Notes under the pieces: generated by a model | The model's input: the letters and a program-made list of their open reading frames with translations, nothing else | Told to the model about the DNA's origin: nothing | Databases searched by the model: none | Part shown: one piece after another, positions 1 to 64,000 of the stretch | Layout: every line of letters begins with the position of its first letter | How positions within the stretch are numbered: position 1 is the first letter of the stretch | Program-made: the position numbers and the translations under genes | From: Ancylobacter polymorphus | Lineage (GTDB): Bacteria > Pseudomonadota > Alphaproteobacteria > Rhizobiales > Xanthobacteraceae | Assembly: GCF_022836935.1 (NCBI RefSeq) | Contig: NZ_CP083239.1 | Span: 868,001 to 932,000, forward strand | Length of the DNA: 64,000 nt | Direction of reading: 5' to 3'

Positions 1-1
1 G

Positions 2-2023
2 TTGCTGGCGAACGGATTGGTGCTCGGGGCGATCTACGCCCTCGCCGCCGTCGCCTTCACCCTGGTGTACGGCGTCGTGCGCCTGGTGAACTTCGCCTTT
101 GGCGAACTGTTCATGCTCGGCGCCTTCCTCACCGCGTCGCTGATGCTGCCCGAGGTGCGCCTGCTCGGCGCCATCGTGCCGATGCCGGGCTTCTCGCTGC
201 CCGTCGCGGCGGCCGGCGCGATCCTGCTCACCGCCGCGCTCGGCGTGCTGGTGGACCGCATCGCCTATCGCCCGCTGCGCAACGCCCCGCGCCTTGCCCC
301 GCTCATCACCTCCATCGCCGTCTCCGTGGTGCTGCAGAGCCTCGCCCAGACCGTCTGGGGCGCCGAGGAACTGCGCTTTCCCGAATTCCACCTCGCCACA
401 CTGCCGCCGGTGGTGCTGTTCGATTCGATCTATCTCTCGGTGATGGACCTGGTGGTGATGGCCACCGCGCTGGCCGCCATGCTCGGGCTTTCCGCCTTCA
501 TCGCCCGCTCCTCGCTCGGCCGGGCGATGCGGGCGAGCGCGGAAGACCAGATGGCGGCGACGCTGGTCGGCATTCCGGTCAACCGGGTGGTGGCCGCCGC
601 CTTCGCCATCGGCTCGGGCTTTGCCGCTCTGGCCGGGCTGCTCTATGCGCAGACCTATGGCTTCGCCCATTCCAGCATGGGCTTCCTGCCCGGACTGAAG
701 GCGCTCACCGCCGCCGTGCTCGGCGGCATCGGCTCCATTCCCGGCGCGGCGTTGGGCGGGCTCATTCTCGGCCTCGTCGAGGCGCTGGGGGCGGGCTATC
801 TGCCCAACGGCACCGCCTGGAAGGACGCGATCAGCTTCGTGCTGCTGGTCGGGCTGCTTTATCTGCGCCCGCAGGGCCTGCTCGGCAAGCCGGAGCTGAA
901 TTCCGCCGGGCGCGGCAGCCTGCTCGGCGGCGCCTCGGAATTCGGTGCCGTCTGGCTGCGCGCCGCCTTCGCCCGGCTCGACGGATGGCTCGCCCGCGCC
1001 GCTTCCGCCGGCACGCCTGCCGCGCTCGGCCTGCTGGCGCTGGCGCTCCTCGTCGGCGCGCTGGTGCCGTCCGATTACTGGCTGCGCATCCTCACCCTCG
1101 TGGTGATCTACGGCATGCTGGCGAGCGGGCTCAACGTCATTGTCGGCTTTGCCGGCCTGCTGGATCTCGGCTTCGTCGCCTTCTGGGCGGTGGGCGCCTA
1201 TCTCACCTCGATCCTGTTCGTGCTGGTGCTCAAAGACCAGTTCGGCGTCGAGCCGGCGACGATCTGGTGGCTGCTCTATCTCAACCTGCCGCTGGCGGGC
1301 CTGCTCGCGGCCGGCTTCGCGGTGATGCTCGGCACACCGACGCTGCGGCTGCGCGGCGATTATCTCGCCATCATGACGCTCGGCTTCGGCGAGATCGTGC
1401 GCATCGTCGCCATCAACTGGATGGACCTCACCAACGGGCCGATGGGCATTCGCGGCATTCCCGCGCCGAACCTGTTCGGCATCGCGCTCGGCTCGCCGCG
1501 GGCGCAGTTCTTCTTCGCCCTGGCGCTGGCGGTCGTCGTCGTCTTCGCCATCGCCCGTCTGGTGCGTTCCTATGTCGGGCGCGCCTGGGTGGCGATCCGC
1601 GAGGATGAGGAGGCGGCGGAGGCGATGGGCGTGCCCACCGCGCGCTACAAGCTCTATGCCTATGCCGCGAGCGGCTTCGTCGGCGGCTTTGTCGGCGTGT
1701 TCTACGCCCACACCCAGCAATATATCAGCCCGCTGAACTTCTCCCTGTTCGAGAACATCCTGCTCTTGATGCTGGTGGTGCTCGGCGGGCTCGGCACCTT
1801 CATCGGGCCGTTCGTCGGCGCGCTGATCTGGATCGTGTTCCTGCAGCTGGCGCTCGACCTGCCCTTCGTGCAGGCCTACCCGGAAACCCGCTTCGCTTTG
1901 CTCGGCATCGTGCTGATCGTGCTGATGGTGTTCCGCCCGCAGGGCCTCGCCGCCAGCGCCCGCGTCGCCCTGACCATGCCCGGAACGCGGCCCGGCGCCC
2001 GGCGCGCGGAGGAGGTGGCATGA
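2..2023 (+). CDS. Fused LivH-LivM branched-chain-type ABC permease (5' end cut by window)
   Basis: Inner-membrane permease of a HAAT-family (branched-chain amino acid type) ABC importer, with both permease subunits in one chain. Residues about 1-300 are LivH-like hydrophobic helices; about 335-655 are LivM-like and include the cytoplasmic coupling-loop sequence AIREDEEAAEAMGVP. LivH and LivM are usually separate proteins of roughly 300 and 350-420 residues, so 673 residues is a full fusion. The frame is open to the left edge and the first codon available is a TTG in mid-helix, so a few N-terminal residues are probably missing. The stop overlaps the livG start (ATGA). No binding protein is visible; it may lie upstream. 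The substrate need not be an amino acid. Confidence 0.9.
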   Translation: MLANGLVLGAIYALAAVAFTLVYGVVRLVNFAFGELFMLGAFLTASLMLPEVRLLGAIVPMPGFSLPVAAAGAILLTAALGVLVDRIAYRPLRNAPRLAPLITSIAVSVVLQSLAQTVWGAEELRFPEFHLATLPPVVLFDSIYLSVMDLVVMATALAAMLGLSAFIARSSLGRAMRASAEDQMAATLVGIPVNRVVAAAFAIGSGFAALAGLLYAQTYGFAHSSMGFLPGLKALTAAVLGGIGSIPGAALGGLILGLVEALGAGYLPNGTAWKDAISFVLLVGLLYLRPQGLLGKPELNSAGRGSLLGGASEFGAVWLRAAFARLDGWLARAASAGTPAALGLLALALLVGALVPSDYWLRILTLVVIYGMLASGLNVIVGFAGLLDLGFVAFWAVGAYLTSILFVLVLKDQFGVEPATIWWLLYLNLPLAGLLAAGFAVMLGTPTLRLRGDYLAIMTLGFGEIVRIVAINWMDLTNGPMGIRGIPAPNLFGIALGSPRAQFFFALALAVVVVFAIARLVRSYVGRAWVAIREDEEAAEAMGVPTARYKLYAYAASGFVGGFVGVFYAHTQQYISPLNFSLFENILLLMLVVLGGLGTFIGPFVGALIWIVFLQLALDLPFVQAYPETRFALLGIVLIVLMVFRPQGLAASARVALTMPGTRPGARRAEEVA

Positions 2024-2814
2024 AACCTCTGACCGGAGCGCCCACCCCCACGCCGCTGCTGGAAGCCCGCGCCATCACCGTGCGCTTCGGCGGGCTGCAG
2101 GCCGTCGGCGACCTCGACATGGCGGTCGCGCCCAACGCCATTCACGGGCTGATCGGCCCCAATGGCGCCGGCAAGACCACGGTGCTGAACGTGCTCACCG
2201 GCTTCGTCCGGCCGACCGAGGGCCAACTCGTGTTCGACGGCGCGGAGATCAGCGGGCTGGGCGTCAACGGCTTCGCCCGGCGCGGCCTTGCCCGCACCTT
2301 CCAGAACATCCGGCTGTTCGGCGCCATGACGGTGCTGGAGAGCGTGCTGGTCGGCGCGCATCAGCGTTTTTCCGCCAATGCGCTGTCGCTCGTCTTCGGC
2401 CGGCGCGCCGCGCGCGCGGCGGAAGCGGCGATGATCGCCCGCGCCTATGAGCTGCTCGCCTTTGTCGGGCTGGGGCCGGAGGTGGCCGACCGCGTCGCCA
2501 CCACCCTCTCCTATGGCCATCAGCGCCGGGTCGAGATCGCCCGCGCGCTCATCTCCGCGCCCAAGCTGCTGCTGCTCGACGAGCCGCTCGCCGGCATGAA
2601 CGCGGTGGAGAAGGCCGAGATCGCCGATCTCGTGCGGCAGGTGCGGGCGCAGGGCATCGCCGTGCTGCTGATCGAGCACGACATGCAGGTGGTGCGCCGG
2701 CTGTGCGACCACCTCACCGTACTGGAATACGGCCGCAAGCTGGCGGACGGCGCCCCGGAACAGGTGCTGGCCGACCCGGCGGTGCAGGCCGCCTATCTCG
2801 GCCGGGCGAGGTGA
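2020..2814 (+). CDS. livG: LivG-type ABC transporter ATP-binding protein
   Basis: Cytoplasmic ATPase that powers the adjacent fused permease. Walker A reads GPNGAGKTT near residue 48, the signature is the LivG variant LSYGHQRRVEIARAL, and Walker B is LLLLDEPLAGMN followed by the switch histidine in IEHDM. The insert typical of LivG (TFQNIRLFGAMTVLESV) is present. At 264 residues the length is normal. It overlaps the permease stop by four bases and is followed six bases later by livF, so it is part of a transporter operon. Confidence 0.93.
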   Translation: MKPLTGAPTPTPLLEARAITVRFGGLQAVGDLDMAVAPNAIHGLIGPNGAGKTTVLNVLTGFVRPTEGQLVFDGAEISGLGVNGFARRGLARTFQNIRLFGAMTVLESVLVGAHQRFSANALSLVFGRRAARAAEAAMIARAYELLAFVGLGPEVADRVATTLSYGHQRRVEIARALISAPKLLLLDEPLAGMNAVEKAEIADLVRQVRAQGIAVLLIEHDMQVVRRLCDHLTVLEYGRKLADGAPEQVLADPAVQAAYLGRAR

Positions 2815-2819
2815 GCGCG

Positions 2820-3596
2820 ATGAGCCAGACTGGACACATCGTCCACCACACCGCACCGACCGGTCACGCCGATACGGCCACGCCGCCGCTACTCCAGGTT
2901 GAAAACCTGGCCGTCTCCTATGGCCGCATCCGCGCCGTGGATGGCGTCAATCTCCATGTCGAGCCCGGCCGCATCGTCTCGCTGGTCGGCTCCAACGGCG
3001 CCGGCAAGACCACGACGCTGATGGCGCTCTCCGGCCTGCTCCCCCTCGCCTCCGGGCGAATTCGCTTTGCCGGAGAAGACATTACCGCGCTGGCGCCGGA
3101 GCTGCGGGTGGCGCGCGGCATCGCCCATGTGCCGGAACGCCGCCGCGTCTTCGCCGGCATGACCGTGCGCGAAAACCTTATGCTCGGCGCCTATGCGCGC
3201 GGCGATACCGTTGATATCGCAAGCGATCTTGAGCGCATGGTGGCGCTGTTCCCGCGCCTCGGCGAGCGCATGGCGCAGCAGGCCGGCACCATGTCCGGCG
3301 GCGAGCAGCAGATGCTCGCCATCGCGCGGGGCCTCATGTCGCGCCCCTCCCTGCTGATCATGGACGAGCCCACCATGGGCCTCGCCCCGCAGATGATCGA
3401 CCTCATTCTCGACACCGTGCTGGAGATCCGCAAGCAGGGCACCACCATCCTGCTCGTCGAACAGAACGCCGTGGAGGCCATGCGCCTCTCCGATCACGTC
3501 TACATCATGCGCCTCGGCCGCATCGTCCATGAGGACAGCGGCGCCAATATCGACCCGGAGCGCGTGAAGTCTTTCTATCTTGGAGCCGATGCATGA
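2820..3596 (+). CDS. livF: LivF-type ABC transporter ATP-binding protein
   Basis: Second ATPase of the importer, 258 residues. It has Walker A GSNGAGKTT, signature MSGGEQQMLAIARGL and Walker B LLIMDEPTMGLAP, all as in LivF. I chose the ATG shortly after the livG stop; this leaves an N-terminal extension of about 25 residues rich in His and Thr before the first beta strand (LLQVENLAVSYG), longer than usual for LivF, so an internal start cannot be excluded. Its stop overlaps the ATG of the following ureohydrolase-like gene, tying the transporter to the catabolic genes downstream. Confidence 0.92.
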   Translation: MSQTGHIVHHTAPTGHADTATPPLLQVENLAVSYGRIRAVDGVNLHVEPGRIVSLVGSNGAGKTTTLMALSGLLPLASGRIRFAGEDITALAPELRVARGIAHVPERRRVFAGMTVRENLMLGAYARGDTVDIASDLERMVALFPRLGERMAQQAGTMSGGEQQMLAIARGLMSRPSLLIMDEPTMGLAPQMIDLILDTVLEIRKQGTTILLVEQNAVEAMRLSDHVYIMRLGRIVHEDSGANIDPERVKSFYLGADA

Positions 3597-4540
3597 CCGA
3601 TACTTCAGGAGCTCCGCGCATGCGGCTCGGAACCTTCCTCGGTGTGCCCCCGGCAACATCCGTCCGTGCCGGGCAGATCGCCGTCATCGGCCTGCCCTTC
3701 GACTGCGGCACCCACGCCACCCGCATCGGCTCGCGCCAGGGGCCGGCCGCGTTCCGCGCCATGTCGAGCGAGGTGCGCCCGTTCTATCCCCCGCTGGCGG
3801 ATACCGATCCGCGCGACGGCGGGCGGGTCGTGGATCTCGGCGATGTCGATGTCGTCGCCTCCGATATCGGCCCGTCCATGGCGGCGATGGAATCCGTGGT
3901 GCAGCAGGTGGTGACGGCGGACGCGGTGCCGCTCTGCGTCGGCGGCGACGGCACCGTCACGCTTCCGGTTTTGCGAGCTCTGGCAAAGCGTTACCCCGAG
4001 CTGGTGCTGATCCATATCGACGCCCATACCGACGCCTATCCCGGCGAGGAGCTGAACACCGGCACCACTTTCACCCTGGCGGCGCAGGAAGGGCTGATCG
4101 ACACCAAGCGCTCCTTCCACATCGGCGCGCGCGGCACCATGCTGGTCGGCGGCGCCTATGACCACACGCGCGGCCTCGGCTACCGGCTGATCCCGGGTGA
4201 CGAGGTGCGCCGGCGCGGCCCGGAGGCCATTGCCGCCGAGGTCCGCGAAGTGGTCGGCACCCGCCCCGTGCACCTGTCCTTCGACATGGATTATTTCGAC
4301 CCCTCCGCCGCGCCGGGCGTCGCCACCCCCACCTGGGGCGGCCCGCCCGTGGCGGAAGTGTTCGATCTTCTGCACGGACTCAAGGGGTTGGACCTTGTCG
4401 GCGTCGACATCAACACGCTGAGCCCGCCGCATGACGTGCAGGGCATGTCGGCCATGCTGGCCGGCCATGTCGCCGTCATCGCCCTTCATCTCGTCCAGCT
4501 CGGCCAGGCGGAACACCGCCTGAATGCCGGGCATCGCTGA
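3593..4540 (+). CDS. Ureohydrolase (arginase/agmatinase) family protein, metal site incomplete
   Basis: Arginase-fold protein of 315 residues, the size of agmatinases, which hydrolyse guanidino or amidino groups with a two-metal centre. The DAHTD motif (D143, H145, D147) and the FDMDYFDPS motif (D231, D233) are present. The first family motif, normally GGDHS with a metal-binding His, reads GGDGT here, with Gly at position 120. The late family motif with a conserved Glu (VDxxEvxP) reads VDINTLSPP. So one metal ligand and one substrate-side acid are replaced. It is translationally coupled to livF, which supports a role on the imported compound. Active enzyme with a different site, or a non-hydrolytic relative, are both possible. 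Confidence 0.85.
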   Translation: MTDTSGAPRMRLGTFLGVPPATSVRAGQIAVIGLPFDCGTHATRIGSRQGPAAFRAMSSEVRPFYPPLADTDPRDGGRVVDLGDVDVVASDIGPSMAAMESVVQQVVTADAVPLCVGGDGTVTLPVLRALAKRYPELVLIHIDAHTDAYPGEELNTGTTFTLAAQEGLIDTKRSFHIGARGTMLVGGAYDHTRGLGYRLIPGDEVRRRGPEAIAAEVREVVGTRPVHLSFDMDYFDPSAAPGVATPTWGGPPVAEVFDLLHGLKGLDLVGVDINTLSPPHDVQGMSAMLAGHVAVIALHLVQLGQAEHRLNAGHR

Positions 4541-4556
4541 ACGAAAGGCCCCGGTC

Positions 4557-5714
4557 ATGAGCCTGGAAACGACGCTGGTTCCCGAACCCTATGTCTGGTC
4601 CGAGCCGCCGCTCGGCGACGCCAAGAGCGCGCCGACCCGCTTCTACACCGACCCCGCCGTGTTCAAGGCCGAGGTGGACCACATCCACATGAAGAGCTGG
4701 TTCTTCGCCGGCCGGGTGGAAGAGGTGGCAAAGCCCGGTGATTTCAAGGCCCTCGACAGCGTCGGCGGGCCGGTGCTGCTGGTACGCGGCGAGGACGAGG
4801 TGCTGCGCGCCTTCGCCAATGTCTGCCGCCACCGCGCCTCCATCATTATGGAAGGCTGCGGCAACGCGAAGAACCTCACCTGTCCCTACCACGCCTGGAA
4901 CTACCGGCTGGACGGCACGCTGGCCGGCGCGCCGGGCATGCGCGAAGTGCCGAAATTCGAGAAACCGCCGCATGGCCTCATCCCGATCCGCATGGAGGTG
5001 TGGGAAGGCTCGGTGTTCCTCAATTACGACGACAGCGCCCCCGGCCTGATGACCCATCTCGGCAACATGCCGGAGCTGGTCGGCAGCCATCGGCTCGGCG
5101 ACATGGTCAAGACCTGGCACATGGAGATCGAGACGCGGTGCAACTGGAAGCTCCTGCTCGAAAACGCCATGGAGACCTACCACACCGGCATCGTCCACGC
5201 CGCCACCGTCGGCGCCCAGCGTTCGGTGAGTTTCCCCACCCAGGGCAACTGGCACGTCATCCAGGTGCAGGCGAACCGCTCCATCGCCGTGCTCGGGCAG
5301 GAGCCGCCCTTCCCCCCCATCGAGGGCCTGTCCGAGCAGGCGCGCAAGGGCACCTTCTTCACCGTGATCGAGCCGACCGTGCAGTTCGTCTACGCCCAGG
5401 ACTGCGCCTGGTGGCTGGCGGTGCGGCCGATTTCCGTTGACCGCTCCGTGCTTTCCGTCGGCGGCTGCTTCCCCAGGGCCTATACTGAGCTGCCCGATTT
5501 CGAGGAGCGCGCGGCGCCCTATTACAAGCGCTGGGAAGCGGTGGCGATGGAGGATGTCGACATCCTGCAGAAGCAGCAGATCGGCCTGTCCTCCTGCCTC
5601 GCCCGCCCCGGCCCGCTCTCCTGGCGCGACGACATGGTGTTGGCGATGAACCGCTGGGTGATGGCGCAGCTGCCGGCCGACATCGTCGCCGGCATGGCCG
5701 AGGGTACCGAGTGA
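4557..5714 (+). CDS. Rieske non-heme iron oxygenase, alpha subunit
   Basis: Catalytic subunit of an aromatic-ring-hydroxylating or N-demethylating type oxygenase, 385 residues. The Rieske [2Fe-2S] motif is complete: C90-x-H92 and C109-x2-H112. The mononuclear iron site is visible as H209 and H214 in ENAMETYHTGIVH, with D333 or D335 in EDVDIL as the third ligand. I chose the ATG preceded by a GAAAGG ribosome binding site, 17 bases after the previous stop; an earlier in-frame ATG would overlap that gene. No reductase, ferredoxin or beta subunit is encoded nearby, so electrons must come from elsewhere. Substrate unknown. Confidence 0.92.
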   Translation: MSLETTLVPEPYVWSEPPLGDAKSAPTRFYTDPAVFKAEVDHIHMKSWFFAGRVEEVAKPGDFKALDSVGGPVLLVRGEDEVLRAFANVCRHRASIIMEGCGNAKNLTCPYHAWNYRLDGTLAGAPGMREVPKFEKPPHGLIPIRMEVWEGSVFLNYDDSAPGLMTHLGNMPELVGSHRLGDMVKTWHMEIETRCNWKLLLENAMETYHTGIVHAATVGAQRSVSFPTQGNWHVIQVQANRSIAVLGQEPPFPPIEGLSEQARKGTFFTVIEPTVQFVYAQDCAWWLAVRPISVDRSVLSVGGCFPRAYTELPDFEERAAPYYKRWEAVAMEDVDILQKQQIGLSSCLARPGPLSWRDDMVLAMNRWVMAQLPADIVAGMAEGTE

Positions 5715-6709
5715 AACCTATGCGTGTGCTTCTCACCCATAACCGCGACCTGCTCAAACATTTCTACGGCTACAGGGCCGTCGACGCCCTGAAGGCACTG
5801 CCGATCGAGCTGGTGATGAACGACAGTCATGAGCCCCTGTCGGGAGACACCCTCGTGAAGGCGGCGGAGGGCTGCGAGGTGGTCATTTCAGACCGCCTCG
5901 CAGCCGGCCCGCGCGAGGTGATGCAGCGGCTGAAGGATGTGAAGCTGTTCACCCGCTGCGCCGTCGACATGCGCAATATCGACGTGGACGCGGCGTCCGA
6001 GGCCGGCATCCTCGTCTGCAACTGCTCCTCCGGCTATGCCGACGCGGTGGCCGAGCACACGCTGGCCCTCATGCTCGATCTCGCCCGCAACATCACGCGG
6101 GATGCCGAGCGCTACCATGCGGGCGACGCCTCGCATCCCATGGTATTCGGACGGCAGATGGCCGGCGCGCATGTCGGCGTCATCGGCTATGGCTCGATCG
6201 GCCGGCGCATCGTCGAACTGGCGCTGGCCTTCAAGATGAAGGTGACGGTCTACGACCCCTATGCGCGCTTCGACAATGGCGCGGTCATCCCGGTCGGGCT
6301 CGATGAGGTGCTCTCCCAGCCGGATTTCGTCGTCTGCGCCGCCTATGCGACGCCGGAGACGGAGCGGATGATGAACGCGGACGCCTTCGCCAAGATGCGG
6401 CGCGACGCCTTCTTCATCAACATCTCGCGCGGCATTCTGGTGGATGAGGACGCGCTGGAGGCGGCGCTCACCTCGGGCACCATCGCCGGCGCCGGGCTCG
6501 ATGTCGGCGACGGGCGCGACCAGCAGCCCTCGCTGCGCCTCGCCCGCCTGCCCAATGTCGTCGCCACGCCGCATTCGGCGGCGCTGATGATCGAGCCTTC
6601 CGAATTCCAGGCGATGGAGACGGTGGAGCAGGTGAAGGCGATGCTGGAGGGCCGGCTGCCGATCCACGCCAAGAACCCGCACCGCCTGTCCAACTGGCGG
6701 TCGCGATGA
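5711..6709 (+). CDS. D-isomer-specific 2-hydroxyacid dehydrogenase
   Basis: NAD(P)-dependent dehydrogenase of the D-2-hydroxyacid family, 332 residues. The Rossmann motif is GVIGYGSIGRRIVE; the catalytic Arg lies in NISRGILVDEDAL and the catalytic His in ATPHSA. The usual catalytic Glu region (GLDVxxxEP) reads GLDVGDGRDQQPS, so the standard acid is not in place; some relatives carry a DQMP-type variant there, from memory. The GTG start overlaps the previous stop (GTGA) and has AGGG at good spacing; an ATG three codons on is an alternative. It presumably acts on a hydroxy or oxo acid formed from the oxygenase product. Confidence 0.88.
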   Translation: MKPMRVLLTHNRDLLKHFYGYRAVDALKALPIELVMNDSHEPLSGDTLVKAAEGCEVVISDRLAAGPREVMQRLKDVKLFTRCAVDMRNIDVDAASEAGILVCNCSSGYADAVAEHTLALMLDLARNITRDAERYHAGDASHPMVFGRQMAGAHVGVIGYGSIGRRIVELALAFKMKVTVYDPYARFDNGAVIPVGLDEVLSQPDFVVCAAYATPETERMMNADAFAKMRRDAFFINISRGILVDEDALEAALTSGTIAGAGLDVGDGRDQQPSLRLARLPNVVATPHSAALMIEPSEFQAMETVEQVKAMLEGRLPIHAKNPHRLSNWRSR

Positions 6710-7590
6710 GCGCGCTTCTGCCCACGCGGGCGCCGGCCTTCACGCCGCCGCCGGGCGCGTGCGACTGCCACATGCACATCTATGGCCCGGCGGAGACCTA
6801 TCCGCCCGCTCCCGCCTCGCCGTTTCCGCCGGTCGCGGGGGGCGATATCGCCGCCTATCTCAAGGTGCGCGCCACGCTCGGCCTCTCGCGCGCTGTCGTC
6901 GTGCAACCCTCGGTCTATGGCTTCGACAACCGCGCCACCTTGGACGCGATGGCGATCCTCGGGGAAGACGCCCGCGGCGTCGCCGTGGTGCCGCCCGATG
7001 TGAGCGACGCGGAGCTGGAGCGGCTCACCGGCCTCGGCATATGCGGCATCCGCTTCTTCATGATCGGCGGCGGCGCGCTCGGCTGGGACGATCTGGAAAC
7101 GCTGGCGGCGAAGACCGCGGCTTTCGGCTGGCATGTGCAGATGCAGGTGGATGGGCGGCTTTTGCACGAGCAAGCCGACCGCCTCGCCCGCCTGCCGGGC
7201 CGGTTGGTCATCGACCACAACGGCAAGTTCCTGGAACCCGTCGGCCTCGATCATCCCGGTTTCAAGGCGCTGCAAGGCCTGCTGGACGGCGGGCGCACCT
7301 ATGTGAAGGCCTCGGGCGTCTATGAGACCTCGCGCCTCGGCCCACCCTTCTACAGCGATGTCGCCGCGCTCGCCCGCGCGCTGATCGCCCATGCGCCGGA
7401 GCGCTGCCTGTTCGCCACCAACTGGCCGCACCCTTCCAAGCCCGGCAACCCGCCGGACGACGCGGCGCTGGTCGACCTGTTCCGCGACTGGTGCGGCAGC
7501 GACGCCCTTGCCGCCAAGATCATGACAGACAATGCGGCGGCGCTGTATGGCTTCCCCGCAATACCGCCCGAGCAGGAACGCCTCCCGTGA
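6706..7590 (+). CDS. Amidohydrolase-fold hydrolase, LigI-like
   Basis: TIM-barrel hydrolase of 294 residues. The N-terminal ACDCHMHIYGP motif, the strand VVVQPSVYGFDN and the C-terminal TNWPHPSKPG segment match the family of 2-pyrone-4,6-dicarboxylate lactonase (LigI) and related lactone or dicarboxylate hydrolases. The start overlaps the preceding stop (ATGA), so it is coupled to the dehydrogenase. In this setting it probably opens a lactone or hydrolyses an acid intermediate of the pathway; the exact substrate cannot be read from the sequence. Confidence 0.88.
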   Translation: MSALLPTRAPAFTPPPGACDCHMHIYGPAETYPPAPASPFPPVAGGDIAAYLKVRATLGLSRAVVVQPSVYGFDNRATLDAMAILGEDARGVAVVPPDVSDAELERLTGLGICGIRFFMIGGGALGWDDLETLAAKTAAFGWHVQMQVDGRLLHEQADRLARLPGRLVIDHNGKFLEPVGLDHPGFKALQGLLDGGRTYVKASGVYETSRLGPPFYSDVAALARALIAHAPERCLFATNWPHPSKPGNPPDDAALVDLFRDWCGSDALAAKIMTDNAAALYGFPAIPPEQERLP

Positions 7591-9191
7591 TCACCACTCA
7601 CCGCTCCACTTTTTTCGGCCCGTCCCGCCCCACTTTGTTCGCCCGCGACGCGGCGATCGCCACCTCGCATCCGCTGGCCACGGCGGCGGGGCTTGAGGTG
7701 CTGCAGGCCGGCGGCAACGCCATGGACGCGGCCCTGGCGGCGGTGGCGGCGCAATGCGTGGTCGAGCCGGCAATGACCGGGATTGGCGGCGACTGCTTCG
7801 TGCTCTACGCGCCCAAGGGCAAGCCCACCGTGGCGCTGAACGGCAGCGGGCGGGCGCCCATGGCCGCCAGCGTCGCGGCGCTGAAGGCCGCCGGCCTCAC
7901 CACCGAGATTCCCCGCACCAGCCCGCATGCGGTCACTGTACCGGGGGCGATTTCCGCCTGGACACGCCTTCACGCCGACTATGCGACGCTGCCGCTCGAC
8001 CGGCTGTTCGCCCGCGCCATCGACTATGCCGAGAACGGCTACCCCATCGCCCAGCGCGTCGCCTTCGACTGGGCCGACGACGCGCCGCTGCTGGTGCAGG
8101 ATGCCAATGCCAGCGCCTTCTTCCTCAAGGACGGCAAGCCGCTGGTGGCGGGTGATCGCCACGCCCAGCCGCTGCTCGGCCAGCGCCTGCGCGACATCGC
8201 CGCCCATGGCGCGGCCGCCTTCTATGAGGGCGCGACGGCGCAATCGCTGGTGCGCTATCTCAATAGCCTCGGCGGCCTGCACACCGAGGAAGACTTCGCC
8301 GCGATGAAGGACGGCGCCTTCTACACCACGCCGATCGCCACCGAGTATCGCGGCTATACCGTGGAGGAATGCCCGCCCAACGGGCAGGGCCTCGCGGCGC
8401 TGATGCTGCTCAACATCCTGCGCGAATTCGACCTCGGCGAGGGAATGTCGCTGGCCGACCGGGTGCATCTCCACGCCGAGGCCGGCAAGCTCGCTTACTA
8501 CAACCGCGACGCCCTGCTGGCCGACCCCGCCGCGATGACGGTGCCGGTGGAGACGCTGCTCTCCCGCGACACCGCCCGCCGCCTCGCCGCCCGCATCGAC
8601 ATGGGCCGCGCGCTGCCGCCCGCGCTGTGGGATGAGCCGGAGCACAAGGACACCGTTTACATCAGCGTCGTCGACCGCGACGGCAACATGGTGTCGTTCA
8701 TCAACTCGCTGTTCCACGGCTATGGCTCCACCCGCATCGACCCGGAAACCGGCGTGCTGCTGCATTCGCGCGGCGCGTCCTTCCGGCTGATCGAGGGCCA
8801 CCCCAACGCCATCGCCGGCGGCAAGCGGCCGATGCACACCATCATCCCCGGCCTGCTGCGCAAGGACGGCGAGGCGTTGGGCGTGTTCGGCGTCATGGGC
8901 GGGCAATACCAGGCCTCCGGTCAGGCGGCGCTGCTCTCCGGGCTGTTCGACCGCCATCTCGACGTGCAGATGGCGGTGGACGCGCCGCGCGCCTTCGCCC
9001 ATGACGGCGTGCTGGAAATCGAGCCGACCTGGCCCGAAAGCCTGCGCGCCGAGCTGGAAGCGCGCGGCCACACCGTCACCACCGCCGTCGAACCGCTCGG
9101 CGGGGCGCAGATCATCCTGCGCGATCCCGCGAGCGGCTTCCTTCTGGCCGGCTCGGACCCGCGCAAGGATGGCTGCGCCATGGGTTTCTGA
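7587..9191 (+). CDS. Gamma-glutamyltransferase family protein
   Basis: Ntn-hydrolase precursor of 534 residues that self-cleaves into two chains; the family transfers or hydrolyses gamma-glutamyl groups. The N-terminal part has ATSHPLATAAGLEVLQAGGN and GIGGDCFVLY. The expected processing site is the Thr in HKDTVYISVVDRDGNMVSF, followed by the family HGYGS segment and, near the end, GGAQIILRD. No clear signal peptide is seen, so a cytoplasmic location is likely, as for many GGT-like proteins in catabolic clusters. The GTG start overlaps the stop of the amidohydrolase and is preceded by AGGAA. It could also act as an amidase or acylase on a non-peptide substrate. Confidence 0.9.
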   Translation: MITTHRSTFFGPSRPTLFARDAAIATSHPLATAAGLEVLQAGGNAMDAALAAVAAQCVVEPAMTGIGGDCFVLYAPKGKPTVALNGSGRAPMAASVAALKAAGLTTEIPRTSPHAVTVPGAISAWTRLHADYATLPLDRLFARAIDYAENGYPIAQRVAFDWADDAPLLVQDANASAFFLKDGKPLVAGDRHAQPLLGQRLRDIAAHGAAAFYEGATAQSLVRYLNSLGGLHTEEDFAAMKDGAFYTTPIATEYRGYTVEECPPNGQGLAALMLLNILREFDLGEGMSLADRVHLHAEAGKLAYYNRDALLADPAAMTVPVETLLSRDTARRLAARIDMGRALPPALWDEPEHKDTVYISVVDRDGNMVSFINSLFHGYGSTRIDPETGVLLHSRGASFRLIEGHPNAIAGGKRPMHTIIPGLLRKDGEALGVFGVMGGQYQASGQAALLSGLFDRHLDVQMAVDAPRAFAHDGVLEIEPTWPESLRAELEARGHTVTTAVEPLGGAQIILRDPASGFLLAGSDPRKDGCAMGF

Positions 9192-9239
9192 ACCTTTGCG
9201 GCAGGTCCGCCCTCCCCCTCCCCCCGTCGGATCAGCGCC

Positions 9240-10040
9240 ATGCACGATGAACCCCTCCCCCGCCGGCATCGGATCGGCATGCTGACGCCGTCTTCCAACA
9301 CGGTGCTGGAGCCCTATACGGCGCGGATGCTGGAGCCGCTTTTCCCCGAGGTGACGGCGCATTTCGCCCGTTTCCGGGTGACGCGTATCGCGCTCGACGA
9401 CAGCGCCTCCAACCAGTTCCGCCAGGAGCCGATCCTGGCGGCGGCGGAGCTGCTCGCCGACGCCCGCACCGACATCATCGCCTGGAACGGCACCTCGGCG
9501 AGCTGGCTCGGCTTCGACACCGATGCGCGGCTCTGCGCGGCGATCGAGGCGCGAACGGGCGTGAAGGCCACCAGCTGCATTCTCGGCCTCAACCGGCTGC
9601 TCGCGGAGGGCGGGGTGCGGCGGCTCGGCCTCGTCACCCCCTACACCGCCGATGTCGGCGCCCGCATCGCCGCCAATTACGCCGCGCATGGCGTGGAGGT
9701 GGTGGCCGGACTCCATGCCGGCCTGTCCGACAACTTCTCCTTCGCCGACATCGCCGACGACCAGGTCGGCCATATGTGCGCGAAGGTTGCGGCGGCAAAG
9801 CCCGACGCCATCGCCATTGTCTGCACCAATATGCGCGGCGCACGGGTTGGCGCGGAGATCGAGCGCGCGCTCGGGATTCCCATCATCGATTCCGTCGCCG
9901 CCACGCTGTGGGGCTGCCTGCGCGCGCTCGACCTTCCCATCGCGCCGCTCGCCGGCTTCGGCTCGCTCTTCGCTACACCGGCCTTTGCCGGCCTCAGCGC
10001 CCCTGCGCCCGCCGCCACGCCGCCGGGGTCGCGCCGATAA
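9240..10040 (+). CDS. Asp/Glu racemase superfamily protein, arylmalonate decarboxylase-like
   Basis: Member of the Asp/Glu racemase, maleate isomerase and arylmalonate decarboxylase superfamily, 266 residues. Racemases and maleate isomerases use two cysteines. Here the first position is Gly84 in WNGTSASW, whereas the second Cys is kept (C195 in VCTNMRG). This Gly-Thr-Ser plus single-Cys pattern is that of arylmalonate decarboxylase (G74-T75-S76 and C188 in the Bordetella enzyme, from memory). A decarboxylase for a malonate-type acid is therefore more likely than a racemase. It lies 48 bases after the GGT-like gene on the same strand. Its last 47 bases overlap the 3' end of the convergent AraC gene. 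Confidence 0.82.
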   Translation: MHDEPLPRRHRIGMLTPSSNTVLEPYTARMLEPLFPEVTAHFARFRVTRIALDDSASNQFRQEPILAAAELLADARTDIIAWNGTSASWLGFDTDARLCAAIEARTGVKATSCILGLNRLLAEGGVRRLGLVTPYTADVGARIAANYAAHGVEVVAGLHAGLSDNFSFADIADDQVGHMCAKVAAAKPDAIAIVCTNMRGARVGAEIERALGIPIIDSVAATLWGCLRALDLPIAPLAGFGSLFATPAFAGLSAPAPAATPPGSRR

Positions 10041-10881
10041 GCCGGCGGAAGCTGCGGGTCAGGTGCGCCTGATCGGTGAAGCCGGTGGCGGAAGCGATTT
10101 CGGTGAGCGGCAGCTCGGTATCGGTCAGCAGCGCCTGCACCCGCCGCAGCCGCGCCTTGAGGTGCCACTGATAGGGCGGCACCCCGGTCGCGGCCTTGAA
10201 GGCATGGCTGAAATAGGATTGCGACAGGCCGGTCAGCTCCGCCAGTTCCTGCAGGCGGATGTTGCGGGCGCAATGGGCCTCGATGAAATCCGTCACCCGC
10301 CGCAGCTGGCGCGGGGAGAGCGCGGGGCCCCGCGCCGCCGCGCTCGGCGCGCGGCCGAGCTTCAAGAGGTCGATGAACAGAGCGAGGGTCAGCCCATCGC
10401 CATAGAGGTCGTGGCGACGCTCGGGGCCGGTGCATTCCTCCGCGATCAGCTGCGCCAGGGTGAACAGGCGCGGATCGAGAAAATCGAGCCGCGGCGTCGC
10501 CAGCCGCTCATCGTCGAGATCCTCGCCGAGGCGCTCGCTGAGCGTCGGCGCGTGGAAATGCAGGTCGAGGTGGCGCACCCGCACCGGCTCGTCGACATGC
10601 GACCAGATCGGCAGGTCGGCGGGCACGAAGCTCATGCGGTGCGGGGCACGCTGCACCCGGCGCGGGCGACCATCCACCGAGAGCTGCACATCCGAGCGCC
10701 CGCCCTCGCGCTCCAGCACCACGAACAGCCGGGCATCGCGCGAGACATAATGCCCGCCCGCCCCCGCCGCGCAGGCGACATGCCAGACATCGGCGATGAT
10801 GCCGTTCCAGCTGCGCCAGTGCAGCTCGTCCAGAAGGGTGATGCCCTCCACGGTGGAGGTCATGCGCGGTTGAAAGCTCAT
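9994..10881 (-). CDS. AraC-family transcriptional regulator
   Basis: DNA-binding regulator of 295 residues. The C-terminal third holds two helix-turn-helix motifs of the AraC type: RLQELAELTGLSQSYFSHAF and, after VPPYQWHLKARLRRVQALL, the second helix pair LTEIASATGFTDQAHLTRSF. The N-terminal part is a cupin-like sensor region. It is divergent from the TonB-receptor gene, the usual position for an AraC activator of ferric-siderophore uptake that senses the ferri-siderophore, so it probably controls the operon to its right; control of the convergent left cluster is less likely. Effector unknown. Confidence 0.9.
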   Translation of the reverse strand: MSFQPRMTSTVEGITLLDELHWRSWNGIIADVWHVACAAGAGGHYVSRDARLFVVLEREGGRSDVQLSVDGRPRRVQRAPHRMSFVPADLPIWSHVDEPVRVRHLDLHFHAPTLSERLGEDLDDERLATPRLDFLDPRLFTLAQLIAEECTGPERRHDLYGDGLTLALFIDLLKLGRAPSAAARGPALSPRQLRRVTDFIEAHCARNIRLQELAELTGLSQSYFSHAFKAATGVPPYQWHLKARLRRVQALLTDTELPLTEIASATGFTDQAHLTRSFRRLIGATPAAWRRAQGR

Positions 10882-10912
10882 TCAGCGTGCCATTCGTCAA
10901 GATCAACGCGGC

Positions 10913-10940
10913 ACTTCATAGATTAGAATCAATATGAAGT
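10913..10940. promoter_or_regulatory. Nested palindrome, candidate operator between araC-type gene and TonB operon
   Basis: Perfect eight-base inverted repeat (ACTTCATA and TATGAAGT) with a twelve-base spacer that itself contains the smaller palindrome GATT-AG-AATC. It begins 32 bases upstream of the regulator start and lies about 190 bases before the receptor gene. The symmetry and AT-richness in a GC-rich genome point to a protein-binding site, either for the divergent regulator or for an iron regulator. The half TTAGAA resembles half of the rhizobial Irr (ICE) box, but the other half does not match. Confidence 0.5.
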
Positions 10941-11126
10941 AACACTCTCGCCTTGATCTCGCGCCAAATCCGTTGGATCAGGGGGCACTAGAGAACACGA
11001 TCGTTCAAAACACAAGAGGATGCGACAAGAACGGCGGAATGTTGATTGATATGAAGCGGTGTTTCCCAGGGCCGGAGGGGAACGCTTCTTTATAATTCAT
11101 CTCAACTGCTGAAAACGGGTACCGTG

Positions 11127-13262
11127 ATGCGCAAAGGGCTGGCCCTCTCAACGATGTCGCTGCTGATGGGCAGCACGGCGATCCTTGTCTCGGCCCCGGC
11201 GGCACGGGCGCAGCAGCAGGGTGCGGCGGCCATCGAGCTTGAGCAGATCGACATTCAGGGCCAGCGCACGGACGACACGCAGGGCTATGTCGCCCGCACC
11301 AGCACCGCCGGCACCAAGACCGACACGCCGCTGATCGAGGTGCCGCAGTCCATCTCCGTCGTCACCCGCGACCAGATGGACGCGCGCGGCGTGCAGAGCG
11401 TCGGGCAGGCGCTCGACTACACCGCCGGCGTCGTCTCCCAGCCTTTCGGCGCCGATCCGCGCTTCGACTACCCGATCATCCGCGGCTTCGCCGCCGACAA
11501 CAGCATGTATCTCAACGGCCTGAAGCTGATGCGCGAGGCCGGCACCAATGCCATCGACCCCTATGGGCTGGAGCGCATCGACGTGGTGCGCGGCCCCGCC
11601 TCGGTGCTCTATGGCCAGGGCAATCCCGGCGGCCTGCTCGACTTCATCTCCAAGCGCCCGACCTTCACCAATTTCGGCGAGGTGCAGGTGGAGGCCGGCA
11701 GCTACGACCGCTATGTCGGCCGTTTCGACATTGGCGGCGTGCTGCCGGACAATGCCGACATCTCCTACCGCCTCACCGGCCTTGCCCGCGAGAGCGACAC
11801 CCAGACCGACTATATCGACGACAACCGGCTGTTCTTCGCCCCGGCGCTGACCTGGCGGCCTTCGACCGACACCGAGCTCACCGTGCTGGCCAATATCCAG
11901 TACGATCAGTCTGGCACCCCGGTCGGCCTGCCGGTGCAGTATACCGTGAATGCCGATGGCGGCCTGCGCCTGCCGCGCAACCTGTTCCTCGGCGATCCTG
12001 ACTACGACAATTCCAACCGCACCTTCGGCAGCGTCGGCTACGAGTTCAAGCACCGCTTCAACGACACCTGGGAGTTCCGCCAGAACGCCCGTTATGCCGT
12101 GCTCGCCTGGGACTATAACAGCCTCTATTACAGCGCGCTGAGCCCGACCAATCCGCTCGTCGCCAATCGCGGCTCGTCGGAAAATTCCGAATCGCAGCAG
12201 ACCTTCAATCTCGACAGCCAGATGCTCGGCAAATTCGATACCGGGGCGCTGAGCCATGAGGTGCTGGTCGGCGTCGATTATCGCCGCTACAGCGAATCCA
12301 ACACCACCGCCTTCGGCACCGCCTCGCCGATCAACATCCTGTTCCCGATCTACAACCAGCCGGTCGGCGGCACGCCCTGGTACACGTCGGATGTGAACGG
12401 CACGATCTCGCAGACGGGCGTCTATGCGCAGGACCAGGTGAAGCTGCAGAACTGGCTGCTGACCGTCGGCCTGCGCCATGACTGGGCGACCACCGATTCC
12501 ACCAACCTGACCAATTTCGGCGACACCACGCAGAACCAGGACGACAGCGCCTTCACCGGCCGCGTCGGCCTCACCTATCTCTTCGACAACGGCATCGCCC
12601 CCTATTTCAACTATTCCACCTCCTTCGAGCCGGTGATCGGCAACATGCCGACCCAGCTCGGCGGCGGCGCTTTCCAGCCGATGGAGGGCGAGCAGGTCGA
12701 ACTCGGCGTGAAGTACCAGCCGGTGGGCTGGAACGGCTTCTTCACCGCCGCCGTCTACGACCTCACCCAGTCCAATGTGCTGTCCTCGCAGCTTATCGAC
12801 GGGGTGAGCTACCAGACCCAGATCGGCGAGGTGCGGGTGAAGGGCTTCGAGTTCACCGCCGTGGCCGGGCTCGCGGACGGGCTCAACCTGATCGCCAACT
12901 ATACCTATATGAACGCCGAGATCACCCAGGGCCAATATGCCGGCAACCGCCCGGCCAATGTGCCGGAGAACATGGCCAATCTCTGGCTCGACTACACCGT
13001 GCACTCGGGGGCGTGGGCGGGCTTCGGGGTTGGCGGCGGCGTGCGCTTCGTCGGTGATCGCTACGCGCTCGACGACAACAGCATCTTCCTGTCATCCAAC
13101 ACGCTGTTCGATGCCGCCCTGCATTACGAGAAGGGCCCGTTCAAGGCCCAGCTGAACGTCAACAACATCGCCGACGAGACCTATGTCGCCGGCTGCGGCT
13201 TCTTCGGCTGCTTCTATGGCAATGGCCGCACCGTGCTCGGAACCCTGTCCTACAAATGGTAG
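11127..13262 (+). CDS. TonB-dependent siderophore receptor
   Basis: Outer-membrane ferric-siderophore receptor of about 711 residues. It starts with a cleavable signal peptide ending near APAARAQQ, then a plug domain with the family sequence PLIEVPQSISVVTRDQ and the motif IDVVRGPASVLYGQGNPGG, then a 22-strand barrel ending in the aromatic-terminated strand LGTLSYKW. The sequence IELEQIDIQGQ after the signal peptide is a possible TonB box. ATG was preferred over the GTG one codon earlier; no strong ribosome binding site is seen for either. The ATPase gene starts inside its last codons. Ferric siderophore identity is unknown. Confidence 0.93.
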   Translation: MRKGLALSTMSLLMGSTAILVSAPAARAQQQGAAAIELEQIDIQGQRTDDTQGYVARTSTAGTKTDTPLIEVPQSISVVTRDQMDARGVQSVGQALDYTAGVVSQPFGADPRFDYPIIRGFAADNSMYLNGLKLMREAGTNAIDPYGLERIDVVRGPASVLYGQGNPGGLLDFISKRPTFTNFGEVQVEAGSYDRYVGRFDIGGVLPDNADISYRLTGLARESDTQTDYIDDNRLFFAPALTWRPSTDTELTVLANIQYDQSGTPVGLPVQYTVNADGGLRLPRNLFLGDPDYDNSNRTFGSVGYEFKHRFNDTWEFRQNARYAVLAWDYNSLYYSALSPTNPLVANRGSSENSESQQTFNLDSQMLGKFDTGALSHEVLVGVDYRRYSESNTTAFGTASPINILFPIYNQPVGGTPWYTSDVNGTISQTGVYAQDQVKLQNWLLTVGLRHDWATTDSTNLTNFGDTTQNQDDSAFTGRVGLTYLFDNGIAPYFNYSTSFEPVIGNMPTQLGGGAFQPMEGEQVELGVKYQPVGWNGFFTAAVYDLTQSNVLSSQLIDGVSYQTQIGEVRVKGFEFTAVAGLADGLNLIANYTYMNAEITQGQYAGNRPANVPENMANLWLDYTVHSGAWAGFGVGGGVRFVGDRYALDDNSIFLSSNTLFDAALHYEKGPFKAQLNVNNIADETYVAGCGFFGCFYGNGRTVLGTLSYKW

Positions 13263-14080
13263 AGCCTGCTCCTCCGGCGCCGGCGGGCGCGCTCTGGTCG
13301 CTGCGCGAGGCGGCGTTTTCGGCCGGCGACCGGGCGATCCTCAGCCCGCTGACGCTCGATCTGGCGGCGGGGCGGGTCTATGGGCTGATCGGCCCCAACG
13401 GCTCCGGCAAGAGCACGCTGCTGAAGATGCTCGCCCGCCAGATCGCCCCGACCGGCGGCGCGATCAGCTTCGACGGCCGCCCGCTCACGGGCTGGACGGG
13501 GCGCGCCTTCGCCCGCGAGGTCGCCTATATGCCGCAATTCATGCCCGCCTCCGACGGCATGAATGTGCGCGAACTGGTCGGCCTCGGCCGCTATCCCTGG
13601 CACGGCGCGCTCGGCCGCTTCACCGCCGAGGACGAGGCACGGGTGGAGGCGGCGATCCAGCGCACCGGCCTTTCCGCCTTTCGCGACCGGGCGGTGGACA
13701 GCCTTTCCGGCGGCGAACGCCAGCGCGCCTGGCTGGCGCTGATGCTGGCGCAGGGTGCGCGCTGCCTGCTGCTGGACGAGCCGACCTCGGCGCTCGACAT
13801 CGCCCACCAGATGGAGGTGCTCGCCATTCTGCGCGAGCTGGGCGACGAGGCCGGGACAGGCGCGGACGCCGGCGCGATGACGGTGATCGTCATCCTGCAC
13901 GACATCAACCTCGCCGCCCGAACCTGCGACGGCCTGCTCGCCCTGCGCGGCGGGCGGCTCATCGCCCAGGGCCCGTGCGGCGCGATCATGCAGCCGGAGC
14001 AGCTGCGCGCCATTTACGGGCTCGACATGGGCGTGATGGCGCATCCCGTCAGCGGCGCGCCGATGAGCTACGTGCTGTGA
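13256..14080 (+). CDS. Iron-siderophore ABC transporter ATP-binding protein (FhuC/FecE type)
   Basis: Cytoplasmic ATPase for ferric-siderophore import, 274 residues. Walker A is GPNGSGKST, the Q-loop region is VAYMPQFMPASDGM with the FecE/FhuC-typical VRELVGLGRYPWHG, the signature is LSGGERQRAWLALMLAQ, and Walker B is LLLDEPTSALDIAHQ with switch His in ILHDINLA. The start lies within the 3' end of the receptor gene, indicating translational coupling. An acidic insert (GDEAGTGADAG) before the H-loop strand is unusual but sits in a surface position. Confidence 0.93.
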   Translation: MVEPAPPAPAGALWSLREAAFSAGDRAILSPLTLDLAAGRVYGLIGPNGSGKSTLLKMLARQIAPTGGAISFDGRPLTGWTGRAFAREVAYMPQFMPASDGMNVRELVGLGRYPWHGALGRFTAEDEARVEAAIQRTGLSAFRDRAVDSLSGGERQRAWLALMLAQGARCLLLDEPTSALDIAHQMEVLAILRELGDEAGTGADAGAMTVIVILHDINLAARTCDGLLALRGGRLIAQGPCGAIMQPEQLRAIYGLDMGVMAHPVSGAPMSYVL

Positions 14081-14988
14081 GCCCCGCCCCGCACCTCCAC
14101 CGCCGTGCCCTGCTCGCCGCCGGTCTGGCGACGCTGGCGCTGCGCGGCGCACCGGCGCGGGCGCACGCTCCGGATCTTCGCCTCGCCACGGTCGATTGGG
14201 CACTGCTGGAAACCCTGCTCGGCATGGGCCTCACCCCGGTGGCGGCGGCCGAACTGGTGCTGTTTCGCGAGGTGGCGGTCGAGCCGCCCGTGCCGGCCTC
14301 GGTGGTCGATATCGGCCTGCGCGGCGCGGTGAATTTCGAGGCGCTGCGGCTGACCCGCCCAAGCCTCATCCTTAGTTCCAACTTCTATGGCTGGATGGAG
14401 CCGAAGCTGCGCCTCATCGCCCCGGTCGAGACGCTGTCCATCTACCGCACCGGCCGCCCGCCCTATGGCGAAGCCGAGGCGGCGGCAAGGGCGATCGGTG
14501 GCCTGACCGGGCGCGAGGACGCGGCCCGAGCGCTGATCGACACCGTCGCCGGGCAGATCGACGCCAGCCGGCAGCGCCTCACCGCGCAGGCGGGCCGGCC
14601 GCTGCTGGTGCTCAATCTCGGCGATTCCAGGCATTTCCGCGTCTTCGGTGCCGACAGCCTGTTCGGCGAGGTGATTTCCCGCCTCGGCCTGACCAATGCC
14701 TGGAGCAAGCGCACCTTCTACGCCGCCTCCGCCCCGCTCGGGCTGGAGGCGCTGGCGCGCTTTCCCGAGGCCTTCCTCGTCATCCTGCGCCCCGTGCCGC
14801 CGGATGCGGCGCGGGTGCTCGCCACCAGCGCGCTGTGGAACGCCCTGCCCAATATCCGTGCCCACCGCTTCGCCGTGCTCGACAGCGTCGATCCCTTCGG
14901 CGGTCTGCCCACCGCCGCGCGCTTCGCCCGCCTGCTCACGGCGGCGCTGCTGGACGACGGACCGACGAGCGGAGGCGGCCTTGGCTGA
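14077..14988 (+). CDS. Iron-siderophore ABC transporter substrate-binding protein (FhuD type)
   Basis: Periplasmic binding protein of 303 residues that delivers ferric siderophore to the permease. The N-terminus has a twin-arginine-like export signal (HRRALLAAGLATLAL ending in APARAHA). The two lobes begin with DLRLATVDWALLETLLGMGL and, after the single connecting helix, PLLVLNLGDSRHFRVFG, as in FhuD-type (class III) binding proteins. The GTG start overlaps the ATPase stop (GTGA), and the permease start falls within its last codons. Confidence 0.88.
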   Translation: MSPAPHLHRRALLAAGLATLALRGAPARAHAPDLRLATVDWALLETLLGMGLTPVAAAELVLFREVAVEPPVPASVVDIGLRGAVNFEALRLTRPSLILSSNFYGWMEPKLRLIAPVETLSIYRTGRPPYGEAEAAARAIGGLTGREDAARALIDTVAGQIDASRQRLTAQAGRPLLVLNLGDSRHFRVFGADSLFGEVISRLGLTNAWSKRTFYAASAPLGLEALARFPEAFLVILRPVPPDAARVLATSALWNALPNIRAHRFAVLDSVDPFGGLPTAARFARLLTAALLDDGPTSGGGLG

Positions 14989-16963
14989 GCTCGCCTTGCC
15001 CCGCCCCGCCAGCCTGCGGCCGCTGCCTTTCGGGCTCGCGCTCGCCGCGCTCGGCCTCGGCCTGTTCGCGCTGGTGCTGCTGCGCCGGCCGGACATGCCG
15101 GGCGCGTCGTTCGATCTCGACGCGCTGCTGCTCTGGCACAGCCTGCTGCCGCGCGCGGCGACCGCGCTGCTGGCCGGCGCGGCGCTGGGGCTTTCCGGCG
15201 CGCTGCTGCAACGGGTGCTGCGCAACCCGATCGCGGATCCCTCCACGCTCGGCATCGCCGCCGGCGCGCAGCTGGCCCTGACGCTGGCCCTAGCCTTCGC
15301 CCCGGCGCTGCTCGCCTTCTCGCGCGAGGGCACCGCCTTTGCCGGCGGCGTGGTGGCGGTGGCATTGGTGCTGGCGCTGAGCGCCCGGCGCGGCTTCGAG
15401 CCGGTGACGCTGGTGGTCGCCGGCATGACGCTGTCGCTGATGGCCGGCGCGCTGAGCGCGGCGCTCATCCTCGCGCGCGGGGATTATGTGTTCGCCCTGT
15501 TCATCTGGGGCGCCGGCTCGCTGCACCAGCAGAACTGGGAACCGGCGCTTGTCATCGGCACGCGGCTGGCGCTGGCGGCTGGCGCCACCTTCCTGCTGCG
15601 CCGCCCGCTCGGCCTCATGGCGCTGGACGATGCCGGCGCGCGCAGCCTCGGCATGGCGGTGCAGGGAATGCGGCTCGCCGTCATCGCGGTGGCGGTAGCG
15701 CTGGCGGCGAGCGTGGTGTCCGAGGTCGGGGTGATCGGCTTTGTCGGCCTCGCCGCCCCGGCCTTGGCGCGCGTCGCCGGGGCAAGGCGGCCGGACGCCG
15801 TGCTGCTCGCCGCGCCGCTGATCGGCGCGCTGCTGCTGTGGATCACCGACAGCCTGGTGCAGCTCACCGCCGGCAGTGGCGGCGACCTCATCCCGACCGG
15901 CGCGGCGGTCGGCCTGCTCGGCGGGCCGCTCTTGCTGTGGCTGCTGCCGCGCCTGCGCGCCACCGCCCCGCCGCTCACCGCCCCTGCCACGCCCCGCCGC
16001 CGCTGGCGCCACCCGCGCCGCGTTCTCGCCGGGCTGGCCGTCGCGGCCCTTCTGGTCGGACTTTTCGCGCTGGTCGCCGGGCGCGATCTCGAGGGCTGGG
16101 CCCTCGCCACCGGGCCGCTGCTGACGGAGCTTCTGGCGTTCCGCGCCCCGCGCGTCGTCGCGGCGGCGGCCGCCGGCGGGCTGCTCGGCGCGGCCGGGGC
16201 GATCATGCAGAAGCTCACCGGCAATCCGCTCGCCGGCCCGGAAGTGCTGGGTGTCAGCGCTGGCGCCGGGGTCGGCCTCGCCGCCGCGCTGATGCTCGTA
16301 CCGGAGGCCGGCCCGGGCCTGCTGCTCGCCGCCAGTGCCGGCGGCGCGTTGGGCGCACTGCTGCTGGTGCTGGCCATCGCGGCGGCGACCGGCTTCGGGG
16401 CGGAAAAGCTGCTGCTCGCCGGCATCGCGCTCGGCTGCATGGCGCTCGCGATTCTCTCCGCCGTCTTCGCCGCCGGCGGGCCGGGCAGCTTTTTGCTGCT
16501 GGCCTGGTTGGCCGGCACCACCGACCGGGTCGACCTGATGCAGGCCGGCATTCTCGCCGCCTGCGCGCTTGTCCTGCTCCTTCCCGTCGCCCTCGCCGGC
16601 CGCTGGCTGGCCCTGCTGCCGCTCGGCGCGGGGGTCGCCGGCTCGCTCGGCCTGAGGGTGGCGGCAAGCCAGCTGCTGCTCACGCTGCTCGCGGCGGCGA
16701 TGACCGGGGTGGCGGCGTTCTTCGTCGGCCCGCTCAGCCTCGTCGGGCTGATCGGCCCGCACCTCGCCCGCCAGCTCGGCCTGAATCGCGGCGCCCTCTT
16801 CGTCTTCGCCTCGGCACTCATCGGCGCGCTGGTGCTGCTGCTGGCGGACTGGCTGGCCCGCATGGTCGCCTTCCCCTACCAGCTGCCCACCGGCCTGCTC
16901 GCGGCGCTGGTTGGCGGGCCGTACCTGATCTGGCTGCTGCAACGGGGAGACCGGCATGGGTGA
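14981..16963 (+). CDS. FhuB-type double-length iron-siderophore permease
   Basis: Inner-membrane permease of about 660 residues with two homologous FecCD-like halves, the arrangement of FhuB. The first half carries GLSGALLQRVLRNPIADPST and the second GAAGAIMQKLTGNPLAGPE, the paired coupling motifs of this family; each half has about ten hydrophobic helices and ends in GGPLLLWLL or GGPYLIWLL. I chose a TTG start overlapping the end of the binding-protein gene because no ATG or GTG gives a better fit. It forms the transporter with the two preceding genes. Confidence 0.92.
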   Translation: MAELALPRPASLRPLPFGLALAALGLGLFALVLLRRPDMPGASFDLDALLLWHSLLPRAATALLAGAALGLSGALLQRVLRNPIADPSTLGIAAGAQLALTLALAFAPALLAFSREGTAFAGGVVAVALVLALSARRGFEPVTLVVAGMTLSLMAGALSAALILARGDYVFALFIWGAGSLHQQNWEPALVIGTRLALAAGATFLLRRPLGLMALDDAGARSLGMAVQGMRLAVIAVAVALAASVVSEVGVIGFVGLAAPALARVAGARRPDAVLLAAPLIGALLLWITDSLVQLTAGSGGDLIPTGAAVGLLGGPLLLWLLPRLRATAPPLTAPATPRRRWRHPRRVLAGLAVAALLVGLFALVAGRDLEGWALATGPLLTELLAFRAPRVVAAAAAGGLLGAAGAIMQKLTGNPLAGPEVLGVSAGAGVGLAAALMLVPEAGPGLLLAASAGGALGALLLVLAIAAATGFGAEKLLLAGIALGCMALAILSAVFAAGGPGSFLLLAWLAGTTDRVDLMQAGILAACALVLLLPVALAGRWLALLPLGAGVAGSLGLRVAASQLLLTLLAAAMTGVAAFFVGPLSLVGLIGPHLARQLGLNRGALFVFASALIGALVLLLADWLARMVAFPYQLPTGLLAALVGGPYLIWLLQRGDRHG

Positions 16964-18035
16964 ACCCTTCACCGCGCAGGCGCGCATCGCCTGCACCGGC
17001 GCGGCGGACCTCCTCGCCCGCCTCTGCGCCCGGCTGGAGCCGGAGACGCTGCGCGAGCGCACGCCGCATGCGGCGCGGCTGGAGAACTGGTGCGGCGAGG
17101 CGGCGCTGTCCATCGACGCCGCCGGCCGGCTGGTGCTTGACGCCCGCAGCGACCGCGAGGACCGGCTTTCCGTGCTGCGCATGCAATTGGCCGAGCATCT
17201 CCACGCCGCCATGGAAGGGGCCGCCCCCGTCTTCGCCTGGGAAGGCCATGGCGCCGGCAAGCCAGACCTACCCTATTTCCGCGCCATGCGTGTCGCCGCC
17301 GCCTACCCGGTCACGCCGCGCATGCGCCGCGTGGTGCTGCAAGGCGACGCCGCGCATTTCGCCAGCGGCGGGCTGCATGTGCGGCTGCTCATTCCGCCGG
17401 CCGGCCGCACGCCGGTCTGGCCGCACGCGGCTCCCGACGGGCGCATCGTCTGGCCGGCGGGGGCGGACGCGGTCATCCCCCGCGTCTACACCGTGCGGGA
17501 GGTCGATGCGGCGGCAGGCACGCTGGCGCTCGACATGGTGCTGCACCCCGGCGCCGCCACGCCGGGGTCGGATTTCGCCCGTGACGCCCGTCCCGGCGAC
17601 CCGGCGGGGCTGCTCGGTCCCGGTGGCGCCGGCCTGCCGCCGGCCCGCTTGTATGTGCTCGCCGGCGACGAGACCGCGCTGCCCGTCATCGCCCGCCTGC
17701 TGGCGGAACTGCCGGCTGAGGCGCAGGCGGTGGTGCGGCTGGAAGTGGCGGATGCGGGCGAACGCCAGCCCCTGCCCTCGCCCGCCCGGCTCGATGTCGA
17801 ATGGCTCCTTCGCGACGGCGCCCCCGCCGGCACCGGCGACCTTCTGGAGCGGGCGGTCCGCGCGCTCGACCTGCCCGCCGACCCTGAGGACATGTATGTG
17901 TTTGCCGGCTGCGAGCAGCAGACCGCGCGGGCCCTGCGCCGCCACCTCACCCAGGAACGCGGCCTCCCCAAGTCCCGCTGCGCCATCGCCGCCTATTGGC
18001 GGCGTGGCCACGCGGGAGTCGATCTGGCCGATTGA
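16956..18035 (+). CDS. DUF2218 plus siderophore-interacting (SIP) ferric reductase
   Basis: Predicted cytoplasmic flavin-dependent ferric-siderophore reductase, 359 residues, releasing iron after import. Residues about 1-95 look like a DUF2218 domain (ATAR-like segments around LCARLEPETLRE and LVLDARSDREDRLSVL). Residues about 105-355 are the SIP family: the FAD-binding segment VIPRVYTVREVD, then GPGGAGLPPARLYVLAGDETALP and the C-terminal CEQQTARALRRHL and AAYWRRGHAG motifs. The start overlaps the permease stop. It is the last gene of the uptake operon; the exporter gene follows 21 bases later. Confidence 0.9.
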   Translation: MGEPFTAQARIACTGAADLLARLCARLEPETLRERTPHAARLENWCGEAALSIDAAGRLVLDARSDREDRLSVLRMQLAEHLHAAMEGAAPVFAWEGHGAGKPDLPYFRAMRVAAAYPVTPRMRRVVLQGDAAHFASGGLHVRLLIPPAGRTPVWPHAAPDGRIVWPAGADAVIPRVYTVREVDAAAGTLALDMVLHPGAATPGSDFARDARPGDPAGLLGPGGAGLPPARLYVLAGDETALPVIARLLAELPAEAQAVVRLEVADAGERQPLPSPARLDVEWLLRDGAPAGTGDLLERAVRALDLPADPEDMYVFAGCEQQTARALRRHLTQERGLPKSRCAIAAYWRRGHAGVDLAD

Positions 18036-18056
18036 GGCCGCTATAAGCGATCCATC

Positions 18057-19796
18057 ATGCAGCTCATCCGGCCCTTCCTGTCCTATTACGCCCCCTATAA
18101 GGGGCTGTTCATGCTCGATTTTTCCTGCGCGGTCGTCTCCGGCCTGCTGGAACTCGGCTTCCCCGTCGCGGTGAAGCTGTTCATCGACCATCTGCTGCCG
18201 GGGCAGGACTGGCACCTCATCGTCTGGGCAGCAGTGGGGCTGCTCGTAGTCTATCTGCTCAATGCGGCGCTGATGGCGGTCGTCACCTATTGGGGGCACA
18301 TGCTCGGCATCAATATCGAGACCGAGATGCGCCGCCGCGCCTTCGACCATGTGCAGAAACTGTCCTTCTCCTATTTCGACAACCACAAGACCGGCCATCT
18401 CGTCGCCCGGCTGACCAAGGACCTCGAAGAGATCGGCGAGGTCGCCCATCACGGCCCGGAAGACGTGTTCATCGCGCTCATGACCTTTGTCGGCGCCTTC
18501 CTGGTGATGCTGAGCGTCAATGTCCCGCTCGCGCTGCTCACTGCCGTGATCGTGCCCGCCAGCGCGCTCATCACCACCCGCTACGGGCGGCGGATGACGG
18601 AGAATTTCCGCGCTCTGTTCGGCAGGGTCGGCGCCTTCAACGCCCGTATCGAGGAGAATATTGGCGGCATCCGCGTGGTGCAGTCCTTCGCCAATGAGGA
18701 GCACGAGACCCGGCTGTTCGCGGTGGAGAATGCGCATTACCGCACCACCAAGCTGGAAGCCTACCGGCTGCTGGCGGCCAATGCCTCGCTGTCCTATCTC
18801 GGCATGCGCCTGACCCAGGTGATCATCATGCTGGCCGGCACCTGGTTCGTGCTGCGCGGCGAACTCAGCAATGGCGGCTTTGTCGGCTTCCTGCTGCTGG
18901 TCGGCGTGTTCTTCCGACCGCTGGAGAAGATCGCGGCGGTCATGGAAGTCTACCCCAAGGGCATTGCCGGGCTGCGCTCCTATCTCGATTTCCTCGCCAC
19001 CCGCCCGGATGTGGCGGACAAGCCGGGCGCGGTGGCGCTCGCCGAGGTGAAGGGCGCCATCCGCTATGAGGGCGTGCGCTTCGCCTATGGCACGGCGGCG
19101 CCAGTGCTGAACGGCATCGACCTCGACATACGAGCCGGCGAAAGCGTCGCCTTTGTCGGCCCCTCGGGCGCGGGCAAGACCACGCTGTGCTCGCTGCTGC
19201 CGCGCTTCTACGATGTCGCGGGCGGGCGCATCAGCATTGACGGGCACGACATTCGCGACGTGCAGCTCGCCTCGCTGCGGCGGAACATCGGCATTGTGCA
19301 GCAGGACGTGTTCCTGTTCGGCGGCACCATCCGCGAGAACATCGCCTATGGCCGGCTTGACGCCAGCGAGGAGGCGATCCGCGAGGCGGCGCGCCGGGCG
19401 CAGCTCGACGATCTCCTGGCCGGCCTGCCGCTCGGGCTCGACACGGTGATCGGCGAGCGCGGGGTGAAACTCTCGGGCGGGCAGAAGCAGCGGCTCGCCA
19501 TCGCCCGCATGTTCCTGAAGGACCCGCCGATCCTCATCCTCGACGAGGCGACCTCGGCGCTGGACAGCGAGACCGAGTGGGAAATCCAGCGCGCGCTGGC
19601 GGCGCTCTCGGTGGGGCGCACCACGCTGATCATCGCCCACCGGCTCTCCACCATCCGCACCGCCGACCGCATTGTCGTCGTCACTCGCGAGGGCATCGCC
19701 GAGCAGGGCAACCATGCCGAATTGGTGGCGCGCGGCGGCATCTATGCCCGCATGGTGCGCACTCAGTTCAGCGAGCCCGAGCGCATTCCCGCCTAG
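18057..19796 (+). CDS. ABC exporter, fused membrane and ATPase domains
   Basis: Half-size ABC exporter of 579 residues, working as a homodimer in the inner membrane. Residues about 1-310 are a six-helix type I membrane domain (MsbA/LmrA-like, with ARLTKDLEEIGE in the first coupling helix region); 335-575 are the nucleotide-binding domain with Walker A GPSGAGKTT, signature LSGGQKQRLAIARMF and Walker B ILILDEATSALDSETE. It starts 21 bases after the siderophore reductase, so co-transcription with iron uptake is plausible, but the substrate (lipid, drug or siderophore-like compound) cannot be told. Confidence 0.92.
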   Translation: MQLIRPFLSYYAPYKGLFMLDFSCAVVSGLLELGFPVAVKLFIDHLLPGQDWHLIVWAAVGLLVVYLLNAALMAVVTYWGHMLGINIETEMRRRAFDHVQKLSFSYFDNHKTGHLVARLTKDLEEIGEVAHHGPEDVFIALMTFVGAFLVMLSVNVPLALLTAVIVPASALITTRYGRRMTENFRALFGRVGAFNARIEENIGGIRVVQSFANEEHETRLFAVENAHYRTTKLEAYRLLAANASLSYLGMRLTQVIIMLAGTWFVLRGELSNGGFVGFLLLVGVFFRPLEKIAAVMEVYPKGIAGLRSYLDFLATRPDVADKPGAVALAEVKGAIRYEGVRFAYGTAAPVLNGIDLDIRAGESVAFVGPSGAGKTTLCSLLPRFYDVAGGRISIDGHDIRDVQLASLRRNIGIVQQDVFLFGGTIRENIAYGRLDASEEAIREAARRAQLDDLLAGLPLGLDTVIGERGVKLSGGQKQRLAIARMFLKDPPILILDEATSALDSETEWEIQRALAALSVGRTTLIIAHRLSTIRTADRIVVVTREGIAEQGNHAELVARGGIYARMVRTQFSEPERIPA

Positions 19797-19937
19797 AAAA
19801 AGCGCGGCGCCGTTTTTTTTCCGCAACGCACGGAACCTTCCGTCCCCTCGGCGGTTTAGGAGCGCCGGGGATTGCGATGCGCGCCAGACAGGCGTCAGCA
19901 CGCCCCGGCTTTCCATCCTGGCGGGAGTGGCGGCGGC

Positions 19938-22900
19938 GTGCAGCTCAAGGCGTTCGAGGAGAAGCCAGCCCTTCTCTATGTCATCCTCGCGGTGTTCACC
20001 GCGCTGGTGTTCCTCGCGGATCTGTCGGTGCCGCTCGGCGTCGCCGTCTGGGTCACCTATCTCATCCCGCTGGTGCTGGCTTATCTCGCCTGGAACACCG
20101 CCGTCCCGCTCGCCACCGCCGCCGCCGTCACCGTGGTGATCGCCGCCGGTTTCCTGGTGGACCGGCCGGGCATCGACCCTAGCCTCGCCCTGCTCAACCG
20201 CTCCATGGGCACGGTGACGGTGTGGGTGCTGGCGGCCACCGGCTTCTTCTTCATCCGCAACAAGCTGGCGGTGCGGCGCGAGGAATGGATCCGCACCGCG
20301 CAGGTCGATCTCTCCCGCCGGATGATGGGCGATCTCTCCAGCACGGAACTCGGCGAGCGGGTGCTCACCTTCCTCGCCGAGCGTCTCGGTGCCCGCGCCG
20401 CCCTGTTCTATGTCCGCGATCAGGATGCCTTCGCCCGCGCCGCCGGCTATGGCGTGCCGGCCGATGCGCCGGTGCCGGCCCGCATTCGCCGTGGCGATGG
20501 GCTGGTGGGGCAGGTGATCGCCGACAAGCGCAGCTTCGCCGTCGATTCCGTGCCGGAGAACTATCTCTATTTCGGCTCCGGCCTCGGCAAGGGCAAGCCG
20601 GACTGGCTGCTGCTCACCCCGACCTTCGAGGATGACGAGGTCAACGGCGTCATCGAGCTCGGCTTCGCCCGCAAGCCGCGCCCCGAGGCGCTGGAATTCC
20701 TGGAGCGCACCGCGAGCGCGGTCGGCGTCGCCCTGCGCTCGGCGCAGTACCGCACCCGGCTGGAAGAGTTGCTGGAGGAAACCCGCCGGCAGGCCGAGGA
20801 GCTGCGCACCCATGGCGAGGAACTGACGGCGGCGAACGAGGAACTGCAGGAGCAGAGCCAGGCGCTGCAGGATTCGCAGCACCGGCTGGAGCGGCAGCAG
20901 GCGGAGCTGGAGGAATCCAATGCCCAGCTTGAGGAGCAGACCCAGCTGCTGGAAGCCCAGCGCGACGATCTCGCCCGCACCCAGGGCGCGCTGAAGCAGC
21001 AGGCCAACGACCTCGCCGCCGCCAGCCGCTACAAGTCGGAATTCCTCGCCAACATGTCGCATGAGCTGCGCACGCCGTTGAACGCGCTGCTCATCATGGC
21101 GCGCCTGCTCGGCGAGAACCGCTTCGGCAATCTGACCGAGGACCAGATCAGCTACGCCCAGATGATCGAGACCTCGGGCAACGACCTGCTCACCCTCATC
21201 AACGACATTCTCGACCTGTCCAAGATCGAGGCCGGCAAGCTGGAACTGCGGCCGCAGCAGGTGGAAGTCGCCGCGCTGGCGGAAAAGCTGGTGCGCAGCT
21301 TCGCCCCGCAGGCGGAGGAGAAGGGCATTACCCTGCGGGCGCAGATCGCGCCGGACGTGTCGCCGGTGCTGGAGAGCGACCCGCAGCGGCTGGAACAGGT
21401 GCTGAAGAACTTCCTGTCCAACGCCGTCAAGTTCACCTCGCAGGGCGAGGTGGTGCTGGACATTCGCACCCAGCCCGATGGCCGGCTGGTCTTCGCCGTG
21501 TCGGATTCCGGCATCGGCATCGCCGAGGAACAGCAGGAGGCGATCTTCGAGGCCTTCCGCCAGGCCGACGGCACCATCGACCGCCGCTATGGCGGCACCG
21601 GCCTCGGTCTGTCGATCTCGCGCGAGCTGACCAACCTTCTCGGCGGCGAGATTGGGCTGGAGAGCCGGCTCGGCGAAGGCAGCACCTTCAGCCTCATCGT
21701 GCCGACGCGCTTCAGCGGCGTGGTGGTCGACAGCGCCGGCGCGGCCGCCGCCCAGCCCCTGCGCGCCCCGCGCCGCAGCCCGACGCCGCGTCCGGTCGCA
21801 CCGGCGCCGGCGGCGGCGGACGCGCCCGCGCGGCCCGCGCCGGCCGGCATCGATGACGACCGCTCCCGCCTCACCGCCGGTTCGCGGCTGATCCTGGTGG
21901 TGGAGGACGACCTTGCCTTCGCCCGCATCCTGCTCGATCTCGCCCATGAGTTGGGCTTCCAGTGCATCATCACCACGACCGCCGATGACGGGGTGCTGGC
22001 GGCGCGGCAATATCTGCCGCATGCGGTGATCCTCGACATGGGGCTGCCGGACCATTCCGGCCTCACCGTGCTGGACCGGCTGAAGCACGACCCCCGCACC
22101 CGCCACATCGCGGTGCATGTCGTCTCCGCCAGCGATTACGAGCAGACCGCGCTCGCCTATGGCGCCGCCGGTTACATGATGAAGCCGATCCGGCGCGACG
22201 AGCTGGTGCAGACGCTGGAGCGGCTGGAATTCCGCATGGCGCGCCAACTGCGCCGCATCCTCATCGTCGAGGACGACCCCGCCCAGCTGCGGGGCCTGAG
22301 CGAACTTCTCGCCGCCAAGGAGGTGGAGACGGTCGGCTGCGCCACCGCCGCCGACGCCCTCAAGCGGCTGGAAGCCGAGACCTTCGACTGCATGGTGCTC
22401 GACATGACGCTGCCGGACGCCACCGGCTTCGATCTGCTGAGCCGGCTCGACGACAACGAGGCTGCCGCCTTCCCGCCGGTCATCGTCTACACCGCGCGCG
22501 AACTCACCGAGGCCGAGGAGCTGCGGCTGCGGCGCTACTCCAAGTCGATCATCATCAAGGGCGCGAAGTCGCCGGAGCGGCTGATCGACGAGGTGACGCT
22601 GTTCCTGCACCAGGTCGTGTCGGATTTGCCGGCGCAGCAGCAGAAGCTGCTCGCCACCTCGCTCAACCGCGATGCGCGGCTGGAAGGCCGGCAGATCCTC
22701 GTGGTGGAGGACGATGTGCGCAACGTCTTCGCCCTCACCAGCATCTTCGAGCCGCACGGCGCCAAGGTGCAGATCGCCCGCAATGGCCGCGAGGCGCTGG
22801 AGCTGCTGGAAAAGACGCACAGAGCGCAGCCGGTGGACCTCGTGCTGATGGACGTGATGATGCCGGAAATGGACGGCCTCACCGCCACGCGCGAAATCCG

Positions 22901-23063
22901 CCGCCGCGAGGAATGGCACGGCCTGCCCATCATCATGCTCACCGCTAAGGCGATGGCGGACGACCAGGAACAGTGCCTGGCGGCCGGCGCCAACGACTAC
23001 CTGGCCAAGCCGCTCGATGTCGACAAGCTGCTCTCCCTCGCCCGGGTGTGGATGTCGCGATGA
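19938..23063 (+). CDS. Hybrid sensor histidine kinase with three receiver domains
   Basis: Inner-membrane hybrid kinase of about 1041 residues. Order: four hydrophobic helices (about 10-112), a GAF-like domain (about 130-280), a long glutamine/glutamate-rich coiled coil (about 285-370), HisKA with phospho-His375 in NMSHELRTPLN, HATPase with NFLSNAVKFT (about 490) and DSGIGI (about 522), then three receiver domains whose phospho-Asp lie in VILDMGLPD, MVLDMTLPD and VLMDVMMPEMDG. I chose the GTG with GGGAG ten bases upstream; the frame is open further 5'. The cheR start overlaps its stop, so it heads a sensory operon. Confidence 0.92.
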   Translation: MQLKAFEEKPALLYVILAVFTALVFLADLSVPLGVAVWVTYLIPLVLAYLAWNTAVPLATAAAVTVVIAAGFLVDRPGIDPSLALLNRSMGTVTVWVLAATGFFFIRNKLAVRREEWIRTAQVDLSRRMMGDLSSTELGERVLTFLAERLGARAALFYVRDQDAFARAAGYGVPADAPVPARIRRGDGLVGQVIADKRSFAVDSVPENYLYFGSGLGKGKPDWLLLTPTFEDDEVNGVIELGFARKPRPEALEFLERTASAVGVALRSAQYRTRLEELLEETRRQAEELRTHGEELTAANEELQEQSQALQDSQHRLERQQAELEESNAQLEEQTQLLEAQRDDLARTQGALKQQANDLAAASRYKSEFLANMSHELRTPLNALLIMARLLGENRFGNLTEDQISYAQMIETSGNDLLTLINDILDLSKIEAGKLELRPQQVEVAALAEKLVRSFAPQAEEKGITLRAQIAPDVSPVLESDPQRLEQVLKNFLSNAVKFTSQGEVVLDIRTQPDGRLVFAVSDSGIGIAEEQQEAIFEAFRQADGTIDRRYGGTGLGLSISRELTNLLGGEIGLESRLGEGSTFSLIVPTRFSGVVVDSAGAAAAQPLRAPRRSPTPRPVAPAPAAADAPARPAPAGIDDDRSRLTAGSRLILVVEDDLAFARILLDLAHELGFQCIITTTADDGVLAARQYLPHAVILDMGLPDHSGLTVLDRLKHDPRTRHIAVHVVSASDYEQTALAYGAAGYMMKPIRRDELVQTLERLEFRMARQLRRILIVEDDPAQLRGLSELLAAKEVETVGCATAADALKRLEAETFDCMVLDMTLPDATGFDLLSRLDDNEAAAFPPVIVYTARELTEAEELRLRRYSKSIIIKGAKSPERLIDEVTLFLHQVVSDLPAQQQKLLATSLNRDARLEGRQILVVEDDVRNVFALTSIFEPHGAKVQIARNGREALELLEKTHRAQPVDLVLMDVMMPEMDGLTATREIRRREEWHGLPIIMLTAKAMADDQEQCLAAGANDYLAKPLDVDKLLSLARVWMSR

Positions 23064-23926
23064 CCGGTGCCGCCAGCGTCAGCGAGAAGATCGAGCTCGA
23101 TTTGCTGGTCGAGGCGATCCACCGCCGCTACCACTATGATTTCCGCTCCTATTCCCGTGCCTCGCTGGCCCGCCGGGCGGACCTTTTGCGCCAGCGGCTG
23201 CACTGTGAGACGCTCTCGCATGTGCAGGCGCGGCTGCTGCGCGAGCCGGAGCTGCTGCCGCTGATGATCGAGTGCCTCACCGTGCAGGTGAGCGAGATGT
23301 TCCGGGACCCCGAGTACTTCCGCACCCTGCGCGAGGAGGTGATCCCGCATCTGCGCACCTTCCCCTCGCTCAAAGTGTGGGTGGCCGGGTGCAGCGCGGG
23401 CGAGGAACTCTATTCGCTCGCCATCCTGTTCCGCGAGGAGGGGCTGGAATCGCGCACCATGTTCTACGCCACCGAGATCAACCCGGTGGCGCTGGCGCGG
23501 GCGGAACTCGGCATTTACGACCTCGACCGCATCCCTCTGTTCACCGAGAACCACCGCAAGTCCGGCGGGCGCTCCTCGCTGTCGGACTATTACACCGCCG
23601 CCTATGGCGGGGCGGTGTTCGACAAGTCGCTGCGCGCGCGCACCGTCTTCGCCGAACACAGCCTCGCCTCCGATGAGGTGTTCTCCGAAATGCACCTGAT
23701 CTCCTGCCGCAACGTACTGATCTATTTTGACTCGAACCTGCAGGACCGCGCGTTGCGGCTGTTCCGGGAATCGCTGACGCGCGGCGGATTCCTCGGCCTC
23801 GGCATGAATGAGAGCCTGCGCTTTTCCGCCCATGCCGACGCCTTCGCCGCCTTCGCGCCGCAGGAGCGCATCTTCCGCCGGCTGGCGACGGCACCGCTGA
23901 GGGAGGCCCGCCATGATGTCGCCTGA
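23060..23926 (+). CDS. CheR-type protein-glutamate methyltransferase
   Basis: SAM-dependent methyltransferase of 288 residues. The helical N-terminal domain contains YDFRSYSRASLARR; the catalytic domain has the SAM-binding VWVAGCSAGEELYSLAI, then FYATEINPVALARAELGIY and SCRNVLIYFD, all standard CheR features. It has no C-terminal receptor-tethering pentapeptide. No chemoreceptor, CheA or CheB is adjacent; it lies between two complex kinases, an arrangement in which CheR-like proteins act on non-chemotaxis signalling partners. Confidence 0.92.
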   Translation: MTGAASVSEKIELDLLVEAIHRRYHYDFRSYSRASLARRADLLRQRLHCETLSHVQARLLREPELLPLMIECLTVQVSEMFRDPEYFRTLREEVIPHLRTFPSLKVWVAGCSAGEELYSLAILFREEGLESRTMFYATEINPVALARAELGIYDLDRIPLFTENHRKSGGRSSLSDYYTAAYGGAVFDKSLRARTVFAEHSLASDEVFSEMHLISCRNVLIYFDSNLQDRALRLFRESLTRGGFLGLGMNESLRFSAHADAFAAFAPQERIFRRLATAPLREARHDVA

Positions 23927-25787
23927 GCCGGTCAAGTTCCTGCTGGTCGACGACATCGAGGAAAATCTGCGCGCGCTGGAAGCGCTGCTGCGCCGCGACG
24001 GGCTCACCCTCTACAAGGCCCGCTCCGGCGTCGAGGCGCTGGAAATGCTGCTGGAGCATGATTTCGCCCTCGCTTTGCTCGACGTGCAGATGCCCGACAT
24101 GGACGGGTTCGAACTCGCCGAGATGATGCGCGGCACCGAGCGCACGCGGCGCGTGCCCATCATCTTCGTCACCGCCGCTTCCACCGATGAGGGTCGCCGC
24201 TTCAAGGGCTATGAGGCCGGCGCGGTGGATTTCATCTACAAGCCGATCGACCCGCTGATCCTCAAGAGCAAGGCGGAGGTGTTCTTCTCCATCGCCCGCC
24301 AGCACGAGCAGCTGGCCCGGCAGAAGGACGCGCTCGCCACCGCCGCCGCCGAGCTGAAGGGCGCGCTCGACCGGCTGCAGGCGCACACCGACAATTCCCC
24401 GCTCGCCATTGTCGAGTTCGACCCGGACATGCGCCTGCTCGGCTGGTCCAAGGGCGCCGAGCGCATGTTCGGCTGGACAGCGGCGGAGATGACCGGCCAG
24501 TCGCTGTCCGATCTCGGCTGGCTCTGCGACAGCAGCATCGGCGAACTCGCGGAGATGCTCTCCGGTTCGCTGGCGGATGCGGCGCACCAGCGCGGGCACC
24601 ACACGGTGCGCTGCCGCACCCGCGCGGGCGCCGTGCTGGACTGCGAATGGTACAGCTCCGTGCTGCGCCGGCCCAACGGGCAGCCAGTGTCGCTCAGCGT
24701 GCAGATTCTCGACATCACCGACCGCCGCCGCGCCGAGGAAACCCAGACCCTGCTCATCGGCGAGCTGAACCACCGGGTGAAGAACACGCTGGCCAGCGTG
24801 CAAGCCATCGCCACCCAGACGCTGCGCTACTCCCGCAACCCCGACCAGTTCTCCGCCACCTTCTCCGGCCGCATCCAGGCGCTGGCGCGCGCCCATGGCA
24901 TGCTCAGCGACCGCACCTGGCAGGGCGCGGACCTGATGGACCTCGTCCATGACCAGCTGCGGCTCGGCGCCATCGACCCCGCGCGGCTCGACGCCCGCGG
25001 CCCGCGCGTGCAGCTGCTGCCGCAGCCGGCGCTGCGCCTCGCGCTGATCCTGCACGAATTGGCGACCAATGCTTTGAAATATGGCGCGTTCTCCCGCCCT
25101 ACCGGCCGCGTCGTGCTGGAATGGTCGGTGGAGGGCGACCAGCTTCAGCTGCGCTGGCAGGAAAGCGGCGGCCCGCCGGTGCAGACGCCGGTCAAGCGCG
25201 GCTTCGGTTCCACCCTCATCGACAGCAGCATGAAGTCGGATGGCGGCACCGCCTCCGTCTCCTACCGCAATGACGGCGTGGTGTGGGAGCTGGTGATGCA
25301 GCTCGACCGCACCCCCGACCCGATGGCCGACATCGCTGCCCGCCCCGTCGCCCCGGCGCCGCCGGAGCCGGCGCGCGAGATGCCGGCGCTCGACGGCCGC
25401 CACCTGCTCGTGGTGGAGGACGAGGCGCTGGTGGCGCTCGAACTCATCGCGGTACTGGAGGATGCCGGCGCCAGCGTCCATGGCCCGGCGCGCACCGTGG
25501 AGGAGGCGCTGGAAGCCATTGAGACCGGCGCGTTCGACGCCGCCCTGCTCGACGGCAATCTGCACGGCAAGCCGGTGGATGCCGTCGCCGCGGCGCTGAC
25601 CCGGCGCGGCATTCCCTTCGCCTTCGTCAGCGGCTATGGCCGCGAGAACCTGCCCGCCGCCTTCGCCCAGGCGCCTGTCGTGAGCAAGCCCTTCATCCCG
25701 CAGCAACTGGTCGAGGTGGCGGGACGGCTGGCGCGGCGCGACGGCAATGTCCTGCCCTTCCCCGCCGCGACCGGCACGGCGCGCTGA
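23913..25787 (+). CDS. Receiver-PAS-HWE histidine kinase-receiver protein
   Basis: Soluble signalling protein of 624 residues. An N-terminal receiver domain (about 8-125, phospho-Asp in LLDVQMPDMDG) is followed by a short coiled coil, a PAS domain (about 150-270), an HWE/HisKA_2-type kinase with phospho-His near residue 287 in GELNHRVKNTLASVQAI and the N-box HELATNALKYGAFS, and a C-terminal receiver (about 490-610, Asp in AALLDGNLHG). HWE kinases are typical of Hyphomicrobiales and often feed light or general-stress pathways. It overlaps cheR by 14 bases. The two receivers suggest it both takes and passes phosphate within the cluster. Confidence 0.9.
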   Translation: MMSPEPVKFLLVDDIEENLRALEALLRRDGLTLYKARSGVEALEMLLEHDFALALLDVQMPDMDGFELAEMMRGTERTRRVPIIFVTAASTDEGRRFKGYEAGAVDFIYKPIDPLILKSKAEVFFSIARQHEQLARQKDALATAAAELKGALDRLQAHTDNSPLAIVEFDPDMRLLGWSKGAERMFGWTAAEMTGQSLSDLGWLCDSSIGELAEMLSGSLADAAHQRGHHTVRCRTRAGAVLDCEWYSSVLRRPNGQPVSLSVQILDITDRRRAEETQTLLIGELNHRVKNTLASVQAIATQTLRYSRNPDQFSATFSGRIQALARAHGMLSDRTWQGADLMDLVHDQLRLGAIDPARLDARGPRVQLLPQPALRLALILHELATNALKYGAFSRPTGRVVLEWSVEGDQLQLRWQESGGPPVQTPVKRGFGSTLIDSSMKSDGGTASVSYRNDGVVWELVMQLDRTPDPMADIAARPVAPAPPEPAREMPALDGRHLLVVEDEALVALELIAVLEDAGASVHGPARTVEEALEAIETGAFDAALLDGNLHGKPVDAVAAALTRRGIPFAFVSGYGRENLPAAFAQAPVVSKPFIPQQLVEVAGRLARRDGNVLPFPAATGTAR

Positions 25788-25916
25788 CCGCCCGGCGGGC
25801 GGCGGGCGCGACTTGACCAGCCGGGCGCGGGCGCGCCAAAACGGCAGGCGGGCTCAACGGGGCCCGGCCGCACGGCGGTCGTCGGGTGCGGCAACAGGTA
25901 AGACAGGCAGGCGCCG

Positions 25917-27074
25917 GTGGCGAATTTCGGCAGCGCGGAACAGGGCTCGGGCACGGCGGGGGCCGTCTGGCGAGTTGGCGTGCTGTTCTCCCGCAAGGGG
26001 CACATGCGCGAGCCGGAAACCGAGCATTTCCGGGGAACGGCCCTCGCCATCGAGGAGATCAACCTCGCGGGCGGCGTGCTCGGCCGCCCGATCGAGCCGG
26101 TATGCTACGATCCCGAATCCAGCCCGGAACTCTACCGCCGCTACGCCGAGCGGCTGCTGACCGAGGACGGCATCAGCACCATTTTCGGCTGCTGCACCTC
26201 CTCCTGCCGCAAGGCGATCCTCGCCACGGTGGAACGGCGCAACGCCCTGCTCTGGTATCCCTCGCTCTATGAGGGCTTCGAATATTCGCCCAACGTCATC
26301 TATACCGGCGCGGCGCCGAACCAGAACAGCCTGCAGCTCGCCCGCCATCTGCTCTCCCGCTTCGGGCCGCGCTTCTATCTCGTCGGCTCGGACTACATCT
26401 ACCCGCACGAATCCAACCGCATCATGCGCGATCTCGTCTCGCGCGAGGGCGGCGAGGTGGTGGCGGAAACCTATGTGGCGGAGCAGCCGCACGCCGACCA
26501 GATCCGCCGCGTGGTGGAAGATATCCGCCGCCGCGCGCCCTCGGTGGTGTTCTCCACCGTGGTCGGCGAAGGCGCGCATCTGCTCTACCGCGTCTTCCGC
26601 GAGGCGGGGCTCGATCCGCGCCGCATGCCCATCGCCAGCCTCACCATGTCGGAAGGCGAAATACGCGCCATCGGGCCGGAGCTGTGCATCGGCCACATCA
26701 CCTCGGCGCCCTATTTCTCCACGGTCGACACCCCGGCCAATCGCCGCTTCGTCGCCGCCTACCGCGCCCGCTTCGGCCGCGACGCGGCGGTGACGATGTA
26801 TGCGGAAGCCGCCTATTTCCAAATCCACCTCTTCGCCGACGCGCTCCGGCGGGCGAAGTCGCTCGACACCCAGCGCCTGGTCGATGCCGCCCTCGGCACC
26901 GAGTTCGACGCGCCGCAGGGCCGCATCCGCATCGACCCCGACAACAACCACACCTATCTGCTGCCGCGCATCGGCATGGTGAACGAGCATGGCGATTTCG
27001 ATGTGGTGTGGGAGGCGAAGGCGCCGGTGAAGCCCGACCCCTATCTCGTCGACCATATTTACGACCATGCGTGA
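25917..27074 (+). CDS. amiC: AmiC-like ligand sensor of the ANTAR antiterminator
   Basis: Periplasmic-binding-fold protein of 385 residues without a signal peptide. It matches the AmiC/short-chain-amide sensor type: VGVLFSRKGHMREPE, GCCTSSCRKAILATVERRN, LLWYPSLYEGFEYSPNVIYTG. In Pseudomonas, AmiC is cytoplasmic and holds AmiR inactive until an amide binds. The amiR-like gene follows 30 bases later, which supports this role over a transport role; the transporter's exported binding protein is a separate gene further down. The start is a GTG with no strong ribosome binding site. Ligand: probably an amide or urea-like compound. Confidence 0.88.
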   Translation: MANFGSAEQGSGTAGAVWRVGVLFSRKGHMREPETEHFRGTALAIEEINLAGGVLGRPIEPVCYDPESSPELYRRYAERLLTEDGISTIFGCCTSSCRKAILATVERRNALLWYPSLYEGFEYSPNVIYTGAAPNQNSLQLARHLLSRFGPRFYLVGSDYIYPHESNRIMRDLVSREGGEVVAETYVAEQPHADQIRRVVEDIRRRAPSVVFSTVVGEGAHLLYRVFREAGLDPRRMPIASLTMSEGEIRAIGPELCIGHITSAPYFSTVDTPANRRFVAAYRARFGRDAAVTMYAEAAYFQIHLFADALRRAKSLDTQRLVDAALGTEFDAPQGRIRIDPDNNHTYLLPRIGMVNEHGDFDVVWEAKAPVKPDPYLVDHIYDHA

Positions 27075-27104
27075 GGCGGGGTCGAAGGCGAAGAGGCGCA
27101 ACGC

Positions 27105-27719
27105 ATGAGCGCCTCGCAGCTGATCCAGAACCTGCGCAACATGCGCGTCGCCGTGGTGCATCCGCGCGACCAGGACGGCGAGGACCTCGTGCGCCAGCTG
27201 CAGCGCATCGGCTGCCAGGTGCAGGTGGTGTGGCCGCCGCCGGCGCAATTGCCGCTGCCGCTCGATGCGGTGTTCTTCCTGCTCGATCGCGACACGAAAA
27301 GCTCGATGCCCTGGCGGATGGCCGACCTCGCCATCGCCCATATCGCCATCGTCGATTACGAAAATCCCACCGTGCTGAAGGCGCTGCTGGATTCCAGCGC
27401 CCATGGCGTGCTGGTGCGCCCCATCCGTGCCTCCGGCGTATTGTCCAGCCTCGTGCTCGCCCTGTCGCAGCGCGGCTATGAGGGGCGGCTGCTGGCCAAG
27501 ATAGCCAAGCTGGAAGACACGCTGCGCACCCGCCGCGACGTGGAGAAGGCGACGCGGCTCCTGATGAGCCTGCGCAACCTCTCCGAGGACGACGCCTACC
27601 AGTTCCTGCGCAAGCAGGCGACGGCCAAGCGCGTGCCGATCGGCACCATCGCCGGCTCGATCATCAACGCCCATGCCATGCTGGCCGAGCTCGACCGCGA
27701 GGGCGACAGCGAGAAATAA
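27105..27719 (+). CDS. amiR: AmiR-like ANTAR-domain transcription antiterminator
   Basis: RNA-binding antiterminator of 204 residues. The N-terminal half is a receiver-like fold (VAVVHPRDQDGEDLVRQLQ) without an obvious phospho-acceptor Asp, as in AmiR, so control is by AmiC binding rather than phosphorylation. A coiled coil (about 120-145) leads to the ANTAR domain with RRDVEKATRLLMSLRNL and DDAYQFLRKQATAKR. Immediately downstream is a leader with hairpins and a terminator that fit its expected RNA target. Confidence 0.9.
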   Translation: MSASQLIQNLRNMRVAVVHPRDQDGEDLVRQLQRIGCQVQVVWPPPAQLPLPLDAVFFLLDRDTKSSMPWRMADLAIAHIAIVDYENPTVLKALLDSSAHGVLVRPIRASGVLSSLVLALSQRGYEGRLLAKIAKLEDTLRTRRDVEKATRLLMSLRNLSEDDAYQFLRKQATAKRVPIGTIAGSIINAHAMLAELDREGDSEK

Positions 27720-27725
27720 GCCAAC

Positions 27726-27742
27726 TGCCTAACTCCTAGGCA
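27726..27742 (+). other. Hairpin just after amiR stop
   Basis: Perfect six-base stem TGCCTA/TAGGCA with a five-base loop, beginning seven bases after the stop codon and followed by TTGTTCTCCTT. It may end part of the amiCR transcripts or protect their 3' end. The stem is short and the T-run interrupted, so it is not a convincing intrinsic terminator. Confidence 0.35.
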
Positions 27743-27776
27743 TTGTTCTCCTTGCCTCTATCCTCGGCATTTGCGC

Positions 27777-27806
27777 TTGACAGGCCCCGCCGCCTGCGCT
27801 TTGCTA
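27777..27806 (+). promoter_or_regulatory. Candidate housekeeping promoter for the first amide operon
   Basis: A consensus -35 hexamer TTGACA is followed after 18 bases by TTGCTA as a possible -10. Transcription from about position 27812 would begin just ahead of the two-hairpin leader, so that the leader RNA is complete. This would allow the transporter and hydrolase genes to be transcribed apart from amiCR. Confidence 0.5.
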
Positions 27807-27827
27807 ACCCCATCGCTTCGTGAGCGT

Positions 27828-27868
27828 GGCGGCAGCGTTGCCGCCCTACATCCAGGCTATGCAGCCCT
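27828..27868 (+). promoter_or_regulatory. ANTAR-type two-hairpin antiterminator element
   Basis: First hairpin: perfect GGCGGC/GCCGCC stem with hexaloop AGCGTT, having A at loop position 1 and G at position 4, the two bases conserved in ANTAR targets. Nine-base linker. Second hairpin: GGC/GCC closing hexaloop TATGCA (G at position 4 but T at position 1), extended by A-T past a bulged C. The 3' strand of the second hairpin overlaps the 5' arm of the terminator that follows, so forming it would prevent termination. AmiR-like protein from the gene upstream is the obvious ligand. Confidence 0.6.
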
Positions 27869-27907
27869 CGATGGTGCCGGAAGGCACTGCCGGGGGCTTT
27901 TTGTTTT
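27863..27907 (+). terminator. Leader intrinsic terminator (attenuator) of the first amide operon
   Basis: Stem AGCCCTCG pairs with CGGGGGCT (one G-T pair), with an inner stem GTGCC/GGCAC capped by a GGAA tetraloop, followed at once by TTTTT-G-TTTT. It sits upstream of the nitrilase gene with no coding sequence before it on the short leader, so it is an attenuator rather than an operon end. Confidence 0.75.
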
Positions 27908-27948
27908 CACGCCGCGGCGCCCCGCGGCGATCGCAGAGGTGCGCCTTC

Positions 27949-28818
27949 ATGCCGGTCTCAAGCCTTGTCCGCGTCGCCTGCATCCAGATGGAGCCGCGCT
28001 TCGGCGACACCAGCGCCAATGTCGCGCATTCGCTCGGCCTCATCGCCCGCGCGGCCGACGGCGGCGCCAAGCTGATCGTGCTGCCGGAACTCGCCAATAC
28101 CGGCTACGTGTTCGAGACCCGCGAGGAAGCCTTCGGCCTCGCCGAAACCATTCCCGACGGGCCGAGCTGCCAGGCCTGGGCGAAAATCGCCAAGGAGCGC
28201 GGCCTGCACATCGTCGCCGGCATCACCGAGCGCGAGGGCACGGCGCTCTACAACAGCGCGGTCGTGATCGGGCCGGAGGGCCATATCGGCACCTATCGCA
28301 AGATGCATTTGTGGGGCAACGAGAACCTGTTCTTCGAGCCCGGCAATAACGGCTTCCCGGTGTTCCACACCGCGCTGGGCCGCATCGGCGTCGCCATCTG
28401 CTACGATGGCTGGTTCCCGGAGACCTACCGGCTGCAGGCGCTGCAGGGCGCGGACATCGTCTGCGTGCCCACCAACTGGGTGCCGATCCCCGGCCAGGCC
28501 GAGGGGCGCGAGGCGATGGCCAACATCCTCGCCATGGCCGCCGCCCATTCCAACTCGCTCTACATCGCCTGCGCCGACCGCATCGGCACCGAGCGCGGCC
28601 AGCCCTTCGAGGGCCAGAGCCTCATCCTCAGCTACACCGGCTGGCCCGCCGCCGGCCCGGCGAGCCGCGACGGCGAGGAGATCGTCTCCGCCGAGATCGA
28701 CCTCGGCGCCGCCCGCCGCGCCCGCAACTGGAACGACTTCAACCAGGTGCTGCGCGACCGCCGCACCGATGTCTATGCCGAGATGCTCGGCGCGCCGATT
28801 TCCCGGGGCTGGTATTAG
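27949..28818 (+). CDS. Carbon-nitrogen hydrolase (nitrilase superfamily amidase)
   Basis: Cytoplasmic hydrolase of 289 residues with the complete Glu-Lys-Cys triad: E47 in LPELANTGY, K118 in TYRKMHLW and C151 in AICYDGWFPE. The superfamily hydrolyses amides, carbamoyl groups or nitriles to release ammonia. The ATG is preceded by AGAGG at nine bases; it lies 42 bases after the attenuator T-run and is the first gene under its control. The substrate is probably the compound imported by the following transporter. Confidence 0.9.
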   Translation: MPVSSLVRVACIQMEPRFGDTSANVAHSLGLIARAADGGAKLIVLPELANTGYVFETREEAFGLAETIPDGPSCQAWAKIAKERGLHIVAGITEREGTALYNSAVVIGPEGHIGTYRKMHLWGNENLFFEPGNNGFPVFHTALGRIGVAICYDGWFPETYRLQALQGADIVCVPTNWVPIPGQAEGREAMANILAMAAAHSNSLYIACADRIGTERGQPFEGQSLILSYTGWPAAGPASRDGEEIVSAEIDLGAARRARNWNDFNQVLRDRRTDVYAEMLGAPISRGWY

Positions 28819-28872
28819 AGCCCCTCTTCTCTCCACCGCTGCCAAAAACCCATAACCTTCCGGAGAAAGCCT

Positions 28873-30027
28873 ATGTCCCGTCTCTCGCTGCTGATGGCCG
28901 GCGTGTTTGCCGCCGGCCTTCTCACTGGGCCGGCGCTCGCCGCCGACACCATCACCATCGGCATTCCCGTCGGCCTGTCCGGCGCCAATTCCGTGGTCGC
29001 GCCCTCCGTCGTCCAGTCCGCCGAGCTGGCGGTGGAGGAGATCAACGCCAAGGGCGGCATCCTCGGCAAGAAGGTGGTGCTTGAGGTCGCCGACGACGCC
29101 TCCGGCGCGGCCGGCGCGCAGAAGGCCTTCGATTCGCTGATTTTCCAGAAGAAGGTCGACGTGCTGATCTCGATGGAGACCTCGGCGGCGCGCAATGCCG
29201 GCCTGCCGATCGTCAATCGCGGCAAGGTGCCCTACATCTACACCTCGTTCTATGAGGGCCGCTCCTGCAGCCCCTATATGTATGTGAACGCCTGGGTGCC
29301 GGACCAGCAGGTCGCCCCGATTGTCGACTTCTTCAACAAGGAAGGCGCCAAGACCTATTTCCTCATCGGTTCGGACTACGCCTTCGGCCGCGGCATGCTG
29401 GCCTTCACCAAGGCCTATATTGAAAAGACCGGCGGCAAGGTGGTGGGCGACGAATACGCCCCGATGGACGCCACCGACTGGACGGCCATCCTCTCCAAGG
29501 TGAAGGCGGCGAATCCCGACGCCATCATCACCTCCACCGCCGGCGGCGCGCCGAATGTGACGCTGACCAAGCAGCTGCGCGCGGCGGGCATCAAGTCGCT
29601 CTATGGCAACCTCGCCGTGGATGAGGGCACCGCCAAGGCCATGGGCCCGGATGCCGAAGGCATCTACATCGCCGGCTCCTACTTCACCAATATCGACACC
29701 CCTGCCAACAAGGCGTTCCTCGCCGCGATGGAGAAGAAGTTCGGCAAGGACCTGAAGACCCCGAACGACCTCTCCGTGCCGGAATATGAGGCGGTCTATG
29801 CCTACAAGGCGGCGGTGGAGAAGGCCGGCACGACGGATGCCGCCAAGGTGATCCCGGCGCTGGCGGAAGTCGCGGTGGAAGGCCCGCGCGGCACCATCGT
29901 CATGAACAAGCAGCGCCACGCCCCGCTGACCATGTATCTCGGCCAGGTGAAGGCCGATGGCTCGGTCGGCATCATCTCCACCTTCAAGGACGTGGACCCC
30001 GGCGAGCAGTGCCCGAAGCTGAAGTGA
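28873..30027 (+). CDS. HAAT-type ABC transporter substrate-binding protein
   Basis: Exported binding protein of 384 residues. Signal peptide: SLLMAGVFAAGLLTGPALAA. Mature part begins DTITIGIPVGLSGANSVVAP and contains ELAVEEINAKGGILGKKV, typical of the branched-chain amino acid/amide/urea binding-protein family. It shares with AmiC-like proteins the sequence YTSFYEGRSCSPYMYVN at the ligand cleft. It lies directly behind the nitrilase and before the permease genes. Confidence 0.92.
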   Translation: MSRLSLLMAGVFAAGLLTGPALAADTITIGIPVGLSGANSVVAPSVVQSAELAVEEINAKGGILGKKVVLEVADDASGAAGAQKAFDSLIFQKKVDVLISMETSAARNAGLPIVNRGKVPYIYTSFYEGRSCSPYMYVNAWVPDQQVAPIVDFFNKEGAKTYFLIGSDYAFGRGMLAFTKAYIEKTGGKVVGDEYAPMDATDWTAILSKVKAANPDAIITSTAGGAPNVTLTKQLRAAGIKSLYGNLAVDEGTAKAMGPDAEGIYIAGSYFTNIDTPANKAFLAAMEKKFGKDLKTPNDLSVPEYEAVYAYKAAVEKAGTTDAAKVIPALAEVAVEGPRGTIVMNKQRHAPLTMYLGQVKADGSVGIISTFKDVDPGEQCPKLK

Positions 30028-30068
30028 GCGACGCGCTGGCGCCTCTCCCCGTCGGGCCCCTCACCCAA

Positions 30069-30177
30069 CCCTCTCCCCGCCGGGGAGAGGGCTTGCCCGC
30101 CACCGATGGCGCGACCCTTGCGGCCCGCCCTGCGACGTCATCCTTCGAGGCGCGCTACGCGCGCACCTCAGGATGAT
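30069..30177. repeat. Two dispersed-type palindromes between binding protein and permease genes
   Basis: The first is a perfect ten-base inverted repeat, CCCTCTCCCC and GGGGAGAGGG, around GCC; the same element recurs before the permease gene of the second amide operon. The second, at about 30138-30176, is a longer imperfect palindrome with arms TCATCCT and AGGATGA, inner GAGG/CCTC and GCGC/GCGC stems. Palindromes of this look are widely scattered in Hyphomicrobiales genomes. They may stabilise the upstream mRNA so that the binding protein is made in excess over the permease. Confidence 0.7.
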
Positions 30178-30232
30178 GCGCCCTCGGCTTCACTTACCGA
30201 CCCGCCGTGCCTCCAAACCCAAAGGACTTCGC

Positions 30233-31069
30233 ATGATCGCCCAGACGCTGGACATCGTGACGACCGCCGCCATCCTCTATGCGGTGGCGACCGGGCTGCT
30301 GCTCGTGTTCGGCGTCATGAAGATCATCAATTTCGCCCATGGCGGACTGATGACGCTGGGCGGCTATGCCGCGCTCGTCACCACCCAGGCCGGGCTCAAC
30401 CCGTGGCTCGCCATCCCGCTCGCCGCTTTGTTCGGCGGCGTGGTCGGCATGGCCATCGAGCGCTTCGTGGTGCGCCCGCTCTATTCCCGCCCGCTCGACG
30501 CCATCCTCGCCACCTGGGGCCTGTCGATCATCATCGGCCAGCTCATCACCCTCGCCTTCGGGCGCGGCGTGCAGTTCACCCAGTCGCCGCTCAGCGGCAC
30601 CATCGACATTCTCGGCGAGGGCTATTCCGCCTATCGCCTCGCCCTTGTCGGCATCGCAGCCCTGCTCGGCCTCGCCCTCACCGCCCTGCTGCAGGGCACG
30701 CGGCTGGGGCTGGAGACGCGGGCGGTGATCATGAACGAGGATCTGGCGCGCGGGCTCGGCATCAATAGCGGGCTGGTGCGCTTTCTCACCTTCACCCTCG
30801 GCTCGGCGCTGGCCGGCATCGCCGGCGCGCTGATCACGCCCTTGTCGAGCGTCGATCCCGCCATGGGCGTTCCCTGGCTGGTGAACGCCTTCATGCTGGT
30901 GCTGGTCTCCGGCGCCTCGCTGGTCAGCCTGCTGTTCGCCTGTCTGGTGCTGGGCGGGGCACAGGTGCTGGTCGCCACCCATTTCAGCCCGGTTCTCGGA
31001 GGCCTGACCATCGCCGTGCTCGCCGCCATCATTCTGCGCATCCGGCCTCAGGGGTTCGCCCGTGACTGA
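30233..31069 (+). CDS. LivH-type ABC permease
   Basis: Inner-membrane permease of 278 residues, LivH/UrtB type, with the N-terminal LFGVMKIINFAHGGLMTLGGY-like segment (seen as FGVMKIINFAHGGLMTLGG) and the coupling-loop region GTRLGLETRAVIMNEDLARG. The ATG has AAAGGA seven bases upstream; an in-frame upstream extension runs through the palindromic repeat and is not coding. Its stop overlaps the next permease gene. Confidence 0.9.
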   Translation: MIAQTLDIVTTAAILYAVATGLLLVFGVMKIINFAHGGLMTLGGYAALVTTQAGLNPWLAIPLAALFGGVVGMAIERFVVRPLYSRPLDAILATWGLSIIIGQLITLAFGRGVQFTQSPLSGTIDILGEGYSAYRLALVGIAALLGLALTALLQGTRLGLETRAVIMNEDLARGLGINSGLVRFLTFTLGSALAGIAGALITPLSSVDPAMGVPWLVNAFMLVLVSGASLVSLLFACLVLGGAQVLVATHFSPVLGGLTIAVLAAIILRIRPQGFARD

Positions 31070-32888
31070 AGCGCGCCGCCTCTCCCTCATCCTCGCCGTC
31101 GCCCTGCTCGCGCTGGCGGCAATCGTCGCCGGGCCCTATGTGCTCGACACCTATTCGGTGAACGTGCTCACCCGCTCGCTGCTCTATGCGGCGGTGGCGC
31201 TGACGGTGGACCTGCTGTGGGGCTTCCTCGGCATCCTCACCTTCGGCCAGTCGGTGTTCTTCGCCTGCGGCGCCTATGCGGCGGGGCTGGTCTTCACCCA
31301 TCTCGACTTCTCCACCGGCAATGCCGTGCTCGCCCTCGGGCTCGGCGTCGGCGGGGCGCTGCTGGTGGCGGCGATTGTCGGCTGGCTCGCCTTCTGGCAC
31401 GGCGCCTCGGCGCTCTATGCCTCGGTGATCACGCTGGTTCTGCCCATCGTGGCGACGCAGCTGCTCTATTCCGGCGGCACCTTCACCGGCTCGTCGAGCG
31501 GCCTGTCCGGCTTCATGAGCTTCGATCTGTCGATGGAAGCCTGGTTCTGGCTGGCGGGCGGCTTCCTCGTCCTCGTGACCACGGTCGCCTACATCTTCGT
31601 CAAGAGCGATGCCGGCAAGCTGCTGGTAGCCGTGCGCGAGAACGAGCAGCGCTGCAAATATCTCGGCCTCGACACGTCGCGGCTGAAGATCCTCGTTTAT
31701 CTCGCCTGCGCCGCCATCGCCGCCATCGCCGGCTACATCTATGCCGGCTATGCGATGGTGGTGGCGCCGGAACTCGCCGGCTTCGTCTTCGGCACGGAAC
31801 TCGTCATCTGGACCGCGCTCGGCGGGCGCGGAACGCTGCTCGGCCCGGTGTTCGGCGCGCTGATCGTCGATTATGAGAGCGCGCAGCTCGCCGGGGACTA
31901 TCCTTTCGTCTGGCAGCTCATCATCGGCGTGCTGTTCGTGCTGGTCATCGTCGCCTTCCCGCGCGGCCTGCTGCCGGTCGTGTTCGACCTGCCGCGCAAG
32001 CTCATCGGCCTCCTGCGCCCGCGCCGCCCCGCCCCGGCGGCCAGCGTGCGGCTCTCCACCCTCGACGCGGCGGAGACGCAGGGCGTCGAGGCCGGCCAGG
32101 GGCCGGCGCTGAGCGTTTCCGGCGTCGCCAAGCGCTTCGGCAGCCTCACCGTGTTGGAAGCCATCGATTTCGAGGCGCGTGCCGGCGAACTCGTCAGCCT
32201 TGTCGGCCCCAATGGCGCCGGCAAGACCACGCTGATGCGCTGCATCGCCGATGGCGCGGAACGTTCCGCCGGCCGCATCGCCGTCAATGGCTACGACATC
32301 GGCCGCAAGCCGCCGGAAGCCTGCGTCGCGCTCGGCGTCGGGCGCAAGTTCCAGATGGCGAATGTGTTCGAAACGCTCACCGTCGCCCAGTGCCTGCAGA
32401 TCGCCCGCGTGCGCCACGCCCGCCCCTCACTGTGGCGGCGCGCGCAGGTCCTGCCGCTCCCCGAGGCGGCGATGCATGTCATCGCCACCACGGGGCTGGA
32501 CAAGCAGCTTTCCACCCCGGCGCATCTGCTCTCGCACGGCATGAAGCAGGCGCTGGAACTCGCCATGGTGCTGGCGCTGGAACCGCGCGTACTGCTGCTC
32601 GACGAGCCCACCGCCGGCCTCACCAAGACCGAGCGCATGCAGATCGGCGCCATCCTCATCGAGCTGACCAAGAAGCAGGGCCTGTGCGTGCTGCTGGTGG
32701 AGCACGATCTCGACTTCGTGCGCGAGATTTCCTCGCGCGTCATCGTCCTGCACCAGGGCCATATCGTGCTCGATGGCTCGGTGGAGGAGGTGGTCGCGTC
32801 CGAACTCGTGAAGCAGGTCTATGCCGGCTCCGGCCATGCCGGCATCGACCACGAAACCGCCCCCGCGCCCAAGGAGATGCCGGCATGA
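31062..32888 (+). CDS. Fused LivM-type permease and LivG-type ATPase
   Basis: 608-residue fusion of the second permease and the first ATPase of this importer. Residues 1-315 are LivM-like helices with the coupling loop VAVRENEQRCKYLGLDTSR; a Pro/Ala-rich linker of about 30 residues follows; 350-590 are an ATPase with Walker A GPNGAGKTT, the non-standard signature LLSHGMKQALELAMVLA and Walker B LLLDEPTAGLTK. In the second amide operon the same parts are separate genes. No frameshift is needed, so the fusion is genuine. It overlaps the genes on both sides by a few bases. Confidence 0.92.
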   Translation: MTEARRLSLILAVALLALAAIVAGPYVLDTYSVNVLTRSLLYAAVALTVDLLWGFLGILTFGQSVFFACGAYAAGLVFTHLDFSTGNAVLALGLGVGGALLVAAIVGWLAFWHGASALYASVITLVLPIVATQLLYSGGTFTGSSSGLSGFMSFDLSMEAWFWLAGGFLVLVTTVAYIFVKSDAGKLLVAVRENEQRCKYLGLDTSRLKILVYLACAAIAAIAGYIYAGYAMVVAPELAGFVFGTELVIWTALGGRGTLLGPVFGALIVDYESAQLAGDYPFVWQLIIGVLFVLVIVAFPRGLLPVVFDLPRKLIGLLRPRRPAPAASVRLSTLDAAETQGVEAGQGPALSVSGVAKRFGSLTVLEAIDFEARAGELVSLVGPNGAGKTTLMRCIADGAERSAGRIAVNGYDIGRKPPEACVALGVGRKFQMANVFETLTVAQCLQIARVRHARPSLWRRAQVLPLPEAAMHVIATTGLDKQLSTPAHLLSHGMKQALELAMVLALEPRVLLLDEPTAGLTKTERMQIGAILIELTKKQGLCVLLVEHDLDFVREISSRVIVLHQGHIVLDGSVEEVVASELVKQVYAGSGHAGIDHETAPAPKEMPA

Positions 32889-33583
32889 GCGTCCTCTCGG
32901 TCGACAACCTCTCCAGCGGCTATGCCGGCGCGGTGGTGCTGCGCGAGGTGAGCCTCGCCATCGCGCCGGGCGAAATCCTCGCCGTGCTCGGCAAGAACGG
33001 CATGGGCAAATCCACCCTGCTCAAAGCGGTCATGGGCTTCCTGCCGAAAATGACCGGCACCGTGGGTATTGCCGGCGCGGAGGCCACGCGCCTCGCCCCG
33101 CACCGCGTGGCGCGGCTGGGGGTCGGCTATGTCGCGCAGGAAAAGGCGCTGTTCCAGGATATGAGCGTGGAAGAAAATCTCCGCCTCGCCGTGCGCCGCC
33201 CGGATTTCGAGGCGGCGCTGGCCGAGGTGGAAGCCTCCTTCCCCTTCCTGCTCCAGCGCCTCAAGCAGCGTGCCGGCACGCTGTCCGGCGGCGAGCAGAA
33301 AATGCTGCTGATGGCCCGCTCGCTGGCGACGGGGGCGAAGCTCTTGCTGGTCGACGAGATCACCGAAGGCTTGCAGCCCTCGGTCATCGACCGGCTGGCC
33401 GGCGTCATCCGCAGCGCCCGCGAGCGGCACGGCACCACCATGCTCCTGGTCGAGCAGCACCTGCCCTTCGCCTTGGCGGTGGCGGACCGCTGGGCGGTGC
33501 TGGACCGCGGCGAGATCGCCGAGACCGGCGCCACTTCCGAGCCGGATTCCCGCGCCAGGGTGCTGAAACATTTGAGCGTGTGA
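32885..33583 (+). CDS. LivF-type ABC transporter ATP-binding protein
   Basis: Second ATPase of the importer, 232 residues, coupled to the fusion gene through an ATGA overlap. Walker A is GKNGMGKST, signature LSGGEQKMLLMARSL, Walker B LLLVDEITEGLQPS, switch His in VEQHLPFAL. Slightly short for LivF but complete. With the preceding three genes it completes a four-component amide/urea-type importer. Confidence 0.92.
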   Translation: MSVLSVDNLSSGYAGAVVLREVSLAIAPGEILAVLGKNGMGKSTLLKAVMGFLPKMTGTVGIAGAEATRLAPHRVARLGVGYVAQEKALFQDMSVEENLRLAVRRPDFEAALAEVEASFPFLLQRLKQRAGTLSGGEQKMLLMARSLATGAKLLLVDEITEGLQPSVIDRLAGVIRSARERHGTTMLLVEQHLPFALAVADRWAVLDRGEIAETGATSEPDSRARVLKHLSV

Positions 33584-33592
33584 GGTGAGGCC

Positions 33593-34327
33593 ATGACGTT
33601 TTCCATCGTCGCCCGCTGCCCGTCCACCGGCCTGTTCGGCGTCGCGGTTGCCACCGCCGTGCCGGCGGTCGGCTCCATGTGCCCGTTCTCGCGGGCGAAG
33701 GTGGGCGCGGCTTCGACCCAGTCCTGGGTCAATCCCTATCTCGCGCTCGGCGTGCTCGACGCCATCGCCGCCGGGCATGGCGCCCGCGCGGCGCTTCAAG
33801 CGGCACTGGCGGCGGATGACGCGCGTGAACTGCGCCAGATCGGCGTGGTTGACGCGAAGGGCGAGGCCGCCGCCTTCACCGGCGCGGAGTGCACGCCCTG
33901 GTGCGGGCAAGAAATCGGCGACGGTTTCGCGGTGCAGGGCAACATGCTCACCGGCCCCGAGGTGATCGACGCCATGGCGGCTGCGTTCCGCGCCAGCGTG
34001 GGTGCCGCGCTGGACGAAAGGCTGATGCGGGCGCTGGAAGCCGGCGACGCCGCCGGCGGCGACAAGCGCGGGCGGCAATCCGCCAGCCTTCGGGTGCAGG
34101 GCGAGGAGGATTATTGCGCGCTGGACCTGCGGGTGGACGAGCACGCCCAGCCCGTTACCGAGCTTCGGCGGGTGCTGGAAATCGCCCGGCTGCAGCTTGT
34201 GCCCTTTGTCGCGGGCATGCCCCGGCGCGGCATTGCCGCCGGGCCGGCGCCGGAGAGCGTCACCTCCATGCTGGCGCTCGCCCCGCCGGATCGGCCGGGC
34301 GGCGGCGGAAGCCGCCGCTTAACCTAA
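33593..34327 (+). CDS. DUF1028 family protein (Ntn-hydrolase-like)
   Basis: 244-residue protein opening with the DUF1028 signature MTFSIVARCPSTGLFGVAVA and continuing with VGAASTQSWVNPYLALGVLD and the ENML-like segment AVQGNMLTGPEVI. DUF1028 proteins have an Ntn-hydrolase-like fold but no firmly established reaction; they often accompany peptidase and transporter genes. It lies nine bases after the ATPase gene and is probably the last cistron of this amide operon. Its last codons lie in the first copy of a hairpin repeat. Confidence 0.85.
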   Translation: MTFSIVARCPSTGLFGVAVATAVPAVGSMCPFSRAKVGAASTQSWVNPYLALGVLDAIAAGHGARAALQAALAADDARELRQIGVVDAKGEAAAFTGAECTPWCGQEIGDGFAVQGNMLTGPEVIDAMAAAFRASVGAALDERLMRALEAGDAAGGDKRGRQSASLRVQGEEDYCALDLRVDEHAQPVTELRRVLEIARLQLVPFVAGMPRRGIAAGPAPESVTSMLALAPPDRPGGGGSRRLT

Positions 34328-34358
34328 GAAGTCGGCGGCGGAAGCCGCCGTTTAACCT
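34301..34358. repeat. Tandem 25-bp hairpin repeat at the end of the DUF1028 gene
   Basis: Two direct copies differing at one base, each a GGCGGC-GGAA-GCCGCC hairpin followed by G(C/T)TTAACCT. The first copy contains the end of the DUF1028 reading frame, the second lies just outside it. The hairpins could end or protect the operon transcript; there is no long T-run on the + strand. Confidence 0.65.
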
Positions 34359-34361
34359 GAA

Positions 34362-34390
34362 AAAACGGCGGCCCCGCGAGGAGCCGCCGC
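34362..34390 (-). terminator. Intrinsic terminator of the small secreted-protein gene
   Basis: Read on the - strand, a seven-base stem CGGCGGC/GCCGCCG with a ten-base loop is followed directly by TTTTTT. It lies about 40 bases past the stop of the gene transcribed leftward towards it, a classical Rho-independent arrangement. Confidence 0.8.
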
Positions 34391-34427
34391 AAAGTCGCAT
34401 CGAGGAACGCTGTGTTTAAGGCCGCAC

Positions 34428-34730
34428 TCAGTCGGTGCTGCGCGCGTTCTGCTCGATCTGGTTGGCGATATAGGGCTCGACGCCCTGGGTGTTCGGGCCG
34501 CGCATGCTGCGCGCGTCATACATCCCGCCCTCATACATGGTCGCGGCGTTGCGGCCCTCGGTAACGGTGCCGCGCTGCGACCAGTCACCCTGCTGCGTTG
34601 CATTGTGGCTCTGCGACCAGCCGGACGAAGCGCCCGTGCCGGTGTTGTAGCCCTGGGCGAGAGCCGGACCAGCGAAAGCAGCGGCAAGAACAGCACCAAG
34701 CACCGGAAGGGAAACGGTCTTCTTCATCAT
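34428..34730 (-). CDS. Small secreted protein of unknown function
   Basis: 100-residue protein with a clear signal peptide (KKTVSLPVLGAVLAAAFAGP, cleaved after ALA). The mature part of about 75 residues is polar, rich in Gly, Ser, Asn, Gln and Tyr (QGYNTGTGASSGWSQSHN) with no cysteine and no recognised domain. Two consecutive ATG codons follow AAAGGA, which fixes the start; an upstream extension lacks a binding site. It has its own terminator and stands alone between two operons. Likely periplasmic or surface-exposed; function not recognised. Confidence 0.8.
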   Translation of the reverse strand: MMKKTVSLPVLGAVLAAAFAGPALAQGYNTGTGASSGWSQSHNATQQGDWSQRGTVTEGRNAATMYEGGMYDARSMRGPNTQGVEPYIANQIEQNARSTD

Positions 34731-34977
34731 CAACATCCTTTGAAGAGCGCGACATTTCGACACGATAGTCAGCATCAGAACAGGTCACGCGTTCGGGTTC
34801 GACACGCATTCACCTGGCCGGATCTCCACGGCCCGGCCGGTGAATCTGCTGGTACAACGTAGGCCAGCCGCGATTGTTTCCTCGAAACCGGGCGTGCGAC
34901 ATCGCAAGCGCGTGATGCGGCGCAACGCACCTGCGCGGCACTGCGGCAAGGGCGAGCCACCCGAGCGCGGGGCTCCG

Positions 34978-36516
34978 CTATTCCCCGCGCGGAAAACGCT
35001 GGTTCTCTTCGAGAACGTTCAGGTCCATATGGTTGCGCATATAGCGCTCGGACGCCTTCTGCAGCGGCTGGAAATCCCAGGGGTAATAGGCGCCGTTGCG
35101 CAGCGCCTCATACACCACATGCCGCCGCGCCTGGCTGGCGCGCACCTCGGCGTCGAAGCGGGCGAGGTCCCAGCGCGCCCGCATCGCCGCCGTCATCCGC
35201 TCCATCACGTCGGCGCAGGCGGGGTCCGCCGCGCGGTTGACGCGTTCGTGCGGGTCCTCGTCGAGATTGGTCAGGATCGGCGGGTCGAGATCGCAGAGAA
35301 TGAGCTTCCACGGCCCGTCGCGCAAAGCCACCAGCGGGGCATAGGAGCCTTCCGCCGCGTATTCCATCGGCACCGGCGAGCGCTCACCCTCCCCCCGCGC
35401 CGGCCCGACCAGGCTTTCGCCATCGGTCCAGGGCAGCACGCCGCCGAGGTCGAGCCCAACCAGTTCCGCCAAAGTGGGCAGCACGTCGAGCGTGGAGGCG
35501 GCACGCTCAACGCGGCCGGCGGGCAGGCCGGGAGCGGCCATCATCAGCGGCACGCGCGCCGAACCCTCCAGGAAGTTCATCTTGAACCACAGCCCACGCT
35601 CGCCCAGCATGTCGCCATGGTCGGAGACGAAGACGACGATCGTGTCGTCACTTAGCCGGCAACGCTCCAGCACGTCGAGCAGTTCGCCGATCTTTTCGTC
35701 GACATAGGAGATGTTGGCGAAATAGGCCCGGCGTGAGCGGCGCACATCCTCCGGCGTCACATGGCTGGCCGCATGGTCGCTCGCCAGCATCAGCCGCTGC
35801 GCATGCGGGTCTTGCTGCGCGAAAGGGATCGGCGCCACCACGGGGTCAAGCGCCGGGCAGTCCGCATAAAGGTCCCAGAAGCGCTTGCGGGCGACATAGG
35901 GGTCGTGCGGGTGGGTGAAGCTCACCGTGAGGCACCAGGGGCGCGCGTCATGGCCGCGCGCGAGGTCGTAGAGCTTGCGCGCGGCGTGATAGGCCACCTC
36001 GTCGTCATATTCGAGCTGGTTGGTGATCTCCGCCACCCCGGCGCCGGTGACGGAACCCAGATTGTGGTACCACCAGTCGATCCGCTCGCCCGGCTTGGTG
36101 TAGTCCGGCGTCCAGCCGAAATCGGCGGGGTAGATGTCGGTGGTCAGCCGCTCCTCGAAACCGTGCAGCTGGTCCGGCCCGACGAAATGCATCTTGCCCG
36201 ACAACGCGGTGTGATAGCCGGCGCGGCGCAGATGGTGGGCGAAGGTCGGAATGTCCGAGGTGAACTCGGCGGCATTGTCATAGACCCGCGTGCGGCTCGG
36301 CAATTGCCCGGACATGAAGGAGGCGCGCGCCGGCGCGCAGAGCGGGCTCGCCGTATAGGTGTGGACGAAGCGCGCGGAACGGGCCGCCAGCGCCTTCAGA
36401 TGCGGCGCATGGAGAAAGTCCGCCGGGCCGTCGGGGAAAAAGGTGCCGTTCAGCTGGTCGACCATCAGGATGAGAATGTTCGGGCGGGCGGGCGAAGCGG
36501 TCGGCGTCGCGGTCAT
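34978..36516 (-). CDS. betC: Choline-sulfatase
   Basis: Sulfatase of about 512 residues that hydrolyses choline-O-sulfate to choline and sulfate. The formylglycine motif is CAPARAS (Cys-type, CxPxR), preceded by the metal-binding start ILILMVDQLNGTFF and followed by GKMHFVGPDQLHGFEERL, the segment characteristic of choline-sulfatase, and VVFVSDHGDMLGERGLW. Length agrees with BetC (about 510). ATG preferred over an upstream GTG; neither has a strong binding site. It follows choX by 64 bases on the same strand, so the two form an operon. Confidence 0.92.
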   Translation of the reverse strand: MTATPTASPARPNILILMVDQLNGTFFPDGPADFLHAPHLKALAARSARFVHTYTASPLCAPARASFMSGQLPSRTRVYDNAAEFTSDIPTFAHHLRRAGYHTALSGKMHFVGPDQLHGFEERLTTDIYPADFGWTPDYTKPGERIDWWYHNLGSVTGAGVAEITNQLEYDDEVAYHAARKLYDLARGHDARPWCLTVSFTHPHDPYVARKRFWDLYADCPALDPVVAPIPFAQQDPHAQRLMLASDHAASHVTPEDVRRSRRAYFANISYVDEKIGELLDVLERCRLSDDTIVVFVSDHGDMLGERGLWFKMNFLEGSARVPLMMAAPGLPAGRVERAASTLDVLPTLAELVGLDLGGVLPWTDGESLVGPARGEGERSPVPMEYAAEGSYAPLVALRDGPWKLILCDLDPPILTNLDEDPHERVNRAADPACADVMERMTAAMRARWDLARFDAEVRASQARRHVVYEALRNGAYYPWDFQPLQKASERYMRNHMDLNVLEENQRFPRGE

Positions 36517-36580
36517 GGCAGGGTCCACGCGGCAGGCTTAAGGGAGGGCCGGCAGCACCGCCGCCGGCCTCATTGAGGGT

Positions 36581-37522
36581 TCACAGGCCGAGCGAGGCCT
36601 TCACCGCCGGCAGGCCCGGCTTGCCGTCAATGGTGGTCACGCCATTGAGCCAGCGGCCGAGCACGTCGGGCTTGGCCTTCAGCAGCGCCTTGGCCGCCGC
36701 CTTCGGGTCCTGCCCGTCATCGAGGATCTTGCCCATCATGGTGTTCTCCATGGCGAGGTCGAACTTCAGCTGCTTGAACAGCGTCGCCGCGTTCGGGCAC
36801 TCGCCCGCCCAGCCGGCGCGGGCGAGGGTGCGCACATCGGCGCCGCCGAAATTGGCGCCGAAATAGGCGTCGCCGCCGGAGAGATAGGTGAGGTCGAAGG
36901 TCTCGTTCATCGGGTGCGGCGCCCAGGCGAGGAAGACGATCCAGCCCTTGCCGTTTTGCGCGCGCTTCACCTGCGCCAGCATGGCCTGCTCACCCGATTC
37001 CACCACTTTCCAGCCCTTCAGGCCGAAATCATTGGCGTCGATCATTTTGAGGATGTTCTGGTTGGCCGGCGCGCCGGGCTCGATGCCGTAGATCTTGCCG
37101 TCGAACTTGTCGGCATGGGCGGCAAGGTCCTTGAAGTCCTTCACGCCGCCTTCCGCGACATAGGTCGGCACGGCGAGGGTGAACTTGGCGCCTTCGAGAT
37201 TGGTGGCCAGCACGTCCACCGCTTTCGCCTCGTTCAGCGCGTCGATGAATTTCTGCTGCGCCGGCATCCAGTTGCCGAGGAACACGTCGATATTGCCGTT
37301 CTTCATCGACTCGTAGCCGATCGGCACCGACAGCGTCTTCACGTCCTGGGCATAGCCGAGCCCCTCCAGCAGCACGCCGGCAATGGCGTTGGTGGAGGTG
37401 ATGTCGGTCCAGCCCGGGTCCGACATGCGGATGGTCTTGCAGGCGGGGGCGTCGGCCGCGACAGCGGGACCGGCGAGGAGGAGCAGGGAAAGGGCCGAAG
37501 CGGCCAGCGTCGTACGGGTCAT
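36581..37522 (-). CDS. choX: Choline ABC transporter substrate-binding protein
   Basis: Exported binding protein of 313 residues for choline or related quaternary amines. Signal peptide TLAASALSLLLLAGPAVAA; mature part begins CKTIRMSDPGWTDITSTNA and contains GNIDVFLGNWMPAQQKFID and GWIVFLAWAPHPMN, as in ChoX/ProX-like OpuAC proteins. The ATG has a strong AGAGGTGA site. It is first in the choX-betC operon; no permease or ATPase partner lies here, so it must use a transporter encoded elsewhere. Confidence 0.92.
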   Translation of the reverse strand: MTRTTLAASALSLLLLAGPAVAADAPACKTIRMSDPGWTDITSTNAIAGVLLEGLGYAQDVKTLSVPIGYESMKNGNIDVFLGNWMPAQQKFIDALNEAKAVDVLATNLEGAKFTLAVPTYVAEGGVKDFKDLAAHADKFDGKIYGIEPGAPANQNILKMIDANDFGLKGWKVVESGEQAMLAQVKRAQNGKGWIVFLAWAPHPMNETFDLTYLSGGDAYFGANFGGADVRTLARAGWAGECPNAATLFKQLKFDLAMENTMMGKILDDGQDPKAAAKALLKAKPDVLGRWLNGVTTIDGKPGLPAVKASLGL

Positions 37523-37656
37523 CGGGGTCACCTCTGGAAGCATTGAGACAGGTGAGATGCTCAAGGGCCCGCCTTGTCGAGCGGCGGCTTTCCTTGCCTG
37601 AGGGGTATCAGGCAGTTAAATGTAGGAGGCTGTGAAGCCCGATATTTTCGATGTTT

Positions 37657-37677
37657 GACATAAACTCACTCTATGTC
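37657..37677. promoter_or_regulatory. Palindrome overlapping the LysR start, candidate autoregulatory operator
   Basis: Perfect inverted repeat GACATA-N9-TATGTC whose right arm covers the ATG of the LysR gene. A T-N-A-containing dyad of this spacing is typical of LysR-type binding sites. It lies in the divergent region before choX, so one site could control both directions. TTTGACAT in the left arm also contains a -35-like TTGACA. Confidence 0.5.
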
Positions 37678-38614
37678 TGAGCGACCTCTCGACCTTGGCT
37701 GGATGCGTGTGTTCGAGGCGGTGGGGCGGCTCGGCTCCCTCACCGCCGCGGCGCGCGCGCTCGGCCTGTCGCAACCGGCGGTGAGCTATGTGGTGCGCGA
37801 GCTCGAAACCCAGCTCGGCACGCCGCTTCTGCTGCGCGGCCATCGCGGCAGCACGCTCTCCCCCGCCGGCGAGGTGCTGCACCGGGCGAGCGCGGCGGCG
37901 GTGGCGGAAATCGACGGCGCCGCCCGCGCGGTGCGCCGGCTCAGCCGCCGCCCCGTGGTGCGGCTGTTCACCGATTACGGCTTCGCCTCGTTCTGGATGA
38001 TGCCGCGCGTCGCCGCCTTCCGGCAGGTGCGGCCGGAAACCGATGTGCACATCATCGCCTCCACCAGCGCCGATCCCGGGCTCGACGGGGCGGAGGATGT
38101 CGCCGTGCTGTTCGGCGCCCGGCGCGACTTTCCGCTGGAGAGCGTGCATCTGGTGGAGGAACGCATCTGGCCGGTGTGCAGCCCGGCCTTCGCCGCCCGC
38201 CACGGCCTCGGCGGCGATCCGGCGCGCCTCGGCAATCTGCCGCTGCTGCATCTGGAAAGCACGCCGCACCCGCGCTGGTTCGGCTGGAGCGACTGGTTTG
38301 CGGCGATGGGGCTGGCGCGCGGCCCGGCGGCGAGCGATCTCAGCCTCAACACCTACGGCCTCGTGGTGCAGGCGGCGATGGCGGACCAGGGCGTCGCGCT
38401 CGGCTGGGCCGGGCTGATCGACGGCGCGCTGGTCGACGGCACGCTCGTGGCGGTCGGCCCGCCTCTGGCGCGGGGCGAGACCGGCTATTGGCTGGTGCCC
38501 GGCCCCTCTCTGTCCGATCCCGCCCGCGACCTCATCGACTGGATCCTGCGCGAGGCACAGGCGGCGCCGCTGCCGGACCCGCCGCTCACCCCCGCGCGCG
38601 AAAAAGCTTCTTGA
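37673..38614 (+). CDS. LysR-family regulator of choline-sulfate use
   Basis: 313-residue LysR-type regulator. The winged helix N-terminus reads GSLTAAARALGLSQPAVSYV with the following ELETQLGTPLLLR. The effector domain starts near residue 95 (VVRLFTDYGFASFWMMPRV). Its position divergent from choX-betC matches the choline-sulfate-utilisation LysR regulators described for this locus type (a GcvA-like group), so it probably activates choX-betC in response to choline or its sulfate. The C-terminal tail after residue 295 is Pro-rich and unconserved in look. Confidence 0.88.
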   Translation: MSERPLDLGWMRVFEAVGRLGSLTAAARALGLSQPAVSYVVRELETQLGTPLLLRGHRGSTLSPAGEVLHRASAAAVAEIDGAARAVRRLSRRPVVRLFTDYGFASFWMMPRVAAFRQVRPETDVHIIASTSADPGLDGAEDVAVLFGARRDFPLESVHLVEERIWPVCSPAFAARHGLGGDPARLGNLPLLHLESTPHPRWFGWSDWFAAMGLARGPAASDLSLNTYGLVVQAAMADQGVALGWAGLIDGALVDGTLVAVGPPLARGETGYWLVPGPSLSDPARDLIDWILREAQAAPLPDPPLTPAREKAS

Positions 38615-38648
38615 CAAGAAGGTAAGATCACGCGAGCCTAGAAAACGA

Positions 38649-38743
38649 GCGACGGGCAAGGATGCCCATTGTCGCGGCACTTTCGGTCAACATTTCCAAC
38701 GACGGCGTGTCAACGCTGGCTGGTTGGTGGCAATGACGCCCAC
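38649..38743 (+). promoter_or_regulatory. ANTAR-type antiterminator leader of the second amide operon
   Basis: First hairpin: GCGAC/GTCGC outer and GGGC/GCCC inner stem (three-base bulge on the 3' side) with hexaloop AAGGAT. A middle helix CCAAC/GTTGG enclosing GCGT/ACGC brings the ends together. Second hairpin: GTGGC pairs with GCC-(C)-AC through one bulged C and closes hexaloop AATGAC. Both loops have A at position 1 and G at position 4, the ANTAR signature. The 3' strand of the second hairpin is also the 5' arm of the terminator. A TTGACA lies at 38611-38616 as a possible -35; no good -10 is seen. Confidence 0.68.
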
Positions 38744-38769
38744 GGCCTGACGGCCGGCGGGCGTTTTTT
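38736..38769 (+). terminator. Leader intrinsic terminator (attenuator) before amiC of the second operon
   Basis: Outer stem ACGCCC/GGGCGT and inner stem CGGCC/GGCCG with a TGAC tetraloop, followed by a run of six T (the first pairs with the stem). It stands only about 35 bases before the chosen start of the amiC-like gene and about 120 after the LysR stop; its overlap with the hexaloop hairpin marks it as an attenuator, though it would also stop read-through from the LysR gene. Confidence 0.78.
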
Positions 38770-38802
38770 GCTTTGGGCTTCGGCCCGGCATTGGAGCGAT
38801 AC

Positions 38803-39951
38803 GTGGCGAAGCACTTCCGCATCGGCGTCATGTTCTCGACCACGGGACCCTATAATGTGGTCGCGCGCTCGATGCTGAACGGCGCCCTGCTGGCGGTGGC
38901 GGAGCGCCCGGCGCCCGGAATCACCATCGAGCCTGTCGTGGTCAATCCCGGCGGCGAGCTTCCCCGCTATGCCTCGCTCAGCCGGGAGCTTCTGCATGAC
39001 GGCATCCGCCACGTCGTCGGCTGCTACACCTCGTCGAGCCGCAAGGAAGTCATTCCCTGTTTCGAGAAGCATGACGGCCTGCTCTGGTACCCCTCGCATT
39101 ATGAGGGCTTCGAGAGCTCCGGCAATGTCATCTACACCGGCGCCTCGCCCAACCAGCATGTGCTGCCGCTGGTCGATCACGCGCTGGCGACGCTCGGCAC
39201 TTCCGCCTTCTGCGTCGGCTCCAACTATATCTGGGCGTGGGAGAACACCCGCATCTTCCGCGAGGCGATGACCGCGCGCGGTGCCCGCGTGCTGGCCGAA
39301 CGCTATGTGCCGGTCGGCGACACCGAGATCGACCAGGTGGTCGAGGCCATTCTGGAAGCGCGCCCGGCCTTCGTGTTCAACAATCTCATCGGCACCAGCA
39401 ACTACGCCTTCTTCCGCGCCTTCCGCGCCGCCTGCGCCGCGCGCGGCATCGACCAGCGCACGACCTTTCCCGTGGTTTCCTGCACCCTGTCCGAGCCGGA
39501 GCTGGAAGAGATCGGCCAGGAAGCGGTGGACGGACACCTGTCCTCCTCGGTCTATTTCTCCTCCCTCGCCTCGCCCGCCAACGCCGCCTTCACCCGCTTC
39601 TATGACGAGACCTTCCCCGACGGCCCCACCACCTCGGCCGACGCGGAAGCCTCCTATATCGCGATGAAGCTGCTCATCCTTTCGCTGGCGGAGAGCGGCA
39701 CGGATGATGTGGAGACGGTGAAGGAAGCCGCCACCCGCCAGCATCTGCTCGCCCCGCAGGGCGAGGTGCGCATCGACCCGCAGACGCTGCACGCCTATCT
39801 CACGCCACGAATCGGCATTTCCAATGCGCAGGCGCGCTTCGACATTCTGGTCGAAGAGCCCGGCCCGGTCCGGCCCGACCCCTATCTCGTCCAGTCCTCG
39901 CCGCGTTACGCGGTCGCTGCCCGCAACGCGACACTGAGAGTGGTGAAGTGA
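38803..39951 (+). CDS. amiC: AmiC-like ligand sensor, second copy
   Basis: 382-residue periplasmic-binding-fold protein with no signal peptide. It carries the AmiC-type sequences GCYTSSSRKEVIPCFEKHD and LLWYPSHYEGFESSGNVIYTG. It resembles the first AmiC-like protein in layout but differs widely, so it is an older paralogue. I chose the GTG with GGAG six bases upstream; in-frame TTG codons up to the terminator would also be possible. It is followed without a gap by an AmiR-like gene. The adjoining genes suggest an amide, formamide or urea-like ligand. Confidence 0.87.
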   Translation: MAKHFRIGVMFSTTGPYNVVARSMLNGALLAVAERPAPGITIEPVVVNPGGELPRYASLSRELLHDGIRHVVGCYTSSSRKEVIPCFEKHDGLLWYPSHYEGFESSGNVIYTGASPNQHVLPLVDHALATLGTSAFCVGSNYIWAWENTRIFREAMTARGARVLAERYVPVGDTEIDQVVEAILEARPAFVFNNLIGTSNYAFFRAFRAACAARGIDQRTTFPVVSCTLSEPELEEIGQEAVDGHLSSSVYFSSLASPANAAFTRFYDETFPDGPTTSADAEASYIAMKLLILSLAESGTDDVETVKEAATRQHLLAPQGEVRIDPQTLHAYLTPRIGISNAQARFDILVEEPGPVRPDPYLVQSSPRYAVAARNATLRVVK

Positions 39952-40607
39952 TGGCACCTCGGCTGCTGCAGAACTTCAATGGCGGGCGGGCGCACATCGT
40001 CACGTCGAGCCTCACCGCGGTGGAAGCGCTGGAAAAGACGCTGGGCAAGCTCGGCGTCGCCACCGTCTATCCCGCCCTCGTCGACGGGCGGGCGCAGATC
40101 GACCTCGCGGCGCTGCAGCCCGAGCGCGACATCCTGTTCATCGACGGCGATCTCGACAATCCGGTGGCGCTCGACACCGATGCGGGGGCGCATCATCCCC
40201 CCGTTCCGGTCATCGGCCTTGTCGGTGTCGAGGCGCCGAGCCGGCTCAAGCACCTGGTGCAGATCGGCGCCTCCGCCTTCCTGCGCAAGCCGGTGCAGGG
40301 CGGCGCGGTCTACACCGCGCTGTTCCTCGGCATCAACCAGTTCCTGTTGCGGGGCGACCTCCGGGCCCGCCTCGACGACATGGATCGCCGCCGGCGGGGT
40401 CGCCGCGCGGTGGTCAAGGCCATCATCGCCCGCATGAATGAGGCGGGCGTGGATGACGACGAGGCCTATGAATGGCTTCGGCGCGAAAGCATGCGCTCGC
40501 GGCAGACCCTTGAGGCCTATTGCGAGGCGTTCGTGACGGCGAGGGCTGGCCCCCTCGATGAACCCGTGCAGTTCCGCCCGGCGGAGCCCAGCGCGGGAAA
40601 AAGATAA
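39951..40607 (+). CDS. amiR: AmiR-like ANTAR-domain antiterminator, second copy
   Basis: About 218 residues. The N-terminal receiver-like fold (AHIVTSSLTAVEALEKTLGK) contains FIDGDLDN at the strand-3 end, but no standard phosphorylation pocket is evident. After a basic coiled coil (LDDMDRRRRGRRAVVKAII) the ANTAR domain reads MNEAGVDDDEAYEWLRRESM. The start ATG overlaps the amiC stop (TGATG). Its likely RNA target is the double-hexaloop leader upstream of amiC, so this regulator would promote its own synthesis. Confidence 0.87.
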   Translation: MAPRLLQNFNGGRAHIVTSSLTAVEALEKTLGKLGVATVYPALVDGRAQIDLAALQPERDILFIDGDLDNPVALDTDAGAHHPPVPVIGLVGVEAPSRLKHLVQIGASAFLRKPVQGGAVYTALFLGINQFLLRGDLRARLDDMDRRRRGRRAVVKAIIARMNEAGVDDDEAYEWLRRESMRSRQTLEAYCEAFVTARAGPLDEPVQFRPAEPSAGKR

Positions 40608-40626
40608 CCTTTCACAGGAGAGTAAG

Positions 40627-41865
40627 ATGAACGGGAAGACCATGCGGGGGCTGCGTGCCGCAGCCCTCACGGGGACGCTTTTGCTCAGCGTCGCGAACGC
40701 TTTCGCTGCCGATCCGATCAAGCTCGGCGTGCTGGAAGACCAGTCCGGCGATTTCGCCGCCGCCACCATCGGCAAGGTGCACGCCATCCAGCTTGCCGCC
40801 GAGGAGATCAACAAGGCCGGCGGCATCGATGGCCGCCCGCTCGAACTGGTCATCTACGACACCCAGTCCGACAACACCCGCTACCAGGAATTCATGCGCC
40901 GCGTGCTGCAGCGCGACAAGGTGGACGTGGTGTTCGCCGGCTTCTCCTCCGCCTCGCGCGAAGCCTACCGCCCGATCGTCAACCAGTTCGACGGCCTCGC
41001 CTTCTACAACAACCAGTATGAAGGCGGCGTCTGCGACGCCAACATGATCGTCACCGGCGCGGTGCCGGAGCAGCAGTTCTCCACCCTCATCCCGTGGATG
41101 ATGGAAAAGTACGGCAAGAAGGTCTACACGCTCGCCGCCGACTATAATTTCGGCCAGATCTCGGCCGAATGGGTGCGCAACATCGTCAAGGAGCATGGCG
41201 GCGAAATGGTCGGCGAGGATTTCATCCCGCTCGGCGTGTCGCAGTTCTCGCAGAACATCCAGAACATCCAGAAGGCCAAGCCCGACTTCGTGGTGACCCT
41301 GCTGGTCGGCACCGCCCAGGCCTCCTATTACGAGCAGGCCGCCGCCGCCAACGTCAACCTGCCGATGGCGTCTTCCGTGAACGTCGGCCAGGGCTATGAG
41401 CACAAGCGCTTCAAGCCGCCATCGCTCAAGGACATGTACGTCACCACCAACTACATCGAAGAGATCGACACCCCGGCCTCGAAGGACTTCTTCGCCAAGT
41501 TCAAGGCGAAGTTCCCGGACGAGCCCTATGTGAACCAGGAAGCCGAGAACTCCTATCTCGCGGTCTATCTCTACAAGCAGATGGTGGAGCGGGCGAAGTC
41601 GACCAAGCGCGACGATCTGCGCAAGGAGATCGCCAAGGGCGATGTCTGCATGGACGCGCCCGAGGGCAAGGTCTGCCTCGACCCGAAGAGCCAGCACATG
41701 TCGCACACCATCTATCTCGCCAAGGTGGGCGCCGATCACTCCATCAGCTTCCCCAAGGTGTGGCAGGCCATCAAGCCGTACTGGCTGGGCGAAGCCGGCT
41801 GCGACCTGACCAAGAGCGACCCGAGCGCGCAGTACACGCCCTCCAACCCGCCGCCGAAGAACTGA
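40627..41865 (+). CDS. Amide/urea-type ABC transporter substrate-binding protein (FmdD/UrtA-like)
   Basis: Exported binding protein of 412 residues. Signal peptide RAAALTGTLLLSVANAFAAD; mature part begins PIKLGVLEDQSGDFA and contains QLAAEEINKAGGIDGRPLEL and YNNQYEGGVCDANMIVTG, close to the urea/short-chain amide binding proteins UrtA and FmdD. The ATG has GGAG seven bases upstream. With its four downstream transporter genes it forms a complete UrtABCDE-like importer. Confidence 0.92.
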   Translation: MNGKTMRGLRAAALTGTLLLSVANAFAADPIKLGVLEDQSGDFAAATIGKVHAIQLAAEEINKAGGIDGRPLELVIYDTQSDNTRYQEFMRRVLQRDKVDVVFAGFSSASREAYRPIVNQFDGLAFYNNQYEGGVCDANMIVTGAVPEQQFSTLIPWMMEKYGKKVYTLAADYNFGQISAEWVRNIVKEHGGEMVGEDFIPLGVSQFSQNIQNIQKAKPDFVVTLLVGTAQASYYEQAAAANVNLPMASSVNVGQGYEHKRFKPPSLKDMYVTTNYIEEIDTPASKDFFAKFKAKFPDEPYVNQEAENSYLAVYLYKQMVERAKSTKRDDLRKEIAKGDVCMDAPEGKVCLDPKSQHMSHTIYLAKVGADHSISFPKVWQAIKPYWLGEAGCDLTKSDPSAQYTPSNPPPKN

Positions 41866-42325
41866 GCGGTCGACCGCTCCCTCTCCCCGGCGGGGAGAGG
41901 GTCGGGGTGAGGGGGATCGCACGCTCCGCATTGTCCGAACCCCTCACCGACCCGCTGCGCGGGCCACCTCTCCCCAATGGGGAGAGGTAATGGAAAGCCC
42001 CATCCGGGCGGCCGCCCTGTCCCCCCTCGGCGGCTCCCGAGGCATCGCCCCGGCCCGACCCCCCAGCTTTGGCCGGGGCGATCGCCTGCTTCCCCGTGCG
42101 GCCATCTTCTCCCTCTCCCCGACGGGGAGAGGGCTGGGGTGAGGGGGCTTGGGAAGGTCTGCAAAGGCCCCTCACCGACCCGCTGCGCGGGCCACCTCTC
42201 CCCGACGGGGAGAGGAACTGAGAGAATGGTCCCACGCCCCATTCGTATTTACTCCCCGTCTCTACCTGCCTCTCGCCACACTTCCTCGCCCCCCTCGAAG
42301 CGAAAGATCAAAGGCCCCACCGCAC
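41866..42325. repeat. 460-bp non-coding stretch with composite palindromic repeats
   Basis: Two copies of a roughly 110-base composite element (about 41879-41988 and 42111-42215). Each has a CCCTCTCCCC/GGGGAGAGGG palindrome, then GGGGTGAGGGGG, a short variable part, the inverse CCCCTCACCGACCC, GCTGCGCGGGCCACC and a second CCTCTCCCC/GGGGAGAGG palindrome. Between them lies another hairpin with twelve-base arms, ATCGCCCCGGCC and GGCCGGGGCGAT (about 42042-42082). No gene is seen. As in the first operon, the repeats sit exactly between binding-protein and permease genes. Confidence 0.75.
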
Positions 42326-43198
42326 ATGGATGTCGGAACCCTCGCCTTCTCCGCGCTCTACCAGTTCGGCGACGCCTTCGCCTTTCTGGTTCTGTCCGCC
42401 TGCGGCCTCGCCGTCATCTTCGGCATGATGGGCGTGATCAATCTGGCGCATGGCGAATTCATCATGTGCGGCGCCTATGTCACCGTCTCCGCCGCCCATG
42501 CCGGCGTGCCGCTGCCGCTCGCCATCCTCATCGGCGCGCTGGTCTCGGCCGCCGTGGGCGCGCTGGTGGAAATCCTCATCATCCGCCATCTCTATGATCG
42601 CCCGCTCGACACCATCGTCGCCACCTGGGGGCTCAGCCTCATCTTCACCCAGGGCACGCTGATCGTGCTCGGCTCCACCATGGCCGGCGTCGGCACGCCC
42701 TTCGGCAGCTTCACGGTCGGCGACTATTCCTATTCGCTCTACCGCCTCGTTCTGTGCGGCATGGCGGTGCTGGTCATCGCCGGGCTCTACGCCTTGTTCA
42801 ACTGGACCCGCTTCGGCGTCATGGCCCGCGCCACCATTCAGGTGCCGCACATGGCGGCCGCGCTCGGCATCGACACCCGCCTCGTCTACAGCCTCACCTT
42901 CGCGCTCGGCGCCGGGCTCGCCGGGCTGGCGGGCGGGCTCTACGCCCCGACCATGACGCTGGTGCCGACCATGGGCACCACCTTCATCATGGAAGCCTTC
43001 GTCACCGTGGTGGTCGGCGGCGCCGACGTGTTCCTCGGCACCGCCCCGGCGGCGGCCGTGCTCGCCGTGGTCAAGGCGACCATGACCTCCTGGTACGGCC
43101 AGCTCGCCGGCCAGATCGGCCTGCTGATCGCCGTCATCGTCGTCATCCGGGTGCTGCCGCGCGGCATTTCCGGCTTCCTTCTGCGCGAGCGCGCCTGA
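42326..43198 (+). CDS. UrtB/LivH-type ABC permease
   Basis: Inner-membrane permease of 290 residues with FGMMGVINLAHGEFIMCGAY, the segment shared by urea-type UrtB and LivH, and the later TRFGVMARATIQVPHMAAALG coupling region (given here as RFGVMARATIQVPHMAAAL). The ATG was chosen because the protein begins at the first conserved helix from here; the frame further upstream runs through palindromic repeats and is not coding. AAAGG lies eleven bases upstream. Confidence 0.9.
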   Translation: MDVGTLAFSALYQFGDAFAFLVLSACGLAVIFGMMGVINLAHGEFIMCGAYVTVSAAHAGVPLPLAILIGALVSAAVGALVEILIIRHLYDRPLDTIVATWGLSLIFTQGTLIVLGSTMAGVGTPFGSFTVGDYSYSLYRLVLCGMAVLVIAGLYALFNWTRFGVMARATIQVPHMAAALGIDTRLVYSLTFALGAGLAGLAGGLYAPTMTLVPTMGTTFIMEAFVTVVVGGADVFLGTAPAAAVLAVVKATMTSWYGQLAGQIGLLIAVIVVIRVLPRGISGFLLRERA

Positions 43199-43217
43199 CC
43201 CGGACACGAAAACTGAC

Positions 43218-44282
43218 ATGAACGCGCTCTCACGTTTCTTCGCCCGCCTCGAAGGCCCGCAGACGCTGGGCCGGGGCCCCGGCTTCTGGCTCGGCTTCCT
43301 CGTCGTGCTCGCCGGCGCCTGCGCCTACCCGCTGTTCTCCGACGGCTACACCGTCGGCAACACGGTGTATTTCTTCACCTGGATCTTCATGGCGCTCGGC
43401 CTGTGCCTCATCTGGGGCTATGGCGGCGCGCTCAGCTTCGGCCAGACCGCCTTTTTCGGCATTGCCGGCTATAGCTACGGCATCCTCACCATCAATTTCG
43501 GCGCCGCCTATGGCTTCACCTTCGTGGCGCTGCTCATCGCCATCGGCATCGCCGCGCTGTTCGCGGCGCTGCTCGGCTATTTCCTGTTCTTCGGCCGCAT
43601 CTCCGGCGTGTTCCTTGGCATCGTGACGCTGTCGGTGACGCTGGTGCTGGAGCGCTTCATGGCGCAGACGGCGGGCCCGGAATGGAAGATCGGCGCCGCC
43701 CGGCTCAACGGCTTCAACGGCATGAGCAACATGCCCCCGCTCACCGTGCCCTGGCCCGGCGGCGACATCGTGCTGTTCCCCGACGTGCAGCTCTATTACG
43801 TCGTGCTCGGCCTCCTGGTGCTGGTCTATCTCGGCCTGCGTATCCTGGTGAACTCGCCCTTCGGCAATGTGCTCGTCGCCATCCGCGAGAACCCGGAGCG
43901 GGCGGAAATGCTCGGCTACGACATCCGCAAATACCAGCTCGGCACCTTCGTCATCGGCGCGGCGCTCGCCGGCCTGTCGGGCGTGCTCTACACGAGCTGG
44001 GGCCAGTACATCACGCCCTCCTCCATGGGCATGACCGCTGCCGCTCTACCCATCGTCTGGGTCGCGGTCGGCGGGCGATCGGACCTCACCACCACGCTGG
44101 TCGGCACGCTCACCGTGCTCGCCGTGTTCCAGGCGCTCACCATCCATGGCAGCCAATATGCGCTTGTGGTGATGGGCATCATGCTGGTGCTCACCGTGCT
44201 GCTGGCGCCGCGCGGCCTTATCTATGCGCTGGCGCGGCTCATCGCCCGCCCCTTCTCCAAGCGGCAGCCGGGAGACGCCTGA
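43218..44282 (+). CDS. UrtC/LivM-type ABC permease
   Basis: Second permease, 354 residues, with LIWGYGGALSFGQTAFFGIAG, typical of UrtC (read as WGYGGALSFGQTAFFGIAG), and the coupling loop VAIRENPERAEMLGYDIRK. Eight to ten hydrophobic helices. It starts 19 bases after the first permease and its TGA overlaps the next ATG. Confidence 0.92.
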   Translation: MNALSRFFARLEGPQTLGRGPGFWLGFLVVLAGACAYPLFSDGYTVGNTVYFFTWIFMALGLCLIWGYGGALSFGQTAFFGIAGYSYGILTINFGAAYGFTFVALLIAIGIAALFAALLGYFLFFGRISGVFLGIVTLSVTLVLERFMAQTAGPEWKIGAARLNGFNGMSNMPPLTVPWPGGDIVLFPDVQLYYVVLGLLVLVYLGLRILVNSPFGNVLVAIRENPERAEMLGYDIRKYQLGTFVIGAALAGLSGVLYTSWGQYITPSSMGMTAAALPIVWVAVGGRSDLTTTLVGTLTVLAVFQALTIHGSQYALVVMGIMLVLTVLLAPRGLIYALARLIARPFSKRQPGDA

Positions 44283-45028
44283 TGCCGATGCTCCAGACCC
44301 AAGGCCTCAACAAGCGCTTCGGCGGCCTGCATGTCACCAACAATGTCGACCTGACGCTGGAAGAAGGCGAGGTACATTGCCTCATCGGGCCGAACGGCGC
44401 CGGCAAGTCGACCCTGTTCCGGCTGATCCTCGGCGAGCATCTGCCGAGCAGCGGCACCATCCTGTTCGGCGGCGAGGACATTACCGGCCTCAAGCCGTTC
44501 CAGCGCATCCGCCGCGGCATGAGCGTGAAGTTCCAGGTGCCCGGCATCTTCAAGGCGCTGAGCGTGCGGCAGAATCTCGAAATCGCGATGCAGCACCATT
44601 ACGACCCGGCGGTGCTGGCCGACGAGATCGACAGGCTGCTCGCCTTCCTCAACCTCGCGCCGGAAGCCGGCCGCCTCGCCGGCAATCTCTCGCACGGCCA
44701 GAAGCAGTGGCTGGAAATCGGCATGGCGGTCAGCCTCAAGCCGCGCCTGCTGCTGCTCGACGAGCCGACCGCCGGCATGTCGCCGGAGGAAACCTTTGCG
44801 ACCGGCGAAATGGTCAAGCGGCTAAACGCCGAGGGCATGACCGTGCTGGCGGTGGAACATGACATGGCCTTCGTCCGCCAGGTCGCCCACAAGGTGACGG
44901 TGCTGCATCTCGGCCGCGTCTTCGCCCAGGGTTCGATCGACGAGATCGTCGCCAATGAGGATGTCGCCGCCATCTATCTCGGCCAGACCACGGCGCACGA
45001 AACCGCTCTCGAGGCCGCCCATGCGTAA
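44282..45028 (+). CDS. UrtD/LivG-type ABC ATPase
   Basis: 248-residue ATPase with Walker A GPNGAGKST, the signature NLSHGQKQWLEIGMAV that marks the urea-transporter UrtD group, and Walker B LLLLDEPTAGMSPEET with EHDMAFVR. The signature supports a urea- or amide-type substrate over an amino acid. Coupled by overlap to both neighbours. Confidence 0.92.
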   Translation: MPMLQTQGLNKRFGGLHVTNNVDLTLEEGEVHCLIGPNGAGKSTLFRLILGEHLPSSGTILFGGEDITGLKPFQRIRRGMSVKFQVPGIFKALSVRQNLEIAMQHHYDPAVLADEIDRLLAFLNLAPEAGRLAGNLSHGQKQWLEIGMAVSLKPRLLLLDEPTAGMSPEETFATGEMVKRLNAEGMTVLAVEHDMAFVRQVAHKVTVLHLGRVFAQGSIDEIVANEDVAAIYLGQTTAHETALEAAHA

Positions 45029-45734
45029 GGAAGTCATGCTGTCCACCCTCGGCCTGCGCGCCGGCTATGGCGGCAAGCCGGTGCTGCAGGGCCTCGATAT
45101 CGAGGTGCGCCAGGGCGAGATCGTCGCCGTCATCGGCCGCAACGGCGTCGGCAAGTCGACGCTGATGAAAAGCCTCATCGGCCTTGTGCCGGCGATGGAA
45201 GGCTCCATCGTCTTCGGCGACCGGCCGGTGGAACACCTCTCCGCCTTCCGCCGGGCGCGGCTCGGCATCGGCTATGTGCCGCAGGGCCGCGACGTGTTCC
45301 CCCGCCTCACCGTGGGCGAGAACATCGCGGTCGGCGGCATGCGCGCGGGCCGCGTCAGCGAGGCCGACCGCGAGCGCGTGCTCGGCTATTTCCCCATCCT
45401 GCGCGAGCGCTGGAGCCAGCGTGCCGGCACCATGTCCGGCGGCCAGCAGCAGCAGCTCGCCATTGGCCGGGTGCTGGTGGCCAATCCGCAGCTCATCCTG
45501 CTCGACGAGCCCTCGGAAGGCATCCAGCCCAATATCGTGCAGGACATCGCCCGCATCATGGTGCAGCTCAACACCGATACCGGCGTCACCGTCGTGCTGG
45601 TGGAGCAGAACATCGACATGATCCGGGCCATGGCTCAGCGCTGCTATGTCATGGACAAAGGCCGCGTCGTCGCCGAACTCACCCGCGAGGACCTCGCCGA
45701 TGGCGAGGCGATGCGCCGCCATCTCGCCGTCTGA
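45021..45734 (+). CDS. UrtE/LivF-type ABC ATPase
   Basis: 237-residue ATPase: Walker A GRNGVGKST, the UrtE-like KSLIGLVPAMEGSI, signature MSGGQQQQLAIGRVL and Walker B LILLDEPSEGIQPNI. It begins inside the last codons of the preceding ATPase gene and is followed 31 bases later by the acetamidase/formamidase gene. Confidence 0.92.
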   Translation: MRKEVMLSTLGLRAGYGGKPVLQGLDIEVRQGEIVAVIGRNGVGKSTLMKSLIGLVPAMEGSIVFGDRPVEHLSAFRRARLGIGYVPQGRDVFPRLTVGENIAVGGMRAGRVSEADRERVLGYFPILRERWSQRAGTMSGGQQQQLAIGRVLVANPQLILLDEPSEGIQPNIVQDIARIMVQLNTDTGVTVVLVEQNIDMIRAMAQRCYVMDKGRVVAELTREDLADGEAMRRHLAV

Positions 45735-45765
45735 TCGCACAGCCAGAAATCCCAAGGAGAACACC

Positions 45766-46758
45766 ATGTCCTGGCTCGAAAATTCCCTCATGGCTCGCAA
45801 AGGTCTCGCCAAGGGCCAGGCGGGCAGCACACACGAGATCACCGAGGCCGTGCAGGGCAAGTACCACTATGTCTACGGCCCCTATGTCGATCCGGTCCTG
45901 AGGGTCGATCCCGGCGCTGTCGTGGCGGCGGAAACGCATGATGCCTTCGAGGGCGCGATCAAGCACGAGACCGACAACCCGCTGGAAATCCTGAACTTCC
46001 CCTATCTCAACCCGCAGAACGGCCCGATCTACGTCAATGGCGCGGAAAAGGGCGACACGCTGGCGGTCTACATCAAGTCCATCGTCCCGCGCGGGCCGCA
46101 GCCGGTGGGCACGACGCTGATCATGCCGGATTTCGGCGGGCTGGTGCCGACCAAGGACACGGCGATGCTGAACGCGCCGCTGCCGATCAAGGTGAAGAAG
46201 CTGCATGTCGATGCCGAAACCGGCACCAAGTGGAGCGACAAGATCACCCTGCCCTATCAGCCCTTCATCGGCACCATCGGCACCTCGCCGGAAATCGAGG
46301 CCATCACCTCGCTGCAGCCGGATTACTATGGCGGCAACATGGACCTGCCGGATGTCGGCGTCGGCGCGGTGATCTATCTGCCCGTCAACATCGCCGGCGG
46401 CCTGCTCTATCTCGGCGACTGCCACGCCACCCAGGGCGATGGCGAACTGTGCGGCGTGGCGCTTGAGCACCCCACCGTCACCACCATCCAGATCGACCTG
46501 ATCAAGGGCTGGACGATTTCTACGCCGCGGCTGGAGACGGAAGAGTTCATCATGTCCATCGGCTCGACCCGGCCGATGGAAGACGCCACCCGCATGGCCT
46601 ATCGCGACCTCATCCGTTGGATGGCGTCCGACTACGGCTTCGATGAGGTGGAAGCCTACATGCTGCTGACCCAGTGCGGCCGCGTCCGCCTCGGCAATAT
46701 GGTGGACCCGAAATACACGATGGGCGCCTCGATCCTGAAGTCCTACCTCACGGCCTGA
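45766..46758 (+). CDS. Acetamidase/formamidase family protein
   Basis: 330-residue hydrolase of the FmdA/AmdA family, which splits formamide or acetamide to the acid and ammonia. It has the N-terminal RVDPGAVVAAETHDAFEG, the metal-site region GDCHATQGDGELCGVALE and the C-terminal MLLTQCGRVRLGNMVDPKYT. It is shorter than the well-known formamidases (about 400 residues), as in many acetamidase-like members. A strong AAGGAGA lies five bases before the ATG. Position after the importer genes indicates it acts on the imported amide. Confidence 0.92.
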   Translation: MSWLENSLMARKGLAKGQAGSTHEITEAVQGKYHYVYGPYVDPVLRVDPGAVVAAETHDAFEGAIKHETDNPLEILNFPYLNPQNGPIYVNGAEKGDTLAVYIKSIVPRGPQPVGTTLIMPDFGGLVPTKDTAMLNAPLPIKVKKLHVDAETGTKWSDKITLPYQPFIGTIGTSPEIEAITSLQPDYYGGNMDLPDVGVGAVIYLPVNIAGGLLYLGDCHATQGDGELCGVALEHPTVTTIQIDLIKGWTISTPRLETEEFIMSIGSTRPMEDATRMAYRDLIRWMASDYGFDEVEAYMLLTQCGRVRLGNMVDPKYTMGASILKSYLTA

Positions 46759-46770
46759 GCGCCGCCCACC

Positions 46771-46798
46771 CTCATGGCCGGGCCAGCCCGGCCATGAG
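46771..46798. other. Strong inverted repeat after the acetamidase gene
   Basis: Perfect twelve-base arms CTCATGGCCGGG and CCCGGCCATGAG around CCAG, starting thirteen bases after the stop. There is no T-run, so it is probably an mRNA-stabilising or processing structure between the acetamidase and the next hydrolase gene rather than an intrinsic terminator. Confidence 0.6.
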
Positions 46799-46896
46799 CG
46801 CCTGACATCGAAACACCCGCCATCCGAGCGACATTCCCGGACCCCCCGCCGCAACCGGCCGGGCGCCGAACGCTCCCCCATGCCCGGAGACCTGCC

Positions 46897-48615
46897 ATGA
46901 CCGCTACGCTGAAGGTCGCGACCGTCCAATTCGAGCCGACCATGTTCGAGAAGGAGCGCAACATCGCCCGGCTGGAAGCGCTGGTCGGCGAGGCCGCCGG
47001 CGCGGGCGCGAAGCTCATCGTCACGCCGGAAATGGGCACGACTGGCTATTGCTGGTTCGACCGCACTGAAGTCGCCCCCTTCGTCGAGCCGATCCCCGGC
47101 CCGACCACGGAGCGTTTCGCCAAAATCGCCCGCGCGCAGGACTGCTACATCGTCGTCGGCATGCCGGAGGTCGATGCCACCACCAACCTCTATTACAATT
47201 CCGCCGTGCTCATCGGGCCCGAGGGTGTGGTCGGCACCCACCGCAAGACCCACCCCTATATCGCCGAGCCGAAATGGTCGGCGCCGGGGAACAGTGGCCA
47301 TGCCGTGTTCGACACGCCCATCGGCCGCATCGCCCTCCTGGTGTGCATGGACATCCATTTCATCGAAACCGCGCGCCTCGTCGGCCTCGCCGGGGCGGAC
47401 ATCATCTGCCACATCTCCAACTGGTTGGCCGAGCGCGCGCCCGCGCCCTACTGGATCACGCGGGCGATGGAGAACTCCTGCTACCTCATCGAATCCAACC
47501 GCTGGGGGCTGGAGCGCACGGTGCAGTTCTCCGGCGGCAGCTGCGTCATCGGCCCGGACGGCACCATCGAGGCGGTGATCGATACGGGCGACGGTGTCGC
47601 CTGCGTCGACATCGATCTGGAGCGCGCCCGCGCCCGCCGCATGCTCGGCGAAGCGGTGTTCGAGCAGCGCCGGCCGGAGCTCTATATGGAGCTGCCGAGC
47701 AACACCTTCACCTGGAACCCGCTCGACTTCTTCAGCCTGTACGGCCACCGCCCGCTGCCCAAGGGAAGGCGCTCGCAGGTGGCGGTGGCGCAGTTCGCCC
47801 CCTCCGGCGACGCAAACGCCAACCTTGACCGGATCGAAGAACTCGCCAAGGAGGCCCGCGCGGCCGGCGCGGAACTCGTCGTCTTCCCCGAGCGCGCCAT
47901 CACCGGCCTCGACGCCCCCGCCGCCGTGCCGCTCAGCGGCGAGGCGGTGGCCCGTCTCATCGCCATCGCCACCCGCCATGGCCTGCACCTCGCCGCCGGC
48001 CTCGCCGAGGAGGAGGGCGGCACGCTGTACAATTCCGCCGTCCTCGTCGGCCCGCAGGGGGTGATCGGGCGCTACCGCAAGACCCATCTCGACGCCTCCG
48101 ACCATAATTGGGCGACGCCCGGCAATGAGTGGGGGGTGTTCGACACCAAATTCGGCCGCATCGGCCTGCTCATCGGCCATGACGCCGCCTTCCCCGAGGC
48201 CGGGCGCGTGCTGGCGCTGCGCGGCTGCGACCTCGTGCTCTGCCCGGCGGCGCTGCGCGGAAACCTCACCTCCGCCCATGCCGGCACGGCGATTTCCCAG
48301 AACTACCCGATCCCCACCGGCGCCGATCCGCACCACTGGCACCTGATGCGGGCGCGGGCGGGCGAGAACAATGTCCATCTCGCCTTCGCCAATGTGCTGG
48401 ATGAGGCCGCCGGCTATGGCGGCAAGAGCGGCGTGTTCGGGCCGGACACGTTCGAATTCCCGCGCCGCGAGGCGATCCTCAGCGCCGGCGAAGGCGTCGC
48501 GGTGGCGGAGATCGACACCAGCAATCTCGACACGCCCTACCCGACCAATGTGGTGCGGCGGAAGGATCTGGTGACGATGCGCCAGCCGCATCACTACCTC
48601 CCGCTCATCGGCTGA
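46897..48615 (+). CDS. Tandem nitrilase-superfamily fusion, second domain lacking the catalytic Cys
   Basis: 572-residue protein made of two carbon-nitrogen hydrolase domains. Domain 1 (about 5-275) has a full triad: E45 in [10 protein letters not shown]117 in HRKTHPY, C150 in LLVCMDIHF. Domain 2 (about 295-555) keeps E332 in FPERAITGL and K395 in YRKTHLD, but the Cys position is Gly427 in [11 protein letters not shown]. So only the first domain should be catalytic, and the second may be structural, for instance replacing a partner subunit in the usual dimer. It is the last gene of the second amide operon, 138 bases after the acetamidase gene. Confidence 0.9.
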
Positions 48616-48724
48616 ACACGCATCGTTCATCCACAAGCCACGCCGCCGCACGGCGCGCGGCGTGGCCTTCGGCGTGCTGAGTGAATATGGTCGCGCCTCC
48701 CTTCACGCGATTTCCGTGTTCCGC

Positions 48725-51082
48725 ATGACCGACAGCCTCGCCACCGCCACCGCCCGGCAGATCGCGCAGACGATCGCACAGGAGATCGGCGCCCGCCCGC
48801 AACAGGCGGAAGCCGCCATCGCCCTGCTCGACGAGGGCGCGACCGTTCCCTTCATCGCGCGCTACCGCAAGGAAGTGACGGGCGGGCTGGACGACACGCA
48901 GCTGCGCCGGCTGGATGAGCGGCTGGTCTATCTGCGCGAGCTGGAATCCCGCCGCGCGGCGATCCTCGATTCCATCCGCCAGCAGGAAAAGCTGACCCCG
49001 GAGCTGGAAGCCGCGCTCGCCGCCGCCACCACCAAGGCGGAGCTGGAAGACATCTATCTCCCCTTCAAGCCCAAGCGCCGCAACCGGGCGGAAATCGCCC
49101 GCGAGCGTGGCCTCGGCCCGCTGGCCGACGCCATCCTCGCCGACCGCGCCCTCGTGCCGGCAGAGCTGGCGGCCGGCTATGTCACGCCGGAGGTGGCGGA
49201 TGTGAAAGCGGCGCTGGAAGGCGCGCGCGACATCCTTTCCGAACAGTTCGCCCAGAATGCCGAGCTGATCGGCCGGCTGCGGTCCTATCTCCACGCCAAT
49301 GCCTTCCTGCGCGCCCGGCTGGTGGAGGGCAAGCAGGAGGAAGGCGCCAAATTCTCCGACTATTTCGACCATGTGGAGCGCTGGTCCGGCGTGCCGAGCC
49401 ACCGCGCGCTCGCCATGCTGCGCGGGCGCAACGAGGACGTGCTGGCGCTGGAAATAGAGGTCGACGCCGAAGACCCGCGCCCGATCAAGCCGGTGGTGCG
49501 GATGATCGCGGACGCCTATGCCATCGGCGAGAAGCTGCCCGGCGATGTCTGGCTGATGGAGATCGCTGGCTGGACCTGGCGGGTCAAGCTCTCGCTGCAT
49601 CTCTCGCTCGATCTGATGACCGAGCTGCGGGCGCGGGCGGAGAAGGAAGCCATCGACGTTTTCGCCCGCAACCTGAAGGACCTGCTGCTCGCCGCCCCGG
49701 CCGGCTCGCGCACCACGATGGGGCTCGACCCCGGCATCCGCACCGGCGTCAAGGTCGCGGTGGTGGACGGCACCGGCAAGCTGCTCGCCACCTCCACCGT
49801 CTACCCCTTCCAGCCGAAGAACGATGTGCGCGGCACGCAGGCCGAACTCGCCCGGCTCATCCGCGCCCACAATGTCGATCTCATCGCCATCGGCAACGGC
49901 ACCGGCAGCCGCGAGACGGAGAAGCTGGTCGCGGAACTCCTCGCCGCCCTTCCCCCTTCCGCCTCGGGCTCGAAGCCGCTGAAAGTGGTGGTGTCGGAAG
50001 CCGGCGCCTCGGTCTATTCCGCCTCGGAACTGGCGGCGGCGGAATTCCCCGGCCTCGACGTGTCGCTGCGCGGCGCCGTTTCCATCGCCCGCCGGCTGCA
50101 GGACCCGCTGGCCGAACTCGTCAAGATCGACCCGAAGTCGATCGGTGTCGGCCAGTACCAGCACGATGTCGACCAGTACCACCTCGCCCGCGCGCTGGAC
50201 GCGGTGGTGGAAGATGCGGTGAACGCGGTCGGCGTCGATCTCAACACCGCTTCGGCCTCGCTGCTGGCGCGCGTCTCGGGGCTGGGCTCCTCCTTGGCCG
50301 AAGCCATCGTCGCCCATCGCGATGCCAATGGCCCCTTCGCCAGCCGCAAGCAGCTGAAAGACGTGCCGCGCCTCGGGCCGCGCACCTTCGAGCAATGCGC
50401 GGGATTTTTGCGCATCCGCGACGGCGCTGAGCCGCTCGACGCGTCCGCCGTCCACCCGGAAGCCTATGGCGTCGCCCGCAAGATCGTCGCCGCCTGCGGC
50501 CGCGACCTGCGCAGCCTGATGGGCGACAGCGCCGCGCTCTCCGGCCTCAACCCCGCCGCCTTCGTCGATGAGCGCTTTGGCCTGCCCACCGTGCGCGACA
50601 TCATCGCCGAATTGGACAAGCCCGGCCGCGACCCGCGCCCCGCCTTCAAGACCGCCACCTTCACTGACGGCATCGATGACATGAAGGACCTCAAGCCCGG
50701 CATGGAGCTGGAAGGCACGGTCACCAATGTCGCCGCCTTCGGCGCCTTCGTGGATATCGGCGTGCATCAGGACGGGCTGGTCCACGTCTCCCAGCTCGCC
50801 GACCGCTTCGTCAAGGACGCCCATGAGGTGGTGAAGGTCGGCGATGTGGTGAAGGTGCGGGTGCTGGAGATCGACCTCAAGCGCAAGCGCATCTCGCTCT
50901 CCATGCGCCGCGATGCCGGCGCAGGCGGGGCGAAGGCGCAGGGCGAGCGGGGTCAGGGCGAGCGCGGCCCGCGCGATTCCTCCCCGCCCCCGCGTGGTCC
51001 CCGCCCGCCCGCGCGCGAGCCGCAAAAGGCGCCGCAGGGCGCGCTCGGCGCCGCGCTGATGGACGCGCTGAAGCGGCGGTAG
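48725..51082 (+). CDS. tex: Tex-like RNA-binding protein with S1 domain
   Basis: 785-residue cytoplasmic protein of the Tex/YhgF family. N-terminal helical domain ([20 protein letters not shown]), YqgF-like nuclease-fold domain ([19 protein letters not shown]), helix-hairpin-helix region ([20 protein letters not shown]) and C-terminal S1 domain at about 645-720 ([26 protein letters not shown]). A basic, Arg/Pro/Gly-rich tail of about 50 residues follows. The ATG at the start of [13 protein letters not shown] was preferred over an upstream in-frame ATG. Tex affects transcription and RNA metabolism; it is a single housekeeping gene here. Confidence 0.95.
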
Positions 51083-51094
51083 AGCCCCGGCGCT

Positions 51095-52336
51095 TCAGGC
51101 GGCGATCAGCGCGATCCAGCCGGCCGCCATCGCCATGCAGGCGAGGGTGACCGGCACGCCGGCGCGGGCGAATTCGCCGAAGGAAATCTTCACCCCGCAC
51201 GCCGCCGCCTGTTCCACCACGATGATGCCGGCCAGGCTGCCGAAGACGATGAGGTTGCTGGAAAAGCCGGTGCCGAGCGCCAGCGCCGCGCCCAGCGCCT
51301 CGGCATCCCCGCCGGGCGTGAGGAAGGGCACGAGCAGCATCACGGCGGGGTTGTTGCCGACGATATTGCTCAGCGCCCCGCCGACGAGATAGAGCGCGAG
51401 CGGGTCGTCAAGATTGAGCCCGGTGGCGCGCAGCCCGGCGAGAAGGTGCTGCGGCAGGCCGGTGGCCGCCATCGCCGCATTGACCACGAACAGGCTCATG
51501 ATCAGCACCAGCAGGTCGCCATCGACCTGCGCCAGCAGATCGCGCGAGGCGATTTGCCGGTTGATCAGCAGCACCCCGGCGGCGCCGAGCGCGATCAGCT
51601 CGCGCGGCCAATCGCTGAAGATGAAGGCCACCACCACGAGCACCGTCACCACCCCCGCCTTCGCCGTCTCCAGCCGGTCGAGCGTCACCGGCGGCGCCAC
51701 CACCGGAGCGGCCCGCGTCGCGCTCGCCTCCGGCAGCGTCCAGCGGCCGCGATAGATCAGCGCCACGATCCCCCATACCAGCGGCAGCGAGGCCAGCGCC
51801 GGCAGGCCCGCCACGGCGAGAAAACCGGTGAAGGACAGGCCGAGCTGCTGGGCGGCGATCATGTTCTGCGGCGAGCCGATCAGCGTGCCGGCCGAGCCGG
51901 TATTGGCGGCGAAGCAGAAGGCGAGCAGGAACGGCACCGGGTTCAGCCCCCGCGCCAGGGTGAGCGAGACCAAGAGCGGCGTCATCGCCACCACCACCAC
52001 ATCATTGGTCAGCAGCGCCGAGAGCCCGCCTCCGACGCCGACCAGCACCGCGAGCAGCACCGGCGCGCTCACCGGCAGCAGCGCCACGCGCGCGGCGGTC
52101 CAGCCATAGAAGCCCGAGACGACGAAGGCGGCGGACACCACCATCAGCCCGAACAACATGCCGACGCTGGCATAGTCGATCGATTCCCACGCCGCCTTCG
52201 GGCTGATGCCGCCCACCACCATCACCGCCAGCGCCCCGACCAGCGCGGCGCCGGTGCGGTCCACCATGAAGCCCGGCAGCTTGCCGAAACCCATGGCGAC
52301 ATAGACGAGCAGGAAGATGAGGAGAGTGAGGGCCAT
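51095..52336 (-). CDS. ArsB/NhaD-superfamily permease
   Basis: Inner-membrane transporter of 413 residues with about eleven helices, of the ion-transporter superfamily that includes ArsB, NhaD and CitM. Two inverted halves are visible through the paired loops LSALLTNDVVVVAMTPLLVS and LSNIVGNNPAVMLLVPFL, together with NTGSAGTLIGSPQNMIAAQ. The ATG is supported by GGAG ten bases upstream. No ars genes or regulator lie nearby, so the substrate (arsenite, organic anion or sodium) cannot be assigned. It is convergent with tex, 12 bases apart. Confidence 0.85.
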   Translation of the reverse strand: MALTLLIFLLVYVAMGFGKLPGFMVDRTGAALVGALAVMVVGGISPKAAWESIDYASVGMLFGLMVVSAAFVVSGFYGWTAARVALLPVSAPVLLAVLVGVGGGLSALLTNDVVVVAMTPLLVSLTLARGLNPVPFLLAFCFAANTGSAGTLIGSPQNMIAAQQLGLSFTGFLAVAGLPALASLPLVWGIVALIYRGRWTLPEASATRAAPVVAPPVTLDRLETAKAGVVTVLVVVAFIFSDWPRELIALGAAGVLLINRQIASRDLLAQVDGDLLVLIMSLFVVNAAMAATGLPQHLLAGLRATGLNLDDPLALYLVGGALSNIVGNNPAVMLLVPFLTPGGDAEALGAALALGTGFSSNLIVFGSLAGIIVVEQAAACGVKISFGEFARAGVPVTLACMAMAAGWIALIAA

Positions 52337-52483
52337 CAGCGGCGCTCCACGAAAGGCGGGCGGCGCGGGGCCCGGCGCCATCGGCAGCAGGAAGCCGGGC
52401 GGAGGAACCGCCACGTCGCCCCTTCTTCCCGCGAAAGGCCGGCGGGGTCCACCCCGCATCTGAGAGCTCTCGCCCGCAACCGC

Positions 52484-53548
52484 TCAGCGGCCCAAGGGCG
52501 CCATGCGCGCGAGATAGCCCGCGACGATGCCGGGAATGCGCCAGGGCTCCCGCCACAGCCCCCACCCCTCTGCCCCGACCGCCGTGCGCAATGCCCGGCG
52601 CGTATAGTGCCAGCGGGGATGGCGGGTGAAGCGCTCCAGCATCTCCAGCTGAGCGGGGTCGGCGGGCAGCGGGCTGGGGAGGCCGAAATACCGCTCGGTC
52701 ACGGTCAGCAGGCGCTGGGCCGGCCGTTCCCAGCCCGCCGCGACCGCACGCTCGACAAAGGCGGGGGGTAACGTCCCGCCGAAATCGTCATGGATGCGGA
52801 CGACGAACTCCAGCGCCTTCATCAGCGGCACGGTGCTGACGCGCAGGAGGTGGTCCTGCGGCCGGGTGCATTGGGCGAAAGCGTTCAGCAGCCGCCCCAG
52901 CGGATCGAGCCGGCCGATCCGCAGCCCGTCCCAGTCCAGCCATTCCACCGCCTGCGCCGCCTCTTCGGGCGGCAGCAGGGCGCTCTGGTCGGGGTCGAGA
53001 ACGGTGCGGTGCAGCTCGATCCGCGCCATTTCGTCGGGGTGGAAATAGGGCGGGTAATGCGCCCCCTCCTTCCACTCATGCCCCTCCGCGTCATAGCCGA
53101 GCCCCCGCAGCACCGCGCCTGCGGTCCGCTGCGCCGCCGCCTCCGGCAGCCAGAGGTCGAGGTCCGACATCTGCCGGCCGGCGGCGGGCCCCGCGGGCGG
53201 CAGCAGGGTGAGCGCCCCCTTGAGCCAGACCGGTGCGATGCCGGCGGCGTTGAGGGCGGCGCTCACGGCCCGCATCTGCCGGCGCAGGCCCTCATTGCGC
53301 TCGGTGTTCCAGTCCGCCACCGCCGCCAGAATATCCGCGAGTTCGGCGTCGACGCGATCGCCCAGTCCATGACGGGCGAGCGCGACGGACAGGGCCGGGA
53401 TCAGCCGGTGCCGGTCGGCCTGGGCGAGCACCGCCGTCCAGGGCGCGTCGGCCGCGGCGGCGGTCCGCAGCGCCGCGCGGCTGGAAAAGGGCGACACCAG
53501 CGCGCAGAGCAGGCGCAGTCCGTCGAGCGAGGCGTTCCGGCGCGGCAT
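52484..53548 (-). CDS. Nucleotidyltransferase family protein (NTP_transf_5 type)
   Basis: 354-residue protein of the uncharacterised nucleotidyltransferase family often written NTP_transf_5. The core reads PVWLKGALTLLPPAG followed by GRQMSDLDLWLPEAA, where the two aspartates in DLD would bind metal; later comes RIELHRTVLD. The ATG was chosen for its GAGG site; the frame is open another 42 codons. It is divergent from three small peptide genes and an HPr-kinase-like gene. Relatives of this family occur in lasso-peptide clusters with HPr-like kinases, so it may modify the peptides with a nucleotide-derived group. Confidence 0.75.
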   Translation of the reverse strand: MPRRNASLDGLRLLCALVSPFSSRAALRTAAAADAPWTAVLAQADRHRLIPALSVALARHGLGDRVDAELADILAAVADWNTERNEGLRRQMRAVSAALNAAGIAPVWLKGALTLLPPAGPAAGRQMSDLDLWLPEAAAQRTAGAVLRGLGYDAEGHEWKEGAHYPPYFHPDEMARIELHRTVLDPDQSALLPPEEAAQAVEWLDWDGLRIGRLDPLGRLLNAFAQCTRPQDHLLRVSTVPLMKALEFVVRIHDDFGGTLPPAFVERAVAAGWERPAQRLLTVTERYFGLPSPLPADPAQLEMLERFTRHPRWHYTRRALRTAVGAEGWGLWREPWRIPGIVAGYLARMAPLGR

Positions 53549-53724
53549 GGGGTCCTCGAAAGTAGCGCCCGCGGCGCCGTTGAAACGCCGCGCAAGCCCC
53601 AGGCTGAAGGGCAGGCACGCGCCCAAGGGTGCATTTCGCGCTGGTGCCATAAGACCATCAAAGATATCCTGCAACTCAGCTGGCGTTATTGTCGCCTTTC
53701 ACGCCTTTCGATGCGAGCCGATGC

Positions 53725-53880
53725 ATGGCCCAAACCCCTTCGCTCCCCGAGCCGGAGAAGACCGCGCCCACCGATGAGCGCCGCCGCGCGGCGTTGCGCC
53801 GGCTCGGCCGTGGCGCGGCCTATTCCCTGCCCGCCACCCTGGCCATCATGACCATCAACCGGGCCGCCGCCGCCAGTTGA
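53725..53880 (+). CDS. Small peptide 1 of a three-member tandem family
   Basis: 51 residues: an 18-residue acidic/Pro-rich N-terminus, then a 33-residue module that aligns without gaps to the two following peptides (RRRAALxxLG, an aromatic at module position 15, PATL, Met, RAA, C-terminal Ser). No Cys. The ribosome binding site is weak and a start 12 codons earlier is possible. It begins 176 bases from the divergent nucleotidyltransferase gene. It may be a substrate for modification at the terminal Ser by the kinase-like protein downstream; alternatively the RR motif with short hydrophobic stretch is a cargo-free Tat-like signal. Confidence 0.72.
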   Translation: MAQTPSLPEPEKTAPTDERRRAALRRLGRGAAYSLPATLAIMTINRAAAAS

Positions 53881-53951
53881 CGGAGCAGCCCGCGCGGTGC
53901 ATTTTTACCTCTGACCATTTTGGCTTCGGCTCCGCGAGTCAGGGAACAGGC

Positions 53952-54128
53952 ATGGCGACGGATCGTTCATCGGAAAGCGAGCAGCAATCGCCCGCCGTGT
54001 CCGCTGCGCCGTCGGGTGCCGATGCGCGCCGGCGCGCCGCGCTGGCGAAGCTGGGCCGTGGCGCCGCCTTTGCCGTTCCCGCCACGCTCGGCCTGATGAT
54101 GATGCCGCGCGCCGCCCGCGCGAGCTGA
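53952..54128 (+). CDS. Small peptide 2 of a three-member tandem family
   Basis: 58 residues: a 25-residue Ser/Gln/Glu-rich N-terminus, then the same 33-residue module (RRRAALAKLGRGAAF, PATLGLM, RAARAS). The aromatic position is Phe where the other two have Tyr. AGGGA lies about eight bases before the ATG; a longer frame upstream has no such site. Separated from peptide 1 by 71 bases with no other reading frame. The C-terminal residue is again Ser. Confidence 0.75.
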   Translation: MATDRSSESEQQSPAVSAAPSGADARRRAALAKLGRGAAFAVPATLGLMMMPRAARAS

Positions 54129-54238
54129 CGCCGGTCTCACCGCCTCGCATCTGTGGGGCAAGCTCTGACCACCCATCGACAATGACACGCCGCACCACCG
54201 GCTGGCCCTGCAGGGCTGCCGATGGGCCGGAGACCCAA

Positions 54239-54397
54239 ATGTCCACCGAAAACACCCCCCGCCCGAGTGACAAGGCCCCGGAACCGACCGATGAGCGGCG
54301 CCGCGCCGCGCTGCGCAAACTCGGCAAGGCGGCGACCTATGCCGCGCCGGCGACGCTGAGCCTCATGGCGATCCGCCGCGCCGCCGCCGACAGCTAG
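54239..54397 (+). CDS. Small peptide 3 of a three-member tandem family
   Basis: 52 residues: a 19-residue Pro/Asp/Thr-rich N-terminus, then the 33-residue module (RRRAALRKLGKAATY, PATLSLM, RAAADS). GGAG seven bases upstream supports the ATG. It is closest to peptide 1: both have PTDERRR before the module. The kinase-like gene starts 199 bases downstream; the gap contains a GCTGGCG/CGCCAGC hairpin but no T-run, so read-through is possible. Confidence 0.75.
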   Translation: MSTENTPRPSDKAPEPTDERRRAALRKLGKAATYAAPATLSLMAIRRAAADS

Positions 54398-54596
54398 AGC
54401 CATGCCCGCAAAGGCTGCTGGCGGTTTGCGCCAGCAATTGCCTGACATCCGTGCGTTTGCGCAGGTCTGGCGACGTTGAGGTCAACGGGCCTGCTCGCGA
54501 CAACAGCTTCACCCCCGGAACTGTCGGGCAAGGCCCCGGCCGGCGCGCGCCGCCCGCGCAGCGCACGTCCCGCTTCGAACTGGCGACGCTCCCCCC

Positions 54597-55853
54597 ATGA
54601 TCCCTTCCGCCGAACCGCGTTTCTATTTCCGTGTGCTCGACGACGTGCTCTTCGTCTTCGACCAGCACCTCGAAATGGCGCACGCGTTGAATGCGCCGGC
54701 CGCGCGGCTGTTCCTCGCGCTTTCCGACAGCTTCCGGCCGGTCGCTGCCCTCGGCGCGGAGGCGGCGGTGGATGGCGCCGATGATCTCGCGGCCTGCTTC
54801 GGCGCCTGGGAGGACCTCGGCTGGATCGAGCGCGATACGGCCGGCCAGGTGCGGCTGCGGCCCTCCCAAAGGGATGCTGCGCCCGCCGGACCCCTCGCGC
54901 CCAAGGCGGAGAGCCGCCCGGCCGTTCTGCTGCAACAGTTCCAGGTCCGGCTGGCGGGCACCTCGGTGGCGCTGCGCCTGCTCGCCACCGGGCGCCGGGG
55001 CGGGGAGGCGACGCCTCCCGCCTGCCTTGCCGTACGCCTCGCCACGGGCGAAAGGCTGATGGGGTTCTTCAGCGGCTTTCTCGATCCCGATCCCGCCCAT
55101 CACCTGCCGCTCGCCACGCTCGATGTCATTGTCGAGGAAGAGGGCTTCACCCTGCGCTGCGTCAGCGGCGGGGCGATCACCCGCCAGCTCTTCACCGAGG
55201 AGGCATCGCAGGCCGTCGGCAAGTCGCATCTCTGGCTGCTCGATCTCGTCTATCGCGACCCGCCGCCCGCCATCTTCGTTCATGCCGCCGTGCTGTCCAC
55301 CGCCGATGGCGCGCTGATGATGGCGGGGGTCTCCGGCGCGGGAAAGAGCACGCTGTCGGCCTATCTCGTGGCGCAGGGCTGGCGTTTCGGCACGGACGAT
55401 TCCCCGGCCATCGCCTTTTCCGGCGGCGAGGCGGTGGTGCTGCCCTGCCCGGGGGCGATCAGTCTCAAGCCCGGCAGCCTTGAGGCGCTGGCGCCGTTTT
55501 ATCCCGGCCTCAAGGAGCGGCCGCGCATCGGCAGCGGCGAAAAGCGCGGCTGCTATCTGCCGGTGCCGCTGGAGCGGCACATGCCGCCGCACGGCCCGGA
55601 AAACCGCCTCGCCTGCCTCGTCTTTCCCCGCTTCGCAGCGGGATCGTCGACGGAGGTCGAACCGATCGGGCCGGCACGCGCGCTGCTGGAGCTGATGGAT
55701 GCCGAATTCGGCCTCGCCGAGCCTGCCGGCGCCGCCGAACTCGACGCCTTTTTCGACGCGCTGGAGCGCCTGCCGCGCTACGCCGTCACCTATAGCGACC
55801 TGGCGGACATGGAAGCCGTGCTGCGCCGGCTGCTGGCCGGCGCGCCGGCCTGA
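54597..55853 (+). CDS. PqqD-like domain fused to HPr-kinase-like domain
   Basis: 418-residue protein. Residues about 8-82 fit the PqqD/RRE pattern (DVLFVFD, HALNAPAARLFLALSDSFRP, then FGAWEDLGWIERD); such domains bind precursor peptides for modifying enzymes. Residues about 95-410 resemble HPr kinase C-terminal domains: Walker A G244-V-S-G-A-G-K250-S251, followed by FGTDDSPA with D267 and D268. There is no HPr gene here. HPr-kinase-like proteins of lasso-peptide clusters phosphorylate the C-terminal Ser of the peptide; all three peptides upstream end in Ser. A peptide kinase is thus the favoured role. The start has no strong ribosome binding site. Confidence 0.8.
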   Translation: MIPSAEPRFYFRVLDDVLFVFDQHLEMAHALNAPAARLFLALSDSFRPVAALGAEAAVDGADDLAACFGAWEDLGWIERDTAGQVRLRPSQRDAAPAGPLAPKAESRPAVLLQQFQVRLAGTSVALRLLATGRRGGEATPPACLAVRLATGERLMGFFSGFLDPDPAHHLPLATLDVIVEEEGFTLRCVSGGAITRQLFTEEASQAVGKSHLWLLDLVYRDPPPAIFVHAAVLSTADGALMMAGVSGAGKSTLSAYLVAQGWRFGTDDSPAIAFSGGEAVVLPCPGAISLKPGSLEALAPFYPGLKERPRIGSGEKRGCYLPVPLERHMPPHGPENRLACLVFPRFAAGSSTEVEPIGPARALLELMDAEFGLAEPAGAAELDAFFDALERLPRYAVTYSDLADMEAVLRRLLAGAPA

Positions 55854-55871
55854 GCCGCGCCGGCCGCGACC

Positions 55872-56600
55872 TCAGCCGGCGGCGCTCAGCCCGCCGGGCG
55901 CGCGCTCCCAATAGAACGTCTCCACCGCTTCGAGATGCGCGCGCATCGCCGCTTCCGCCGCGTCCGCGTCATGGGCGGCGATCCCGTCATAGATGCGCTC
56001 ATGGTAGGCAAGGGCGAGTTCCTTCGCCTCCGCCACCTGCAGCGTCACCTTGCGCTGCTGCGACAGCCACTGCACCACCGCCTGGTGCAGCCCGTTGAAC
56101 AGCGGGTTCTGCGCCACCAGCACGATCTGATAATGGAAGGCGATGTCGGAGGCCTCGAACGCCGCCCGGTCGCCGAGGTCGCGCCGGTTGCGGGCCAGCG
56201 CATCGCCGATGCGGGCGATGTCCGCCGGCCCCGCCTCGCGCGCGGCATGCCGGGTCAGGGCGAGTTCGAGATGCAGCCGCGCATTCTGGAAATGCGCCAT
56301 GCCGGCCGGCTGGGCCAGATAGGCCCGCACCGAGGCCGACAGCTCGTGGATGAAATGCTTGGGGTCCGGCCGCGCCACCCGTGCCCGCTCGCCATTGGCA
56401 ATCGACACCAGCCCGGCCTTCTGCAGCGACAGCAGCGCCTCACGGATTGCCGGGCGGCCGACCTTGAACTGCTCCATCAGCTCACGCTCGGAGGGCAGCG
56501 CATCGCCCTCCCCCAGCGTGCCGTCGAGCATCAGCTGCTGCAGGCGCTCGGCCACATCCTCATAGATGCGGCGGCGGCGGATCGGTTCGATGTCCAGCAC
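55872..56600 (-). CDS. GntR-family (FCD domain) transcriptional regulator
   Basis: 242-residue regulator. Winged helix-turn-helix at the N-terminus (IYEDVAERLQQLMLDGTLGE, then LPSERELMEQFKVGRPAIRE), followed by an all-helical FCD effector domain with the metal-binding type residues in SDIAFHYQI and YHERIYDGI. The GTG with GGGGAG five bases upstream fixes the start. It lies 72 bases after the efflux adaptor gene on the same strand, so it probably controls that efflux operon. Convergent with the kinase-like gene, 18 bases apart. Confidence 0.9.
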   Translation of the reverse strand: MLDIEPIRRRRIYEDVAERLQQLMLDGTLGEGDALPSERELMEQFKVGRPAIREALLSLQKAGLVSIANGERARVARPDPKHFIHELSASVRAYLAQPAGMAHFQNARLHLELALTRHAAREAGPADIARIGDALARNRRDLGDRAAFEASDIAFHYQIVLVAQNPLFNGLHQAVVQWLSQQRKVTLQVAEAKELALAYHERIYDGIAAHDADAAEAAMRAHLEAVETFYWERAPGGLSAAG

Positions 56601-56672
56601 GGCGACTCCCCAGGTGGTATGAAAGGATCGCCGGCCCGGCCGCCCTGTCAACCGCAAGATGCGCGGGCGCGT

Positions 56673-57539
56673 TCAGCGCTTCCTCGGCTGGACGACGACG
56701 GTGGCGGTCAGGCCCGCCACCAGCCGCACCTCCGGCGGTACCGGGCCGAGCTTGATCCGCACCGGAATGCGCTGGGCGAGGCGGATCCAGTCGAAATTCG
56801 GGTCCACCTGCGCCAGCAGCCCCTGGCCGGGATTGGCGATGGCGCGGCTCAGCCCCTCCACCTCGCCGTCGATCACCACGCCGCCGGCCATCAGCTCCAC
56901 CCGCGCGGGGTCGCCGTCGCGGATGGAGGGCAGCTTGGTTTCCATGAAATAGGCGTAGACATAGAAGGAATGGCTGTCGACCAGCGCCAGTATGGCCTCG
57001 CCGACCCGGGCATAATCGCCGGCATCGACGTTGAAATTGGTGATGTAGCCATCGGTCGGGGCGCGCACGCGCGAGCGCTCCAGATTGATCTGCGCCATGG
57101 TCAGCGCCGCCTCAGCGGCGTCGAGCTCGGCCTGCGCCTCGGCGGCGGTGGCGGCGGTGAGTTCGACCGTCTGCGCCGAGATGGCGTCGGCATCGGCGCG
57201 CTCCAGATTAGCGTCGCGCCGGGCGGTATCGCCGGCATAGCGCAGCGCCTGCTGCTTCAGTTCCACATCCGCCTGCGCCTGCCGCAGCGCGGCGGTGAAG
57301 CGCTGCTGGTCGATGACGAACAGGATCTCGCCCTTCCGGACGAACTGGTTGTCGCGGACATTGACGGAATCGACGAGGCCGGAGACATCGGGCGCGATCG
57401 CCACCACCTGCGCCAGCACCCGCGCGTCGCGGGTCCAGGGCGCGACCGTGTAGTAGAGCCACAGCCGCCAGCCGACGAAAACCGCCGCCGCGGTCGCCAG
57501 CAGGGTGACGCCCACGCGCAGGGCGGAGCCCATCTTCAT
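56673..57539 (-). CDS. Periplasmic adaptor subunit (HlyD/AaeA-type)
   Basis: Membrane fusion protein of 288 residues: one N-terminal anchor helix (ALRVGVTLLATAAAVFVGWRL), a lipoyl half-motif (VVAIAPDVSGLVDSVNVRDN), a coiled-coil hairpin (about 85-140) and the second half (RVRAPTDGYITNFNVDAGD). It pairs with the DUF1656 and FUSC proteins upstream, as AaeA does with AaeX and AaeB. Start overlaps the stop of the DUF1656 gene. Confidence 0.92.
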   Translation of the reverse strand: MKMGSALRVGVTLLATAAAVFVGWRLWLYYTVAPWTRDARVLAQVVAIAPDVSGLVDSVNVRDNQFVRKGEILFVIDQQRFTAALRQAQADVELKQQALRYAGDTARRDANLERADADAISAQTVELTAATAAEAQAELDAAEAALTMAQINLERSRVRAPTDGYITNFNVDAGDYARVGEAILALVDSHSFYVYAYFMETKLPSIRDGDPARVELMAGGVVIDGEVEGLSRAIANPGQGLLAQVDPNFDWIRLAQRIPVRIKLGPVPPEVRLVAGLTATVVVQPRKR

Positions 57540-57769
57540 CGCAGAACCTCCAGCAACGACGGCAGCAGCAGAATGAACATGCCGAACAGGATGATGTAGA
57601 GCGCCGCGTCGAACAGCGGCCGGTGCCAGACGAAGCGGTAGAACCCCGCCCGCGCCAGACCCCAGCGCAGCAGCAGGTACGGCGCCAGCGCGACGGCCGC
57701 CCAGATCAGCACCGGCGGGAAATAGATGCCGAACGCCTCGGGGGTGAAGAAGGGCCAGGCGGTGTGCAT
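57536..57769 (-). CDS. DUF1656 small membrane protein (AaeX-like)
   Basis: 77-residue inner-membrane protein with two hydrophobic helices (LIWAAVALAPYLLLRWGLA and AALYIILFGMFILLLPSLL) and the conserved N-terminal FGIYFPPVLIWA. DUF1656 proteins accompany FUSC-type efflux systems. The ATG with GGAGG seven bases upstream was preferred over an in-frame start inside the FUSC gene. Confidence 0.9.
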   Translation of the reverse strand: MHTAWPFFTPEAFGIYFPPVLIWAAVALAPYLLLRWGLARAGFYRFVWHRPLFDAALYIILFGMFILLLPSLLEVLR

Positions 57770-57770
57770 C

Positions 57771-59951
57771 TCAGCCCTCCCCGAAAGCATGCAGCAGATA
57801 GGCGCGGTCGATCTCGAAACGGTCGACGATGAAGCGCAGCGACGCCCCGGCGCGCAGGTTCAGCCCCGCCGCCTTCGAGCCGGCCGGCAGAGCGAGCCCG
57901 GCCAGCCCCGCCAGCGTCTCACGCGCCAGCGCCTCCGCCGCCGCCACATGCGCCGGCAGCGCGCTCCCCGCCTCGGGAAAGCCCGCCAGTTGCGCGGCGA
58001 AGCGGTCGAGGAAGAGCGCGACCCGCGCGCGCGTTTCCTCCGCCAGTTCCGGCGCGCCCAGCAGCCGACGCAGGCGGCCGAGCTCCAGCGCGGTCGAGGC
58101 CGCGCCCAGCGTGCCGCGCAGATACTCGTCCTCCCCCGGCCGGGCGAGGGCGAGGCGCGGCAGCAGATCGGCCAGTGCGCCGACGATCTCGCGCAGGATC
58201 GCCCGCTCGTGCCGCTCGCCGCGCGCCGCCTCCGGCAGGCGGGTGCCGAGCGTCGTGTTCCACAGCTGCCGGCGCGAGGCGCGCGAGGTGACGGGAAACA
58301 GCTTCAGCAGCACCAGCGCCATCCCCATGCCGAACAGGGTGGAGAGGGCGGCGTTGAGGAAGCCCGCCTCGTCCGGGCGGAACACATTGCCGGTGCCGAG
58401 CTCGGCGACGAAATAGGCGCCGAAGGCCGTGCCCGCCAAGGCGAGCGCCGGCGTTCCCGCCATCAGCCCGGCCGGGAACAGCGCCACCATGAGGAACAGC
58501 GCCAGCGCGTCGAACCCCTCGATGCGCGGCAACACGAACACCATGGCGCCATAGGCCGCCACCATGCCGAGCCCGGCACAGATCAGGAAGGACAGGCCGA
58601 GCGCCCCCGGCCGGTCCTGGTTGACGGCGAAGAACAGCAGCACGGCGAGGCCGGCGGCGGCGCTGAAGCCGCTGGTCCATTCCGTCGCCGCCCAGAAGCC
58701 GCACATCGCCAGCAAGAGCAGCCCCGCGCGCAGCCCGGCGAGCCGCGCCTCCCGGCGCTGCGCCGGCGCCATCACCGGCGGCGGGCGCGCGGCCTTGGGC
58801 GCCGCCAGCGTCGCGAGGCCGCGCAGGGCCAGGGGGCCGGTGGGGCGCAGGCTCGCCGCCTGGCTCACCATCACCATGGAAAGCCCGTGCAGCAGGTCGC
58901 CGGCGCGTCGCAGGATCAGCACGCCATTGGCCAGCGGCAGGAACGGCACCTGTCCGGCCATCGCCTCCAGCTCGGCGCCGGCGGCATTGAGCGCGACACG
59001 CGCGGCCAGCAGCTGCGCGCGCACGCGCTTTGTGTCGGCGAAAGCGGCAGGGTCGGCCGCCAGCCGCTCCAGCAGCGCCGCCACATCCGCCATGGCCGGG
59101 CGCAGCCGGTCGGCCACCGGCCCCGCCCCTTCCACCGCGAATTCGTCGAGCCGCAGATACAGCCCGCGCGCCACCGCCAGCACGCGCAGGAATTCGCGCG
59201 TCATCCGCCGCAGGCCGGCATCGTTGGCGCGCATTTCCGGCGCCTCGAACAGGGTGTAGGAGCGCAGCGCGTCGAACTTCACCACCGCTTCCACCATCTC
59301 GCGGCGCAGCGGCGCGAAGGCGGTTATGGGCGTGACCGGCTGCAGCGCCACCGCACCATAATGGCACAGCCGGCCGAACAGCACCGCCAGCTGGCCGCGC
59401 AGCACGTCGCCGGCATAGACCGGAAACACCAGCACGCTCATCGCCGTGACGAAGACAATGCCGAGGATGATTTCCGCCGTGCGGTCGACGGCGAGGTGCC
59501 AGGCTTGCGCCGGCGCGGAGGCCCCTTCCAGCCCCACCAGCAGCGCGGTGTAGCCGGCGAGCAGGAAGCTGTAGGAGGTGAAGTTGCGCGAGAGCCCCGC
59601 CTGGGTGAAGCAGAAGCCGAGCCACAGCGCGAGCGAACCGACCAGCGGCAGCGGTGCCTGCGACCACAGCGCGAGAATCAGCAGCCCCGCCGCCGCGCCC
59701 AGCAGCGTGCCGGCGACGCGGAAGGCGCCCTTGGCCACGGCGGCGCCGGCGGTGGGCTGGGCGAGGAGATAGACGGTGAGCGCCGCCCATTGCGGGTCGT
59801 CGAGCTGAAGCCAATAGGCGGCGCCCAGCGCCATCACCGCCGCGGCGGCGGTGCGCAGCGAAAACACGATGTTGCGCCAGCCGAGATCCACCGGCACGGC
59901 GGCGCGCAGCCATGTCCACACATCCGGAAAGGCGGTGCCGGCAGGGGTCAT
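57771..59951 (-). CDS. FUSC-family efflux transporter (AaeB-like)
   Basis: 726-residue inner-membrane protein of the aromatic acid exporter family. Two blocks of about five or six helices each (about 30-180 and 370-520) separated by soluble helical regions, as in AaeB/YccS. Typical start: WRNIVFSLRTAAAAVMALGA and DDPQWAALTVYLLAQPTAGA. The ATG with GGAG four bases upstream was chosen. It heads the efflux operon; likely substrates are aromatic carboxylic acids, by analogy with AaeAB only. Confidence 0.9.
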   Translation of the reverse strand: MTPAGTAFPDVWTWLRAAVPVDLGWRNIVFSLRTAAAAVMALGAAYWLQLDDPQWAALTVYLLAQPTAGAAVAKGAFRVAGTLLGAAAGLLILALWSQAPLPLVGSLALWLGFCFTQAGLSRNFTSYSFLLAGYTALLVGLEGASAPAQAWHLAVDRTAEIILGIVFVTAMSVLVFPVYAGDVLRGQLAVLFGRLCHYGAVALQPVTPITAFAPLRREMVEAVVKFDALRSYTLFEAPEMRANDAGLRRMTREFLRVLAVARGLYLRLDEFAVEGAGPVADRLRPAMADVAALLERLAADPAAFADTKRVRAQLLAARVALNAAGAELEAMAGQVPFLPLANGVLILRRAGDLLHGLSMVMVSQAASLRPTGPLALRGLATLAAPKAARPPPVMAPAQRREARLAGLRAGLLLLAMCGFWAATEWTSGFSAAAGLAVLLFFAVNQDRPGALGLSFLICAGLGMVAAYGAMVFVLPRIEGFDALALFLMVALFPAGLMAGTPALALAGTAFGAYFVAELGTGNVFRPDEAGFLNAALSTLFGMGMALVLLKLFPVTSRASRRQLWNTTLGTRLPEAARGERHERAILREIVGALADLLPRLALARPGEDEYLRGTLGAASTALELGRLRRLLGAPELAEETRARVALFLDRFAAQLAGFPEAGSALPAHVAAAEALARETLAGLAGLALPAGSKAAGLNLRAGASLRFIVDRFEIDRAYLLHAFGEG

Positions 59952-60053
59952 GGCGCTCCAACGCATCAAGGGCAACACCGGCGGGCCGGCGCGGGACGCG
60001 CCCGAAAGCGCGGCGACCCTAGCAACATGCCGCCCGGAGGCGCAATGGCGGGC

Positions 60054-61043
60054 TCACCACACCAGCGCGGCCGTGCGCACCGGCGCACACCACAGCGCGA
60101 ATTCGGCCGGGGTAAGCAGCGCCAGCGTCAGCGAGAGCCCCGCCATGTCGAGCGAGGTGACGAAGGTGCCGACCAGCGCCCGCACGGGGACGAGGCCCCG
60201 CTCGCCCAGCACGGCACGGGCGAGCGCATGGGCGCGGTTGAGCTCGATCGGCGGCGTGCCGCCAAAGCCGTTGACGATCAGCAGCGGGTGCGCCTCGGCG
60301 AGCGGGGGAAGCTGCGCCAGCACCGGCTCGCACAGCAGGCGCACGATCTCTTCCGCCCCGGCGCGGCGGGTGCGGTAGAGCCCCGGTTCGCCATGAATGC
60401 CGACGCCGATCTCCATCTCGTCCGGCCCGAGGGCGAAGGTGTCGCGCGCCGTGTCCGGCAGCGACACCCCGCGCAAGGCGACGCCCATGCTGCGCAGCCG
60501 CCCCGACAGCCCGTCGCCAAGCGCCTTGAGGGTGGCAAGATCGTCCCCACGCTCGGCCGCCGCGCCGAGAATCTTCTCCACCACCACCGTGCCGGCCACG
60601 CCGCGCCGGCCCCGGCTGCGCACGGAAGGCCCGGTGGCGGCGTCGTCCTCGACGATCACCGTCTCCACATGATGGCGCCCGGCGGCCATCTCCGCCGCCA
60701 TCTCGAAATTCATCACGTCGCCATCATAGTTCTTCACCACCAGCAGGCAGCCGGCGCCGCCATCGGTCTCGTCCATGGCGGCGAGAATCTGGTCGGGCGT
60801 CGGCGAGGTGAAGACATGGCCGGTGCAGGCGGCATCCAGCATGCCGGCGCCGATGAAGCCACAATGCAGCGGCTCATGCCCGGCCCCGCCGCCGGATATC
60901 ACCGCCACCTTGCCGGGCGTGAGCCGACGGCGGCGCACGAACTTGGCGTCACGGCCGAAGGCGACGAGGTCCTCATGCGCGGCGACGAAGCCGGCGAGGC
61001 TGTCCGCCACCAGCGTCTGTGCCGTGCCGGGACGCCGCGTCAT
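60054..61043 (-). CDS. dhaK: Dihydroxyacetone kinase subunit DhaK
   Basis: 329-residue substrate-binding subunit of PTS-dependent dihydroxyacetone kinase. It has SGGGAGHEPLHCGFIGAGML, KNYDGDVMNFEMAAEMA, and GIHGEPG with H217, which forms the hemiaminal bond with dihydroxyacetone. Transcribed after EI and the small HTH-like gene, with a gap of 108 bases. The presence of DhaL and DhaM in the same operon shows that phosphate comes from phosphoenolpyruvate through EI, HPr and DhaM rather than ATP directly. Confidence 0.93.
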   Translation of the reverse strand: MTRRPGTAQTLVADSLAGFVAAHEDLVAFGRDAKFVRRRRLTPGKVAVISGGGAGHEPLHCGFIGAGMLDAACTGHVFTSPTPDQILAAMDETDGGAGCLLVVKNYDGDVMNFEMAAEMAAGRHHVETVIVEDDAATGPSVRSRGRRGVAGTVVVEKILGAAAERGDDLATLKALGDGLSGRLRSMGVALRGVSLPDTARDTFALGPDEMEIGVGIHGEPGLYRTRRAGAEEIVRLLCEPVLAQLPPLAEAHPLLIVNGFGGTPPIELNRAHALARAVLGERGLVPVRALVGTFVTSLDMAGLSLTLALLTPAEFALWCAPVRTAALVW

Positions 61044-61151
61044 CGCGCCCTCGCCCCTTCCGGCGCGCCATGTGCCGCCTGTGCCGCCCGCTGCCGCACC
61101 GGCTTAGCCCGCCCGCTGCGGGCCGGGCGCGCGGCCCGTCCTCGCCTGCAT

Positions 61152-61562
61152 TCACTCGCTCCCATTCACCAGCACCGCCATCTTAGCCACGAAGTCGGCG
61201 ACGGCATCGTCGAAGCTGCGATTCTTCCGGTCATCGCCGAAATCCGGCACCATCAGCGCCAGCGTTCGCATGGAGGAGCCGCCGCCCACATCCGGCAACC
61301 GGCCGGGATGGGCGGCCTGATAGGCGGCAAGGAAGCGCTCCTGCTCCGCCGGGCTGAAATGGCACACCCTCAGGATGGTCGGCAGGTGCCGGGCGGGCAA
61401 GGGCGTGTCATAGGCCGGGCTGGTCACCTGGGTGACGAAGCTGCGGTGCTTGCCCAGCGCCGCCGCCAGACGCTGGCGCGTGCCGGAGGGCCGGTTGTCG
61501 AGAATGCCGGACAAGAGGGTCTTGTAGGCGATCACCGCCTCGTCGCTGGTCTCGCGCGCCAT
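61152..61562 (-). CDS. Small HTH-like protein of the dihydroxyacetone operon
   Basis: 136-residue cytoplasmic protein not matched to a named family. The N-terminal part (TSDEAVIAYKTLLSGILDN, RQRLAAALGKHRSFVTQV, LPARHLPTILRVCHFS) looks like a Cro/phage-repressor-type helix-turn-helix. A short linker and a C-terminal helix (SFDDAVADFVAKMAVLVN) follow. It starts two bases after the enzyme I stop, so it is firmly in the operon, and may regulate it in response to PTS state. No phosphorylation domain is seen. Confidence 0.7.
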   Translation of the reverse strand: MARETSDEAVIAYKTLLSGILDNRPSGTRQRLAAALGKHRSFVTQVTSPAYDTPLPARHLPTILRVCHFSPAEQERFLAAYQAAHPGRLPDVGGGSSMRTLALMVPDFGDDRKNRSFDDAVADFVAKMAVLVNGSE

Positions 61563-61564
61563 GG

Positions 61565-63199
61565 CTAGCCCCGCCCCGGCGGGGAATTGGGCGCGGCGCC
61601 CGCCAGCGCCGCGCGCACCGCCTCGATCTGGCCGGGCGGCACGGAAAGCCCGTCGAAGCCCAGCGCCCGCAGTCGGCCGGCGGCTTCGGGACGGGCCGCG
61701 AGATCGCCGCACAGCGACACCGGCCGGCCCAGCGCCCGGCCGCTTGCGCAGATATGGTCCAGCAACCGGAACATCGCCGTTTCCGCTCCCGCACAGAGCG
61801 GCGCCACCGCCGGATTGTCGCGCGCCGCCGCTGCGAGATACTGCATCAGGTCATTGGTGCCCACGGAAAAGAACGCCGCCTGCGGGAACAGGTCCAGCGT
61901 CAGCGCCGCAGCCGGCACCTCCACCATGATGCCGAGCGGCGGCAGGCGGGCCTCCACCCCCTGCCGCGTCAGCCGGGCGGCTTCCTCCTCGAACAGGAGC
62001 ACCATCGCCGCGAGCTCCTCCGGCGCCGTTACCATGGGCAGCAGCACGGAGAGCGGGCCAAAGGCCGCCGCCCGCAGCAGCGCCCGCGCCTGAATGCGGG
62101 CGAGATCGGGATGCGCGAGCAGGAAGCGCACCCCGCGCAGGCCGAGCACGGCGGCGGGGTCGCCTTCGGCAAGGCCGGGAAGCGCCTTGTCGCCGCCGAG
62201 ATCGAGCAGGCGCAGCGTCACCGGCTTGCCGCCGAGCGGCTCAAGGAGGCGGCGATAGAGGGCGAGATGCCGCTCCTCGCTCAGCGCCTCGGCGGCATGG
62301 GTGAAGAGGAACTCGGTCCGCACCAGCCCGACCCCGTCCACGCGCGCAGGATCGAGCCCGTCGAGATCGGCCAGCGTGTCGATGGTGGCGAACAGGCCGG
62401 GCCGTCCGGCAGCGGGGGCAAGGGATGCCGGGGACGCGGGAGCGCTTTCCGGCGACGGGGCGGGGGCCGCCGCCATCTCCCCGCCGTCGGGGTGGAGGCA
62501 GGCAAGGCCGCGCGTGCCGTCCACCAGCAGCGGATCGCCCGCATTCCCCGGCACGGCGCCGAGGCCGACCACCATCGGCACGCCGCGCGCCCGGGCCAGC
62601 AGGGCGACATGGCTCGCCGCGCTGCCGGCGCCCAGCGCGATGGCGCCGCCCTGGGACCAGTCATGGGCGAGGAAGACGCTCGGCGGCATGTCGCGCCCGA
62701 CATAGACCGACCCCGAGGGGAAGTCGGCGCGGGTTCGGCCGGCGAGCGCGTCGAGCACGCGGTGCTGCAGGTCCATCAGGTCGGCGGCGCGCAGGGCGAA
62801 GGGATCGGGTTCGGCCGCATCGGCCTGCCTGTCGGTCTCACTGGCGGTCTCATCGGCCTCACCGGTCACCTCGTCGATCCGCTCATTCATCGCTGCGGCA
62901 AAGGCCAAGGCCGCGCCTTCGCCGCGTTCGATGCGGGCCAGGGCGGGCGCGAGCAGCTCGCCATCGAGCAGGAGTTCGATCTGGAAATCGAGGATTCCCG
63001 CGCTTTCGGCATCGGCTTCGGCGGCGAGCGCGCGCAATTCGGCAATGGCGCGCGCCACCGCCGCCGCCAGCGCCGCGCGCGGCTCGCCCGCGCTTCCGGC
63101 CAGCCCGGCGGCCTCCGCCAGCTCGCCGGCGCGGTACAGCGGGCCAACCGCCCGGCCGGGCGAAGCGGGCTGGCCGCGCTGCTCACACCGGGCGGCCAT
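61565..63199 (-). CDS. PTS enzyme I (phosphoenolpyruvate-protein phosphotransferase)
   Basis: 544-residue enzyme I that passes phosphate from phosphoenolpyruvate to HPr. Phospho-His197 lies in SAASHVALLARARGVPMVV; the PEP-binding barrel has VGLVRTEFLF, the Arg in LGLRGVRFLL, and the catalytic Cys in VSLCGDLAA. Slightly shorter than typical EI (about 575). The segment VTGEADETASETDRQADAAE is an acidic insertion. The start overlaps the HPr stop by 17 bases. In E. coli-type DhaM these modules are fused to the EIIA domain; here they are separate genes. Confidence 0.92.
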   Translation of the reverse strand: MAARCEQRGQPASPGRAVGPLYRAGELAEAAGLAGSAGEPRAALAAAVARAIAELRALAAEADAESAGILDFQIELLLDGELLAPALARIERGEGAALAFAAAMNERIDEVTGEADETASETDRQADAAEPDPFALRAADLMDLQHRVLDALAGRTRADFPSGSVYVGRDMPPSVFLAHDWSQGGAIALGAGSAASHVALLARARGVPMVVGLGAVPGNAGDPLLVDGTRGLACLHPDGGEMAAAPAPSPESAPASPASLAPAAGRPGLFATIDTLADLDGLDPARVDGVGLVRTEFLFTHAAEALSEERHLALYRRLLEPLGGKPVTLRLLDLGGDKALPGLAEGDPAAVLGLRGVRFLLAHPDLARIQARALLRAAAFGPLSVLLPMVTAPEELAAMVLLFEEEAARLTRQGVEARLPPLGIMVEVPAAALTLDLFPQAAFFSVGTNDLMQYLAAAARDNPAVAPLCAGAETAMFRLLDHICASGRALGRPVSLCGDLAARPEAAGRLRALGFDGLSVPPGQIEAVRAALAGAAPNSPPGRG

Positions 63200-63533
63200 C
63201 GGCGCGCCCGGGCTTGCGGTCCTCGTCGAAATTGCGCCGCACCAGCTCGCTCAGCGCTGCCACCGCCTCCTGCGCCCGCGCCCCTTCGGCGCGAATTCTC
63301 ATTCTGGTTCCGCGTCTTATGCGGGCGCCGATGATCTTGACGATGCTCTTGCCATTCAGCCAGTCGGCCGATCCGTCGAGCGCCACTTCCACCGTGCAGG
63401 GAAAGCTCTTGGCCAGTCGGGTGAAGGCGACGGAGGGCCGGGCGTGCAGACCGACGCCGTGCGTGACCTCGACCTCGGCCTGGCAGCGATGGGCGGAAGG
63501 CCGCCCGATAAGGGGGAGAGGTTCGGCCATCAC
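63183..63533 (-). CDS. HPr-like phosphocarrier protein
   Basis: 116-residue HPr-family protein. Phospho-His30 in GVGLHARPSVAFTRLA and the regulatory-Ser region GKSIVKIIGARIRRGTRM are both present. An N-terminal extension of about 18 residues and a basic tail (RRNFDEDRKPGRADGRPV) exceed normal HPr (about 88). It overlaps dhaM upstream and EI downstream, so it is dedicated to the dihydroxyacetone kinase relay. Confidence 0.92.
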   Translation of the reverse strand: MMAEPLPLIGRPSAHRCQAEVEVTHGVGLHARPSVAFTRLAKSFPCTVEVALDGSADWLNGKSIVKIIGARIRRGTRMRIRAEGARAQEAVAALSELVRRNFDEDRKPGRADGRPV

Positions 63534-63931
63534 GCGGACAGCTCTTCCGCCGTCGCGACCACCCGCGCCAGCGACGAGCCCCCGGAGGCCTCCGCCGCCG
63601 CCACCACCGCGCCCTCCACCAGCGGCGCGTTGCAGATGGCGACCTTGGCGGCGCGCGCCGGCTCCAGCATCTCTACCGCCATCTCGCTATTGGTCTCCGC
63701 CCCGCCGAGATCGACGAAGATGGCCACCCCGGCTTCCGACCACGCGGCCTCTATAGCGATCAGAATACCTTCCACATGCGTTCCCAAACCGCCGTCCTTA
63801 TTGCCCCCGCTCCAGGCGAGAGGCACGCATCCCCCCACCATCTGACGCACCATGTCGGCGGCGCCCTGGGCGACGAGGGGCGAATGCGACACGATCACGA
63901 TGCCCACATTGGCGCCGCGCGCGGGGGTCAT
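63530..63931 (-). CDS. dhaM: DhaM, PTS EIIA (mannose-type) phosphotransferase subunit
   Basis: 133-residue EIIA-Man-fold protein that phosphorylates the ADP bound to DhaL. Phospho-His16 in VIVSHSPLVAQG; GGLGTHVEGILIAI and VDLGGAETNSEMAVEML are typical of DhaM. The ATG overlaps the stop of a dhaL fragment (ATGA) and has AGGAG eleven bases upstream. Short form, with HPr and EI as separate downstream genes. Confidence 0.93.
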   Translation of the reverse strand: MTPARGANVGIVIVSHSPLVAQGAADMVRQMVGGCVPLAWSGGNKDGGLGTHVEGILIAIEAAWSEAGVAIFVDLGGAETNSEMAVEMLEPARAAKVAICNAPLVEGAVVAAAEASGGSSLARVVATAEELSA

Positions 63932-64000
63932 GATGGGGTATGCTCCTGAAAATACTGGCAGATTGTCATGGCAAGCAGGGCACAGCTGGACGCACCGGGG
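63928..64000 (-). CDS. dhaL: DhaL 3' end, dihydroxyacetone kinase ADP-binding subunit (cut by window)
   Basis: Only the last 23 codons are inside the window: PGASSCALLAMTICQYFQEH followed by TPS and a TGA that overlaps the dhaM ATG. The PGAxS start of this piece matches the C-terminal (D)PGA(T/V)S segment of DhaL, followed by a helix, and the position directly before dhaM is where dhaL is expected. Too short for certainty, but the frame, the ATGA overlap and the motif agree. Confidence 0.6.
   Translation of the reverse strand, partial: PGASSCALLAMTICQYFQEHTPS

Follow-up and report, generated by a model that had tools for sequence, protein, structure and literature searches.

A likely RiPP-type cassette in Ancylobacter polymorphus pairing short serine-ending peptides with a fused RRE-like and HprK-like kinase

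The window (the whole 64,000-nucleotide stretch of Ancylobacter polymorphus DNA analyzed here) carries five genes, all at the places given in a preliminary description: an NTP_transf_5 gene divergent from three paralogous short genes, for peptides of 51, 58, and 52 residues, and a gene joining a PqqD/RRE-like to an HprK-like domain (Table 1). The cassette is flanked by genes for a CitMHS-type transporter and a GntR regulator. Among the 12 neighboring proteins searched, from 45.6 to 63.5 kb, there is no lasso cyclase, leader peptidase, radical SAM protein, or ABC transporter, in agreement with the earlier remark that cyclase, protease, and radical-SAM genes are absent. A PTS-HPr gene (63183-63533; PF00381, E 4e-20) lies 7 kb from the kinase gene and is adjoined by genes for a PEP-utilizing enzyme and Dak1. 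The longest reading frame of the nucleotidyltransferase (52484-53674, minus strand) opens at TTG 53674; translation more likely begins at ATG 53548, because a GAGG precedes it and the alignments of relatives begin at about that point. Its Lys-Gly ... Asp-x-Asp motif is complete and presumably forms the active site, a role that we assign from the nucleotidyltransferase fold class.

Table 1 Genes and predicted features of the cassette, in window coordinates.
Feature	Coordinates	Strand	Basis
Nucleotidyltransferase-like gene (NTP_transf_5), 354 codons with start at ATG 53548	52484..53548	-	PF14907, E 6e-28, over cut-off
Lys-Gly ... Asp-x-Asp, predicted nucleotidyltransferase active site	53156..53221	-	K, G, D, D identical in 16/16 aligned proteins
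Precursor peptide A, 51 codons, end ...RAAAAS	53725..53880	+	ORF, conservation
YSLP of peptide A, predicted to bind the RRE; Ser51 = Pro +15	53821..53832	+	Motif after PMC13381572
Precursor peptide B, 58 codons, end ...RAARAS	53952..54128	+	ORF, conservation
FAVP of peptide B, YxxP counterpart (Phe for Tyr); Ser58 = Pro +15	54069..54080	+	Sequence
Precursor peptide C, 52 codons, end ...RAAADS	54239..54397	+	ORF, conservation
YAAP of peptide C, predicted to bind the RRE; Ser52 = Pro +15	54338..54349	+	Sequence
Predicted fusion of RRE/PqqD-like domain and HprK-like kinase, 418 residues	54597..55853	+	Profile matches, predicted fold
Predicted RRE/PqqD-like domain, residues 1-90, three strands and three helices	54597..54866	+	Model, pLDDT 87.6
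Kinase motif H229-G244-G247-G249-K250-S251-D267-D268	55281..55400	+	20-sequence comparison

The three short peptides, whose start codons are our choice, share one design, a leader with a [Y/F]xxP motif and then a C-terminal Ser placed 15 residues after the proline. We compared 27 intact peptides of this type, leaving out three altered A. polymorphus ones and a frame of genome G098 (L069:7878-8243) that continues with no end motif. The motif proline is present in all 27 and a tyrosine three residues before it in 25, the other two having Phe and Cys; the residue at Pro +15 is Ser in 21 and Cys in six, and this putative acceptor is the last residue in 22, with one to three residues after it in the remaining five. 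The terminal Ser of the preliminary description is conserved, with the qualification that some peptides have Cys in its place or carry trailing residues. No Pfam or NCBIfam family scores over its cut-off for the short peptides or for the larger leader family described below; the leader matches TIGR04117 weakly (best 23.3 bits vs a cut-off of 50).

In the kinase part of the fusion, H229, G244, G247, G249, K250, S251, and D268 are invariant, and D267 nearly so, across 20 sequences. It matches TIGR04352 (HprK_rel_A) with an E of 1.5e-23, but at 83.3 bits vs a cut-off of 200. The N-terminal part is likely an RRE/PqqD-like, peptide-binding domain. Since a structure search with the whole fusion matched the kinase part alone, to PEP carboxykinase and HprK, the RRE piece was modeled separately; the top match of this model in the PDB is TbiB1, a lasso RRE together with its leader, at a weak E of 0.024 (TM 0.58-0.60). 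The TbiB1 match stands among winged-helix matches. A PDB sequence search returned only weak P-loop, HprK, and PEPCK matches. The PqqD-like domain of the preliminary description is supported by the predicted fold and by relatives of the same fusion architecture, in which PF05402 is present, but in the window protein itself it stays below threshold by sequence, with no PF05402 match in the Pfam search and 13.9 bits vs a cut-off of 35 (E 0.08) for TIGR04353 in NCBIfam.

The full-length kinase and the peptide profile occur in the same seven of 30 genomes of the genus, and neither occurs in the other 23 (Fisher p 5e-7, relatedness ignored). In all seven, peptide matches adjoin the kinase, three to six per genome; the small reading frames are thus more than chance, and the separation of peptides from kinase that had been named in advance as counter-evidence did not occur. 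A nucleotidyltransferase orthologue is found at six of the seven kinase loci, and the cassette with its tandem copies is kept in those six genomes. The C-terminal halves of the short peptides are conserved as protein, judging by codon comparison: over 16 between-genome peptide pairs (A. polymorphus left out) the core pN/pS is 0.00-0.63, and at most 0.46 in 14 of them, with whole-gene values of 0.18-0.82 in 16 intact pairs. In the seventh kinase genome, the A. polymorphus comparison genome, a remnant of 65 codons is left of the nucleotidyltransferase, peptide A no longer has a start, peptide B carries Arg for the acceptor Ser, and peptide C carries Asn for the motif Tyr. The pN/pS values of its peptides against the window (whole-gene 1.11 and 0.81; core 0.70 and 0.71) weakly suggest relaxed selection, and this natural loss hints that the peptides are of little use without the nucleotidyltransferase.

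The closest described system is the linear family of Linear Polyphosphorylated Peptides (LPP), described in 2026 and stated in the source to be restricted to Bacillota (PMC13381572, Nat Commun). LPP clusters encode an HprK-like kinase, an NTP transferase, and an RRE, without a cyclase, and one to three precursors of 35-200 residues with a conserved N-terminal leader and variable C-termini; their motif is YxxPxVLxHQxIxFETxxS, whose Ser is the phosphorylated S3 (PMC13381572). Lasso-type RREs bind a [Y/W]xxP leader motif, which the [Y/F]xxP of the window peptides resembles. The window cassette resembles them in the His/Gly/Lys/Ser/Asp/Asp motif of its kinase, in the NTP transferase within the cluster, recognized by PF14907, and in a YxxP leader with Ser at Pro +15, a distance identical to that of the LPP motif as given there. 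It differs in lacking the HQxIxFET of that consensus, in a leader of otherwise dissimilar sequence, in an RRE-like domain that forms one protein with the kinase whereas the LPP RRE is discrete, in having almost no core, and in the Cys found at some acceptor positions. LPP clusters, often located within loci for capsular polysaccharide, further encode LppS, a signal peptidase I of archaeal type, and an exporter similar to MsbA (PMC13381572). A search of the entire genome with TIGR02228 for an LppS-type (SipW-type) peptidase yielded nothing at E 0.001 (the profile matches in 8 of 14 control genomes), and no MsbA-like exporter is among the 12 neighboring proteins searched. Since its RRE-like domain is part of the kinase protein and the genome search yielded no SipW-type peptidase, we do not regard the window cassette as a member of LPP.

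The motif spacing of the window kinase is identical to that of BsfK, the lasso-precursor kinase of the bsf cluster (Bradymonas), where a YxxP-type leader (YxxPxL) also occurs, the RRE protein speeds the kinase, and Ser3, adjoining the leader, is phosphorylated (PMC10368454). That cluster, however, has a lasso cyclase, a B2 peptidase, a transporter, and a discrete RRE, and Pro(-14) of BsfA is 16 residues from the phosphorylated Ser3, vs 15 here (PMC10368454). In paeninodin and pseudomycoidin, an HprK-like kinase acts on the C-terminal Ser and PsmN, an NTP transferase homologue, is linked to hexose addition on the phospho-Ser (PMC9266682); a lasso ring, leader peptidase, and cyclase belong to those systems, and neither of these two enzymes was found among the 12 neighbors searched. 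Paeninodin, the example named in the preliminary description, is not the closest described system; that place belongs to LPP, which was not named there. The HPr-rel-A system (TIGR04352 kinase with TIGR04353, "PqqD family peptide chaperone") supplies the best NCBIfam match of the kinase and a PqqD partner by name, but the window protein falls far under both cut-offs and is fused rather than separate; neither system name was found in the literature searched. Among the papers listed in these searches, which excluded subscription journals and preprints, none describes a cassette of this fused RRE-HprK kind from Alphaproteobacteria, which is no proof of absence.

From these comparisons, we propose, with a probability of roughly 0.7, that the cassette is likely of RiPP type and follows the mechanism given here. 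The PqqD/RRE-like domain on the kinase would hold the [Y/F]xxP leader of the three short peptides, the kinase domain would place a phosphate on the Ser at Pro +15 that ends each peptide, and NTP_transf_5 would presumably act afterwards, building a further group, perhaps a sugar, onto the phosphate. The cassette would thereby operate in the manner of LPP. The nucleotidyltransferase step is the weak one, since deletion of lppN in the LPP system gave no visible change (PMC13381572). The six Cys-bearing peptides are left unexplained, as the LPP kinase does not act on Thr or Tyr at the acceptor site (PMC13381572) and BsfK phosphorylates Thr in the acceptor place, not Tyr (PMC10368454). Moreover, because the peptides end at the acceptor, they have hardly any core, which makes the product hard to picture. 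The idea of a stripped-down system that modifies only the peptide terminus is largely supported, with LPP, not lasso peptides, as its nearest counterpart.

The short proteins could instead be Tat-type signal peptides or exported micro-proteins, with RR-x-x-L and A-x-A as export signal and cleavage site and the enzymes beside them having other substrates. Their leader does resemble a Tat signal, the RR being invariant in all 27 window-type peptides and in the 117 examined members of the larger family, and A-x-A directly precedes the Ser in many peptides. Cleavage there would, however, leave one or two residues of the window type, and A-x-A is out of register (Pro +13 is Ala in 15/27 and Arg in 12/27), whereas Ser/Cys is in register in 27/27, which weakens signal-peptidase cleavage as the cause of the conserved end. 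Export alone would also not account for a distribution shared with the kinase. We thus consider this explanation improbable as a replacement for the kinase-based one, although Tat export and kinase tagging can both be true.

It is still less probable that the cassette is the remnant of a lasso cluster that has lost its cyclase and peptidase, with the peptides as decayed lasso precursors. The kinase, nucleotidyltransferase, and RRE are indeed tailoring genes of the paeninodin type, and the genome holds one B2-type peptidase domain, about 890 kb away. No lasso core fits in any of the 27 peptides, however, with at most three residues after the acceptor and the motif 15 residues before it; six genomes keep the cassette with its tandem copies, and leader proteins similar in kind accompany related kinase loci of the host's family. 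We reject a lasso cluster for this missing core space and for the absence of cyclase and peptidase among the neighbors searched. Least credible is an HPr(Ser) kinase regulating the HPr of 63183-63533, the peptides being unrelated: the HprK fold and the PF00381 gene would suit it, but TIGR00679 (HPr(Ser) kinase/phosphatase) scores 15.5 bits vs a cut-off of 240, the HPr gene is distant, and the peptides share the kinase's distribution, so that we discard it on scores and distance.

The proposed kinase cassette does not look isolated; it resembles a tail-less extreme within a far larger family of proteins that bear such a leader. A related leader opens the proteins of at least 2275 clusters, which form a family without annotation. 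Ser stands at a fixed Pro +18, vs +15 in the window type, in 117/117 distinct members, taken from the best 120 of at least 2275, a choice that favors conservation; the RR of these members is followed by one residue and then F and L, and none of the best 120 has a Pfam domain. Outside the host's family, NTP_transf_5 is found in 11/14 genomes with a leader match vs 64/369 without, which favors the proposed mechanism; genome G285 has a leader protein and neither enzyme. G285, the spacing of 18 instead of 15, and the leader proteins named below that fit neither spacing count against it. The TPP-type set numbers 20 sequences; two are exceptions, L228 with its Ser placed one position sooner and L072 with Thr. 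It leaves out two L075 near-copies of L078 and a third G024 match (no RR). Also outside it, with positions read by eye, are YxxP-type and other leader proteins: L071 (Ser at Pro +15), L079 (Thr at Pro +15), four from L092 that lack Ser at Pro +15, L077, L074, L089, L091, and those of G553_C50 and of G187, G250, G368, G388, G465, and G478, the last six with neither 15 nor 18 spacing. A tentative extension, which we think possible rather than probable, is that the leader RR-x-x-L ... P with its fixed Ser, widespread in Alphaproteobacteria, marks its protein for tagging on a single serine. In that case, thousands of small proteins rich in Gly, Thr, or Pro, some with genes distant from those of the enzymes, would each receive a phosphate-linked group on one Ser from fused RRE-kinases and NTP_transf_5 enzymes. 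This tagging might be linked to Tat export and to the attachment of polysaccharide, and the window would hold a reduced form whose peptide is signal and acceptor only.

If the proposed mechanism is true, the pathway to linear phosphopeptides, limited to Bacillota according to its 2026 description, would extend in even simpler form to Pseudomonadota. The cassette would offer a very small test system, with a single enzyme that has a leader-reading domain of its own and a roughly 50-residue peptide that ends in the conserved acceptor, in which NTP_transf_5 additions to phospho-serine and the purpose of the products could be tested. The larger leader family would represent a sizeable uncharted pool of candidate substrates.

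All five genes given in the preliminary description, a nucleotidyltransferase, three peptides and a fusion kinase, are present as stated when the open reading frames are read. The minus-strand nucleotidyltransferase matches PF14907 (NTP_transf_5; Pfam, E 6e-28) and most likely starts at the ATG at 53548, where the alignments of its relatives begin and which GAGG precedes. Peptides A, B and C, of 51, 58 and 52 residues, lie on the plus strand with the kinase gene downstream. The supposed lack of a lasso cyclase, protease and radical SAM enzyme is borne out among the 12 neighbouring proteins (45.6-63.5 kb): none of them is a lasso cyclase, a leader peptidase, a radical SAM protein or an ABC transporter.

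R-R, L-G and a leader Pro are common to all 27 intact peptides compared, of which 26 come from six genomes in the genus and one from another family member, G098. Tyr stands three residues before this Pro in 25 of them, the exceptions being Phe in window peptide B and Cys in one. The putative acceptor, 15 residues after the Pro, is Ser in 21 and Cys in six; it is the final residue in 22 and is followed by one to three residues in five, and peptides A, B and C of the window each have this Ser as their C-terminus. The N-terminal part is under weaker constraint, with a pN/pS that is mostly higher, peptide A providing the exceptions.

The C-terminal half of the 418-residue fusion protein resembles HprK-related kinases (TIGR04352, E 1.5e-23, far below the cut-off), and the AlphaFold2 model of the whole protein (pLDDT 89) retrieves PEP carboxykinases and HPr kinases in Foldseek. 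The motif H229-G244-G247-G249-K250-S251-D267-D268 is invariant or nearly so in 20 aligned sequences and has the same spacing as H148-G163-G166-G168-K169-S170-D186-D187 of BsfK, the kinase of the Bradymonas bsf lasso cluster (PMC10368454). Modelled separately, the N-terminal 90 residues form three strands and three helices. The best PDB match of this model is the lasso RRE TbiB1 with its leader, at an E-value of only 0.024 and with many winged-helix proteins next, so an RRE-like fold is likely, though this search does not prove it. In relatives built the same way, the PqqD domain PF05402 is present (P0019-P0022, precomputed; L070 and L079, above cut-off). A precomputed domain, PF27840.1, is present in 11 of 28 kinase relatives (P0007, P0011, P0012, P0015-P0018, P0024, P0025, P0027 and P0028), and the Pfam search does not report it for the window kinase.

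Sought in related genomes, the neighbourhood of peptides and kinase holds together: the full-length kinase (E below 1e-140) occurs in 7 of 30 genomes of the genus, among them A. polymorphus, A. aquaticus, A. rudongensis, A. vacuolatus and strains IITR112 and 501b. All 29 peptide matches adjoin it in exactly those seven, and the remaining 23 have neither. A nucleotidyltransferase orthologue accompanies six of the seven. On its nucleotidyltransferase side the locus resembles the window at the DNA level in all six relatives compared; the alignment ends near the kinase end in A. aquaticus, 501b, A. rudongensis and A. vacuolatus, and continues to the limit of the compared stretch in IITR112 and A. 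polymorphus (G022).

The G022 locus appears as a natural loss, in which about 390 bases substitute for DNA matching window 52337-53783. Only 65 codons of the nucleotidyltransferase are left, and every peptide lacks a conserved feature: the start of peptide A is gone, Arg takes the place of the terminal Ser in peptide B, and the motif Tyr of peptide C has become Asn. The kinase frame has a pN/pS of 0.28 against the window. The whole-gene ratios of peptides C and B are 1.11 and 0.81 (0.18-0.82 in 16 intact between-genome pairs) and the core ratios 0.70 and 0.71 (0.00-0.63 in the 16 pairs). These ratios count as weaker evidence; they rest on few changes and mix two lineages.

The closest comparison is with the Linear Polyphosphorylated Peptides (LPP) of Bacillota, which combine an RRE, an HprK-like kinase, an NTP transferase, a SipW-like peptidase and an exporter (PMC13381572). 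Their precursors carry YxxPxVLxHQxIxFETxxS, whose last Ser, residue S3 of the core, receives up to several phosphates, a modification abolished by S3A; counted on the motif letters, Pro and Ser are 15 residues apart, as in the window peptides. In the precursor BsfA this distance to the phosphorylated Ser is 16, and phosphorylation in the bsf cluster is accelerated by the RRE protein (PMC10368454). The NTP transferase PsmN is tied to a hexose on phospho-Ser in pseudomycoidin (PMC9266682), whereas PMC13381572 reports no effect seen for LppN. The K-G and D-x-D of the nucleotidyltransferase active site are conserved in 16 of 16 aligned proteins. The cassette falls outside the LPP, though it would work like one of them, because a discrete RRE is absent from it, the RRE-like domain being fused to the kinase, and no SipW-type peptidase was found in its own genome. 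Our literature searches, partly judged among the matches listed, found no fused RRE-HprK cassette in Alphaproteobacteria. Elsewhere in the same genome, a B2-type peptidase domain (L237) may mark a lasso cluster.

Across 149 genomes of the family, a kinase match occurs in 25 and an NTP_transf_5 match in 34. Among 40 family regions compared, lasso-type and other loci included, small leader-bearing proteins occur in 12 (peptide profile search, E up to 0.06); further ones are weaker by profile or recognised by eye, and none was found at L080. Their tails are Gly-rich, Thr-rich, Pro-rich (L071) or collagen-like (L079); the oxygenase beside the L071 protein suggests hydroxylation of its tail.

Class-wide profile searches of 385 genomes gave the leader in 16, NTP_transf_5 in 77 and the kinase in 126 (mostly weak). 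NTP_transf_5 is present in 13 of the 16 leader-positive genomes (all but G285, G478 and G540) versus 64 of 369 others. The leader profile was built from family loci that are mostly kinase-adjacent, and therefore only genomes outside the family are independent evidence; with the two family members left out, the count is 11 of 14 (p 2e-6, a statistic that ignores relatedness). The leader lies within about 3 kb of a kinase or NTP_transf_5 in 7 of 16 (own genome, G187, G258, G357, G519, G540 and G553); other copies are dispersed (G024, G250 and, in three cases, G553). Neither enzyme occurs in G285.

The main sub-family (TPP-type, RRxFL..CGKF...TPP) has a Ser 18 residues beyond its last Pro, both in 18 of the 20 sequences collected and in all 117 distinct relatives that score best among at least 2275 clusters (E 0.001 or better); in these 117 the preceding residue varies and the following one is Gly in 104. 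The best 120 of the at least 2275 clusters have no Pfam domain. Kinship of the window-type and TPP-type leaders is likely, not certain, because profile comparison gives it a probability of 83 percent. A third type, RRRALAKLGLA..YAAPV (L227, L230, L231 and L219), has short tails that contain Cys and Pro and for the most part lacks a Ser at the usual spacing; it adjoins HprK-like matches in G187, shares a contig with one about 20 kb away in G388 and G478, and has none nearby in G553_C50.

Coordinates of the A. polymorphus G022 remnant and of other loci observed
Feature	Location	Content
A. polymorphus G022 remnant locus	L063:4441-6509	nucleotidyltransferase remnant, three altered peptides, open kinase frame
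Genes beyond the cassette	window 56673-63533	HlyD/DUF1656/FUSC efflux-type genes, then minus-strand Dak1, PEP-utilising enzyme and PTS-HPr genes
Second pair in own genome (about 3.557 Mb)	L235:6740-10009	separate PqqD-like (93 aa) and HprK-like pair, then two proteins resembling phage-tail-collar proteins (by eye); no NTP_transf_5 match in the family-wide search
Peptidase domain in own genome	L237 (C1:27722-28051)	B2-type, PF13471
Pair in G153, a genus genome without the peptides	L213:4746-6937	HprK-like and NTP_transf_5 pair unlike that of the cassette; Thr/Asn-rich proteins close by (by reading)
Pro-rich leader-bearing protein	L071:3749-4927	adjoins 2OG-Fe(II) oxygenase (PF13640)
1154-residue ORF	L074:4841-10292	weak HprK-like match (PF07475, E 0.008, below cut-off), glycosyltransferase and weak FkbM-type matches; Thr-rich leader-type protein upstream

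Our best reading, which leaves the Cys-acceptor copies and the near-absent core unaccounted for, is a leader-guided phosphorylation followed by an NTP_transf_5 step; we infer binding, phosphorylation, second group, export and purpose alike. One serine would be phosphorylated under guidance of the leader by a kinase carrying its own leader-reader, and the NTP_transf_5 protein would then add a second group.
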